From: Phanerochaete sordida
Lineage: Eukaryota; Basidiomycota; Agaricomycetes; Polyporales; Phanerochaetaceae
NCBI GenBank assembly: GCA_019973155.2
Contig: BPQB01000002.1
Span: 992,001-1,056,000, forward strand
Direction: 5' to 3'
Length of the DNA stretch: 64,000 nucleotides
Positions 1-64,000 of this stretch are shown piece by piece. A program made the position numbers and the translations under genes. A model generated the notes under the pieces. It searched no databases and was not told the origin of the DNA. It saw only the letters and a list, made by a program, of their open reading frames with translations. Position 1 is the stretch's first letter, and each line of letters opens with the position of its first letter.

Positions 1-1422
1 CGTTCTCCCACGTTTCTGCCACGTGCGCTCGTTAGCGCGCTCCGCCCCTGCATTTTCCCTCGCGAATTGTCTGTGATTTTCGCGTTCCTCCTCGCAACCG
101 CCCTTTGCTTCCTCCGCTGCGCAGGCCAGGCCAGAACGCGGGACGGGAAGCCTGTCTCGTAATACTTCAAGCCCATCGGATCTGCGCCCAGCTAGTCCGC
201 CGCTACTCCTACAGGGGCTCCCTCCAATTTGTCCTGCCCGCTCCCCAGTGTATGAGCAGGCCAGATAGCTCTCTTCGCAATAGGTACGCAATCTATGTTT
301 GGAAAACATCGCACCGCCTCGCATGCCACCAAGCCATCGCAATTTGTCTCGGGTGACGCAGAGCTTAGTGCGGGCGCACAGCTGCCAGTGCGTACGGCCC
401 GCCCCAGCCATCTGCCTTTATCGCGACCGCTGCCGGTGCCCTCGATCGCCCCCATTCACTTGACCTCTCCTGACGTGCTCCGATGCTAAACTGCGGAAGG
501 GGTGCGATGCCTCTTTCACATGCCCGCTGGCAGAAACCAAGGTTCGACGCTTCTTACCCAAGTCCTGGGACTTCTCGGCGTGGTGTTATCAGTTGCTATA
601 CAATAGCCTTACCGTCTCACCTCAGCAGTTAAATACGAGCTCAGTGAGTGTGTCGATTCATCCTCCATTCCTTCACGCCGACGACATCGAGACAGGTCGG
701 CTCATACACTGCGCATCAGCGTGATGTCTTGGTGTGCGACTGCCTTTCCATATGGCGGGGCGGTCGCGGCGCTGATGTATTGAGGTGCTCAGAGCTCGAG
801 CCTTCTCGAGCATGCGTCGACTGATCTGGTCTGCCCTTAGAACATTCTTCCAATGCACCATCGGAAGATGATGCGACCATTGGCAACCTCGAAAACCGGC
901 GGCGTTTTCGCCCAATTGACTGAATGAACAGCGTGGAGGCTACAATGGAGAAGTGCGCCACGGAGGGCGATACCACGGTACAGTCATCTATGTATCCCCG
1001 TGAGCCCCTGCAGCTCGATTTTGTTGCGACGTTTGCCAAAATCGTCTGGCTATCCCCATATGGCGCTGACAAGATACGTTTCGGCCGCAAACGCTACTGA
1101 ATACCTGGATTCACAGATTTTTTTGGCTATCACCGCGCTCCAGCGCCCTATTTTGCGTGAGTTCGTCGGCCTGCCACCTTCCGTGGTCCTCTCGGCGTTG
1201 TTCTTGCTCGGAGAGCAAGCTAACCCCCAGCGGAATGACGGGCGGCTGAAGCTCTATTTGGCACTGTTTACCCCCTTCCCGGCCTCGGTAATCGCTTTCC
1301 ACGATTTCCACCCGTCTCGAGCTCCTGCTCAGCCTCTCCGAGCAAGATATCGCGCCGCACCGCAGGCGCCTTTCGAGTTCGCAGAGGCGCGGTCTCCGAG
1401 CTCCTACAGCGCCTGTTGCCTC

Positions 1423-1482
1423 TGCCAAACAAGCCCCAACAACGCGGTTCGCGCGACCCGCGTCGTTTGGACTTGTTTGGCA
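1423..1482. repeat. Imperfect 25-bp inverted repeat (hairpin)
   Basis: The arms at 1423-1447 and 1458-1482 are reverse complements at 22 of 25 positions, beginning with the perfect 11-mer TGCCAAACAAG / CTTGTTTGGCA. They enclose a 10-nt GC-rich loop. Nothing nearby identifies it as a terminator, and it may be the internal or terminal hairpin of a decayed mobile element. Confidence 0.6.
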
Positions 1483-2399
1483 CCGGGCGGTTAAGCTGGG
1501 CCATCCGCCCGCCAGCCTCAAATACGAGCCTTTCAGCGGTCTTGTCCGCCACCACCACCTCTCTTCTCTACCACCACCACCATCCCTATTCCTCTTCTTC
1601 CAACTCTCCACCCTCTTCCTGCGTCTGTGTAAGACGTAGCCGATGGATCCTGAAGGCCACAAGCCACACAAGACAGGCCGCCACACCGTCCCTCACTACA
1701 TGCCGTCGACGGGAATCGTACGCAATGCATCAAGAACGACACCAGCCAGGACGCCCAATGACTGTACGTCGTACTCTATATGTCTTGCCTGGCGGCCCTC
1801 GCCGCCCGTCTCGAAGACCTGGATGCCACAGTCTAGTACTGCAAGAGGCCACACCTGAGTCTACGCCAAACTGCCAGCCGTGATTCCAGTGGATACGAGA
1901 TATCATACACTGCGGGGAGCCTTGCTCTGGGCTTGTTGGACCGTCTTAATCCTGGTCAGAAAGTGTCTCCGTCCTGTTGGCCCCATGGTCTTGCCGCTGT
2001 TTCGATCGGGACCGACATGTCCACCCGCCTGAAGGCGCATGCTACGGCCTTGGGGTGGCCAGCGGTCTTTGTCTAAATACCCCGTTGGATGTGTTTGAGC
2101 TCTTCTTTTCCTTCTCAGCTGCCTTCTCAGCCGTACTGGCTGACAATCTCCCATTGCCTCGCCCTGCCCTGACCGTCTAGCTCTTCGGCTTCCTCCGGAG
2201 CTCGTATTCATCGGCTCCTTTGACTCTGCATTCCGACGGCTTTGGTCTCTTGCTCGCCACTCGGACTGTCTCCTCCTCTTTCCCTTTCATCTCCATCCTC
2301 GTGCTTGCCTTTCTTGTCTCCGTCGGGTCTTCTCCCTCTCTTTCGTTCCTAGCCTCTTTCCGCTCTACTGTTCCTCTTTCTTTCACCTGGACGACATAA

Positions 2400-3640
2400 A
2401 GGTGCGTGTCCCGAGGGGTGGGCGGGCGGCCTTCAGTGGTCGTTCGTCCTGGTGCGGACCTTTTCGTTGGTCCCTCGGGATAAGTACCACTCTCGCGCCG
2501 CTCCACGGTGGGGTTGGCTGCAGAGTGGGAAACTAACACGCGCCAAATTTCTCTTCTGCTCTTCCTCCTCGCATGCTGACCCCTTGGTGCTATAGTGGAA
2601 TATATTTTTGCATCCTCAAGGCATCTCTTCGACGGCACAGTTTCGTACGTGTGCCACACCTTCTCCGACGCTGATATCATGGCCCGCAGCCGGCTGTGTG
2701 CACCATACCTGTGACCAGCATCACCGTCTCTTTCCAAGCTCCGACTACGTCGTGCGTCTTGTGTCTGTTGTTTATAACTAATTGTGCGCCGCATAGTACA
2801 CGACTACTGCGTCAATTCTTCCTCGGTGTTGCGTGTACGTGATCATCTTCGCGATCCACCGCTAATGTCGGTTCCACGCCAGCCGCTGTTTTCATTACTT
2901 CCTACTGCACAGTGGCAGACGATCTCCCCATTATGCTGGTCTTGTACGCCATCGCCATTTCCGTCTCTTGTTGCTGATGACCCTATTGCTTGCCGCGCCG
3001 TCGTGCACGTGGAAGATATCACCCTAGCGAGATATCACCCAACAAGATCTTCATTCGTACGCAGCTTAACTTCGCATTCCGCTAATTGTCGGCGTTGCAC
3101 AGTTGTGCTTATGTCTTCTCCACCAATTTGAACAACACCAGCAGTGAGCCTTGATCATCGTTCTCTTCACTCACTCGTCGGTCTACATAGTTTCATTCGC
3201 GGCGTGCATCGTGACTACTCCTAGTGTACGTCCTCGTGTCCCGGCGATCCCCCTGATTTTATCAGCAGACGCGCGAACCTTGCTACTACCACACTAGTAT
3301 CGTTTGCAGGTGCGCCTATCTCCTAGCTTGTCAGACTCACAGTTGCTTCTGCAGGTAATGTAAACGTCTACAACCCGCCGGCCGAACTCATGCAGGCTCA
3401 GGTGCGTCCCCACTTCTAACCCGAGGGAAGGGCGCGCGTTCACCGCGCGTCCTGGCGCGGACGTCTTCGTCGTCCTCGGGACAAGTACCTCCGCACGGCG
3501 TCCATGCCAGCGCGGAGGGAAACCAACACGCGCCGAAGCTTCTTTGACTCTACCTGTGTTTCCGACGATGCGGATGCTGACACCTGGATGTCGAGCAGCA
3601 CCGGAATAAATAAAGGATAACCCAAATCGATTCACTCAAT
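2400..3640. repeat. Diverged direct repeat pair (about 2400-2640 and 3397-3640)
   Basis: Both copies start near AGGTGCGT. They share the ordered blocks CGTCCTGG(T/C)GCGGAC, CTCGGGA(T/C)AAGTACC and GGGAAAC(T/C)AACACGCGCC, followed by a similar GATGCTGACACC-like stretch. Insertions and substitutions separate the copies, so this is an old duplication or two remnants of one repeat family. No coding content was recognised. Confidence 0.5.
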
Positions 3641-3676
3641 TATACATGGACACAATCCGACTGCGACCAACGCCTG

Positions 3677-4140
3677 TTAGCATTGAAGACGGGTCCCACT
3701 TAAGATAGCGTACACCAGGTTCAATATGAGGTTCGGACCGTGCGTGAGCAGCCACCAGAGCACGACCTGCACGGGCGTCGCACCATGCCGCCCGCGCCGA
3801 CCCACGAGCGCGGGTAGTCTATCATCTTGCACATGTCGCCGTCGTTGAGCGCGTGGGGGTCTCGCGCGCACACGGCCATCGTCAGCGGATTGCACACGAC
3901 GACGAGGGCGCGGAGCGCGTGCACAATCTTTCCTAAGAGGTGCCCGCGGTTTCGAGTGCTGCACGCGATGAGCGCGATCCCGAACTCCACACGCGCGAGA
4001 GCGTCCAGAGGCATGGGAGACTGCAGGAGAAAGTCGGAAAAGATATACATTGCAATACATACGAATAAGTAGTGCAACTGGTACAGGGCGCCTCTGCGTG
4101 CGACGGGTCCGTGTTCGAGTACGGCGCGAGAGGAAAGGGA
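3677..4140 (-). pseudogene. Possible membrane-protein remnant
   Basis: The minus strand carries an open stretch with a hydrophobic segment (LHYLFVCIAMYIFSDFLLQ) followed by conserved-looking text such as EFGIALIACSTRNRGHLLGK and VCARDPHALNDGDMCKMIDY. After a frame change it continues into VVLWWLLTHGPNLILNLVYA. The need to change frame near 3790 without a clear intron suggests a broken gene or a missed splice site. I do not recognise the family, and it may be chance coding potential in GC-rich DNA. Confidence 0.25.
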
Positions 4141-4404
4141 CCGGCGAGGACGTGGAGATGCGTGGCGTTGAACAGCAGGGTCAAAAGCGAAGGAGCGACT
4201 GGAAAGCACGAACGAGGGAGTGGGCGAGCGGATCGCGGGGCAAGACTGGACAGCGGCAAGATACGAGGTGACAGGACGAGGAGGCGAACGGCAGAAAATG
4301 GCGTGGCGGTAATAAATAATACAACAAGCGATCGAAGGAGAGGACGGGACTGCAGGCAAGAACGGGAGAAAAGTCGCGGGAATGGCTGATGCAGGAAAGA
4401 CGAG

Positions 4405-5937
4405 CTATACGTAGAATTCGGGGAGGCTGGTCTTCGAGTGCGAGAACATGCTGCCGCCGAGGCTATGGAGGCTGATGGTGTCTGTGTACCGCTCGATTCC
4501 GAAGCCTAGGCCGAGTCCACTTGCCGGGCGAACATGACTCTCGACCGTGACCTTCTCTTTACCAGTTGCCCCGCCGCAGACGTCTGTGGGGGCCCTAGGC
4601 GGATCCACTGGGGTGTCAAGTTCGCCCTTATCATCGTCGTTGTTCGTCCCGGATATGAAGTTCAGATGAGTCGAAATTTTGAGGCTATCCCAGCGCGTAC
4701 GGTCGATGGAAAAGCGGATGATCACCATCGAAAAGACAATCCCCTGTCTCGTCATCAGGTCAGTGAGTAGGGTCGACATGACCGAAAGGACCTACGATGA
4801 CAGGAGAAATCTGAGCGAGTCGTCAGATGGATGACTTCAGAAATAGGACCCGTGCCGAAGCAACTTACGATATTCAGTACAGCTAGCATGGCAACTGCGT
4901 TGAGTGCACTGCTAGTGATGAGGACAACCAACATCGCTGAGTAGATTGCGGCTAGCATACAGTTGCGTTAGAACCACGTCAATACCATCGTATCGAGTTA
5001 CGGACCAGACTCAATGATGATAAGGATCAGCCGAGTGCCGCGCGGACGGACTGCGTTTGGGGAATAACGATCTACTTCTGATTGCACTTGCCAGATCTTG
5101 TAGGAGATGAGGACTTCGGTGTCGTTAGTGCGTAGAAGTAAAGATGATATAAATGACTGCACGCACTCGTGCAGAGCAGGTTCAAGACAAGCGTGATCGT
5201 GTAAAAATACTTGACGCGGTCGGTCACGATGGCCATGAGAGCATTATCGCCAGGCTCCACTTGTGAAAGAAGACAGACGGCATATATGCCGAGACCTTCG
5301 AAATTGATGAGCCATACAAGCATCATCTCCAGCTGAGGCTCTGTGATACACACCTATGTCTGCAAAGACTAGCGCGATAGGAATGACAGCGATGAAGTAA
5401 TTCTTTCCCCAGACGACGAATGTACGGTATCCCTGCAAATTCCTAGGTGAGGAGAGCATTAAGTTGTGGATCCAGGCTCCTTACGATCAAGGCATCGGAA
5501 ACGACAGTCATTGCGATATAGCAGCCGCTCTTGATGATGTCCAGGTCGCGTTTGACCACAGTGTAATAAAGGACGGCGGAGTTGGGTACGTCCATATGAG
5601 AGGTGAACGCTTGCGCAGCCCGCATGACGTCCATAATGCAGTGCTATCATGGTCGTCAGGAAGATGGCTAGGTCAGAGAGCAAAGAGGACCTACGACGGT
5701 GACGAGTACGAAAATACAAAGGGCGGTGGAAAACAGAACAATCGATGGTCTGCCTTCGAGGTACTTGGTTCGCAGGACCCGGAGGCATAAACAGAACACG
5801 ATGCAATACATGCCTGGATAGTCGAGATTAGGCTCCTGGTATCTCCTAACCTATTCGAAGTACAGCTTACCGTAACAGAGAACCTCGAGGAAAGTCCCAA
5901 TCAGTTCGGCAAATGCGTTGGCGTTCGTCGGCGACAT
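4405..5937 (-). CDS. Fungal seven-transmembrane protein (7TM-A)
   Basis: A multi-exon gene on the minus strand of about eight exons. It starts at 5937 (MSPTNANAFAELIGTFLEVL) and stops at 4405. The exons give, in order, one N-terminal helix, YGMYCIVFCLCLRVLR, IVLFSTALCIFVLVTV, an extracellular stretch FTSHMDVPNSA, then IAMTVVSDALI, YFIAVIPIALVFADIG, VKYFYTITLVLNLLC, LILIIIESG and VVLITSSALNAVAMLAVLNI. A polar cytosolic tail of about 125 residues follows. The exon layout and sequence match the gene at 50581-52274 closely, especially HMDVPNSA and VKYFY. These are uncharacterised basidiomycete 7-TM proteins; a receptor role is only a guess from topology. All introns are short GT...AG. Confidence 0.8.
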
Positions 5938-6682
5938 CCCGTCTGCAGCCTGGTTGAGACCATCAGCGGTTCTCTTTCTGGTAGTTCTGGTTGATTTACA
6001 CGGACCGCAGCCGAGCCTACGGGTTACAGCAGTTCAATGTGAGCTTGCCGTGCATAAAACGAGGAGAACAGACCATATATCCGCGGCAACGGAGGCAGAG
6101 AGCAGCGCAGGGGCTGGGGAAGATGGGGGCAAGAGGCAAGGAGGGCGGAGGGGACGACGGGAGGGGAAGCGAGGTCGTCGAGGGGTCGGCGTCGAGCGTG
6201 GTCCAACCCGTGTCAACTCGACACAGGACCACCTTATCGAGGCTTCTCTCCAGATTGGGCCTTGTCGCCCAGACTGGGCTGTCGACTTGCCAAGTTCGCT
6301 GGCGCCCGACGCCACAAAGCGGAGCGGGGGTCCGGATGTCCTCTTTTGGCACCCAATCTGACCTTCGCAGATCGCTCCAGCGCTGCAACAGACGTCGGTG
6401 TATCCGAGCATCCGCCCATCCTGCATCTTCTTCAGTTCAGCTTGCAGCACGGGCACAGCTCAACTCACCGGACAAGCAGTTTCGTGCACTTTCCAACGGC
6501 GACGGCGTCACATGGCTCGACATGCGTTGACATTTGCTATGTAGCCTCCGATTCAGATGTTAAATGCCGCGAGGGCAGCGCGAGAATCGAGAGCCAACGA
6601 CCACGGAGAATATGGGGAAAGAAAGAGACCAGCGGAGGACTCGAAACCACGTCCAAGCGTGTCAGAAACTTTAACGCCTACC

Positions 6683-6706
6683 CGCGAGGCACCGCGGTGC
6701 CTCGCG
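6683..6706. repeat. Perfect 24-bp GC-rich palindrome
   Basis: The sequence from 6683 to 6706 is identical to its own reverse complement, with the centre at ACCGCGGT and arms CGCGAGGC / GCCTCGCG. Related CTCGCG...CGCGAG words recur at 6768-6775, about 7140-7170, in the 7757-8400 tandem array and near 9905-9995. The palindrome therefore belongs to a local repeat family. Confidence 0.85.
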
Positions 6707-7039
6707 ATAGGTCGAGAAAAGGCGCTGGATCACGACGCCTCAAGGGGGGAACGCTATCCCCGTGAGAGCTCGCGAGGCAGCGCCCGTTGCCTCGTGATGC
6801 ACCATGAGCGCCCGAGGGAACCCGCAAGAAAAATAAATGCCCCAACCGGTTCATTCTCTGTTTACTTACCGAGCTTATTACTAGTTCGCTTACCCAATTG
6901 TATTAGCCTACTTACTTGTACTGTAGTTGCTGTTTATCTATCAGTTAGCGTACTTACTTAGATTAGACTGTTTACTTACCTTTGCGGTTATCTGTTATCA
7001 AGGCTTACTGGTGTTCAATTGACCTGTGGATTTTTTTAG

Positions 7040-7116
7040 TTATGAGTTTACCGGGATTCGAACCCTCGACCTTGGACTTACTTTCGTGGTAACAAAACTA
7101 CTGTACTACGGGGCCA
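7040..7116 (-). repeat. tRNA-like sequence (pseudo-tRNA or SINE head)
   Basis: Read on the minus strand, a perfect RNA polymerase III box B (GGTTCGAATCC, 7054-7064) lies about 34 nt after a box-A-like word (TAGTACAGTAG, 7098-7108), which is normal tRNA spacing. The acceptor arms do not pair and the T-stem has only three good pairs, so a working tRNA is unlikely. An A-rich run follows downstream on the same strand. A tRNA-derived short repeat or dead tRNA fits best. Confidence 0.5.
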
Positions 7117-7756
7117 TATTGGCACTATCTCTCAAACCTCGACATTCGACACTCAACGCCTCATGAGGCAACGCGAGACATTGAGGCCGGCGGTGCTTCC
7201 GCGGACGATATTAGCCCTCGAGAGGGATCCCCTGCTGGCGTGGTCTTTTTGTGAGCGACGCGCAGCAGCCCCACGCTCGTTCTCGCCTTCTCCCTTGCGC
7301 TCTCGGCGCCGTCGCTGGTTGACGCCGCGGCATACCGCACCACACGCGACCACGCGGGTGCGTTTCAAGCGTCGAACGCGGCGGTATATGTCTCCCGCGA
7401 GTGGCTGACAGCGATGTATTGCCACAGGCTGATGGCCTTGCTAGGGAACTTCATCACGCAGCAGGCGGCAGACAGGAGCGCGCCGTTCGGCGGGCCACCC
7501 GTGCTCAATGAGGCGGACGCGGACACACTAAGGGCTATAACTGAGGCAAAGCGGCATGCTCGTGCGCCGCCGCACTGATGGCAGCGAATTGGGACATCGC
7601 AGCGGTCGTCCGCGGCGTTCGACGTCTCAGGAGGCGTGTCAAAAACATCGCGTTACAGTGCTATTAGCTCCCAGGGACGTACCGGATGAAGACAAGCCAG
7701 GGGACCGTAGCGAAGCGCGGCCTGCGCCGCTCATGCTCGAGACTCTCGCGGCAAGT

Positions 7757-8400
7757 AATGCCTCGAGAGCACGTTCCTTACGAAGGGCGGCGTCGCGCAT
7801 TCTGCCTGCGCAGCGCCGTCGGAATGACGGAACAGCTCTGGAGCTCGCGGGAAGTCATGTCACGCGAACGCTAGGAAAGGCGGCGTCGCGCGCCCTGCAG
7901 TGCCTGCGCGGCGCTGCTGGGGTCACGGAGCGTTGGTACTCGCGAGAAGTCATGCCTCGCGAGCGTTACGAAAGGCGGCGCTGTGCATCCTGCTTGCGCG
8001 CCGCCGCTGGTAATCGGACGTTGCGGTTCGCGGGAAGGGATGCCCCGCGAGCACACCGTTACGAAGGGCGACGTCTTGGGCAGGACGCGCACCGCCGCTG
8101 GTCGCAGCTCGCGGGAATTAATGCTCGCGCAAGCATGCCGCCTCGATGGACGGCATGGACAGCGTGCCTCGCAGGAAGTGATGCTTCGCGAGCACATCGT
8201 TACGAAGGACGGTGTCGCGCGTCCTGCCTACGCAGCCCCGCCGAGGTTATCGAGCATCAGAGCGTTACGAAAGGCGGCGGCAGGCATTCTGCTGCCGCGG
8301 CGCCGCTGGTAATCGAACGTCGCGGGAAGCGGGAAGCGTTGCACCACGAGCACGCCATTACAAAGGGTGTCGTCGCGTGTCATGCCTGCGCGGCGCCGCC
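7757..8400. repeat. GC-rich degenerate tandem repeat, about 90-105 bp unit
   Basis: About seven diverged units repeat the order CTCGCGGGAAGT-ATGCCTCGCGAGC, GTTACGAA(A/G)GGCGGCGTCGCGC, CCTGCCTGCGC, GGCGCCGCTGGTAATCG. Units begin near 7757, 7850, 7950, 8040, 8170, 8260 and 8340. Each contains an internal inverted CTCGCG/CGCGAG pair. Frames across it are open only because the DNA is GC-rich. It looks like a minisatellite-type array. Confidence 0.65.
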
Positions 8401-9045
8401 AGTTAGCGGAATGCAGTATCACACAACACCGGCTGCGAGCGGCGGCCAGAAGACGTTGGCGTCGGCGAAGCGCACATAATACTGAACCCCCGCCGACACA
8501 CACACAGACATGCGCGCGGGTGTTCCTGCCCTCGAGCTCGCCGCGCCGGGTGGGCGGGCGGTCCGCTCTTCGTCACGTCCATGAAGGCGAACCTTGAGCA
8601 CGCCGGGGCCGCCTCGGGGGACGCGTCGCTCGCAAAGGCACTGTGTATGCTTCGCCGCGCCACGGTCCCGCGCGCCGTCGCTGCGCACGCCGCACGCCGC
8701 GCTGGGTTTTGGTAACGGCGACGGGCTCGCCGTCCCGACGGTGCACATGCAGTGTCCCCGCCTCGCGGTACCGCACAACGCGCTCCTCAACAACTTCGCC
8801 ACCCGCCGCCGCCCGCGCCTTCGCTGCGTTCCTCGCCGCCGCCGGAGCCGCGCGGCCCTCGAGTCGAGGCGCGGCGCGGCGCGTACATCCCAGCCCCCGG
8901 GCGTGTGCATGGCGTCTCAACACTCGCGGACGTGGCGTATACCGCGACGGCACGCGGCGCCCATGTGTGTTGACGACAACAGCGCTGACAATGGCAATCG
9001 TCGTGGCGGCGCGGGCTGTGCGCCGCTACAGGCCGCACTGAAGTC
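8401..9045. other. Non-coding GC-rich DNA before the PKS relic
   Basis: The segment has long overlapping open frames on both strands with Arg/Ala/Pro-rich translations and no recognisable domain. It may contain further decayed polyketide synthase sequence, because it leads directly into the acyltransferase relic, but I cannot show that. Confidence 0.3.
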
Positions 9046-9510
9046 CGCGGACCGCAGTGCACACGCGTCGCCGTGCCCTTCGCCTACCGCTCCGCCGCGA
9101 TGGCCCCCATCCTCGACGACCTCAGCGCCTTCGCTGCGGCCGTGCTGCTCCGCGCACCGCGCATCCGCGTCCTCTCGAACGTCCACGGCACATCCATCTG
9201 CTCGCATGCCGCGCTCTTCTTCACGTAGACTTCGCGGCGCACGCCCGCGCGCTCGTGCAGTTCGCTCGTGATGTCCGCCGCCCACCTACGCCGCCCTTGT
9301 ACGCCCCGCGCTCGTCTTCGAGCTCCGCTCGCACCCGACGCGCCTCCCGAAGCTCTGTGCGGGCGCCGCGCCGCACGCACTCGCGGGCTTGTATATCGGC
9401 AGCGTCGCGGACGTCGCGCCCGCTGCGCACCTCACCGACCTCCCCGCGTACCGCTTCGGGCAAACGTGCTTCCGGGTGCCCTACTACATGAAGCCCAGGC
9501 CGCGGAATAG
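9046..9510 (+). pseudogene. Polyketide synthase acyltransferase relic
   Basis: Three overlapping frames together spell the end of a polyketide synthase acyltransferase domain. Positions 9075-9227 give PFAYRSAAMAPILDDLSAF and RIRVLSNVHG, then a stop (TAG). A shifted frame at about 9228-9280 gives DFAAHARALVQFARDVR. A third frame from 9290 gives ALVFELRSHPTRLPKLCAG and DLPAYRFGQTCFRVPYY. In working acyltransferases the first motif carries the catalytic His of the HS pair; here it reads Arg. Two frameshifts, a stop and the lost His show it is dead. No ketosynthase or other PKS domains are visible, so this is a fragment. Confidence 0.65.
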
Positions 9511-10336
9511 ACCTCTGAGGCGCTGCCCGCCGCCCCGCCGCGGCTCTCGCTGCTCGGGACGGCGCTCAGCATGCCCGCGCCGAGCGAGCGGGCGCCATGG
9601 AATCATCTGCAAGCGGTGCATCGTCAGTACTATGCGTGCCACGCAGGCTGGCACCGCTGCATGAGCACCACTCACCGCTCAGAGTCAGCTACATCACGCT
9701 CGCGCGATGCGTCGCACACGCGAACCGAGGCCGCGGTGAGTGTCAGAAGATGAAGAGATACCTGTGGACGGCAAGAAGCACCCGGATGGCACCCAGTATG
9801 CAGAGCAAAGCTGTATATAATTTACTGCGTGAGGGGGAGAGATAGTGAGGGCAGAACAAGAGGTATAGTCGACATTCCCAGCGGAAGCCTCGTCTCTTGA
9901 GCGCCTCGCGATGCGCAGCGGGATGCTCATTGGCTCAAGATAACGACGTGAGACCGTGCAGAGGTCCCAGATAATCTCGCGAGTCTCTCACGATGCCATC
10001 ACGGGGACTCCCCTGCAGGCGCCGGGACGAATCGAGGCCGAAATCTCACGAGGCGCTTTTCAGACTTCTGACACGTGGGACATCTGACGATGGACCAATC
10101 GGAGGACAGCTTGATGGGATCTACGCCAAAGCGCCGATTTCATTGAGGCCAAGCGCCCAATAACATCCTCCGCCTCGCCTTCGTCCAGTCTCCCTTGCTG
10201 CGAGAATCCGCGCTGCCCGACAGCCTAGTCTACGCGCCCTTCAGACTGCCCTTCAGACTATAGTCTTCACTCTCTACTTATTGCGTTGCTCGGAGAGCCT
10301 CTTGCCTCTCTCTACGTCGTGCCACGATCCGCAGTC
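9511..10336. other. Intergenic, no gene seen
   Basis: No CNH-domain coding sequence, which would be expected upstream of the following Vps39-like gene, is visible in any frame. CTCGCG-type inverted words recur at about 9905-9995. A pyrimidine-rich run ending in CAG at 10335 resembles an intron acceptor just before the first usable ATG of the next gene. Confidence 0.45.
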
Positions 10337-13035
10337 ATGAACTCGAAGACTTCGTCATTACCGCGCTCGAATGTACTCATCCTGGGATCGAATTCGGTGC
10401 AATGTCTATTGCCGTCAACACTTATAGCTCAGGCGGATGCATTGCTAGACAGACATCGGCTCGAGGAGGCTGTGAACCTTGCGGACAGGCAGCTCAAGCG
10501 ACTGCAGTCGAGGGTGTCTGTCGGCCAGGAAGAGGTGCGTGGCAAGCGTATGGCGTGCCTACACTGTTGCTCACCAAAGCTATCCCTCCGTTCTACGCAT
10601 GCGTCGCGCGCGCAGGCCGACGAGCTGCGCTACGTGTACCAGCGCATCGGCTTTCAATGCCTCACGGAGACTCTGTTCGACGACGCGGGCAGACACTTCT
10701 TCACCGGCCACCTTGACCCGCGCGTGCTCATCCGGTACTACCCGGACCTCTGCGGCACGCTGCTTGGCGAAGACGAGAGCGCGGACATCTTCGAAGGCGT
10801 CGTAGAACACATGCCGCCAGAGGACAGCATCGACGACATCAGTGAGTCGCCCCCCAGCCCTCCCCTTCGCGCGCCCGTTCGTAGCGAGTAGCCCCCTCTC
10901 ATCCCCTTCTCCTTCCGTCTCTTCGCCCCGCAACCCCCTTTGCACCTTTGCCACGCGCGTCCCGGGCCCGGTCGGTGTTGTCGTTCCCCGTTGACGCCCC
11001 TCCCGCGCGCGCACATGTCGGGGCTGATAGTTCGCATCAACCTAGTCAGGAACTACTCGCCCCACCTCGCGCCGAACACGAGCACCGCCCCGCCCACCGT
11101 CGAGCTCCGCCAGGTCCTCAACATGGCTGCCGCGGACATGCTCAAGGTCTTCCTGCGCAAGTGGCGCGCGAAGCGCAGGGACGAGGTCAAGGACCGGCGG
11201 GTCAACGAGGTGCGTCGTGCGTCCGTCGCGTGTGTGGGCGCGGCTGCTGACAGGTGCCGGCTGTAGGTGGTCGACACGGTCCTTGGAAGGCTGTACACGG
11301 AGTCGGAGGAGACGACAGACCTGCTCGCGCTCATCGACGGCCCGAACGACATTGTACTTCAAGAGCTCGAGCCGGTATTGATCAAGAGCAGCCGGTATGA
11401 CGCGCTTTGTCGACTATACAAGAACCGTGGAGAGGAAGCCAAGCTTTTGGACGCATGGTCGAAGTAAGCCTCATAGTTCCCTTCGTCATTGCCCACTTGC
11501 TGAGGCCTCATTTCGCAGACTTATTACCGGCGAGTGGATTGACCTGGACGTACACGACCCAATGGCTAGCATGTTCGCATTCCTCAACGAGAAACGCGAC
11601 AAGGCTCTTGCGCATCAGTGGGGCATCTGGCTGCTGAAGTTTGACCAGGATTCGGCGATGCGGGTACGCTTCTGTTTATCTTATGGAACTTTCGACTTTA
11701 TTGGCAAGGATGTCCGCAGTTACTACTCACGGTTGGGCTGGGAAAACGCGTCAAAGGTGGTACCGAGGAAACCGCTCTCCTTCGTCGGATACAGGACACA
11801 GACCCTGTAGCCGCGACGCAGTTCCTCGAGAACTTGGTGTTGAACAGACGGAACGTCGTATGTATTCCTCAGCTTGGGTGGGACTGTGTTACTGAGAGAC
11901 CATTCCGCAGGACCCTGACTGGCACAGCCAGCTAGCGAATGTGTACGTCGACCAGCTACTCTCGTGCTGTGACGATGAGTCCACGTCGAAGCTCTGGCGT
12001 GCGAAAGGTGTGTTACTCGTGACCCGTACTTGACGCAAGTACTGACACATATTCCATAGTTGGATCCTACACCTCTGGCAAAGTTGATGTCCCATTTTTG
12101 TCGTACTTCGCTTCCACGACGCCAGACTCGGACTCAAAACGGACTCGACTACGAACCGCGCTGTTTCTCCAAGGGTCGAAGCTTTACGATCCGGAACCTA
12201 TCAGGCAAAAGCTAGAACAACATGACCAAAAGAAGATGCTTAGTCTAGAGATTGCGGTCGTGCTCGGAAAGGTGCAATCCACTTCGTATGCTCCGTCTTT
12301 CATCTTGCTCAATGTTACCAGCTCGGCCGGCATCGAGAAGCGCTAGGGACGCTTGTGCTCGACCTCCACGATTCTGCTTCAGCCGAGATCTACTGCACGC
12401 TGGGCGGCGCAGTCATCTCTCCCAAGGCCGCGCACGCCCTTGGAGAGCGGTTCAACCTGCAGGCGTGGGCGTCGTTGATCACGCCACTGCCCCTCGCGAA
12501 CAAGGCCACGCCCCTCGAGCGCGAGAAAACAGTGGACGACGGTCTGAAGAAGGAGCTCACGAAGATCCTGCTGGGGGTGTACATGAGCGGCGGGTACGTC
12601 CCCTCCCCCACAACGCCTCGCGCGCGGCTGACCCCGACCACCAGCGAGGCGATGGCCGAGCGCACCGCGGCGCTGCTGAGCGCGCAGGCGATGAACCTCG
12701 ACGTGGACGAGGTGCTCGCGACGGTGCCGCCCGAGTGGCCGCTGCGCGTGCTCTCGTCGTTCCTCGCGCGCTCGTTCCGCCGCTCGCTGCACGCGCACCA
12801 CGAGGCGCTCCTCGTCAAGGCCGTCGCCGCGAGCGAGAACCTCGCCGTCGCAGAGCGCACCTGGGCCGTCCTCCGCGAGGAGGGCGCCGTCATCGAGGAG
12901 GCCGTCGACGGCGACGACGACGTGGGTGAGAAGGTGGACGGGGACGGCGTGGGCCTGGGGGTCAGCCTCGACGAGAAGGCTGGTCTCCGTGCCGCGCATG
13001 GTGGCGAGTCGCCTGTGCAAGTCGACTTGACATGA
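10337..13035 (+). CDS. Vps39/Vps3 (TGFBRAP1-like) tethering subunit lacking the CNH domain
   Basis: Nine exons (10337-10534, 10616-10841, 11031-11209, 11267-11463, 11519-11663, 11720-11857, 11911-12007, 12060-12271, 12322-13035) join to exactly 702 codons. The family tethers endosomes and vacuoles in the HOPS and CORVET complexes. Residues near 15-35 (NVLILGSNSVQCLLPSTLIA) look like the very end of a CNH propeller. Helical repeats with typical text follow: LLDRHRLEEAVNLADRQLKR, SRYDALCRLYKNRGEEAKLL and DPVAATQFLENLVLNRRN. Full-length relatives are about 1000 residues and begin with a CNH domain, which is absent here, while the upstream DNA is repeats and a PKS relic. This is either a 5'-truncated copy or a gene whose upstream exons were displaced. 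The frame is intact to the end. Confidence 0.8.
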
Positions 13036-14298
13036 TGCTCGAGTGTTTTGCGTCATCTGGATGTATCTGTCGCTTCGTTTACGGATCTTCTAATTGGATA
13101 CCACTGTTTCCTGGACGGTATGCATCGTATACTACTATACTGTACAAACGCGCGCCAAGCCACGTCGTCTTGACTTCCCGGTGGAGTCCTGAACTCCGCG
13201 TATAAGAGTATACACACTGTGTCCTACCGATCTCTCTCTCATATCTATGCTCAGGGGACGACCGTAAACTGGTCCAGCGATGATATAGGCGCATGGAGGG
13301 GATACAATAACAGATTCGAGTCGACTCTCCACGAAGGAGACTAGGGGGCCAAAAATTGGACACCTTCCGCTGCAAGCGCAAAGGCGGGTTCCTGCAAATC
13401 GCTCCCACCTGCTCCTCTCGTGCATCAAGCCCTATTGGCAACGGTGGACTTCGGCCCCTGTGGATAGCGTCCACAGGGTTCCCGGAGCAAGACGTCCGTG
13501 CTCCCAGTGGATAATACATTAGGATAACCAAGTCCTCGCAGAGTCAGGATAGCCCGGAGACATCCATGACTCTGCGCAACAACCTAGCCAGTTGCACGGT
13601 GGACGAACCACCTGACTTGGTCTGCCCTTCTTGCCCTGTTTTCTGCGAGTGGAGGACCTGTGTACCATAGTTGCGGATGCAAGGACCTTGCTCGTTAATC
13701 CTGCTCCATTGTGCAAGTAACACAGGTGTATCCAATGTGCTGCCGGTGAGAGCCCAGCCAGAGGCCCCCTGCGAGAGTGACTTCTGCGGCGTTCGAAGAA
13801 CACACGATGCCGATAAGGAGCGGGTGAGGTTGAACGAGAAACTGGCAGTGCGTGCTGGGCGGGCCTTCGTCCTCGCCTCGATGGGTCTTCGGACATGAAA
13901 GGACCCCCAGGCGTAGCAAAGCGCTGCGCGCACTCGCAAATAGGCACCACTGGGGTGTTGTACGTGGCGAGGGTGCGGATGAAGGAGACTGAAGCGGACG
14001 CGTCGTCGCGTCCCCATCCCCAACGAGATCGTAACGCCACACGAGAAGCTCCGACAAGCCAATTCCTCACTCCGCAGCGTATCCAACGAGCGGAGCCACA
14101 AATGCGTGGCACGGGCGTGACGGGCCGCCTGAGCCGACGTCTGGTCGCTGATTCTCATGACCGCATCGTCGACGTCGTGTGCAATTACCGTGGACGAGAC
14201 ACACCCTTGGCCAGAGCGGAACGCCATGTCCGAAACCCACGGCGGCCCTGGGAATGCCACACTCTCACCTTCACCACCATCGCTGACAGTCTGCTGCG
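13036..14298. other. Intergenic, no supported gene
   Basis: Several long open frames overlap on the minus strand (13519-14260) and one on the plus strand (13895-14350). None has a recognisable motif and they occupy the same DNA in different frames, so I do not call a gene. The first ~250 nt would hold the 3' end of the Vps39-like transcript, and the last ~200 nt the promoter of the carboxylesterase. Confidence 0.4.
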
Positions 14299-16319
14299 AT
14301 GGCGCGCGTTCACCTGCAAGAGGAGCTCCTCAAGACCGCCGTGCCGGTGACCGTGGAGACGCGCTTTGGGTTTGTACGCGGTGGACGGGCAGGGAATGGT
14401 GCAGCTGCATTCTTGGGTAAGTCAGCGTGGCACTGCGCATGTGAAGATGCTGACGACGTACCACAGAGGTACCCTACGCGCTGCCTCCGCGTAGATTTCA
14501 GGACCCAGAGCCACTGCCCACGGATTATCAGTATGAAGACAAGGATTACATTCACGAAGCTTCCTGTGAGTAGAGAACAGACTCCAAAGTGCCAGTGATG
14601 TAACCTGTGTGCTGGGTAGACTGTGTCCAACCTCGTAATGACGGCCAAGCTGTCGGTATGTGATACTCTCGTGTCGCATCAGTTGCCCGCTAATAGACAC
14701 GAACAGGAGTCCCTTTTGAAGACAAGGTCGGACTTGGACAGCCCACAGAGAACCCGTACGCTCGCTTCCCTCTCCGTCATGGCTGGTGACTCGGGGAGCT
14801 CACAAGTGCCTGCTAGGCTGTTCGTGAACATCGTCGCACCCCCATCTTTCCCTGCGCAATGCAACTTCCCCGTGAAGGTTTACATTCATGGCGGGTATGC
14901 ACACTGTTCAGCATATATGCGTCAACTTCGATTCACATATCTCGTCACACAGGTTTCTGCAATTTGGGTCTCCTCACGGATTGAGCGGGCAAGCTCAATA
15001 TATCGCTGCCGAGCGTTCGGAAGTCTGGGTCAACATAGGGTATAGATTGTCAGCCTTTGGCTTCCTGGCATGCGACGAGCCCAAGATATCCGGAAACTTC
15101 GGCTTCAAGGATCAGTGGCTCGCCATGCAGTGGATCAAGGAGAACATCTCCGCCTTCGGTGGTGGGTAATATAGCGCATACATGCTACCTGATCTCACTG
15201 GTATGAATTACAGGTGACCCTGCGGACATACAGCTTTACGGACTGTCAGCAGGTGCCCACTCTGTACACCAGCTGCTTCACCATGTCTCGAGACTGCCCG
15301 AAGGCCAAGTCTCGCCGTTCCGCAGCGCTGTGCTGCAGTCAAATGCAATCATGTTTGTCTTCTCAATCTTGCGTTCACCGGACTGCGTTTAACCTGCTCG
15401 CTTCAGTATGCCCCCCAAAGATCCTGCGGGCCTCCGACCCCAGTTCCACGCGCTGTGTCGCGCCGTCGGCCTCGATCCTGCCGCGCCTGACGCCCTCTCG
15501 AAGCTGAGCGACCCCACACATATTTCAGCCTCAGCTATCGTCCGTGCCATTGAGACCGACGCCACCGGGCCGGAGTATGGGACCTTCCGAGGCTGTCTGG
15601 ACGGCGAGTGGTTTGCGACCACGCCCAGCCCCATGGAATGGCAGCGCAGCGGACAGCTCGCACACGCTCTGAAGACGCGGGGCGTTCGCAGCATCGTCGT
15701 GGGTGACCTCACGGAAGAGTGGTATCTGTACTCGATTGCGCATGGCGAGATCCATAGCGTGGAGGAAGTCAAGAGCAACCTGGAGCGGTACTACCCCGCG
15801 GACTTTGTCGGGGCCGTGATGAAGATGTGGGACCCAGTTCCGGAGGGATCCTCGGCCAACTATATGCGGCTTTTTGGCGAGATCGCGGCCACGGCGCAAG
15901 TGCACTGTCCGGTCCGCATTCTGGCGCGCGATCTCATCAACGCAGGCTTCCCGGTACTGCGCTACGAGATTGCGTGGACTCCAGAGCAAGTTCGGCAGTC
16001 GCATGGTCAGTGACCGCGACGTTCGCTGTTCGATAGCGCTGACTGTTTACGTGTGGGCACAGGATATGTCACTCACGCCACTGATCGCTGTTTGTGGGCG
16101 TTCCGACTGCCCGTCCTCGAAGGCGACCAAGTCGCCGTGGCGCGCGCGTGGCTGAACGTCGTCGCGCGCGAAGTCGACGAGCTCGAGGCGCATGGAGGCG
16201 CAAAGCATGCAGCCGGGCAAATTCTTGCATTGACCAAGGATAAGCAGATTGAATGGCAGGACGACAAGCTGTGGGACCTGCATATGAGAATGCTGTCTGC
16301 ACTGCCCGGGGAGAGATGA
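14299..16319 (+). CDS. Type-B carboxylesterase/lipase
   Basis: Nine exons (14299-14416, 14467-14565, 14620-14655, 14707-14755, 14817-14894, 14953-15161, 15214-15352, 15407-16005, 16063-16319) total 528 codons, in the range of the family. The alpha/beta-hydrolase fold is recognised from FGFVRG near the N-terminus, VPYALPPRRFQDPEPLP, LFVNIVAP, the oxyanion-hole motif VKVYIHGG, and GNFGFKDQWLAMQWIKENIS. The nucleophile elbow is GLSAGAHS (family G-x-S-x-G). The later acidic and His members of the triad are not obvious by eye, although a His follows at QSHGYVTHATD. There is no clear signal peptide, so it is probably intracellular. Substrates in this family are carboxylic esters; the specific one cannot be told. 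Confidence 0.9.
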
Positions 16320-17057
16320 TCGGGTTCGACCCGCCGGAGTACGCAGGTGGAGTCACCTCATCTCCTTATCAATGTATGCTGCGTACTGACCCACTGCCTC
16401 CAGATGCACCAATACAATGACAACCCCGCACTTGAAACATGTAAATTAGCTTGTCACCCGTTCGCTGGCAATGCACAGTCGTCGAGCATAGCAAACTATA
16501 GGGCCCCTTGTTCGCGTCCGGGGCGACACGATGACACAGAAGACGTTACTGCGCCCAACAGTGACGTATGTCCGCCATCTTGTTGAGTCTGTGATACCCG
16601 TGCCTTGTTGCGGTGAGCGATTATTGCAACCGGATCATACAGGGGAGGGGGGAGGCGGGCTAGTCGCCGCCTGTCTTTGTGGCGGTGAACGCCAAGGTCG
16701 TCTGGTATGTTTTCCCTCGTGCTCCTTCTGGTAGAAGCCGCTCACCACGGCTTCTGCGCGTGCAGGGCCCGGCAGCATGCAGTCCGCGCTCCTGCGCGCC
16801 CCTTCGAACAGACGATCCCTCACACCGCCTCGGCGCCACAGGCGCTCATCAGGTGGTCAACTGGTCGCAGGTAGACTCGCCGAGGGCGCACGGCAACAGG
16901 GCCCGCCCCTCGATCGCGGCAACACGGGCTGTGTACACTCTATTGGATTCACACGGCTGTCGGCTGTGTTCTCAGGTACGCGGACGCTATAAATACGCGT
17001 CATGAGACGTCTTGTTGCTGTTATTCCCCGACTCCTTCCAACATCTCTGCTTATCCC
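16320..17057. other. Intergenic, promoter of the SPFH gene
   Basis: No gene is visible. The right end holds a TATA box shortly before the next start codon. A G-rich tract (16640-16660) and several weak open frames have no family motif. Confidence 0.5.
16986..16993 (+). promoter_or_regulatory. TATA box of the SPFH gene
   Basis: TATAAATA lies about 65 nt upstream of the ATG at 17058 in an otherwise GC-rich promoter, a spacing seen for several genes in this window. Confidence 0.6.
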
Positions 17058-19237
17058 ATGGACACACTCAGCGTCGCAGACAATACCACCGTCGTGGGCG
17101 GCCCGTCCTCTGCTATGGGGGACGCCGACTTCCTGAAGAAGTCCCCGCAGGTCCCGACCAGCTTCTCGGCACCCCGGGCGACGAGCCAGACCGGCATGAA
17201 GACCTTTGTCGATGGCACGGACTACCTCGACGCGAACAGGCACTTCTTCGTCAAGATCGGAAAGGATGGCCTCATCGCTGCGCTGAACAACCTCGATCTG
17301 CAGCTCAGGAATGTTCGTGTACGCGTTGATTGCAGGGTGTGCTCTCGCTAATGTTCGTTCGGCAGGCCTCACGGACACATATTCTGTCCCACAAACACCC
17401 TATTTCTTGGGTCGGTCGGGAGATCACGCCTGGACAACTCGGTCTGATCAACCACGGTGGTCTTCCGAAACTCCTCACGCGCCCCGGACGCTACCCTGGC
17501 TTTCCGCTCCGTAACTGGTGGGCAAGAGAGTGGTGTGGCACGCAAGGATGTACGCGCGTCGGTCTCCCTCTGTGGAGCACAAAAAGCTAACATGTTGACA
17601 GTGTCAGATACGGTGATCTCGTTCCAGGGCCTCACCGTCGTGCAGGTCTCGCAGAACCAGGCTGCAGTCGTGTCCGACCCGCAGAACCAAATCTTCGTCA
17701 TCAAGAATTCGGGCTTCGTCGCATATGCAGTCGAGGGCTCCTACGACGTTCTCGCGATAATAGACCAGACGCATTTGGCGCACCAGGTCGTGGATCACAC
17801 AACGAACTCGGTCCTGGGATGGAAAGAAGAGGTCACCATGCCTAGTGCGCTTGCTGGTGGTAAGCGCAAGGAATATGTTGTTGCTCTGTTGTACGCGCAC
17901 CATACTGTTATGCTCGGGAAACAAAGACTGACTGCTTGTTTCTCCAGCTTGAATATCCCTGCGAACAACTGCGCTATCCTGCAGAAGGGCGATGAGCTGG
18001 AACTTCTTCCCGCTGGGCAACACTACATCACGAACCCTAATATCACCTTGCGCGGGATGTACACTCTTGGCGAGAACCAGATAGAGATGCCTACCAAAGA
18101 CATGTCAGTATCGCGCATTTCTTTCTCTAGTCTTTCTAACGTTGGCGGATAGTTTTACCCGCGATCAAGTCCCCGTTAGCTTGACTATCTATCTCAAGTG
18201 GCAGCTCATAGAACCTCTGAAGGTATGTTTGCTTCGTTCGGAACGTATATGACAGCTTGCTGATCGCCGTCTCAGCTCGCTACGCATGGCTACAACACCC
18301 CTTACGACGCACTCAGGGACAAGACGCAGTCGATCTTGACGCAGATCGTCGCTCATCGTATGTACTCATAGGGTCTGAGCCGTAAATGATGCTGACGAAG
18401 ACCAGTCGACTACAGTTCCATGGTGAAACAGCGCTCCTTGGGACCTGATCTCGACGACGATACAGACCCATCATCAGTCTTCCTCGATGCCCTCCGCACG
18501 CGTGCCATGGATGATCTACATGCTGCGGCCCTGGAGTACGGTATCGTCGTGAAGGATCTTGGTACGATGTTCCTCGTAAACTCCTGACTATCTTGTTCTC
18601 ACGCAATTGGTTCTGCGTGCAGCTGTCATCGACCGTCAGTTCAAGGGCGAGATCGCAGCCACTATGGACAAGCTGACTACGAGGGCACTCCAGGCCCAGG
18701 TGGAGGCAGCAGTGCGTATCTATCCGTACTTGACCTCATTGTCTGCCATGCTGACTTGCATCATAGAACGTCGACAGGGAGAACAGCAACAAGATTAAAC
18801 AAGAACAGGGTGCTCTCGCTGTTGCACGTGTGAAGGCTGAAGCCCGCAACGTAAGCAGCGCATTGTCCAAACTGTCCCTCGAAAAGCTTACTAACTTTGT
18901 GCGACAGACCCAAGCAGACGCCGAGGCGTACAGCGTCGTCGCAGCCGCCAAGGCGCAGGCGCAGAGGCTTCAAATCGAGGCTGAGGCGCAGGCAAAGGCG
19001 ACTCGACTCGCTGCAGAAGCTGAGTCCGAGGCCGTCAGGATCAAGGCGGAGGCCGACACGAGAGTTCAGGACCAGTTCGCGCGCGAGATGGAGTTCCGGA
19101 GGATGGAGGTCTCCCGCGTGAAGGCATTCGGTTCTAGGACCGTGTTCGTGCCCACCGACGGCCTCGGAGCACAGATGGCGAACTCGATGTCAGTCGGAAT
19201 GGCAGCCGGCATGGGCGCGAATGCGAAGCCGTTTTAG
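17058..19237 (+). CDS. SPFH/band-7 (flotillin/prohibitin-like) membrane scaffold protein
   Basis: The model 17058-17312, 17366-17549, 17602-18103, 18153-18222, 18276-18357, 18406-18561, 18623-18711, 18767-18850, 18908-19237 gives 584 codons. SPFH proteins assemble into membrane-bound oligomers that organise lipid domains. Features are GREITPGQLGLINHGG, FQGLTVVQVSQNQAAVVSD, the SPFH core LNIPANNCAILQKGDELELL with AGQHYITNPN, FTRDQVPVSLTIYLKWQL, and ALRTRAMDDLHAAALEYGI. A long Ala/Glu-rich coiled coil (about residues 440-530) ends in QFAREMEFRRMEVSRVKAFG. One oddity is a segment at 17860-17947 that has every mark of an 88-nt intron (GTAAGC, CTGAC branch site, TTTCTCCAG), yet splicing it would break the frame. 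It is kept as coding here. Confidence 0.87.
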
Positions 19238-20889
19238 TACCAGCTTCTTTGACAAGATACCTTCACTCTCTTTGATACCCTATACCGGATAACTCTAACG
19301 TAAATCCTAATCATCACAAGAGCTTTGACAGACATATATATTTCTACCACGAACCTTGAAAAGTTGATGGTGAGTTGCGGAAGTGGAGGAAGAGCGAATG
19401 TGCTAAAGCAGGGTGGTGGACAACATATTCCAGCATCCACCGCACGTGCTGCGCGAGACTTCAGTGTTCCTCCAAGTGCCACCTTTATGACCTGCACGGA
19501 CCTACTACTTTGCTGATACACGCAGTGGAGACAAAAGCAAGATACTATTCGACGAGCTACTCTGTCCACTGTACAGTTCGCCCTGTGTTGGTGAAGGTTG
19601 GTGAGCGCCGAATGTCCACGGGTGATCTGCACGGATTTCTCACGTTGCTCTGAATTCGTCCATCGAATTTCACAAGATGCGCGGAGAACGCGTGCAAGAC
19701 GGCGTCACTGGGATCACGAGTGCTCCTGCGGAGATGCCCAGCATAGAATGCGATGATTTCTACATCGTCCATGCGCCGTATCACCCCGACGAAGGGGCGC
19801 TCATTTTGCTCTTGCCTCGATTCATGTCATCCAGGGTTAGCGATATCGCCGTACGTCGTGTGTATTTCCCTGCGCCCGACCCGAGTCGGAGACAGCGTAG
19901 GTACTGAGCGCATGCATTGGATGATGCATTGCTCCCGAATCTCGATGCAACATGGTGCGTGCACTCTTCTGCCCTCTCAACTAGTGTTTGCCTAATGCTA
20001 TTTATCCCGCTCTAATTTTTCAGCAATACCTTCGCATTGTAGCAATACATGAACTGCGGCCCACATCGCTCTGCTTGCGGCTCTCGAATTGCGGCCCTTG
20101 TTGCACTGCTTTGTGTTTCTCGGGTCGCTCATTCCTCCTCGAACATCTGGGTCTGCTCAGCTGTCGAGGCCTAGCGCTGTGGAGTGCTTACACGCTCATA
20201 TGTATCTAGGCTCATGCACTCATGTCCGGCATCCCAGCTAACCACAGAACGATAGACCGCCCTGCCGCAATTTACGCTACAGGGCGTTCACGCTCCGCCC
20301 GAGATGCGAGCGCGATCTCGCCCTGTCATTGGCTGGTCAGCCTCGCTCCATCGCTCGCTCCTCGTCCGCTCCAGCTCGGCAGCCACGGCTCCAGCGAACG
20401 ACGGCTCTGATGCGTGGCGGGGTTTCAAACCCTTGAGCTGGAAATTGTCGAGGAGCGGTCTAACGTTCTGTGGTTAGCTGCCAAGGTGCTTCGTGGGGTT
20501 CTCCATCACGCTCGCCTTCCCGCATCGGGCCCAGGCGTGTAGCGAGAAGCGACAGCGTCGGAACTCGCTACGTGTATAACTTTTCCGACACGGGACATAC
20601 CAGCGGCAACCTAGGGTCTTCTCAGAGTGTTTGGCGAGATCATTCCAATATCATGCACTGCGCGCACACATCATGCCCGTGGGGCGACAGCCAGAGGCAG
20701 GACCACTGCTCGGAAACTTTATCAAAGGTAAGCGTCCTCGTGCTGCACTTCTCGCGGGCCAACTCAATCATTTCTTGGGCTTCGCCCTGCATATATTCAG
20801 GCCCTTCCGCCTAAGGATGCCCCCGCGCGAACACCCCGTGTCCCCTTTCGCTGCCGCTCTTCATCGCACGCGGTGTTCCTTACCGCATA
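19238..20889. other. Intergenic, no supported gene
   Basis: Short open frames only. A tRNA-like B-box word (GGTTTGAAACC on the minus strand, near 20410-20425) with a TTAGACC-type stretch about 40 nt upstream hints at another degenerate polymerase III-type repeat around 20405-20490. A weak TATA-like word (catatattc, 20790-20800) precedes the MFS start by about 95 nt. Confidence 0.4.
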
Positions 20890-23800
20890 ATGGACGACCG
20901 TCCTCCAAGCCCTCTATTTCCAGACAAGGAAGATAGCAGCGTGGGCTTCGGTGTGCTCGAGAATAGCGAGCCTGCGCTACCCAAGAATTCGAAAGTCTGG
21001 TGGAAGATCGATCTGATCGTTTTGCCTGTCGTGACTGTTATATTCTTCCTGCAATTCCTGGTAAGTCTCGTTATACGAATTATCTTCACCACTTCGTTTA
21101 CGTCTGTAAACCAGGACAAGGGAAATATAGGCAATGCGCGCGTGGCCGGCTTACAGCAGCAGCTGAAGATGTCAAACACACAAGTGCGGCCATCCTTATT
21201 TGCCTGACTGCGGGCTAGACTGACCTCTCTCGTGTCGCAGTACAGCATAACCTTGACCGTTCAACACATGTACGTTCGCTTGTCATACCGTCCGCCCAGA
21301 CTAATCGTCTCCGTGCAGTCCTTACATTCTCATTGAACTGCCGGCGAATCTGATCCTCAAGGTGCGATGCTTTGATCTGCGCTGGCATGTGTTCTCATCG
21401 CCTGCGGTACCTAGCGAGTCGGTGGCAATATCTTCTTATCGACCATGGTCGTGTTGTGGGGTACCGTGGCCACCCTACAAGGTTCGTCTTAAGACATGCT
21501 AGTCATCAATCGCTGCTTAATCGCTCTCGCCAGGCACCGTCACATCCTACTCTGGTCTACTGGCCTGTCGCTTCTTCCTCGGTTTGTTTGAAGGTGCGTA
21601 TATATGTCTTATCCGTGCTTTCCCGTGGTGACCATCCTGTAAGGCAATTTATTCGCTGGCGTAACGCTGTATCTGTCGTCATTCTACCCGCGATTGATGC
21701 TGCAGCTACGACGAGTCCTATCCGATGACGAACTGTATGCACTCTGAATGACTTACTCTGTCTAGCATCTCGATTTTCTTCGCCGCAGCTTCCTTGGCTG
21801 GTGGGTATCGTGCCGTTCTGCATTGTGGTACGTGCACAATTAACTTCCCTCCGCAGGCGCGTTCTCCGGCCTGCTCGCTGCGGCTATAGTCAACATGGAC
21901 AACGTGGGAGGCAAACCTGGCTGGGCGTGGATCTTTATCTTGGTGAGCATATCCTGTTAATCCAAAAATCGGCCACATTCATTGGTTCTGCATTTGTCTC
22001 GCGTAGGAAGGTCTTTTCACTGTGTGCTTCGGAGCTTTGTCATTCTGGCTTCTTCCTCGCGCCCCGGACACAGCGACCTTCTTGACTGTTGAGGAAAAGG
22101 ACTACATCTCCGCGGTGCTCAAGCACAGCGGTGTCGTTGCGGAAAGCGCCGCGGACGACGACTTCAGTTGGCACCATGTTGCCGCTACGCTGAGGAAACC
22201 GCATGTGCTGGTTCTCATGCTCGCTGGGTTCTTCAATGGCGAGTGCTTCTCGCAGAATAATTCTGAGGGCGCGCATTAACATCTAAATTTCAGGTACCAC
22301 GCTACATCAGCAAAATCGCACCCCATGTTACGAATGTTGTGTAACATGGGCTTGTTGGGCTTGTTGTGAGATGATGTTGGGAAGATGTTGGAGTATTGGA
22401 CGAGTATGTTGAATGTTACAGATGTTTCGTAATCAGCTCTCACTGTTCATAGTGCCAAAACGCCTTAAATATCATCAATATTCGTACCTAGAGCATGTGT
22501 CGTGTAGATCTCCCTCCTGCACGACCGGGGGCGATCGTCAGGAATATTATCGGGAGTCGTGCGCGCTTGGGCGTCTATGCGCGGGCCCATCCGGCGCAAG
22601 ATCAAAGTCTTCGACGTGTCGCCTTTCCCTTCACCTCAAACGTCCCACCTCCCATTTTCTTCCTCCGCTGGGCGACATGCGACGCTGCTCAAGTCTCTGT
22701 TCGACAACACCTCGGCATCTGATCTTTGACACTCTTACCTGTGGCACGGCACGCAAGGATGAGTGAAGGTGGCCGCGTTTCCAGGCCGCGTCGAGAAACG
22801 ACGAAGCTCACTACTCAACGACAGCTCTGCGACCGGGACATGCGCCGCTGCAAGTTTGGCGCACTCCGGCGTGACGTTAGGCCTACTGCGCGCGCTGTAA
22901 GCGACATCCGCGCCGCTTTTCAACTGGCACGACATCGAGGGCGACGTCGTCGTCAGCTGCGGTGTCAGCGCCCAGCATTGGCAACGCAGCTTTGGAAGCT
23001 GTGTAGCTTTGCGTACTCGATGACATCTGCGGAATATGCCTAAGGACAGCGCTCCACAGTCAACGTTTATCCTGGGAGATGCGAGTTGTGATTCGAGGTG
23101 CGTCTTCTACCATATTCACTGCTGTACGCCACCTCAGTACCACAGCCGTAGGTCGAATCACACGCTCGATTCCAAATCCATGGACCTCTTTCCCTGGTGA
23201 GTACGCACACGCGACTGACATAGACTTTGTTCATAGTATGCGCCGTCGAGCTGCAATGGCAGCGCCCCTCAAGCTCAAGTCGAAGGTGCGCACTATCGGC
23301 GCCCTCATACGGCAGTATCTGACGCAGAATTATGTGCGGTCCATTGTAGACTGTGATCACGGTCTCCACGCCAGCCATGCACGCATCTACGTGGGCCGAG
23401 AAATGCTCAGCTCTCCAGGTGCGTTCATGCGCTTGAGCTTCGTTGACAGTCTGGCTAACGACGCCCTTGTATCTTCCATATGCAGCGCTACTGTAGCAGT
23501 ACCCGCAACCCTTCGACAAGAACTGTTCCGCCGCAAAGGCTAGTGACGTGCAGACGGCGCCCGCAGGTGATTTCAGGCAGAGGCCGTCCGTGCCGGCGGG
23601 GGCAGGCAGTGCGTGCGTGCAGGTCACCTCGAAGAGGAGCGTGACGTGCGTGATGTATGCTGAAGCATGGACGCAACGTCAAGCTGGGGCCGACGCTCGG
23701 CCAAGTGCTACGCATGACCGAAGAGGGTCTCTCGCACTGAATAGTAGACGTAGTACTCTATGTATCGCAATTCAGTAGTAAAATATATGTTTTATTATGA

Positions 23801-24788
23801 ACGCTATCTTGTATATTGTGTGGTATTGCATCTCGTGTTGCATGTATTGCATACATGTTGCCGGTTCATGTTGGGTGATGTTGCGGATGTTACACAACAT
23901 GAAGCATGTTGTCCAAGAATCTGACATAGGTTGGACAACATGAGCATGTTGGACTTTACGAGTATTGGACATGTTACACAACATGCCCAACATCATCCAA
24001 CATGGGGCGTGGTTTTGCTGATGTATCTGGCCTTGCTTAGTATTTTCATGGCATAATCATTCCGCCCCGTTTGCATGCTGATTTATGACCTCAGCTTTAC
24101 GCCGTCCATCGTTGCTGGTCTCGGGTACACCAACAACCAGGCTCAGCTCATGAGCGTGCCACCCTTCGCTGTCTCCTTCGTCCGTACGTCGTCTGTCATC
24201 TAGATCATGACAGTACGGGCTGACCAAGATGACTTATAGTATCTCTCATAACCTCTTTCTTATCTGATCACTTCGGCCGGCGCGGCCTCACGCTCTTCAT
24301 GCTGACTCTCCTGAGCACCGCGGGCTTCGCCGTATTCCTCGGTCCGCCTCTATCCATCGCTTCGCATACCCCCGCTCACTTCACCAATCGCAGGATCAGC
24401 GCAAAACCGCGTGCGCTACGGCAGCCTCTTCTTGCTACTGCCAGGCACGTACGCCGGCGGACCACCGCTGGGCGCGTGGGCCGCGAACAACGCTGCGCCG
24501 CACACGCGGCGTGCGACGGCGCTGGGTGCGTTCATGACCGCGACGAACAGCGGCGCGATCCTCAGCACGTGGCTCTTCGGCGCGCTCTCGCCTGCGCCGC
24601 GCTACACGAGCGCAGCGACGACGCTGCTCGCGTTCCAGGTCGGGATTTTACTGTGTACACTTGTTAACCTCGCGTACCTGACGAGGTGTAATGCGCGCAA
24701 ACGTGAAGCGAGGGCGCGCATTGGTGAGCGGAGCAAAGAAGATGGGAAGATTGGCGACGAGAGTGCGTGGTTTGAGTATACGCTGTAG
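20890..24788 (+). pseudogene. Dal5-like MFS anion:cation symporter split by a transposon
   Basis: Exons 20890-21060, 21115-21183, 21241-21269, 21319-21361, 21415-21481, 21534-21593, 21644-21734, 21766-21800, 21857-21942, 22007-22238, 22294-22304 plus 24026-24039 (one exon cut by the insert), 24095-24183, 24240-24341 and 24394-24788 add to 498 codons once the insert is removed. The family imports allantoate-, nicotinate- or vitamin-type anions across the plasma membrane. Typical text is FFLQFLDKGNIGNARVAGLQ, VVLWGTVATLQG, CRFFLGLFEG, EGLFTVCFGALSFWLLPRAP, the loop SDHFGRRGLTLF and a late ALGAFMTATNSGAIL. The intron after 22238 uses a GC donor. With the 1.72-kb insert in a coding exon, this copy should make only the first half of the transporter unless the element excises. 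Confidence 0.85.
22303..24025. mobile_element. DNA transposon, TA target duplication, non-autonomous
   Basis: The element proper is 22305-24023 (1719 bp), flanked by TA on both sides (22303-22304 and 24024-24025). The ends are inverted: CATCAGCAAAA on the left, and GCTGATG preceded by TTTT on the right. After a short mismatch the identity resumes in GC(A/C)CCCATGTT. Sub-terminal regions (to about 22430 and from about 23830) are full of ATGTTG/CAACAT words and small hairpins such as 22322-22350. The TA duplication points to the Tc1/mariner group. No DDE transposase is visible inside; the longest frame (23079-23543) is unlike one, so it probably depends on a transposase supplied elsewhere. Confidence 0.85.
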
Positions 24789-25230
24789 GGTCAAGGGACT
24801 GTGGTATTGCTAGGTCGGGCTCGTCCGTGCCAATGGTAGTACTTACTTAGTACTCGCCCTCGAGGGTCACCTCAAATGATGCATGAACAGTGGCAGGCCT
24901 CCGCTGTGCACTGCCAGCGCTAAGGTTCGGCTGATCCGTTTTGGGAAGACGAAGCGGTTCTGGTCAGTTCGGCACGTTACCCGAACTGCCCAGCCGAACC
25001 AAAACACGCCAAACGGTGAATATACGACGCGTAATAAGACCGTAAATCCATGTCACGTGCCGTCCCCGCCGCCAGTGGCCACCAACGCGAGCTGTTTTCA
25101 TTCGACCAAGTCTGTAGCACAAAAAGCTAGATATGTACAACCTTCAAGTGGCAAGATCTACAAAAAATGCAGGGTATAAAATAAAACATAAGGTACTCGG
25201 AGATATACAGCGCCCTGGGCAGGGTGCGCC
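24789..25230. other. Intergenic with a dispersed-repeat fragment
   Basis: No gene is visible. Positions 24955-25010 hold GTTACCCGAACTG and CCAGCCGAAC, which return in inverted orientation at 39527-39551, so part of this interval belongs to a dispersed repeat. The right end is the 3' region of the minus-strand 7-TM gene. Confidence 0.45.
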
Positions 25231-26423
25231 TCATGCATACTTTGCAATGCTTCCAGAGCTGCCACCAGTGCTCGTCTCGCCTTTCGATCCGTATCGCGAA
25301 ACAGAGAGGTCTGTGGCATTAGCGGTGTTGGTCAGGGCCGTGGCGAGGGTTGGTCCCTCCGACAACGACATGGCCTGTGTGGGCTGAACCCAAGCCATCT
25401 CCGAGATCTCGCTTGGTTTCAATGTCTGCTCTGACGAGAGGCCGAGCCCAACGTGGATAATGATCAGGGTCGATGCGATGCCCTGAGATGACAGTGAGAC
25501 CGGCGCCACCCCGCAAAGGAAACATGAGACTTACGTAGGTCTGCGTGGCAATAACGATCATGATGACCGCCGAGGGGTGGTTCATGCCGTAGACGACGAC
25601 AAAGACAAGCTGGACGACGAAGTAGAGAGCGCCGCTCTCGACCATGACGTGAATCGCCTTGCGCGTCGCGCCGTTACCCGTGATCTTGTAGATCTCGCCC
25701 GCGCCGCGCGACATGTACCAGATGCGCCCGATCATGAGCCCCGTCACGAGGACATTCGTGCACAGCGGCAGCACGAAGCTCGCGAGCCCGAGAGGCACGA
25801 TCGAAGGCGAGACGTTCGCGCCCGTCGTGCCCCACACGAGCCGGCCAACGACCGAAGCGCAGACTGAAGATAGGCGAGGGTCAGTGCGCTTCCGAGCGCG
25901 AGGAAGATGGACACTCACTGAGGCCTGCCGTCGATGTCAAGAGAGGGAGGACTGCAACATAGTACTGACAGCCCCAAATAATCCAGCAGCGGTAGATAAG
26001 AATGAGATCTCCGAGAAAGTCGGCGACGGAGACGACGCAGTCGGCAATAAACATATGAAAATCTTCGTTCGCATAGCCCACCACTCCCGACGTGTTCTGT
26101 ACGATGCGATGAGCGTGTGACGAACGCGTGGCCGACGGGCACGACTCACGAGATAGAGATAAAAGTGGTTGAATTCGAGCGCGTAGTGCAGCGTGCAGGC
26201 CACGAAAAGACAGAAGTGGAGCACGACGACGGTGCGGTCGGTGCCGCGCCCCTTCCACTTGTGAAAGAGCACATACAGCGACGCGAGGAACAACACGCAG
26301 TACGCGCCTGGCCGCGCACGCCTCGTCAGCCTCGTGTTCCGATCAGCCGGGCATGCACGCACCATACAGCAGCGACTCGCACGCGAATCCGATAAGCACC
26401 AGAACGTCGATGCTGACCGCCAT
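25231..26423 (-). CDS. Fungal seven-transmembrane protein (7TM-C)
   Basis: Five exons on the minus strand from ATG 26423 (MAVSIDVLVLIGFACESLLYG) to the stop at 25231. The second exon carries AYCVLFLASLYVLFHKWKG and VVVLHFCLFVACTLHYALEF. The third carries DCVVSVADFLGDLILIYRCW and QYYVAVLPLLTSTAGL. The fourth carries LASFVLPLCTNVLVTGLMIG and VESGALYFVVQLVFVVVYGM. The fifth begins GIASTLIIIHVGLGLSSEQ and ends in a Ser/Thr-rich cytosolic tail. The order of helices and intron positions match the three copies at 57.9-63.3 kb, so this is a dispersed member of that family. Function is unknown; topology would allow a receptor or sensor. Confidence 0.85.
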
Positions 26424-27652
26424 CGCGGGGAGCGTGTCTGGCTATCTGGCGGAGTCGGGCGAGGGCGTCGAGGCAGGGGGCGAGGGCAGGGTGAAGGGCG
26501 CGCGGCGTGCGTGCCATGGAGATATACCCCGCGAGCGTGCGCTCCCGAGCTCGGTAGAGCCCCCCGCGGCGCAACAGGTGCCCTGGCCTGAATATGTGGC
26601 TCCTGATCCGGGAGCAATATCTGCGCTAGGCCTGCCCATTTGCGGGTCCGGGACAAGTTGGCAGATGCGCCGCTCGCGCGCCTCCGCGCCGACGCTCCCG
26701 CGTGCTGCCCCGCGCTTCCTCCGAGCCTGCTTCGGACCCACCCCGCTGTCGAAGTCCACCTCTGAATGCGACGTCTACCGTCCTTAGGGGCCGCGCAGAC
26801 GTTGCACGCGATGGCTGCGGGAGCGCTGGACTGCCGTTACCTCGGAAGAAGCGCCGCCGGCCATGGGAAGGACTGTCTCAACTGGGAGCGCTCTCACCGG
26901 CCCAATATCGCTGCTCACAAGGTCCTGCGGAGAAGGCCTAGGGAAACGAGGGAAATCAGTGATAGCTGTGAGTATTCAATGCGCACTAATCTCTCCGAAG
27001 CACATGGTCAGACGGCTGTTCCCATCGAATTGCAAGCAACGGAGCAGCTCTCGAGAGCCAGTTGTGGACATCTCGCTCTCGTATCTTGGCCTTTATATCA
27101 GGCATTCCGTCATCCATAGAGCAGAGCGGATATGGAGACTGGCGGTGGCTGATAAATGGGTGCTGTGCGAGAATACCTTGGCTACGGTTGATCTGGGGAT
27201 CACGTTGTCTGCAAGGACACGCCCCAGTTCGGACGTGATCTGTACGACAGGCTCATCGTTGGTCAAGCTACACGTCGAACTGGTCATCGTCAACTGCTGC
27301 GTAAGTCCGAGCCCCCTATGCGAGCACAGATGAGACAAGAATGCATGATCTTGATGACCATGGTTCATCGGAGGCTCGCCGATTCCTCAAGGAGAACAAG
27401 GAATGCAGCGCGAAGATAGGAGTGTCCGAGCCTACCGCATTCCTACCTCCATGCGCGCAATGCCGAGAAGCCCTCGCGCCCTACGTAAGGTACATTTCGA
27501 TTCGGAGCAGATGTCAGGGGCACCCATCGAGAACATGTTCGTATGTTTCGAGAGAGGCTGTGCTGCCTTTCCACATATTTAAGCGAAGACACGTTTACAG
27601 CGAGAGTAGCAACAGGACCGCGTACGCACATCGCGAATACCCGTTGTACGCT
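26424..27652. other. Intergenic, no supported gene
   Basis: Several overlapping frames exist in the GC-rich part (26430-26950) but none has a family motif or credible splice structure. From 27550 on, a TATA-like word (CATATTTAAG, 27570-27580) lies about 75 nt before the possible small secreted-peptide gene. Confidence 0.4.
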
Positions 27653-27925
27653 ATGAGCCTCTTCGGCATCGTCTTTGCTGCTGTGGTCCTAACGGTTCTA
27701 CTTCCTCCCTCGAAAGGTATGCTTTGCGTCACTCACATGAGCAATGGATACCACTCACCTCGCCGTCTTTCTCAGCCTCTGCAGTTCCGAGAGGCCCTCG
27801 TACGTCCAAAAATATTCCAAAATATACCTAGGCAGGGTACTCATACCATCGCAGCGTTCCCTCCAGGTCCGGCGATATGGGGATTCGCGAAAGACGGGGC
27901 TCACGTCGAGATCAATAAGACGTGA
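27653..27925 (+). CDS. Possible small secreted peptide, 52 residues
   Basis: Three exons (27653-27716, 27776-27799, 27855-27925) with clean GT...AG introns of 59 and 55 nt join to exactly 53 codons. The N-terminus MSLFGIVFAAVVLTVLLPP looks like a signal peptide. The remainder is a short proline-rich stretch (VPRGPPFPPGPAIWGF) and a polar end (KDGAHVEINKT). There are no Cys residues in the mature part, so it is not a classic cysteine-rich effector. Support comes only from splice geometry, the signal peptide and a TATA-like word upstream; no homologue is recalled. Confidence 0.35.
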   Translation: MSLFGIVFAAVVLTVLLPPSKGMLCVTHMSNGYHSPRRLSQPLQFREALVRPKIFQNIPRQGTHTIAAFPPGPAIWGFAKDGAHVEINKT

Positions 27926-29712
27926 AGGTTGGGGAGACTGAACAGTTCGAGGGTCAGGGAAGACATGATACAGAACGCATTTCGACCTACGGTGTAAAAT
28001 CACCTAATTGCTATAGAGGAGTGTACCTCTCCGAGCCTATGACTGAGCTTCGTCTAACCCGGTTGTCAATCTTAAGCCGGGCCCTTTCAGCACATGCTGG
28101 CAGTTCTTCTATGCGTTCGTCGACCGGGTTACTATGCGAGCCTCGCTGTGAGCAGGTGCATGCTATACACCCGTTCTAGATGACGTGGGCACACGAGACC
28201 ATGGGGCTCTGGCACCGTATTAAGGCTGTCCGAGCTGTAACCGGGGAGTCATTTGCCATGAAGCAGCACTATAAGATGCGTTGGGAAGCTGTGGCGTAGG
28301 CTAGTCCCAAGCCTGCGGGAACGAGGGAGGCGAAGAGAAGGTGCGGCTGACGACTGAAGCCTCCGAAGCGTGTCCCGATAGGCACCGGTTAGGCTCGTCC
28401 GTCAGGCCCGGACTGAGTCACCGGCCTGCGCACCCTAATACTAGGTGCTTCTGCCGCTTCTGCGTGAGTGTAGAGCCTATAATGGCTTCAATAATAGACA
28501 GCGTGCTGCAGGTAAAGAGGGAGCCGCACATGGACGCCTTGGTTATACTTCCGGGTGCTCTGACGAGCGTAGTCGGACGTGAGAAAGCGTTCATCCGCGC
28601 TCGCTGTAAATGAGGTTGACACTCACAGTCGTTACGCATATAAGGGTCGGTATGGGTAGACGTAGTGTTGCCCTCTCTCGAGCACCCAAACATTTCGAAG
28701 ATGCAGGCTGGTGCTCTTGTAACGCTCTTGCTTATCTGTACCGGCCTGACAATCGCTGCGCCATTACGTGGTCAGAGTTACTATTACTCCAAAAGTTTAT
28801 GGATCACTCACACTCAATCTTAGATGTGCGAGAGCTGAGCCCGTCGTCAGCCGCGGAGAACGCTGTCAAGGACACAACAAGTAGGTGATCATAACTATCG
28901 CGCCGGCGTTAGCAAACGTGCTAACACTATCGATAACAGAGAGAGCTAGCGGCGGCGTACAAATTTGGGGTCGTAGAGCGCATGTCACCATAGAGGAGGT
29001 CTTGAACCGGCTATGATCTATGACAGCTAGCGACACATCGTGGTTTTGTTTCGGGTTCCCTGTCCACATGACCGGACTGGTTAGCACTTTCATCATAGCA
29101 TTATATAGAGCATATTTCGAATCCAGAAAAAAAGAAAAGAGGACAAAAGCAATATTGGTAGCGAGTGACCTTGTCGGCGTGCCGTCAGTACTACTGTCAC
29201 CGTCGCATTGAGAAAACTGCCGGTAGCTCAGGCGCCTTCGCTGGGCTCACGATGACGTAAGCGACGCCACAAAGACTCCCGAGCACCAGGTTTCGATTCC
29301 TGCCATGCTCGTTGTATTTCGCACAACACTTGAAGTGGACGCACCCAAGTTTCCTGCGACCTTCGACTATGTCAGCTCGGTGACATCAATACATGAGCAC
29401 CTGCTTTTCCGACACGCTCCAGTAGCTTGTCCGTCGAACTTCGTGGCAGTATACTGAGCATCACAGGTCGTACTATATGGTCAGAACAAGCCTTCAAAGA
29501 CTTGTTGGTAGCTATTCGTGGCGTACATGTCCATGATATACAAACGTCCGTAGCAACAGGTTTTTCGGCTTTTATACATAAGATCGCGCAGCAGCCCAAG
29601 GAGTCCAGCGTCCAGATACAAAGAGACAACATTAGCAGCGGGGGTCGGCAAGACGGCGAGCTGTCCTGCACTGCAAGACCACAGACACGCGCCGTCGTGA
29701 GAGGAGCGACGC
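27926..29712. other. Intergenic, one tRNA-like unit
   Basis: No supported gene. Short frames at 28341-28890 and 29020-29211 lack motifs. A tRNA-like box A/box B pair at 29222-29312 is listed separately. From about 29400 the sequence would be the 3' flank of the minus-strand repeat gene. Confidence 0.4.
29222..29312 (+). repeat. tRNA-like sequence (pseudo-tRNA or SINE head)
   Basis: A good box A (TAGCTCAGGCG, 29224-29234) is followed about 55 nt later by a near-consensus box B (GGTTTCGATTCC, 29289-29300) with a short pairing T-arm (CAGG/CCTG). The acceptor ends do not pair well. The same word GGTTTCGATTCCT recurs at about 50020, suggesting a small dispersed polymerase III-type family. Confidence 0.4.
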
Positions 29713-32247
29713 TTAGTCGAGGTCCGCAAGGCTGCGGCGGCGGTCGCCGTCACGGTCCCCGTCGCGGTCACCATCGTCGTCACCGCCGTGGCGGCGGCCT
29801 GCAGGATGATGAGACAGAATCAACAGCTGTACGGCGTGGAACGTACGGGTGAGCTCCCGACGGCGGTCGCCGTCGCGGTCACCGTCGCGGTCGCCATCAC
29901 GGTCGCCATCGTCATCACCGCCGTGGCGACGACCTGCCCAGCAGTGAGTGCGCTGCCAAAACTACATAGAGTGGAACTTACGAGTGAGCTCGCGCTTGCG
30001 GTCTCCGTCGCGGTCGCGGTCGCCATCGCGGTCTCCGCCATTGTCATCACCGCCGTGGCGGCGACCTGCTCCAGGATGAGTGCGTTTTCATCATTACACT
30101 GTGTAGAACATACGAGTGAGCTCGCGCTTGCGGTCTCCGTCACGGTCGCGGTCGCCATCGCGGTCACCATCGTCGTCACCGCCGTGGCGGCGGCCTGTAG
30201 GATGATGAGACAGAATCAACAGCTGTACGGCGTGGAACGTACGGGTGAGCTCCCGACGGCGGTCGCCGTCGCGGTCGCCATCGCGGTCTCCGCCGTTGTC
30301 ATCACCGCCGTGGCGGCGACCTGCGCAAGGATGAGTGCACCTTCACCATCATATTGAGTAGAACATACGAGTGAGCTCGCGCTTGCGGTCACCGTCACGA
30401 TCACCATCGCGGTCGCCATCGTCGTCACCGCCGTGGCGGCGGCCTACGCAGAGTTAAGAGCGCGGTCAAAATAGCACGAAGCAGAACTTACGGGTGAGCT
30501 CGCGGCGGCGGTCGCCGTCACGGTCTCCGTCGCGGTCACCACCATTGTCATCACCGCCGTGGCGACGACCTGCCCAGCAATGAGTGCGTTGTCGGACATG
30601 CATGGAGTAAAACTTACGAGTGAGTTCGCGCTTGCGGTCTCCGTCGCGGTCACGGTCTCCGTCGCGATCCCCGCCATTGTCATCACCGCCGTGGCGGCGA
30701 CCTGCTCAAGGATAAGTGCGCTTTCATCGTTGGATTAAGTAGAACATACGAGTGAGCTCGCGCTTGCGGTCTCCGTCACGGTCGCCATCGCGGTCCCCGC
30801 CGTTGTCGTCACCACCGTGGCGGCGGCCTATGGAAGGCTGAGAACACTGTCACAATCGCATAGAGTGGAACGTACGGGTGAGCTCCCGGCGGCGATCGCC
30901 ATCACGGTCACCATCGCGGTCCCCGCCGTTATCATCGCCACCGTGGCGGCGGCCTGCAATAAAGTCAGGCATCAGTCGCATTGGAGGAAGGACGTGCTTA
31001 CGGGTGAGCTCGCGAGGGCCCTTGGTGTTGTTGCGAACCCTGCCGTTGTCGCGGTCCCTGTCGTTATCACCGTCACGATCGCCGTCGCGGTCACCACCAT
31101 TGTCGTCACCGCCATGGCGGCGGCCTACTCTGGAATAAGTGCACCGTCATGACCTCATCGAGGGGGAACTTACGCGTCAGCTCGCGGCGGCGATCTCCGT
31201 CGCGGTCACCGTCGCGGTCGCCGCCGTTATCATCGCCTCCGTGCCTGCGGCCTACAGTAGTGTTAAACGTCAGCCAAAGACGAAGACGAAGCAGCAGATA
31301 CTTACGAGTGAGCTCGCGAGGGCCCTTGGTGTTGCTGCGGTCCCTGTCGTTATCGCGATCCCTGTCATTGTCACCGTCCCGATCGCCGTCGCGGTCGCCG
31401 CCGTTGTCATCACCGCCATGGCGGCGACCTATGTAGCGTGAGCGCGCCGTCATAATCACAGCGAGTGCAACTTACGAGTCAGTTCGCGGCGGCGGTCACC
31501 ATCACGGTCCCCATCGCGGTCCCCGCCGTCATCGTCGCCACCGTGCCTGCGGCCTACAGTAGCGTGAGACGTCGGCGATGGACGAGGAGTCAGGCGCTTA
31601 CGAGTCAGCTCGCGAGGGCCCTTGGTGTTGCTGCGGTCCCTGTCGTTGTCGCGGTCTCGGTCATTATCACCGTCGCGGTCACCGCCACGGTCATCACCGC
31701 CGTGCCTGCGACCTAGAGGGCGATGAGACCGGCGCGTTTCGTACAGAGAGCGGAGACGTACGGGTCAGCTCGCGAGGGCCGCGCGTGTTGCTGCGGTCCC
31801 TGTCGCGGTCGTTGTCGCCGTCCCGATCGCCATCGCGGTCGCCGCCGCGGTCATCGCCACCGTGCCTGCGACCTGTAGAAGTGTTAGGCCTGGCTTGAAT
31901 GAAGCTCAAGGGGACGCTTACGAGTCAGGTCCTCGATGGCGCGAGGGCCTCTCTCACGCTCGTTCTCACGATCGCGGTCGCCATCCCGATCACCACCGCG
32001 GTCGTCGCCACCGTGCCTGCGAGCTACTGGAAGGTTAGCACTGGACGAGGGAGACTAGCTACAGTACGTACCCTCCAGAGCCGCGAGAACCGGCTCGGGG
32101 GCCCTAACGGCCTTGGCTGTTGGAGGATTAGTCAGGTCATGGTCGCACCATCGAAACCATCTGGGAACACATACTGTTATCGGGAACAGGGACTGCGCTG
32201 ACGCAGGCAGCAGCGATAAGAACAAATGCGAGAAGTGCAGAGCGCAT
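29713..32247 (-). CDS. Secreted repeat protein built from 17 duplicated exons; Kex2-processed repeat (KEP) candidate
   Basis: Nineteen exons on the minus strand total exactly 551 codons. Exon 1 (32175-32247) encodes a signal peptide, MRSALLAFVLIAAACVSAVP. Exon 2 (32072-32116) is a short spacer. Exons 3-19 begin at 32023, 31872, 31712, 31553, 31428, 31251, 31124, 30953, 30827, 30701, 30569, 30443, 30320, 30194, 30065, 29933 and 29798. Every internal repeat exon is phase 1 at both ends and 75-123 nt long; introns are about 46-60 nt. Each repeat reads RRHGGDD, then alternating Asp/Arg/Gly (GGDRDGDRDGD), and those before the last finish in LT. From exon 4 on, the codon across each junction is Arg, giving LT-RRR-HGG or a close variant. 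Such dibasic sites suit Kex2 cleavage in the Golgi. The last exon ends SLADLD. The product is probably disordered and highly charged; its role is unknown. Confidence 0.87.
29799..30242 (-). repeat. Recent three-unit block duplication inside the repeat gene
   Basis: The intron at 29799-29846 and the intron at 30195-30242 are identical over more than 40 nt, and the identity runs on into the following exons. The two copies are 396 nt apart, which is three exon-intron units. The array therefore grew in blocks rather than unit by unit, and this step is recent. Confidence 0.75.
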
Positions 32248-33746
32248 TTTGCAGCAGAGGAGAGTACTGTTGGTGGAGATTTGCGGAAGTGCGACGACTT
32301 GGGGGAGTAGGCGAATCCGAGGCTGCTTTTATATATATCGCGACTCATATTGCCCACGCCCGGATGTACTTGCGATGAGAGTGATCAGCAACCCAGCCCA
32401 GACGGACCAGGAACCTGTGCTGGACAGCGTTGCCTTCAAAGGAGGTTAACATCCGTAACTTCCCAGGCCAAGATGATGCTTACCTCCGGCGGGTGCAGCG
32501 AAGCAGGGGAGCGGGGCACGCATTTGCGGTCCGTATCCTTTCGTGGGATCGTCAAGCACGCTGAGTCCGGCTGTTGCACGTCTTCGCCGCGGGAGCTCAG
32601 GCTAAGTGGTACTGCGAACAGCGACAGCAGGCTTGGCCCATGCAACCACGTCAAATAACGCCTCGTCGACGTTATGGAGCGAGCGTGGGGGGAGGCAATT
32701 CTCGAGCCGTCGTGCCCACGAACGTGATCCGCCAGGGGACGTTTGCCTCGACCCGGAAGGGCGCGCATGTTCCTTGTTCCGCGGGGTGCACCCAGGCTTA
32801 GCCGTCGAATAGCCCAAGATGAGAACGCGGGTGCACACCGCAGCACACAGAGAAAAATACGCGCAGGGCGGGACGCCACGATCTTGGCGTGGGCTTGCGC
32901 ATCTGCATATGTGGATGTCAGCGGGTGCAGTGGACAACGCACGTCAAGACACGCTCACCAAGCGGTGCAAGGTGGGAGCTGCGCGCAGCCTTCAGAAGCG
33001 AACAGGCACGTTGCATTGTCAGAGGGCTGCTTGGCATCGCTTTATTTAGAGACAAATTGTCGTTTGTGAGATGAAGCTGCGGACTGGTCGTGCTGTGATG
33101 CAGTCTTACCGCAGTCGTAGGCATCAACTGAGCGCACTGAGGGCTTATTCGTAGGCGTACATGGGTCCATGTGCGACGACTCTAAACAGTGACTGATGCG
33201 TCGTCTGCCGGTTGACAGAAAGACCAAGCCGACGGATAGGATGGACTTGGTTCCAGCTCTTCGGTGAGCGCATCGAGAAAATTCTAACATGCGCTTAAGT
33301 GGCCGTCAGATCCGGACGCTTTTTCTCATGCTCAGGTGTCCTGCAACACCGAAGTGAATATCAGAGAACATCGCCAGGACCCAACCTTCTCACCTTGGCA
33401 TTTCCGCAGCTTCGGTGCTTCCCAGGCTTTTGGAGGCATTGCTTCCGAGGGGAAGGTAACGATCGCACTAAGGGTTCTGACCAACTGCTGGATATGGAGT
33501 GTATGGATCGGGTGGAGTAACGACTGCAGCCAAGAGCAGTCCAAGGAATGGATCCCCTCGAGCAGCAGCGCAGCTGCCCCTCACATCCAGCATTCATAGC
33601 CGTAAGTCGTGAGGAAGGGGGACGAACTCAGTCGCCTTCTCATGAGCAGCGAGGGCGGCGTGACAAGGCGCTGCGAGAGAAGTGCGTCTCAAACGCAAGT
33701 CAGGCTGAGGGAGACTCAACGTCGTCTAGAATTCGCTGCTACCAAC
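32248..33746. other. Intergenic, no supported gene
   Basis: It contains the promoter of the repeat gene at its left end. The many short frames on both strands (32436-33120) have no family motif. The right end is the 3' flank of the flavin monooxygenase gene. Confidence 0.45.
32327..32338 (-). promoter_or_regulatory. TATA box of the repeat gene
   Basis: On the minus strand a TATATATAAAA word lies about 80 nt before the ATG at 32247, and the start context is CAAAATG. A strong TATA box fits a regulated, highly expressed secreted product. Confidence 0.6.
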
Positions 33747-35396
33747 TCACAGTCGGTTCATCTTAGCTGTGTCTATCGACACCTCGGCCTTGCGCTGCTC
33801 TGCTCGTTTGATGACGCGCCTCATCAGCTCGAGCCACTCCTTGGTGCCCTCTTCACCGCCAGACTTGCCGACACCCTCTACCCACTTCTCGGCCTCGCCA
33901 ATACGGACGAGCTCCTTCCATTCGGCGCGGAGAGTCACCTTCTGGTACCAAATCTCCAGCACCCAGTCGGGCACCTTCCACTGTGGCCCAGCGTACTCGC
34001 CGCCGACGAACTGGTGGAGTGAGTCGAGGTACGGGAACTGCTCTTCCTCCATCTTGTGCCAGGCACGCGCGATCGCGACCTCGTTGTCGCCGAATTGCGC
34101 GCGGAGCTCCTCATATCGCGAGACGATGTCGACAGCCTCGCGCGCGGGATCGAGGGAGTCTGGGTCTGTGAACGCCTTGAGCACCGCGCGGGTCTGGACC
34201 TCGGCGAAGGGGAACGGGATGATGCGGTAGGGCAGCGCGAGGAGCGCGAGGCGGGAAGGTGGGAAGGACGTGACAAGCGGGAAGATCTGCTTTGCCAGCG
34301 GGAATATGTGGAACTTGGAATTGTAGAGCTTCTCCGGTATCGGAGGGATAGGCGGTGGTAGGGCACGTTCCAAGAGATGGGGAGGGAGGAAGGGCAAGGA
34401 ATGTTCGTAGCCCGTCGCAAGGATGCAATAGTCGACGCCTGCCTCTTCTGTACCATCTTCGAACCGTACCCGACCCTCGTGCGGGTCGAGAAACTCGGCT
34501 ATGCGCCCACGGAACTTGACAGCGCCCCCGTTATGGTCTTCCCTTGGTGCCTCTGGGAACGAGTGGATAAGAGTCTTGCAGACCTCGCACATTTCATCTG
34601 CGACATCGATGCCGCTGGGCCCACGCCCTACCACAAGGACGGTATCGCCGTGGTACTCAGCATGTCGGTACCACGCAGCGTGCACAGCCTTTCCGGCTTC
34701 TAGCCAGGCCTTAAGCCCTGGCGTCGGAGGATACAGCGGGACCCTGTAGTGCCCGTTCGCGACGATGACGAGGTCGAACAATGTTTCCTCAGAAGGGGCG
34801 TCCGGTGAAGGGCCGGTTGGGCTTGTGCGTACGCGCCATTGTGAGACCGACGGGTCCCAGTCTACGTTCCGCACTGTCGTCCTCACGCGGACGTGCTTAT
34901 GGAGGTCAAAGTGTGTCGCATAGTCGGTGAAGTACTGAAGTACTGTCAACGCAGCAGGGTAAAGCAGTGTTCCGGGTGGAAAGGGATAGGACGGGTAGGC
35001 CATGATAGGGTGCGGAATATTTGTGGTCAGAGAGTCGTACATTGGCGTGAGGGGAGGATTGTCCACCGGAGGTGCTGGTAGCCTGGAGAAGACAGCGCCA
35101 GCGTAAGACTCTTCACTACGCTAGTGCAAATGACTGAGGCGTACCATACACCTCCAATCGCTTCACGTGCCTCGAAAGCAGTGACATCCCACAATCCGTC
35201 CTTGTACTGCGGTGCGTCGCAGATAACCTTCAAGGACCCAAGTCCTGTGGGACCAGCGCCGATGACACAAATCCGCTTCTTGAGAGCGTCGACATCGGCC
35301 TGCCTCTCGGAGTCTATGGCAGAGTCTGCGCTGCTGGGTTGGCTTAATAGCTCTTGGGATACAGGTCGCGCTTCACGTACTTGGCAGCAGATCCAT
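33747..35396 (-). CDS. Flavin-containing monooxygenase
   Basis: Three exons (35381-35396, 35145-35325, 33747-35082) give 511 codons. FMOs use FAD and NADPH to oxygenate N, S or carbonyl substrates. The FAD-binding Rossmann motif is RICVIGAGPTGLGSLK near residue 25. The NADPH-binding motif is VLVVGRGPSGIDVADE. The late FMO/Baeyer-Villiger-type text ILATGYEHSLPFLPP is present, as is YPSYPFPPGTLLYP near the expected substrate region. The first exon is only 16 nt (MDLLP plus one base); this start was chosen because it is the only one that joins in frame through a normal 55-nt intron. No membrane anchor is seen. The gene is divergent from EMC1 with 314 bp between the starts. Confidence 0.88.
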
Positions 35397-35710
35397 GTTC
35401 AATCTATAGTCTAGCCCTCTGGGCCTTCCTGGTCAGCCTGGGAGAGAGAAGCGCGAAAGGGTGGATGGCAGTCCGTGGCAAGTCAGCATCCCGTGCGATT
35501 GCGAAAGTATCGTGGTGAATAGGAAGCAAGGCCGAGGCACTGGCAGGCTACGCGGGGATATCACGGGCCTTGGGCGCCTCTTGCTCTGATCCTGCACGCC
35601 TGCTGGACTTCGTGGGCCGTGACGCGCACACCCTCCTTCTCATTCGCGACCGACGACAGCGGCGACGAACCATTGCGACGGCGCACAGTAGCCCGCTAAG
35701 CGTGTCGACG

Positions 35711-38700
35711 ATGTTACGGCTGCTAGCGCTCTGGCTCGCGAGCATCGCTGCCTTGCCAGCGTTCGCGATACACGCCTCCGAGGCTGGCGTCGTGGACTGG
35801 TACAAGCCACTTATTGGCGACGCCCTCACCGGAAACCCCAATTTATCCCCCGTATTCCACCGCACCACCCAAGATAATGGCAACACGAAGAGCCTGGTGC
35901 TCACCGCGACGAGCAGCAACGTTCTGAGCGGATTGCATCCGGACAATGGGTCAATAGGTGCGTACCTCGTATGGTCCAGTGCTCACGCGAGTTTTGATGA
36001 CCAACGCCAAGTCTAGCATGGAGATATCTGTTCGAAGATGATGACCGTGTCTTAGCATTCAAGAAACACAAGAACCGTACGTGCACCATGCCTCGCGCCT
36101 GATAAAGACTCACCGTGGTCTGTAGGGGTCGCCGCCGTGTCTGGTGTTGGAGGTGCAACTGTCCGTATTCTTGACGTGACAACTGGTCATCTTCTGCATG
36201 AGCGACACCTCCACAAGCCTGAAGCCGGCCGCTTATTGGAACCTGACAGCACCGGGGTCGCGCTGGCTTTCGACTCTACCTCGAACGTGTACGCGTTGGC
36301 GAACGGTCATACCGTGCGGAAGATTGATGCATCAACGGGAGAGGTCCTCTGGGGCTGGGCTGCGCCAGACCAAGCGTATGTTACAACGGCAAAGTTGAGG
36401 AATGTCTACTTACATGCACGACAGGTCGCTGAACGTGTACTCCGCCGTGCTCCCGACACCATCCGCAGTCTATCTCATTGGTCTTGCCAAGTCATTCGCC
36501 TCGTACACTCTCCATATCACAGCTCTTTCTCCCGCGGACGGCTCTGTCCTTGGTAGCAAAGATGTTTCCTCCAGCATCGAGCAGGGCCCGGCGAGTTTAT
36601 TCGCCCTCAGCAACCCCGCAGTGGAGTTGGGCCATGCTCGAGTGCTCTGGCTTGAGGCCAACCAGATCAAGTCGGTCCGGCTAACCCCCGAGCTCAAGGA
36701 GAAGCCCACCACAGTGAAGGGCACGGCGTACCGAAAGCTCGTTGACCTCGGTCTCAGCGATCATGGGCTCCTCGTCGCTATCAAAGATGATGGTTCGGGA
36801 CACGTCGTCAAGCTTGACGATGAAGGATCGGGGCTGAAAGTCATCTGGGAGTTCGCAGACTCAGTATGTCGACCACCAGCCTTTTGAGTATCGAGCCTTA
36901 CACCGCGCTTGACAGGCAGACTCGGCGCAGAACACTGCTTCTCTGTATACCGGGGGACTTGACAAGGCTGGTAACCCATATGTTGGCCGAGTATTTTGGT
37001 CTCACTTTTACAAGGTACGTCTTATGCTGGTAGCACGCTCTCGATGGGCTGAGGAGCCGTGCAGAAAGCTTCTGCGCATATCCTGGCACCGCATCTGGCC
37101 GAAGGAAAAGGTCTGGTAACCGGCTACACCTTCCCCTTTGAGACTGGAGTACATGGTATCATCGGAAATGTGAGTTTAACCATCCTGTGTCCAAATTTGA
37201 GCTCATTCTTTAACAGGTGGCAATCGACGCCGCGAATCCCGAAGAATTTCGTGTTATAGGTCGTGTACTCGCTACAACTACCACGGGCGCGATTCAGCTC
37301 TGGCAACAAGACCAGCTACAGTGGACTCGCGAGGAGAGCTTGGCAGACATCCGTGTTGCCGAGTTTGTCGAGCTTCCTGAGCGCAAGCTTGTAGAGGCGG
37401 GGCTGGACGACGGCCACGAAACCTTCGCTGAACGCGTGCGCCGCCAAATCTCCGAAGCGCGCGACTTCCCTCACTACGCCGTGCACTTCGTGAAACGCTT
37501 TGTTACCGGCTCGTACGACTCGGTTTCCAGCTCTGTTGCACCCACCTCGAACGACACCGCGCTGTCAAGAGATACTTTCGGTTTCAGGAAGATCCTGGTT
37601 GTCGCCACTGGGCGGGGCAAGGTCTATGGCATCGACTCGGCGAACGGAGAGATTCTCTGGAGCCGCTTATTCGGTCTCGGCTGGGCTGCAGAAGTTGGCG
37701 GACGCATCTTCCCGCTGAAGATCTACACGACCAAGACCGTGATGGATGCAGAGACACCTCAGGTCGTCATCGTCACTCAACGCAGAGCAAACAATGTTGG
37801 TTATCATAGACTTATCATGACTGGTTATTGATCGGACCTACAGGGTCTCGTTGACACGGTGCTCTTCCACGTCGATGCCCTCACAGGGGAGGACTCCACT
37901 GGCAAGTCAGCCGCAGCGGAAATGCTCCCGGGTATCGACACCATTGCGGGCCCTCTTGTCGAAGCGTATCTTGTCCGTGATGAAGCTACAAAGTTTGTCC
38001 TACTCTTCGATGAATTCCTGCAGGTGGGTGCCATGATTCATCTCGGGTTTGTCTCGCTGACTGGATAGCAGGCGCACATATACCCGGATACTTCAGAGAC
38101 ATCAGCGTCATTCGAGAAGCTTATTCCTTCCCTCAATTTCGCTCTGCGCACTGGACAGGTGGGCTCCTTCCGTCTGACAGGTCACCGCCTCGGCCTCCAG
38201 AAGGAGTTCACTGGCAAGTACATCGCGCACCCCACTTGGGCAGCGTCACTTCCCGACAGCGAAGATATCCAGGCCGTCGTCACTCGCCCTCACGAGCCCG
38301 TCGCCTCCCTTGGCAAGGTCCTCGGCAACCGCACGACTCTGTACAAGTATCTCAACCCGAACGTCGTAGCGGTCGTCACTTCCTCGCTGAAGGCGCCGAC
38401 GCCTAGCTGCGGCATCTACGTCATGGACGTCGTCAAAGGCTCGACTCTGTACCACTCGGTTCTGCCTGCAACAGGCGGCGCGTGCGACATCAAGGCCGCC
38501 TTTACCGAGAACTGGCTGATCTACCACTACTACGACGATGACTTTGGCGTGGACCAAGCGAAGAGCTACAGGGTCGTGTCCGTGGAGCTCTATGAAGGTA
38601 GCGGTGTTGACAGTAAAATCAGCAGGTATGTTCTATGGACAGCACGCTTAGATCGTCGCTCAACTGCACCATCGCAGTTCTGACCTCTCGTCATTCGCAA

Positions 38701-39264
38701 ACTCTTCCACGAATGTCAATGTCATCGAGCAAACATACGTCTTCCCTCGGGGCGTGTCAGCCATGACGACTACCACGACGAAGTTCGGCATCACCTCAAA
38801 GGATCTTATCGGTTCGGTCGCTCCATACGCTGGCTCTGCTTGTAGCTGACTTTGTGTCCACAGTCGCCGGAGAAAATGGCATCGTCCAAGCACTCCCTCG
38901 CCGATTCTTCGACCCGAGACGGCCGAAACGCAAACCCACGACCGAAGAACAGGAAGAGTGGCTCGTCCAGTACGACGCCCTCATTCCCGACGACCCAAAG
39001 CGGGTGCTCTCGCACAACTACCACGTTGCGAACGTGCGCAGCATCCTCACATCGCCGGCCCTCCTCGAGTCGACGTCGCTCGTCTTCGCATACGGCCTCG
39101 ACCTGTTCTCGACGCGCGTTACGCCATCGAACACGTTCGATGTCCTGAGCGAGAACTTCAACAAGATGCAGCTTGTGCTCACCATCTCTGGCCTTGCACT
39201 CGCCATCCTCATTACGAAGCCGATGGTGCGGAACAAGAGGCTACGAGAACGGTGGTACAACTAG
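35711..39264 (+). CDS. EMC1: ER membrane protein complex subunit 1
   Basis: Eleven exons (35711-35957, 36017-36076, 36126-36375, 36425-36863, 36916-37014, 37065-37169, 37217-37795, 37844-38023, 38072-38625, 38678-38811, 38864-39264) make 1016 codons, the usual size. EMC1 is the large lumenal subunit of the insertase that places tail-anchored and multi-pass proteins in the ER membrane. The protein starts with a signal peptide (MLRLLALWLASIAALPAFA). A PQQ-like beta-propeller follows, with ATVRILDVTTGHLLHERHLH and NVYALANGHTVRKIDASTGE. The DUF1620 part has YHYYDDDFGVDQAKSYRV and VLSHNYHVANVRSILTSPA. One C-terminal helix (LVLTISGLALAILITKP) precedes a basic tail ending RERWYN. Confidence 0.95.
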
Positions 39265-39470
39265 TTCCAGCGCGAGTCGTGGATGTTATGTATGCTAGAT
39301 TTTGGAATGCATGTTGTAATACCTGCTCATCTTTCTTCGTCTGAGCCGTTTCTCTGTTGTTCACCAACTCACAGCAAGCTCTGAGCCGTGAGTAAAGTTA
39401 TGCCCGGCTCTAAAGCTGGAGTGGCCGCGATAAGCGATGGGCGATGGTGGCCACTGGCCAGGCGCTTACA

Positions 39471-39585
39471 AGTGGCCGAGTGGTCGAAGGCGTTGCCCAT
39501 CGTGTATTCACGGTTCTGGCCCATTTCAGTTCGGCTGGCGGTTCGGGTAACGCTTCGTGGTCACCAGAACTGGTTCGATTTCCCG
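39471..39585 (+). repeat. tRNA-Ser/Leu-like head of a short dispersed repeat
   Basis: A textbook box A (TGGCCGAGTGG, 39473-39483), as in class II tRNA-Ser/Leu genes, is followed by GGTTCGATTTC at 39572-39582. The 89-nt spacing is too long for a normal tRNA. Between them lies a GGCTGGCGGTTCGGGTAAC word that returns inverted near 24985-25005. A tRNA-derived SINE or pseudogene is the best reading. Confidence 0.45.
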
Positions 39586-40595
39586 AAAGGGGCAAGCTGA
39601 ACCCCCGACTTGACCCAAACACGGCCAAATAAACGTCCGCGCGACGCGTTCGCGTTCTGCCACTGCCAAGTTGGCCATGCTGAAGTACGTAGCTAAAGCC
39701 ATAGTCGTAGTCGCATAATCGCTGACAGTCGTTAAGATTTTTTATGTAACAGTGTTCTATCCCATCTCTTTGTTCCACATCCTGGAGCTGGCGAAGCTCG
39801 GTGGCGTGCTACCAACCGCTGGCATTCCGTCGAGCAGGCAGGCTCATGGGCCAGATTGCGTGCGGTCTAACGAGCCTCACACGAGACTACCTGTGCTGAG
39901 TAGGTTATCCGAGCCCTTCTTTATGCCACCTACGCATAGTGGTGGCCGTCACGGTAGCCATAATGGGAAAGGCTTCCCGGTGTCATGAGGTGAGGTTTCC
40001 TAGGACCGCTGTCACATCAAGCTCTAATGCCCTTGATTTCGACAGAAGCAGACCTGAAACTCAGGGACTGCGCCTCGGGGGTTATGTGTGACGAGAGCGC
40101 CGCGTACCGTTCCATACCCGAGGCCGGAGCCATCTTAATCATACGCAAACATGAACGGCATGGGTCGCTCATGAAGGAGACGAGAAGTGAGGATCGGTGA
40201 ACGATACTTCGCAATGTGAGCCTTGCCTGATACTTGTTGCGAATCGCTGACATATTCTTAGCATAGCGTTCTTCGACAGAGCGTATGTTGCGCAAGTTCG
40301 CGCGCCCCTTCAATTGGGAAGGATAAGACCCTAATCAGAGAGAGTAAGTTTCCGAGCACCCTTGTCCGTGCTGCTCTGCGTACACGCTTACTATGCCGCA
40401 GAGCCGCGGAGGGCATCCGTTGACCACGGCACGCACACGGTTGGATTAGCAACGTGGCTGGGTCTCGCACTTGTAAGGCAACATGAATGCGCCATGGATA
40501 CCAGACCCTTTCCAACACCTGGCGAAACTTGAGCTTATGCGGGGAAGCCTACTATACCTTACGACATGTCGTCACGCGTCGCTTCTGGATCTGTG

Positions 40596-40602
40596 TATAT
40601 AA
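40596..40602 (+). promoter_or_regulatory. TATA box of metacaspase gene 1
   Basis: TATATAA lies 47 nt before the ATG at 40649. The two other metacaspase genes also have TATA boxes 63-86 nt from their starts. Confidence 0.6.
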
Positions 40603-40648
40603 CCCTCTACCGGGCACAGCAGTCGTCGACTCGCTCTCCTTACTTACG

Positions 40649-42257
40649 ATGACGAAGAAGGCAGTACTTGTCGGCATTCATTATCACTCTTTCCACCCCC
40701 ACCATAGACTCGGCAGCGCCTACCAAGATGTCGACGACATCAAAGCTTTTCTCATAGGCGAGCGCAATCCCGCGTCCCTTGACGACATTGCTGATAGCCT
40801 CACAGATACCCTTGGTTTCGATGAGGAAAACATCACCGAGCTCAAGGACAACGTCGGCGTCCACGACTCCACCTACCCCAGCAAGCGGCACCTAGTAGGA
40901 ATACGTGAAATTGTCGCACCACGCGAGTTCTCATAGAGCCTTTGCTCGTAGACGCACGCTTTGCACGGCTTGGTCAGAGACGCGGAGGCCGGAGACCACC
41001 TGGTCTTTCACTGTACGCCGGGTGTTCGCTTTTCAATATGTGGACACTGATGGTCATCGAATCAGTCTCCGGGCATGGATCACAGAAGCCGGACCTTAAC
41101 GGTGACGAGGACGACGGCATGGACGAAGGTATGCGGCTCGCATCTGCCTGATCTTCTTCGAATGACACATCAACAGCGATTTGGCCTGCGGACGTGAAGC
41201 CTAACCACGACTTGAGCGACGCGGATGGCGTCATCATTGACGACGTGAGTGCTTGCGCGTCCATCGTACATGTTTGTTCATCAGGCTGACGGTGGTACAG
41301 TGGATCAAAGCCGAGCTGGTGGACAAGGTTCCCGAAGGAGCGACTCTGACCGTACGTGCCACAAAGCATGGTTTAAGGTCTCTCAGCGAAGCTGATTCCT
41401 AAATGTAGATCTTTCTCGACTGCTGCCACTCCGGCACTGGGGCAGGTAGGCGTCACGCGCGCGATATGAGACCTGTGAGGTGACAATCCACAGATCTCAA
41501 ATACAGCTACGTCGATGGGGAGCCTGTGCCTCACGCAAAGCACAAGGTTGGAATGAAGAAGCTTACGAAGGGTCTGTACAGTCTATGCGGCTGGTGCAAT
41601 CATTGCTGACTCTCCTCACACTAGATTCGAATAACGACGAGGCCATTGTGGTACGTCATTGAGTCGGCCTTATTGTTGCGGGACAGTACTCAGGCACTAC
41701 GTACTGTCAGGTCTCGTGGGCGGCCTGCCAGGACCCGCACCTGACGATCAGCTTCTCGGAGTCGGGCGGATATTTCGTGAAGGTACGTCAGCTCATCACC
41801 CCAGCTCCGATCCAACATTTTCTGACCTCTATCGCCAGGCTTTCATACAGGCATATGGCAAGTCGACGCTCACTTGCTCTCTGGCGCATCGGCTTAACAT
41901 CATCGCAGAGGAAGAGCCAAACGCGACGCACCAGGAGCTTCTCCACCGCATGAAGTCGAGTCTCTTTCCCTCTTTCTCGAACTGCTACTGACCCAACAGC
42001 TCTGTTCGCTAGGCATGATATGCTGCGAACCGCGCAAGGCCATCTCGAGGGCCGACGCGACTCTATGAAGCGTAAACACTTCCAGAAGCTTCAGAACTGG
42101 TGGGAGGACGCCCACTCCGAGCCTGTGCTTGGCATTCTCAACGACGAGGTACGTCGTTCCACGCCCTCTTGATAGTGCGGCTAAGAAATTTACTACGCTC
42201 GTCAAACAGGAACAAGTCCTCGAAACCCCTGTTGCGGAGACCTTCGGTGTAGAGTGA
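40649..42257 (+). CDS. Metacaspase 1 (peptidase C14 family)
   Basis: Fourteen small exons read through to TGA at 42255. Metacaspases are Cys proteases that cut after Arg or Lys and act in stress and cell-death responses. The p20 fold starts at residue 1 with MTKKAVLVGIHYHSF and SAYQDVDDIKAFL. The catalytic His is in FSGHGSQ and the catalytic Cys in the exon reading IFLDCCHSGTGA. VSWAACQDPHLTISFSESGG and GGYFVKAFI correspond to the p10 part. Two helical exons follow (FQKLQNWWEDAHSEPVLGIL). There is no N-terminal prodomain or zinc finger. The first intron appears to use a GC donor (after 40757), though the frame is also open through it. Confidence 0.88.
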
Positions 42258-43790
42258 ACGATGAGTATTCGGATAAATTCGCGCGGAGTATACGGTACTG
42301 TGACAGGCTTCAGCGTAGGAATAAAATGGCGTAGACCGGATTCGAATTTGGGTGCTGCCCTCTGAGGTCGTTCCCTAATCACGAAGGCTTTGATGTCGAA
42401 GTCTCCGCGTCTTATGGAGCCATTTCTCGCCCGATTCGCCGTGCATGGATATCATAGTCGGATTTTGTTCTCAACATGTCAGACAGATACGGCGCTTCTT
42501 ATTCAACAGAGCCAAACAGGTCAGTTGCGCGCTTTGCGCGGGCCCTTGCTTTGCTCTTCCGACACGAGTACCACGCCATTCTCGCATCTCAGACAAAGCG
42601 TATGGTATCGTTCCCATCCGTCCTTGGCGCGCTCAGGCTCGTCACTAGTGGGATCTCCACCTGGCTCGATACACGCACGTTCTCAGAAATTGCCGGTGCC
42701 GCGTGGTCTGGGAAAACCGGTACCGTACGTGAGCTGACGCTCTCCTCCCCTTCCTACGTCTGTCTCTATCTAATGCAGTCCTAGTGTTAGTATCAGCTCA
42801 GTCACAGCTATCCACCTACCTGTCATGCGTTGACATCAAACTCGGTCACCCTTGCTCCATCTCCCAGGGTAGCGTTGAGAATCGGGCTTGCGCCGACTAG
42901 CATTGTTCTTGACCCTTGACAACAATCAAAGAGTTCTGTGCATGGCACACCCGCGTCACGGTATTATAAGTACCTCTTTTCTGAACCACCTTGATTGATC
43001 ATGAGCTTGAACACAGGTGCTTCGTCGCCATGTTCGCAGACAAGAGCCTCGGTGCTCACCATCGTCCTTTACTGGGCAGATGGCGACCGACTCTTGTGCG
43101 ACCCTACATCGCCGCCTTCCCGGACCTGTCTGGCCCATGCACAATGCCGCCTACTACCTACAATGCGGCTGCGCTTGTGTTCTGGGGTACGGCTGTGTAT
43201 GGTACCTCTGTCGACGCCGCTCTGGAAGCGTCCTGTTGGCGCCACGTCGCAAGGTTTCCTAGTACCCCTGCCACACACAGCGCTGTGACGGCCTCTCGCT
43301 CAATCCCGAAATGATAACCAGGTTTGTTGCATAGCATGTGTCATGACAGGCGAGATCGCCCACGCTTTTCAGCAGGACAAAACACTTGATCAAAATATAG
43401 GACGACATTTATGAACCTTTGTTCATTGAACGTTACCTGTGAGCCGGCCTCCCTCTGCGTAGCTGAAAGTCCATCCTTTCTGCAGCATTACTTGTGCGTC
43501 GTCACAAGGCATTGTTCTCTCGCAAGGTGATGTGCAAGATTGATACGCCGCTATCAAAGACGAAGCACTGTTACATAGCCCCACTGGGAACGTGCTTACA
43601 ACATGTATCCATGAGCACTCACAAATGGACGCGTCCAAACCTGGGTATTTGTCCGTCCATCTAACTCGATGCGGTGCCAAGCGGTGCCCCTCCTTCCGTC
43701 GTACTATAAAGGCATGGTTGCAAGCTGACCGGCCATCGCCAAAACATCATCCACACCCTCACCAGGTTCTTCTCCGGCAACCCATCCATA
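42258..43790. other. Spacer between metacaspase genes 1 and 2
   Basis: No gene is supported. Frames at 42390-42784 and 42991-43314 show no metacaspase or other family motif. The right end holds the TATA box of gene 2. Confidence 0.45.
43705..43710 (+). promoter_or_regulatory. TATA box of metacaspase gene 2
   Basis: TATAAA lies 86 nt upstream of the ATG at 43791, followed by a CCACACCCTCACC pyrimidine-rich stretch. Confidence 0.55.
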
Positions 43791-45656
43791 ATGGTGAAGA
43801 AAGCGCTCCTCATAGGCAATCACTACCCCCACTTTCCGGAGGACCATCAACTCCGCAGCGCGTATGGAGATGTGGATGCCGTCCATGCTTTCCTCGCTCG
43901 TGGGTGTTCTCGGCGTATGGCTATGGGCGTGTTCTAAAGTCACCCTCCTTTCTTGCAGATACTGTGGGATTCGACGATATCGTCCAGATGAAGGATGATA
44001 TAGACCCGGATGATCCTCAATATCCAAGCCGGGACAACATAGTGCGTATTTGTGTGATAGTCGATGAGTTATTATTTTGAATTTTGGTATCGCAGCTGGA
44101 CGCCCTCGAGAACCTGGTCGCAGATGCAGCGGAGGGCGACTACCTGATCTTCCACTGTACGCGTACATATCCCGCTTTTCAATGACTGGATACTAATAGG
44201 CATGTCAGTCTCTGGCCATGGGTCGCAACGGGATGCCGAGAACGACTCAAGCGAGGCAGACGGCAAGGATGAGGGTGTGTCATCTACCAGTGACCCTGAA
44301 CCACCTCTGACCCGTCTTTAGCGATTTGGCCTGCAGACGTTGAGCCCAACGAAGATTTTACAGATGGTTTTAACATTATTCTCGACGACGTCAGTACAGT
44401 CCGCACTTTCTACAGACCTTATCTCATTTTCTCATAGGATATCAAAGCGAACCTCGTCATACCAGCTGCCGACGCCGGCGCGACTCTCGTTGTGAGTATC
44501 ATCTACAATTCACGATGCCCTGAGATATTAACGGCGTTCATAGATCATTCTCGATTGTTGCCATTCTGGCACCGGTGCCGGTAGGTCTCGTATCCGTAGC
44601 GGTACAGTTCGGCGATCTGACAACGTGTAGACCTGCAATACAGCTACACAGACCCAGGTGAAGGTTCTATCTCACCTCCGAAGCGGAAGCTAGCGTTGCG
44701 AAAGCTTATAAAGGGTAAGATTGTGTGCACATCTGCGTTGACTACGATATGGCTGACTTAGTTCTTTGCTCTAGGTGGGGACGAGTACGAGGAAGGCCCC
44801 GGTGCTATTGTAAGCGGACATTTGGTGAACCATTCAATGCGAATGGCGGTGAAAGTCACTACTAGGTGTCGTGGGCAGCTTGTCAAGACCCCCATATTTC
44901 GATCAGTCTTGCTGGATCCGGCGGATTCTTCGTGAAGGTGCGTTACCTTGGACGCCTGGCTGGGTACAACCTAACATTTCCTACATAGGCGTTCATAGAC
45001 GGATTCAGTAAGAAGCTCATGACTACGATTTGGCCTGATTTTAATATTACGTATCAGACAGGAACTGGGGCGCCACGCACCAGCAGTTGTTGCACTGCAT
45101 CAAGTTATGGCCCTTCCTCCATGTCTCGATTCACAGCTAACACGACAACATACGCAGGGAGAGAATGGTACAGGAAGCTCAAAACCATTTCCAGCATTTG
45201 CGAGCCGCGCGCGTATTGACAGGCAAGCAATTGAGGATGCTCGAAAGGTGGTGGGAGAAGAATCGTTCTGAGCCCGTCCTCGGCGTGTTGTACAACGAGG
45301 TATGACCTTACTCAGCTGTGCGACCTCTCCTTGTGTCTCACTACGGCCCTTTCTAGGCACGAGTGCTCGTAACGCCAGTCGTAGACACCCTCGGGTACTA
45401 TGCGTCATCCGAGGGCGTCGTCAGTGCACTCGCTGATGGTGCAAGGGGTTTCTATCAAGACACGGACTTCGGCGGGGACTGGCAGGACGGGAACGATAAT
45501 GGGTTCGGGAACAGTAGCGCTGGCTTTGACCAGGGAACAGGCTTCGATGACGGCTGGCAGAATGGTGGTATGGATGGTAACGCCATGGCGAACTTTGCGC
45601 AAGACTTCCAGCAGGACCTCTCTCAGGATTTCGGACAAGACAGTAACTGGTTCTAG
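43791..45656 (+). CDS. Metacaspase 2 with Gly/Asp/Gln/Asn-rich C-terminal tail
   Basis: Fourteen exons with the same layout as gene 1. It starts MVKKALLIGNHYPHF. The catalytic His (about residue 88) is in FSGHGSQ and the catalytic Cys (about 153) in IILDCCHSGTGA. Further shared blocks are AIWPADVEPNEDF, VSWAACQDPHISISLAGSGG and LERWWEKNRSEPVLGVLYNE. Unlike its neighbours, the last exon is long and continues past the conserved end (ARVLVTPVVDTLG) into about 75 residues of low-complexity sequence such as FGGDWQDGNDNGFGNSSAGF and FAQDFQQDLSQDFGQD. That tail resembles prion-like or condensate-forming segments. Fungal metacaspases more often carry Q/N-rich sequence at the N-terminus. Both catalytic residues are kept, so it is probably active. 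Confidence 0.88.
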
Positions 45657-46542
45657 ACCCGAATCCCTCGTATCGCTACATCCGCGGTAAACTCATCTCG
45701 ACGTGTATTTGCCTGTCTGTGATATCAGGGTGATTTGGCGAATGCGCACGACAGCTTTTAGTATTCAAGCAGCTCCTCTCAAGCGCATTCCACAGTGTCA
45801 TAGATGAATATCAATGTCCTTCGGTGTATCCGCTATATTGCAGCAGCGCATTCCAAGTGTTCTGACGTGAGTTTATCTGCTATCGTCCGATCAATCTGGC
45901 ATAACCCTCCATTATACTAAATTGATACGAAGCTGACCGTCACTTCGCCACCACGAGGTGCATGCACGGAATGAACGTTTTGAGGAATCCCGAGTATATC
46001 CAAGGAGCATCTCACAGGGATGAGGTCGTCGCTGAACACCGATGGTCGTAAGTCCCAGCGGGTTCGTCCTCTTGAGCCTCACGCTTCATATGGTGTAGAT
46101 GTCCACCGATAGTGGTGCAGTCCCATTTTCTCCCGCTGCGCTCGGAACGACCAGATTTCCAAAGTAGGGTCGAACGATATAGCTATCGGGATCAGGCTTT
46201 TACGAACGCGTTGTGAGCTCGACGTGATTTTCTCGTGTACGCTCGCATGAGCGGAGATGAAGGCGACGATCTACGCACCCGCAAAATTTTATCTGCAGAT
46301 AGAGTTGGGATCACCTTTTGTCAAGGGTCCGAAGCACCACTGTGTTGGCCTCACCTAACATCGTGCGCCGGCAGAACCTCCTCAGGCCGATGGCTTGCCT
46401 CGACTGTATTTTCAAGTTCAATGAGTCGTGGGTCACTCTGACGAAATCGATTCTGAATTTCATGTAGGGCGAGCTATAAAGCTCATGGTGTTCAGAGGAG
46501 TGCGCTGCTGCAGGAATCATCCCCTTCGCCATACCCAGCGAT
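45657..46542. other. Spacer between metacaspase genes 2 and 3
   Basis: No gene is supported. The right end contains the TATA box of gene 3 at 46475. Confidence 0.45.
46475..46480 (+). promoter_or_regulatory. TATA box of metacaspase gene 3
   Basis: TATAAA inside GAGCTATAAAGCTC, itself a near palindrome, lies 63 nt before the ATG at 46543. Confidence 0.55.
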
Positions 46543-48279
46543 ATGTCGCCCAAACAAAAAGCGCTGCTTGTCGGCATACGCTACGCCAATCTCTCCCCTC
46601 GCTGGACGCTGGAGAGCACGTACACGGACGTGCATCATCTGCGGGAGTTTCTCATCAGTGAGCATGACGTTTGCTAAGACACAATGGTAGGACAGAAGAG
46701 TATCTCACATAAATTTGAAAGGTACTCTCAAATTTCGACGTGAAGACATCGTCGAGATGACGGACGACCTTCCGCACGATGATGACCGGTACCCAAACCA
46801 TGCTAACCTTGTGCGTGCATTGCTCCACAAACAAGTTTTTCGTTAGTTGTATAGCTCACCAGGCCCGACAATAGCTCAAGCAGCTGCAAGCCCTCGCAAA
46901 GGATGCTGACCCGGGTGACCACCTGGTCTTTCACTGTGAGGCTCTTCCGCGTCTGTCATCCACCCAAGCCTGAATAGCCACTACCACCCCCAGTCTCTGG
47001 CCATGGGTCCCAAAAGCCTGACCAAAACAAAGACGAGAGCGATGGCCAGGATGAAAGTATGTTGAAGTATAGATCAAGTTCAATTAAACTATTAACAAAA
47101 ATCCTTCAGCTATCTGGCCTGCGGATGTAGAGATCAAGGACGATGCACATGATGATGCGGACAACGTTATTCTCGACGACGTCTGTGGCCTCTTCGCAGC
47201 TGCATGCGAACGAGAAGCTTATCTCTTTCCAGACGATCAAGGCAGAACTGGTTGACAAACTGCCGGACGAAGCGCACCTCGTCGTAAGGATTCCGACACC
47301 CCTGCAGATTACCCGATCTACTCACCGATACCTGCAGATAATCCTGGACTGCTGCCACTCTGGGACCGGGGCGGGTACGTCGTGTCCGCTAGTCTGCGCC
47401 CCGCCCAGGCATGAGACTCACAGCGCCGCAGATCTCAAGTACACCTACACAGATCATGTGGAGATCGAGCCAGGCAGGCACGAGCCGGTCGACCAAACGG
47501 CGCAGGAACCCCCGAAGAAGCTGGCCATGCCGGGGCTCACTGGAGACAAAGCGGCGAGCGGTGCGCAGGCATTATACGGGCAAGCTTGGTCTGAGAGGCT
47601 GATAAACTCTCAGCGGCACCTCCTACCATGAAAAGCCCAGGGGTCGGGGCAGTTGTCGTATGTGCAGTCTCCGATGTCAGATCGGGGATGATTTTAACGT
47701 CCCGCCAGGTCTCTTGGGCTGCCTGCCAGGATCCCCGTTTTACGATTAGCTTCTCTAATTCGGGAGGCTGTTTCGTGAAGGTACGCCTACCTCGCCCATT
47801 TCCGCCATGTTTTGAACAGGTGTCCGCCAGGCGTTCATAGATGCTTTCCGTAAGGGACCCTGCCGGGTCAATACGATGTCCTGACGCTTGCATACAGATG
47901 AGCACAAGGATGCGACGCACCAGGAGCTGCTGCAGCGTATCAAGTTGCGTATTCGCCAAGGCTTGGCCTTGTGTGGAACCTGATAGTGGCCTTTTCGTCC
48001 AGGGTCAAAATGGCCTCCGCTGCCGAGGGGCACTTCGAAGAAAACAGACACCGGATGACTGACGCAGACTGGGAGCAGCTCCAAGGTTGGTGGAAGACGG
48101 CGCGGACCGAGCCTGTGCTCGGCGTACTTCACGACTACGTGAGTCTGTGCTTCTGCCAGCCACGACGTCTTGAGTTCAGCGATGTTAACTCGATATTTCG
48201 ATAGCGCAAAGTACTGGACACTCCAGTCGCGCAGACCTTCGGTGGCCACCAACGCCATCACCTTTGGCCATTCTGGTAG
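46543..48279 (+). CDS. Metacaspase 3 (peptidase C14 family)
   Basis: Fourteen exons again. It starts MSPKQKALLVGIRYANL and continues YTDVHHLREFLI and DIVEMTDDLPHDDDRYPNHA. The catalytic His is in FSGHGSQKPDQNKDESDGQD and the catalytic Cys in IILDCCHSGTGA. The eighth exon has a longer polar loop than in genes 1 and 2 (EPGRHEPVDQTAQEPPKK), probably in the linker where metacaspases are processed. The p10 part VSWAACQDPRFTISFSNSGG and the helical end LQGWWKTARTEPVLGVLHDY are conserved. It ends GGHQRHHLWPFW. It converges on the dehydrogenase gene with 205 bp between stop codons. Confidence 0.87.
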
Positions 48280-48484
48280 TGCCAGCATATCCAAGAAGGT
48301 ACGCATTTTGTCGCCATTCTTTGGGGCTACGCTAATCGGCGGCCTACCAGAACGTATGGGCTAGCGGAAGTCTGTGTATGCGCGCGAATAAGAGCAGTCG
48401 GGGTTCAATCACGAAGCAAACTAAATGAATTTCGCTTGTTTTACGGGGCTGAGACCGAGAACTGGCCTCCGCGCTTCAGAAGAC

Positions 48485-49525
48485 CTACGGATTGTCGAGC
48501 CTCGTGTCCCTAATAACATCTCCCCACGCATCCAACACGCCCGTCATACGCTTGCACTTGCCGCGTATCGCGTCCTCCGCCTCGACACCAAGCGGCAGGT
48601 ACAGCGGCCATTCCTTGCCCCGCGCGACGCCCTCGCCGCGGACGACGTCCGCGAGGACGCGCATCGCCTTGACAGGGTCGCCCGGCTGGTGCCCCGCGAC
48701 CTCCTTGTATTTGCGCTCCATCACGGCGCGCACGCCGTCGTAGTCCGCGATCTTGTTGCCCGCGAAGAGCGGCCGGCTCAGGATGTTCTCCGTCCGGAAC
48801 GCGCCCGGCTCGACGATGAGCACGCGGATGCCGAGCGGCGAGAGCTCGGTGGCGAGGCACTCGCCCATCACTGATGCGCAGAGGCGTGAGTGGGTGGAGC
48901 GGTGAGCGCGTGGCGGCGAAGGACGTACCTCGCACGGCGGCCTTCGATGTGGAGTACAGACCTCCGGTCTGTGTACGTGGTCAGTGTGATTTTGGTGGCG
49001 TACAAGAGACACGTACTGGCATTTCAGGGAGCCAGCTTGTCCTGCTTCCCATGAGGACGATCGTCCCGGAGCGTTGCTCGCGCAAATATGGCAGGAACGC
49101 GTTCGTCACGTCCAGGAGACCGAACACATTCACGTCATATTGCTTTCTCAGCTCGTCAGACCTGCCCTCCGTTAGCATTCGTATCAACTTTCACGTGAAT
49201 ATACTCACCCGCCCTCCTCCAAGAAAGCCTTGAACCCCATCCCAGCGTTGTTCACCACGACGTCCACCCTCCCGAAGAACGCGACCGCCTCCGCAGCTTT
49301 CTCCTTGAGCTTCGCGAGCCCAATGGTGACATCGCACTCCTGCAGGCGCAGGTTCTCGTGCGGAGGAAAGTTGAGTCGCCCGAGCGAGCGGCCAGTCGCG
49401 ATGACCTTGTCGCCGCGCTCGAGCAGGATGTTCGTGAGGCGCGCGCCGAGGCCTGAGGACGTGCCGGTGATGTACCACACGAGCTGCTTCGCGTTCGTGG
49501 GCGTAGCGGAGGGTATTTCGACCAT
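48485..49525 (-). CDS. Short-chain dehydrogenase/reductase
   Basis: Four exons (49209-49525, 49017-49161, 48929-48968, 48485-48870) make 296 codons. This is a classical SDR with an NAD(P)-binding Rossmann fold. The nucleotide motif is YITGTSSGLGARL near residue 20 (TGxxxGxG). DVVVNNAGMGF, then GTIVLMGSRTSW, and the active-site YxxxK in YSTSKAAVR follow. The C-terminal region has LIVEPGAFRTENILSRP. There is no signal peptide or membrane segment, so it is probably cytosolic. The substrate cannot be told from sequence. The third exon is only 40 nt but carries the catalytic Tyr and Lys. Confidence 0.92.
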
Positions 49526-50580
49526 GATGTGTCGCAAGAGGTGTCCTGGGGTGCGAGGGTCAGTTAAAAGGGTACGGCCGAGATGGCACGACACACACCG
49601 AGCCCGAGGTAGCTGCTCGCTTGCAGCTTCTGACGACCCTGCAGGTCTGGTCACGCTCAAGCGGGACAGGTGGTGGCTTGGAGTGGACCATCGATGACCT
49701 TGGAGGGTCGTTCACTATATAGCGAAACCCGGTGGGGCGGAAAAGACAGTCGCGTGTTTCAGCGTTGGCGGCGCCGAACGCTCATCCCGCGTTGTCGCAC
49801 TTGAGTGTGATCCTCGGGCCAGCTGGAAATGCCTTTGGATACGGAACGTCTGCAGGCGATGTCTTCGGTGAGCTGTGCTAGCGCGAGGCGGACAGAGTGA
49901 GACGCGATGGTGGAGGCATCAAGCTGAGGCATGTTGCAAGAAGGCGGAGGCGGGCTCGATGCCGATCTAATCGCGCGATGCGGACCTGGGCATGGGGCGC
50001 ATCAGGCGCATCAAGGCGAGGTTTCGATTCCTCCGCGCGACAAACGCATCTTTCTCTGTACGTTCTCTGTCACCGTCTCTCCCCACACAGCACATTGCTA
50101 AGATTTTGCAGAATATAGTGCACAGAGGCAAATGTTGCCTTGCGCTTACGTCGACAGCCGCGCATTTGGGGACCATGCCAGCTGTCTCAACTCCCGAACA
50201 GTGAGGCTCCGCGACGGTTGCTGCTCTTGCGTCGCTCCATCCTCCAGGATTTCTGCTCCCAAAAAGTCTCGCGATATTCAACAATATGACAAAAATTGGT
50301 TCAAAGCGTGCTGCTCGTCAAGGGCTCCTCGTGGCGCATCTTTTCCAGGCGTCGCTTGTCGGATTCGCTGACGCCGCGCCGCCGCGTGTGCCTCTCGTTC
50401 CCTGAACGAGGAACGGGCCTGCCTGCCTCTGCTGCCGCGCGTGTCTTCTAGCTGCATGGGCACGCGCCTTCCCCGCGTCCTCGTTGCCCCCGCGGCGCTA
50501 CATATGCGTCTCCCGCGAATTCAACGTCCTCCTGCCGTGCCTGCAGCACCGCCCCTCTCCAGCGTCCACGGCCCTAGCTC
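49526..50580. other. Intergenic, no supported gene
   Basis: The left part is the promoter of the dehydrogenase. A box-B-like word (GGTTTCGATTCCTCC) near 50020 matches the one at 29289, hinting at another degenerate tRNA-like repeat. No coding frame has a family motif. Confidence 0.4.
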
Positions 50581-52274
50581 ATGGCTCTCCCACTGCCCAA
50601 GGCCGAACTCATAGGAACTGTGCTCGAGACAGTTGGATTTGGTGCGTGTGCAAGTTCGAATGGGAGAACGTGCCGCACTCTGACCTTTCCTGAAGGCGCG
50701 TATGTCATCGTCTTCATAGAGTGCCTCCGGCTCCTGTGCACTCGCCATCGCGCGGGACGCGACATGCGCTATCTTATCGCCACCGCCTCCGTCATATTTG
50801 CGCTTGCCGCCGTTGTACGCTTGCCACACGTCTCGCCCGCCTTCGCTAGCCTAACTAGTGCAGCATCTGCTCATAGACATAGTCCGCGTCATGGACGCGT
50901 TTACACGCCACATGGACGTGCCCAACAGTGCCGCGCAATTCTACGGGACGATCACCACGCCGCTGAACCTCGCGAAGAGCGCGACCTACGTCGCCATCAC
51001 GCTCGTGCTCGACGCGCTCATCGTGTACCGGACGTACGTCGTCTGGGGCAAGCGGCTCCTGGTGGTCGTCCTGCCCAGCGTGCTCTTCGTCGCAGACATT
51101 GGCCTCTCGGCGTGGGCGACGTGGAGCATCACGGAGGTGCGCCCTGGGGACGATGTCATGCTCGCGAACGTCACGCTACGCGTCAAATACTTCTACTCGG
51201 TGACGCTGGCCCTGAACCTCTTCTGCACGCGTACGTCTGCCGTTTTCTTCACCGTATGCTGTCTGTTGAATCTCTGCTATTGCAGTCGCGATAGCAGGGC
51301 GCATATGGTCTGTCCACCGCGGCGTCACCGCGCGCTCCATCTCGGGCGTCCGCTTCACAGGCGTCATCGCAGTCATCCTCGAGTCTGGTACGCCCGCACG
51401 CCCCACACCCTCTGTCCACGTCTTACAGATTACCGTTCACAGCGGCGATCTACTCCGTGCTCCTCGTTCTCCTCATCGCGACGAGCGCCGTGGGCAGCAC
51501 CGCGATGTTCGTCGTGCTGAACTCCATCTCGCCTATCATCGTACGCAGCCCTCCTCCCTCTTGCCGATGACGTCCTCCAACTCACCGCACGCGCAGGGCA
51601 TGGTGTTCTCCGCGGTCATCGTGCGCGCCTCGCGCGAGGTGCACGCCGACACATACATGACGACGCGCATGTCCTTCGCGCCGCCGAGCGCGCCGAGCTT
51701 CACAGACCCCTTCGCCACCCGCCGCAGCAGCGCGCCCGCGCCATGGCTGGCACACCCCGACGACGTCGCGAGCAAGCACAGCAGCCCGCGCCGCGCGAGC
51801 GACTGGCGGCGCGACTGGCGGTGCAGCGAGCGCCGCGGGAGCGACTACCAGCAGAGCGAGTACTGGCAGAGCAACTGGGGGCAGGACGAGTGGCGGCGGG
51901 GCAGCGATGCGCGGCAGAGCGACCGCACGGCGCGCGCGTCGCTGCTGTCGCTCAAGCCCTCGCGCGCGTCGCGCCGCTCGATGCCGTGGGTGCTCCCGCC
52001 GCTCGACGCGCTCGAGCCCGAGCCCGAGCCGCCGCTGCCTTGTGCCGAGGTGTGCGACTCGCCGTGGGACGCGGCGCGGCGAGTGTCGCTGCCGTCCAGA
52101 GGGCCGTCGCGAGGCCCGTCGCGCATACAGGTGCGCGTGCCGACACCCGCGGAGAGCGTGCATGTGAGAGTCGAGATGCCCGTCGGTTGCGACGAGGAGG
52201 AGATCGAGATGGAGGAGGTGTGGGGGCAGGAGGAGAAGCTGGAGCAAAAGTATGGCGGCGAATCTTTGGTCTGA
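50581..52274 (+). CDS. Fungal seven-transmembrane protein with long charged tail (7TM-B)
   Basis: Six exons (50581-50641, 50696-50814, 50864-51230, 51286-51387, 51443-51540, 51597-52274) make 475 codons. Helices are visible at VIVFIECLRLLC, IATASVIFALAAVV, YVAITLVLDALIVYRTYVVW, LLVVVLPSVLFVADIGL, VKYFYSVTLALNLFC, VIAVILESAAIYSVLLVLLI and STAMFVVLNSISPII. The loop TRHMDVPNSAAQFY matches the gene at 4405-5937 closely, so the two are paralogues. The tail of about 210 residues is Arg/Ser/Trp-rich (RASDWRRDWRCSERR) with acidic ends. Two introns present in 7TM-A (after the LI of DALI, and after 'ADIG') are missing here. It converges on the adenylating-enzyme gene. Function is unknown. Confidence 0.87.
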
Positions 52275-52484
52275 GTTTGCCGTTCCTTGGTTTCTGACAT
52301 TCCTTGCGCAAAGGGCAGTTTTCCCGCATACATCTGTGGGGCGCACTATATCTTGGACATTATATACACGCTGTAATCTATACGTACGCTTCCAATCATT
52401 AATCTCAGCTGCGTCGTTGCAGAGCCTCAGCCTTTCGAGTGCCAGTCGCGCCAAACCTGCCGCACCGCTGTTCCTAGCATCCTA

Positions 52485-54556
52485 CTACCCTCTCGACACA
52501 AACACCGCGTCGATTTGCTCGCGGAAAGCCTCCTCGCACGCGTCACGGCGCAGGTTGCCCTTCTCGCGATTTCGCAGGAGCGCGCCCGGTGGGAGGACGA
52601 GCACCTGGTGCGGGCGCGCGATGCGCTCGTAGGGGAAGAGGGTTCCACAGAGCGGCTCGAGCCGACGCACGATCTCTGTTGCGAGTTTGGCCTCCTTGAC
52701 GTGTTTGGCATGGCTGGTGTTCATTGTATGCCCGTCAGGTGCGTGAGGACGCAGAGCGAGGCTCTCGTCTGGTGGCTGTGTGGGAGCAGCGAGCGTTTCG
52801 ACTAGGAGCACCGGATGTATGCGCCCGCTCCCGACGACCAGGGCGTCCCCGACGATGTCTGCGCATTCCCTGCGCACCGCATCCTCAATCGCTCTATGGC
52901 CATTTCAGTCTGGCACGGTTTTCGATGAAGGCCATGCCGTGGACTCACCGGGTGTCCACGAAGCCCGTCACAGTCTTGATCCAGTCGCCTGCACGACCCT
53001 TGTACACCCATCCGCGGCCGCCGCTCGGGTCTGGTCTTGCTCTTTCGCTGTGTGGATACTGTGGCGCGTCGTCCCCGTGTGGGGCAACGACGAACAGATC
53101 TTGCGTGTGCCAAAGACCGTCGGCACTGAAGAGCGAGGCCGGGGGAGCGTCAGGCGCGCTCGGAGCGACGACGATCTCGAAGAGTTCCGGACGAGTCGTT
53201 GGCGTGGTGGACATGGCGGACTCTGGCGACAATACCGTCGACGTATGCGGGTTCGGATTGGGATTCGATGGTTCTGGCGATGTCAGCTTTGAGGACGAGG
53301 GAGAAGACGCGTTGTATGGCACAAAGATAGGCTGTGCGCCTCGACAAGGTCGAAGTGGATACGAGCCGCCCTTAGAAATTAGCAAAGGGCCTGCTCGCAG
53401 ACACGATCAGCCTGGGATCCCCTTGAATGAAAGACACAACGACATGCCTGTCTCCGACGTCCCATACATCGCCATCAGCCTGACGCCCTGCTCCCTCGCC
53501 CACCGCTCCTCCTCGCGGCCGAGCGCGACGCCGGTGTAGAGCACCTGGCGTAGGCCCCGCAACACACCGGCAAGCTCGGGATCCGTCATGGCCGCGCGGA
53601 TGTGCGCAGCGACGAACGTTCCGTACTGTACGAGGCGGTTCAGCCCGGTTTCGCGGACCATGTCGCGGAGCTCGGTAGAGCCCATGGCCATGGAGGAGGC
53701 CTGCACGGTTGTGCAGCCGAGTGCGGCCGCGCCGTGGAATGCTTGGAAGGAGCCGACGTGCGCGAGGCTGCCTAGGCTAGATGCGGAAGTCAGGTCGATG
53801 TCCCGGGGGGATGTGAATTAAAAGCGCACCTGTTGAAGATATTCGAGGAGTCTTGTGTGTTGTCGAGTGAGCAGTCGGGGAACTTCTCCGTGATGAACAC
53901 TCGCAGAAGGAGGTGGCTGGTTGGGATGAGCTTCGGCAACCCGCATGTCGTGCCTGACGAGTGGAAGATGGCTGCGGTTTGGCGTTCGCCTACGAATGGC
54001 AAGTCCTCTTCGCTAAGGCCCCGACCACAGGAAGCGACGAGCGCGCTCAGCGATTCTGCGTTGAGAGCTGTGGTTGTGGGGATGTTGCTGAGGCAGCCTG
54101 CTACGTCACGGGCGACGCGCGGATCGTAGATGAGGCCACAGGCGTTGCTCCGGTTGAGCAAAGTGTGGATCATGCCGCTCGTGAAGACGGGGCTGAAGAG
54201 TTGTGGGACATAGCCAGCTGCTGAGACGCTACTAATGTTCAGGAGGTCGGTGTACTCCTTGCCTGTGAGCCTGTCATGTAGAGTAAATAAAATATGCGGG
54301 ATCAGAGGATAGAAACAATAGCGTACCATAGACCAACAACATCTGCTGGCTGCAATCCTAGCTCGGGCAGGACGCGTAGCCAGTACAAGCGCGCGGCAGC
54401 GAGTTGTAGACTCCATTCGCGGAATGTGACTTCACCCCAGCGAGCTGGCTGGCCTCTAAGGAAGGGTCTGATGATTGCTTTGCCCGCGTACTTGGTGAAG
54501 GCAGGCACGAGGAGCGATAGGAAGTGCTGAGCTCTGGCGTCCTCGGTTACAGACAT
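52485..54556 (-). CDS. Adenylate-forming (AMP-binding) enzyme, possibly frame-broken
   Basis: Exons at 54327-54556, 53831-54270, 53776 down to about 53400, about 53382-52949 and 52485-52893 encode one ANL-superfamily A domain. These enzymes activate a carboxylic acid as its adenylate. The core loop reads AAIFHSSGTTCGLPKLIP, the A5 motif MYGTSETG, the later motif GWVYKGRAGDWIKTVTGFVD, and the C-terminal part AIEDAVRREC and HQVLVLPPGALLRNREKGNL. The layout resembles NRPS-like reductase A domains of basidiomycetes, but no carrier or reductase domain follows. Between about 53440 and 53370 the frame changes (DPRLIV-like text lies in one frame, GGSYPLRPCRGAQPIFVPYN in another) and no standard intron bridges it. 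It is either a frameshift or an unusual splice. Confidence 0.72.
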
Positions 54557-55792
54557 GTCCCCTGTGCAAGGCGCGAGCTAGAAGCACCACGGCGAGCATT
54601 CCGCTGGAACGACGGCATTCTATATGCGCCGCGGGTAGGTCGCCGGCGCGCGACAGACGCAGAAGCGAACACGCCTCTTGACAGGCATGAAGCGCAAATT
54701 TTGCGTCCACATGTGCAGCACCCGCGGAGATCAGCACCGCCGCAGGGGTCCCACCCCAGTGCAGCGTTATTTGTCGTGAACGGTCAGCAAATGGTTCAAC
54801 TGGAGCATCTGCAAGCCAGAAAGGCCAGGAAAAACAGTGTGGCGGCGAGCTCCGCGCAGTGTAGCGGACCGCAGCTGTAGTGGCGGCCGAGCAAAGTTGC
54901 CAACTACGTCTCCAAATGCAGGCGGCGGCGAGCTTGATGGGTTCCACGCCGCACAGGACAGCCTCGGAACTTCCTTGTGACGCAATATTTGAGTAATAGC
55001 TTATTTAATAAGTAAGATAAGGGAGACGTACGCTACACTCGTGCGCCCCTAATGCCCGATGTGCAGGGAGCGAGGACTTGATGCACCACTCTGTGAGCGA
55101 CGGCGACGGCGGCGGCGGTACTTCCGCGGAGTAGAGATGGATCCCGCCACAGTCAACCAACCCTGCGGCGATGTACGAGCTTGGAGCTGTGGTTACATAG
55201 TTGAGATATTCAGTGCAGTTGGAGGTAAACTGCGAAGGGCGAAGAGGCTTGTGCCAAACCCTGGTGACAAGCTCAAGAAGGAAGGGCGCATCAAGCGCAT
55301 CTGATCGAAGGTGTAACAGCTCGGCCGAGCTGGTGACAACACGGTCTTACGCGAGTTACTAGAATGTGCTCCTCGGCGCTGGCAAGGACACGACAGAGCA
55401 CGCACTACATGCATGCTGACTTAGAACTGACCTAGTATTTCTATGACTGAACGCTGAAGAGCTGGTTCGAGGGGAATCGTAGCCTAGTTGGGGCATTATT
55501 CGGGCCAAAACGCCACTCCGCCCTAGTTTAGTCCTTGTTCTATCCCGAATCTGGCTCGGTGTATTCTCCCGGCTTCCTCTTGTTTCCTCCGACTTCTGCA
55601 GTCGGAGACGTCTCCCGTGCGAGGATGTCTGCCCGAACGTCCTCTTGCTCTCGACGCTGACAAATGAACGCCTATTCTCCCTTGTTTTCGTCGTCGTGTT
55701 GTCCCCGCTAGATCCACGGCAGAGCCCAGGAACACCCGGAAGGTTTGCTGACCGCAGACGCTTTGCATCCCACCACGACCATCCCGTGAAGC
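54557..55792. other. Intergenic, divergent promoter region
   Basis: It lies between the minus-strand adenylating enzyme and the plus-strand FYVE/RING gene. A 160-codon minus frame (54456-54947) overlaps the enzyme start and has no motif. An AT-rich patch is at 54985-55020. Nothing else is supported. Confidence 0.45.
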
Positions 55793-57658
55793 ATGGCGAG
55801 CACGTTGAGTGGCATGCCGCTTCTCAGCGGCCCCCCAGGAGGGCCAGATTCGAACGAGAACGCGTGCCGGAAGTGCAACAAGGAGTTCAACCTTCTCTTC
55901 GCCCGATCTCGCAAGTGCAACCACTGTGGTGAGCCCATGCCTCTCCACCTCCGTCCCAAGCGCATTTCCTGACGTTTGTGGCGAACGCAGGGCACCTCTA
56001 CTGCCAGTCGTGCACCGACTACCAGGCCCTGATGCCCCGCCAGGGCGACGGCAACAGCGGCTACGACCCCGTCGCGGTGTGCGCGTACTGCATCGAGAAC
56101 CTCACAAGTAGGTGCACGCACCATGTGGCGCGAGACACCCGTGCACCGGCTGTAGCAGATCTGACCAGCACGCACATCTAGTCACGGCCGCGGGCAAGGG
56201 GCAGCTGCGGAATTACTCGCTGGCGAAACTGAGGAAGTACGCGAAGGACTACAATATCAATGTGAACGGGGTGATTGAGAAAGATGACTTGATAGACAAG
56301 ATCATTGGTGCAAGGGTGCGTGCTCTAGGCAAGCCTACTGTGGGATCATCTGCTCACTCGGCTCGCATAGACTCCAACCAGATGTTTGCCGCCAGCGAAT
56401 GAGGTACGTGTCGTCTACAGACCGACAGTCCACGCTGCTGAATATTCTCTAGAAATATTACCGACTACATTCAATACCACATCGCACAGACCGTCCGCGT
56501 GGCGTGTTCGCGCGCGCGATGGACGCGATGGGCGGCGCGGGTACTTCGCCTTCGCCACAGCAGCAGCAGGAACCGTCGTACCAGCCTCGACAGCGCACAA
56601 CATCCCACCCCTCGTCGTTCCCGCGCCCTGACCTAGACGACCGTCCCCTGCCAAGCCGCACACCATCACAGTCGAACCAGGCACCGCCGCGCCCACCACC
56701 GTCACAGCAGCGCCGGCAGCGGAGCCCGGACTACTATAACCACGGGTACAGAAACCCCGGATCGCAGCAGCATCCGCCGCAGAACAGCTACCCCTACCAG
56801 CCGTACACGTCGCAGGCACCGCCCCCGCGTCCGCAATACGCCCCACCACCCGGTCCTCCACCCGGGCAGCGCGCGCAGCCGCCGCCTCCACCACCACGCG
56901 GCCCGAACCTGAACGTGCCCCCGCGGCCGCGCAGCGCCAGCACGCCGCGCGCGGAGTCGTCACGGGGCGCGTCGCCCGCGCCCGCGGTGCCGACGCTCGA
57001 CGAGCTGCTGGAGATGGCGCCCGAGGCGCTCGGCGCGCTGTCCGTGTCCGCGCTGAAGGCGGTGCTCTTCCGGAACCACGTGCACGCGGGCGTCGTCGTC
57101 GAGAAGGCGGAGCTCGTCGCGAAGGTGCGCGCGCTCGTCGAGGACGAGCGCCTCGAGCGCGCGGCTGCGCGGCGCCGCCAGGAGGAGGAGGACCGTGAGC
57201 ACCGCGAGGCGGAGGACCGAGAGGACCGCGAGATGCAGGAGGTGCTTGAGCGTAGTCGGCGCGAGCATGAGGAGCAGGAGCGGAGGCGTACTGAGCAAGA
57301 TGGTGCGCCGCGGGAGGAGGGCACGGCTCAAGCTGAAGCGGAGCCCGCCGCGACGTCCGGGGTCCCGACGGAGCCAGCCGCGAGCTCTGCGTCGGACGCG
57401 CCCGCCACGCCTGCCGAGGGGACGAAGCCCGCGCCGAAGCTGACGCCGAAGGCGCAGGCGATGGCGTCGCACCTCGAGCGCACGGGCCTGTGCGTCGTGT
57501 GCCAGGACGAGGAGGCGAACATCGCGATCGTCGACTGCGGACACCTCGCGATGTGCCGCGCGTGCTCGGACCTGATCATGGGCAGCACGCGCGAGTGCCC
57601 GCTCTGCCGGACGCGCATCGTCACCGAGGCGCGGCTGCTCCGTATCTTCAAGGCGTAG
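55793..57658 (+). CDS. FYVE-like/SAP/RING E3 ubiquitin ligase (RNF34/RFFL, CARP-like)
   Basis: Five exons (55793-55928, 55991-56107, 56182-56315, 56371-56403, 56453-57658) make 542 codons. A double-zinc FYVE-like finger (about residues 27-84) reads CRKCNKEF, RKCNHCGHLYCQSC and VCAYC. It lacks the usual R(R/K)HHC basic patch, so PI3P binding is doubtful. A SAP-like segment follows (LRNYSLAKLRKYAKDYNINV). A Pro/Gln-rich linker of about 150 residues, a second SAP-like helix pair (LSVSALKAVLFRNHVHAG), and a long Glu/Arg coiled coil come next. The C-terminal C3HC4 RING reads CVVCQDEEANIAIVDCGH, MCRACSD and CPLCRTRI. This order matches animal caspase-associated RING proteins. It would transfer ubiquitin on endosome-linked or cell-death substrates; that role is inference. 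Confidence 0.87.
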
Positions 57659-57872
57659 ATGTTGTCGTCGGTCGTTTGCTTGTTTGGTTTTTCCAGTCTT
57701 TGCGGTCACTAATACTGGTCATATGTATTATAGATTGACGGTCTCCCTGCCTGATTGTATGATACATATGGACGTATTGAACAAATGGTGCAATTCGGGT
57801 TGAGGGCATGGTGCGACGATTTCGCTCCCTCCACAAAATGGTACAAGAACATCAAAACATCGTTCGTTCAAT

Positions 57873-59182
57873 TCATTCGCGTCCAACTGCCATACCCTCA
57901 TCAGCCATGACCATCTCCTCCGCGAATTCGACTTACTTTCGACGATCATATCGAACGGGTGTTCTTCGTTAGAGACGGTCCGCTGGATGTTCTCCTGCCG
58001 GACGGCCATGCCCATCTTGCGTCCGTAAGTCTCGTACACGTCGAAAGGGCGTTGTACGTTGTACTCGACGGTGCCGCCGGCCGCCCCGATGACTGGACCT
58101 TGGCGTCGCATCCCAGCGGTACTGCTGAAGGACATGCGTGACGCGACGGCCGCACCCTTTCCCTGCTCGCTGGAGAGGCCGAGGCCGATGTGTATGATGA
58201 TCAATGTCGACGCGATGCCCTGCGGCATTCGGATACATATGCGGTCAGTGGCTGTCGCTGCGCTAGCGTGTACAGGACGCACATAGACCTGCACGACAAT
58301 CGCGATCATGAGCATCGCGCTGTCGCTGCGCGCACAAAACACGACGACGAAGACGAGCTGCACGAGGAAGTAGAGCAGGCCGCTCTCGACGACCACATGC
58401 ATCGCCTTGCGTGTCATGCTCGCGGTCCCCACGGCACGGCTGACCCACCAGAGCCGCACAAGGATCAGCCCTGTGGTCAGAACGTTGGTGCAGAGCGGCA
58501 GGATGTACGCCGCACGCCCTAGTGGCATAATAGCTGCGGAGGCTTTAGGGGTATCGTTTTCCCAGGTGAGGTTGCCGGTCAGGTTCCAGACAAGACAGAT
58601 AGCGGTAGCTGCGCAGACTGCAGGTCAATTTAACGAGATTTTGACAAAAAGAGGATAAATTGAACGCACGTAGAGCCGCGATGGAAGTGAGGATGGGGGC
58701 CACCGCGACCAAATAATTACGGTCCCAGATGATCCAGCAGCGATACATGAGGATAAGGCCCCCGATGAAATCCGCGACCGAAACGACGAAGGAGGAGATG
58801 TCGGTGCGGTGGTTGATGCTACCAAAACCAGGAACATCGCGCGCAGTCTAATGCACTGTAAGCTGTATGATTATCGCAGTCAAGGAGTGAGGGACGTACC
58901 ATGTAAATTAAGAAGCGACGAAATTCGAGGGCGAAATGCAAGGTACAAGCAATGTAAAGCAGACAGTGGAGGATGATTATGACTTTGCTGAAGCTTCGCG
59001 ACTTGGTCATGGATAAAATGAGGTAGACCGATGCTATGAACAGGAGGCAGTATGCGCCTGAGGAAACGGTCGGGTCGCGCATTTACCATCGGAACATAGT
59101 GACAACCACTAACGCACTCACCGTAGAGGAATGCTTCACAAACAAACCCTACGAGGGCCAATATGTCGAGACCGACAGCCAT
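57873..59182 (-). CDS. Fungal seven-transmembrane protein (7TM-D)
   Basis: Six exons on the minus strand from ATG 59182 (MAVGLDILALVGFVCEAFLY). They give AYCLLFIASVYLILSMTKSR, VIIILHCLLYIACTLHFALE, VVSVADFIGGLILMYRCWII, YLVAVAPILTSIAAL, AAYILPLCTNVLTTGLILVR, VESGLLYFLVQLVFVVVF and GIASTLIIIHIGLGLSSEQ. The polar tail contains FDVYETYGRKMGM. The last exon is tiny (57873-57886): the tail splices at GTAAGTC and ends IGRE. The intact intron and a matching one in the next gene support this. It is the first of three tandem paralogues and is nearest to 7TM-E in sequence. Function is unknown. Confidence 0.85.
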
Positions 59183-60048
59183 TGTAGGAGTTCGGGACGG
59201 GAAAGAGCGAGCATCCAGCAGACGCACTCGTCATAGCAGGTGGTATTATACCCGATGATGAGATCTTGAGAGTACACAGTCACCATCCTGGCCGTATATG
59301 ACCCAGCGGGCTTGGTAGCGCGAATTGCTCCGAAACGCGTGATTCTGGAACAGCATCGCGGTCGTAGCGGGGTGGCGAGAGATGTTACGCCGCGTTCAGA
59401 AGTGCTTGCGCCTCGTATGCATGGACGGATAGAGGCTCGGACTCCGATAAGAACCACAACCTTTTCGGGACGGGTTCGCGGACAGAAAGGTAGCTTAAGA
59501 CCGCGCGATCAGACAGAATGAGATGGTGAAGATGATAGAGCTGCGTCGTCAAGACAGATGGCATTCACCTCGGTCAGTTGAAAATATCCCGAAGACTGGA
59601 AAGACCTTTGTCCGGCTAAAGAAGGAACACTGGGTCAATATGATACGAGCGAAAATACAACGAAGGGCTCAAGACGTTCGATGAGCTACCCGTCGCTATC
59701 ATGACCAGCTTCGCGCTCTTGAGCGGCTTGTCATGCGTACGCGCGTGCGCACACTCCGCCGAACACGCACCGTCATCGAGGCCCGACTGTCTTACATCTC
59801 CAAGGCGCAGCCGTTGCCGGCCGTGTCTTTTGGTTTCTCTGCTTGGCAATCGCAGTTTGCACATTCCCTGGTCTGTGCGGTGACTGAGCGCGGTCCTGTG
59901 TACTGGCCGCGTGCGAGAGCGCTAGATTGACAGTCTCCTCGCCTCATTGTACGGTACATACGGATTGCAACTTGGCTGTGCGCGTGATCGTACGACCTAG
60001 CCTCGTTCACGAGATAGCCCAGGAATATTAAAGCATAGTTCGTCTCTA
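59183..60048. other. Intergenic, duplicated upstream segment
   Basis: No gene is supported. About 130 nt at 59300-59430 (GCGCGAATTG... to GTTCAGAAGTGCTT on the plus strand) are homologous to 61470-61575 upstream of 7TM-E. The tandem duplication that made the two genes therefore included their upstream DNA. Confidence 0.55.
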
Positions 60049-61349
60049 TCATCCGCGCCGAACTGTTATCAAGGACTCATCAGCCATGACCACCTTTCCT
60101 CGGCCAACCTGACTTACTGTCGATGACCATATCGCGTGGGTACTCGTCCGGCACAGTCCACGGGAAATTCTCGCGCCTGCCAGTCATACCCGTCTTGCGT
60201 CCGTAAGTATCGTACACATTGAATGAGCATTGTCCATCGAGCTCGATGATGCTGCCGGTAACTGGGAGTATTGGGCCTCGTCGTCTAGCGTCAGAGCCGC
60301 TGCTGAAAGACATAGGCGACGTAACAGTCACGCCTTTGTCCTGCTCGCTGGACAGGCCAAAGCCGATATGTATGATGATCAAGGTTGACGCAATGCCCTG
60401 TTGCATTCGGCCGCACATACGGTGAGGACGTTCGGAAGAGGAAGCGTGTGAAGGACGCACATAGGTCTGCACGACAACAGCGATCATGAACATCGCGGCC
60501 TCGTTCTTCATGCAGTAGACGATGACAAAGATGAGCTGCACGAGAAAGTAGAGCAGGCCGCTCTCGATAACAACGTGCATCGCACGGCGTGCCGCACTCG
60601 CCGTGCCTACCGCTCGGCTGACCCACCAAAGCCGTAAAAGGATCTTTCCTGTGACGAGCATGTTCGTGCACAGTGGAAGGATGAAGATCGCCTTTCCGAG
60701 TGGAAGAAGTGCTGCTGGAGCCATGGAGGCATTGTCACTCCAGGAGAGATGACCAGTCAGACCCCAGACGAGATATGTTGCCGTGGAGGAGCAGACTGGA
60801 AGAGACATCAGCGAAAACCATGCTGAGAGAGTGAGCCGCGTACTGAGAGCCGCAGTGGACGTGAGAAAAGGGATCACAACGACCCAGGGGTTGCGATCCC
60901 AAATAATCCAGCATCGGTACACGAGAATCAGGTTTCCAATGAAATCTGCGATTGAGACGACGCAGCCGGCGATCAATATGTGGTTATCAATGCCGCCAAA
61001 ATCGGCGACATCGTGCGCAGTCTAGCGTGCTGTGAGCCATAGAATCATCCTAGTCGGCGAGGGAAGTATATACCGTGTAGATTAAAAATCGGTTAAAGTC
61101 GAGGGCGAAATGAAGCGTGCAAGCGGCGAAGAGCAGGCAGTGAAGGATAATTATGACTTTGCTGAAGCTTCGCGACCTCGACATGGACAGAATCAGGGAA
61201 ACCGATGCGATGAAGAAGAGAGAGTATGCGCCTATAAAAGGGTCAAGATTCATCCATGACTGGAACACTGACAGCCACAAGCACTCACCATAGAGGAACG
61301 CTTCACAAACGAACCCTATTAGATCGAGTGTGTCGAGACCAACGGCCAT
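60049..61349 (-). CDS. Fungal seven-transmembrane protein (7TM-E)
   Basis: Six exons from ATG 61349 (MAVGLDTLDLIGFVCEAFLY) to TGA at 60049. It is highly similar to 7TM-D exon by exon. Helices are YSLFFIASVSLILSMSRSRS, VIIILHCLLFAACTLHFALD, CVVSIADFIGNLILVYRCWI, PWVVVIPFLTSTAAL, AIFILPLCTNMLVTGKILLR, VIESGLLYFLVQLIFVIVYC and GIASTLIIIHIGFGLSSEQ. The tail keeps FNVYDTYGRKTGMTGRRENF. The final exon is again a short one reached through a GTAAGTC donor, ending IRRG. It contains the full set of helices and no frame break. Confidence 0.85.
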
Positions 61350-62198
61350 TACAGGAGTTCGGGATGAAAAAGGTTGAGCATTCAAAAGACACATCTTGTG
61401 GCGGCGTGACGGGCGGTCTTATAGACAGTGCACGCATAGCCACGATTCTGGACGTATGGAACCCAACGGAGTTGGTAGCGCGAATGTCTCCGAGACGTGT
61501 GATCACGAAGCAGCGTCGCCGTCGCCTCATCATAGTGAGAGACAGCACACCGCGTTCAGAAGTGCTTCTACCTCATTTTCGTCATCGGATAGTGACTCAC
61601 CTTCTGTTCTGAGCCGAATGCCTTCCGGAATCGCCTGTATGGCATGTCCGTGAACGAGAAGGCAGCTTACAGCGGTTTGAAATGCATACCTGGGCGAGGT
61701 GGAGAGATGAGAAGAGAAGAGAGGAAGGAGCACAAGAGGTGGGGCTCGGGGACGGCCACGTGGGCCTACCGGCGGATGGCGCGGATGCGCCTTCCGCGAC
61801 CGTCGATCACGCCCGACGCGGTCGCCGAAGTCCGCGCCCGAGCCCTGCCTTCTCTTCTATTCTCTTTCTCTCGCCGACTACCAAGATGTTGGCAAGCCGT
61901 GGTAAGACCGCGTGATCAAAGAGAAGATCATGCAGGCGATACAGCTGCACCTTCAAGATACATGGGATTGTCCTCCCTCATTTGAGAATACCCGGAAGAC
62001 TGGCACGACTGCGGTATTATATTGTTAGAGCTGCTGTGACTCGGGTAGGGCTTGGTAGGCGACGAAGGAGCATTGGATGAATAGGGGTTGAGCGAGACTG
62101 CAACGGTGAAATTCCCAAGCTGATACGTCGCCATTCTAACCAAGTTCGTGGTCGTCAGCCTACGACCATACTCGTATGGCTGCCGATGAACTCGCACC
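61350..62198. other. Intergenic, no supported gene
   Basis: It includes the duplicated upstream segment (61470-61575) shared with 7TM-D. A minus-strand frame at 61530-61733 ends at a donor-like GTGAGT and could be part of a small or dead gene, but nothing is recognised. Confidence 0.4.
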
Positions 62199-63305
62199 TC
62201 ATTCCGTTTTCTTGTAGTCAGCGTTCGCCTCTATAGACACTTCCTCGTCTGCCACTATCCGCTGGTCACTTCCGCCTCGAGTCGGGTCAAACGAAGCTTC
62301 ATGGTGCGCGCTTGACGGACGTCGCACTCTGAGCTCGAAGGTTTCGGCAGGGGAACCGAGTGCGGTGCGGTTGGCCACACCCACGGTGCTGAACTGCATC
62401 TGTGGAAAGGACGTAGAGGTGGCTGGTTGTTCCGACGATACCCTGAGGCCGACATGTATGATGATGAGCGTTGACGCGATGCCCTGTTACGCAGCTGAGC
62501 ATTATCAGCTGGGAAGTGGACACGAGGGGCGTACGTAGACTTGTACGGCAATAGATATCATGATCGTTGCACCGCCGCTGTGTATGCCGTAGAGGATGAC
62601 AAGTATCAGCTGGACTAGGAAGTAGAGTGCGCCGCTTTCGATAATGACGTGTATCGCTCTTCGCGTCGTGCTTCTGCTTCCAACTGCCCGCCCGACCCAC
62701 CAGATACGCGAGAGAATCAGCGCTGTGGTGATCACATTCGTGCATAGAGGGAGCACGAAGCTTGCGCGCGCAAGTGGGATCACAGTCGGAGTCTCCGCGT
62801 GCTTAGTGACAAGACGTCGTGGTAGACCCCATACTAGGCCTGTCACTGTCACCGCGCAGACTGTGGGGCAGATCAGCATGGACTAAGGCGTTGGACAGCA
62901 GAATACGCACCCAGTGCGCTCGTCGCCAGCGCAAATGGAAGGGCCAGAATCCACATGTTGCGGTTCCAGATGATCCAGCAGCGGTAGATTAAAATCGAGT
63001 CTCCGAGGAAGCTTGCAATAGCGACGAGGCATCCTGCCACTTCTGCCAAATGATCTGTCTCTCCGTATTGGTCGAGGGTTCCAGTGCTCTACGAGTCAAA
63101 AACATCAGCATCTTGCAGTTCAGCGAATTGGAGAGAGGACCGACCAGATGATAGTGGAAGCGGGCAAATCCAAGCGAAAAGTGAGTGGTACACACGACGA
63201 ATAGCAGACAGTGGAGGGCGACGATGACTATGTTGAAGTTACGAGTAGCCCTGAATGTTGAGAATAAAACGTAGAGAGACGCGACAAACAGTACGATATA
63301 TGCCC
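62199..63305 (-). CDS. Fungal seven-transmembrane protein (7TM-F), first exon not found
   Basis: Exons 2-5 of the family are intact. Exon 2 ends at 63305 and reads AYIVLFVASLYVLFSTFRAT and IVALHCLLFVVCTTHFSLGF. Exon 3 reads AGCLVAIASFLGDSILIYRC. Exon 4 reads VCAVTVTGLVWGL, ASFVLPLCTNVITTALILSR and IIESGALYFLVQLILVILYG. Exon 5 begins GIASTLIIIHVGLRVSSEQ and ends ANADYKKTE. In the paralogues, exon 1 (a MAVGLD-type start ending in LYG) lies within about 130 nt upstream of exon 2. Here it is absent in the 695 nt to the window end, and a Helitron-like terminus begins 45 nt upstream of exon 2. The gene is probably interrupted in intron 1 or has lost exon 1. Confidence 0.75.
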
Positions 63306-63349
63306 CTAAAACGGATTTAATCGGGCATAGCAGGATATATAGAGGGCCA

Positions 63350-64000
63350 CTAGCACTTGCCCGTGCGCTGCACGGGGTTGAACATTAAACATTCGTTGAA
63401 CACAAACATGAACATGAAAGGAAGCTACACTATAGATGGACCCTACATACACAGTATCGTTGGCACAGCAGGCAGGACGCCCGCTCCCCGCCGGTCCTGC
63501 GGACCGGCGGCTACGCGGGCGGGGGTGCACATTAGGGATTCTGACGTGAGGATACAGTACCGCACCGTCGTCGAGGGCTCGCAGGACGGCGTGCTGCACT
63601 TGGGTAGGAGCTCGTAGCGCCTTGTCGAGAGCATGTCGCAGGCATTGCGTCGATTTGCGGCGTCCTGCGTCGATTGTGGTGGGGATAGCGGCGCGATTGC
63701 GTTCTGGGTGGTAGAACGGTCATTGCGAAAATGATGCTGCAAAGCCGAAGGATGAATCTGTGGTGGCAGGTTGGAAGCGAAACATCTGTGCGAGAGGACT
63801 GAGGTCAGCGGCACACATTCTCGCTAGTGAACTGACCACGTAGAGGTGTGCTTGTATTCTGGCGGGAGCTAGGGCTAAGGGGTCGGCGCAGCAGCAGTCA
63901 TCATATCGGACGACGCTCTGTCCTGGTGTGCGGAGATACTGCCCAAATTCGCGAACTGGACGCGTTCGCGTGGTGACAAAGGTGGAAATGTGTCGCGCGA
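63350..64000 (-). mobile_element. 3' end of a Helitron-like element, continuing beyond the window
   Basis: On the minus strand a perfect 7-bp stem hairpin (CCCGTGC-AGC-GCACGGG, 63360-63376) is followed after six bases by CTAG (63350-63353) and then T. This is the 3' signature of Helitrons: a hairpin a few bases before CTRR, inserted next to T. The other end, expected to start with TC, must lie past 64000. No Rep/helicase coding sequence is visible in the 650 nt present, so whether it is autonomous is unknown. Confidence 0.6.

Follow-up and report, generated by a model that had tools for sequence, protein, structure and literature searches.

A candidate Kex2-processed repeat protein gene with one repeat per exon in Phanerochaete sordida

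The minus strand of the window (the whole stretch of 64,000 nucleotides of Phanerochaete sordida DNA analysed) carries, at 32247–29713, a 19-exon gene model of 551 codons, and the 551-aa product is quite probably a secreted polyprotein precursor acting as a Kex2-processed repeat protein (KEP). P. sordida is a white-rot fungus of the Polyporales. The sequence itself shows the exon-intron structure and the reading frame, and it shows that the repeats, together with the Arg triplets at their junctions, have long been under purifying selection. We regard the locus as a well-supported, old, constrained and single-copy putative precursor gene whose exon layout is unusual and for which a KEP function is likely.

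Gene structure

The signal peptide is encoded by exon 1 and a short pro-region by exon 2, followed by one repeat in each of exons 3 to 19, giving 17 repeats in two classes (5 long and 12 short), with phase 1 at every internal boundary. The repeat exons are 75–123 nt, and the 18 introns are 45–58 nt overall and 47–54 nt where they lie between repeats. The features are as follows.

Exon 1, 32175..32247, minus strand: signal peptide MRSALLAFVLIAAACVSA, then VPVPDN; hydropathy peak of 3.0 over 11 residues, cleavage site placed by eye
Exon 2, 32072..32116, minus strand: spacer or pro-region KAVRAPEPVLAALE
Exon 3, 31922..32026, minus strand: first repeat, long and divergent, starting ARRHGGDD and ending EDLT; excluded from divergence counts
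Exon 4, 31762..31872, minus strand: long repeat ending GPRELT
Exon 5, 31602..31712, minus strand: long repeat
Exon 6, 31476..31553, minus strand: short repeat ending RRRELT
Exon 7, 31306..31428, minus strand: long repeat
Exon 8, 31174..31251, minus strand: short repeat
Exon 9, 31002..31124, minus strand: long repeat
Exon 10, 30876..30953, minus strand: short repeat
Exon 11, 30750..30827, minus strand: short repeat ending RKRELT
Exon 12, 30618..30701, minus strand: short repeat
Exon 13, 30492..30569, minus strand: short repeat
Exon 14, 30369..30443, minus strand: short repeat
Exon 15, 30243..30320, minus strand: short repeat, followed by an intron 98% identical to intron 18
Exon 16, 30114..30194, minus strand: short repeat
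Exon 17, 29982..30065, minus strand: short repeat
Exon 18, 29847..29933, minus strand: short repeat
Exon 19, 29713..29798, minus strand: last repeat, with the tail SLADLD and the stop codon; excluded from divergence counts
TATA-like box TATATATAAAAG, 32326..32337, minus strand: begins 90 nt before the ATG

All 18 introns start with GTANG and end with YAG, and a branch-like CTNA is found near the acceptor at a constant distance from it (C in 14, T in 15 and A in 15 of 16). At three acceptors, those of exons 4, 5 and 6, another AG follows 7 nt further downstream, and splicing there would shift the frame. The last exonic base at a donor is usually G. Here the exonic side ends in C at all 15 donors shown, so the splice consensus has no power to explain the Arg residues at the junctions. 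The model was obtained by applying the repeated junction throughout; unguided parses with a score rewarding coding length gave other counts, namely 3 exons and later 13. The 13-exon parse, which kept introns 5, 7, 9, 12, 15 and 18 as coding, was rejected because these six share splice signals and divergence with the remaining introns. A pattern spanning the whole junction had 13 matches in the 40.8-Mb genome, all of them inside the gene (13 of the 16 repeat-repeat junctions), and the reversed-pattern control had 0. On the plus strand, a 218-codon stop-free stretch at 29701–30357 runs antisense to the last exons and is probably a by-product of repeat composition.

A first-pass annotation of the region had arrived at the same coordinates, 19 exons, phase 1-1 symmetry and 551 codons, all of which were reproduced. 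Its architecture was thus borne out, including the Arg codon split by an intron at repeat-repeat boundaries (16 of 16) and the start RRHGGDD, which it had given for nearly every repeat and which was found in all 17 (exon 3 reading ARRHGGDD). It was silent on the strand, which is minus, as well as on the second basic site before ELT or the tail, the long and short classes, and the age and constraint of the repeats.

Basic junctions and predicted peptides

RRR is present at all 16 repeat-repeat junctions. The three junction codons are Arg in 48 of 48 cases and vary synonymously at all three places (CGT 8 and CGC 8; CGC 14 and CGT 2; CGC 12 and AGG 4, thus including AGG versus CGC), with His as the next residue in 16 of 16. 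A second basic site lies ahead of ELT in 11 of the 17 repeats and ahead of the C-terminal tail in 1 more. Among the 15 units formed by exons 4 to 18, the residue ahead of ELT is always Arg, itself preceded by Lys (5), Arg (6) or Pro (4). The 5 long repeats lack a dibasic second site, having GPR there (exon 3 being IEDLT-ended). Basic runs of two or more residues number 29, with no excess over composition (shuffle mean 32); an excess over shuffles is seen solely for runs of three (28 vs 9.5). Composition as the origin of the basic sites was considered and set aside; it stands on the number of runs, and it is solely the triple runs and the codon-level conservation that counter it.

In-silico cutting after each basic run, a slight departure from the published script, gave 30 fragments. 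Besides the N-terminal part and the SLADLD tail, these are 12 short cores, 5 long ones and 11 copies of ELT. The 12 predicted short cores are 16–20 aa in length and comprise 6 distinct sequences, one of which occurs 5 times (example, HGGDDNGGDRDGDRDGD); the 5 predicted longer peptides have 31–38 aa. After residue 18 the charge of the precursor is nearly balanced (Asp 146 and Glu 21 vs Arg 146 and Lys 9), and the short cores are predicted to carry a net charge of -5 to -7 without His, because their basic tails are lost.

We infer the following course of processing. In the secretory pathway, kexin would cut after RRR at each repeat junction and also after (K/R)R ahead of ELT, so that in the short repeats ELT would have a cut on either side. 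The basic tails would then be trimmed by a Kex1-type carboxypeptidase, yielding 12 short peptides (16–20 aa), 5 longer ones (31–38 aa), 11 ELT spacers and one tail. Each Arg within the short cores is isolated between Asp residues, and the cores should resist kexin. With one repeat corresponding to one phase-1 exon and the junction Arg codon split as C|GN, gain or loss of an exon-intron unit would keep the frame and rebuild the cutting site, and the array probably expanded through the copying of blocks that comprised one or several exons. As a guess, the peptides might act as signals outside the cell or in biotic interaction, roles that have been put forward for other KEP peptides; another guess is that an acidic peptide whose N-terminal His is free binds cations.

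The properties by which KEPs are recognized point in the same direction. The product has a signal peptide (11-residue mean hydropathy of up to 3.0 and an A-x-A-like site by eye), 17 similar repeats where at least 3 are asked for, dibasic kexin sites flanking the repeats, and a length of 551 aa, below the filter of 800 aa used elsewhere (PMC9769878); a kexin gene is present in the same genome. The KEP reading of the first-pass annotation is therefore supported by the architecture, the codon-level conservation of the basic junctions and the kexin gene, the cutting itself being predicted.

Conservation of the junctions would also be compatible with an uncut repeat protein and does not alone prove cutting. 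In this alternative, to which we assign a rather low probability, the product is a secreted disordered polyampholyte, one long Asp/Arg/Gly chain in which the basic clusters are charge pattern, and it would serve as a wall, matrix or mineral-binding protein. The precursor does have the composition of a disordered chain (mean hydropathy 0.215 vs a boundary of 0.421), with near-equal acidic and basic counts and with basic runs no more numerous than composition predicts. However, adjacent basic residues are confined to the repeat junctions and to the position before ELT, Lys and Arg interchange at these sites, triple runs are in excess as described above, and a secreted protein bearing RRR would meet kexin in the Golgi.

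Exon skipping and intron retention

The first-pass annotation had proposed that exon skipping would change the number of released peptides. It seems to us unlikely that the precursor is controlled by splicing in this way, the exons being peptide cassettes and skipping setting the number or kind of acidic peptides released; in the same improbable scheme, the kexin site would be rebuilt at every splice join because donor and acceptor each carry part of the Arg codon. That regulated exon-number isoforms are the purpose of this same precursor is likewise doubtful. The phase is 1 at all internal boundaries, and joins of a repeat donor with a downstream repeat acceptor give Arg in 136 of 136 combinations, but phase and Arg retention both follow from the duplication of one exon-intron unit, and regulation is not needed. 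Introns as short as these are normally spliced by intron definition, with retention as the commoner variant, which argues against such isoforms. Tuning of peptide number by exon skipping is therefore unsupported, although the joins would be in frame and keep Arg. As for designed intron retention, 6 of the 12 repeat introns with a length of 3n are stop-free, approximately what chance gives (about half for 16 random codons), and this idea was dropped.

Divergence and history of the repeats

Divergence was counted among the 15 units of exons 4–18, leaving aside exon 3, which is divergent, and exon 19, the terminal one. Between units, differences were counted at 2297 of the 5009 intron sites compared (45.9%) and at 9.7, 5.2 and 44.2% of codon positions 1, 2 and 3, respectively; drift at third positions is thus as great as in introns, with the amino acids held. 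In the 20 codon columns common to the 15 units, variation was found at position 3 in 20, at position 1 in 5 and at position 2 in 3 (hypergeometric p 7e-10, a guide value only, since the units have a common history). The dN/dS ratio is 0.13 in the proposed frame and at least 1.9 in both shifted sense frames and two of the three antisense frames; the remaining antisense frame, whose third positions coincide with those of the sense frame, has a value of 0.21. Mean identity is 0.80–0.84 in exon edges versus 0.40–0.44 in intron interiors beyond the splice signals. Near-saturated introns and third positions, set against conserved first and second positions, indicate that the repeats are old and that strong purifying selection acts on a single reading frame with sharply defined exon edges, a pattern which supports splicing, strand and frame jointly. 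It is very improbable that the array is a non-coding minisatellite or a plus-strand gene and the minus-strand exons an accident of a G+C-rich repeat, for although stop-free stretches on the plus strand reach 218 codons, one antisense frame has a low dN/dS and no annotated protein was matched, that low ratio follows automatically from the common third positions, divergence changes sharply at minus-strand splice sites, donor, branch and acceptor signals are all on the minus strand, and this strand fits a signal-peptide exon and a TATA-like box.

Introns 5, 7 and 9 are alike (56–73%), as are introns 6, 8 and 10 (62–72%), and the exons preceding them alternate between long and short, which suggests that a two-exon block was probably copied early. 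The short exons appear to have multiplied later, introns 15 and 18 being 98% identical. Since the place and phase of the introns are identical throughout, the array is more readily explained by duplication of an exon plus its intron than by repeated intron gain.

Relatives and genomic context

Neither the 551-aa model (among the candidates listed) nor a 121-aa contiguous frame over exons 7–8 matched anything at E 0.001 in the protein collection searched. This collection includes proteins of P. sordida, P. carnosa and Phlebiopsis gigantea, and the frame of a neighbouring flavin monooxygenase shares 100% identity with a P. sordida protein over 439 aa. The absence of a match despite the presence of P. 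sordida proteins suggests that the locus is unannotated in the collection or annotated outside the searched length range; a missing annotation may reflect weak expression of the gene. Pfam gave 0 families for the precursor. No second copy was found in the genome, the 18 protein-level matches all lying in the gene, and the RHGGDD pattern had 14 matches in the genome, 12 in the gene and single ones on contigs C7 and C10 which were taken as chance. In a sample of 20 × 10 kb (200 kb, about 0.5% of the genome), no similar array with at least 3 copies was seen; the sample contained 14 tandem-repeat rows, one with a period of at least 60 (2.1 copies), and is too small to judge uniqueness of the layout.

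Elsewhere in the window, the longest-period array outside the peptide-precursor gene is a 95-nt tandem repeat of 1.8 copies at 7803–7980. Three minus-strand frames at 25319–25936, 57728–58624 and 60080–61021 encode related hydrophobic proteins of multi-pass appearance, the first two being compared with the third at identities of 48% (119 aa) and 60% (235 aa); they have no Pfam match at 0.01. A fourth frame (50855–51520, plus strand) is weakly similar to these three.

With regard to processing enzymes, the Kex1 family consists of serine carboxypeptidases, and serine carboxypeptidase (S10) had 58 exon-level matches in the genome. S10 matches were clustered on contigs C2, C77, C98 and C123. For UstYa, 15 exon-level matches were found, the nearest being about 37 kb from the gene and outside the window (G000:C2:1061702-1062304); several occur in close pairs (C10, C23, C26, C50 and C74). 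For kexin, an exon-by-exon search, by which others may be missed, detected one P_proprotein (P-domain) match, on C5, in a frame whose best PDB match is Kexin 2id4_A (E 4.8e-51). C. cinerea and other agaricomycetes are stated to have three kex2 genes (PMC9769878).

Comparison with known systems

The closest likeness is to fungal KEPs, described as having a signal peptide, similar repeats parted by basic kexin sites, and more than one kind of repeat (PMC6339444, PMC7329392, PMC9769878). KEPs are reported to be widespread (7878 in 1345 of 1461 strains), and 2560 of them are, like the protein studied here, without a homologue found (PMC7329392). Each repeat here has its own exon and the Arg codon of the site is split by an intron, features for which we met no KEP description in these texts; the sequence type also differs from the KEPs named in the main texts. 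The words exon and intron are absent from the main texts of PMC7329392 and PMC6339444, and the main text of PMC9769878 uses "intron" once, about cDNA cloning. The first-pass annotation had called one exon per KEP repeat seemingly undescribed, and we met no description in the titles and abstract openings of the literature searched, although known KEP genes may have this layout unremarked. The STE13 dipeptides of alpha-pheromone-like KEPs (XA/XP after the kexin site) do not occur here, fragments after basic runs starting with HG (17), EL (11) or SL (1).

Rep1 of Ustilago maydis is likewise a secreted basidiomycete repeat precursor yielding peptides of tens of residues (PMC6339444); it differs in that its peptides, of 37 aa, are reported to control hyphal wall properties, and the likeness drawn here is at the level of description. 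Dikaritin (ustiloxin) precursors, also named in the first-pass annotation, similarly have secreted repeats with kexin sites. Dikaritin precursors carry a Tyr in the core and have UstYa genes nearby. This comparison fails, as the product lacks Tyr, Trp, Phe and Cys beyond residue 41, its repeats thus being without Tyr, and no UstYa (DUF3328) gene adjoins the locus.

Two further systems share some features. SP7-like effectors of arbuscular mycorrhizal fungi have a signal peptide followed by hydrophilic imperfect repeats, but with one conserved intron before the first repeat, in contrast to the 18 introns here, one between each pair of repeats; they are reported only in Glomeromycotina, in a text that does not mention Kex2 (PMC11333574). 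Schistosome micro-exon genes also encode secreted proteins from many short exons, but are described from animals, with introns of up to 5 kb (PMC10526429) versus 45–58 nt here.

Implications

KEP surveys have been built on predicted proteomes, and gene predictors can overlook or shorten a gene of this type, with 17 repeat exons of 75–123 nt separated by introns of 47–54 nt. Should genes like it be common, the number of peptide precursors in fungi is underestimated. The locus further allows a test of why repeat and exon borders coincide, its near-saturated introns next to fixed peptides providing a neutral reference inside a single gene. An exon that brings its own cutting site would be a self-contained unit of peptide evolution.
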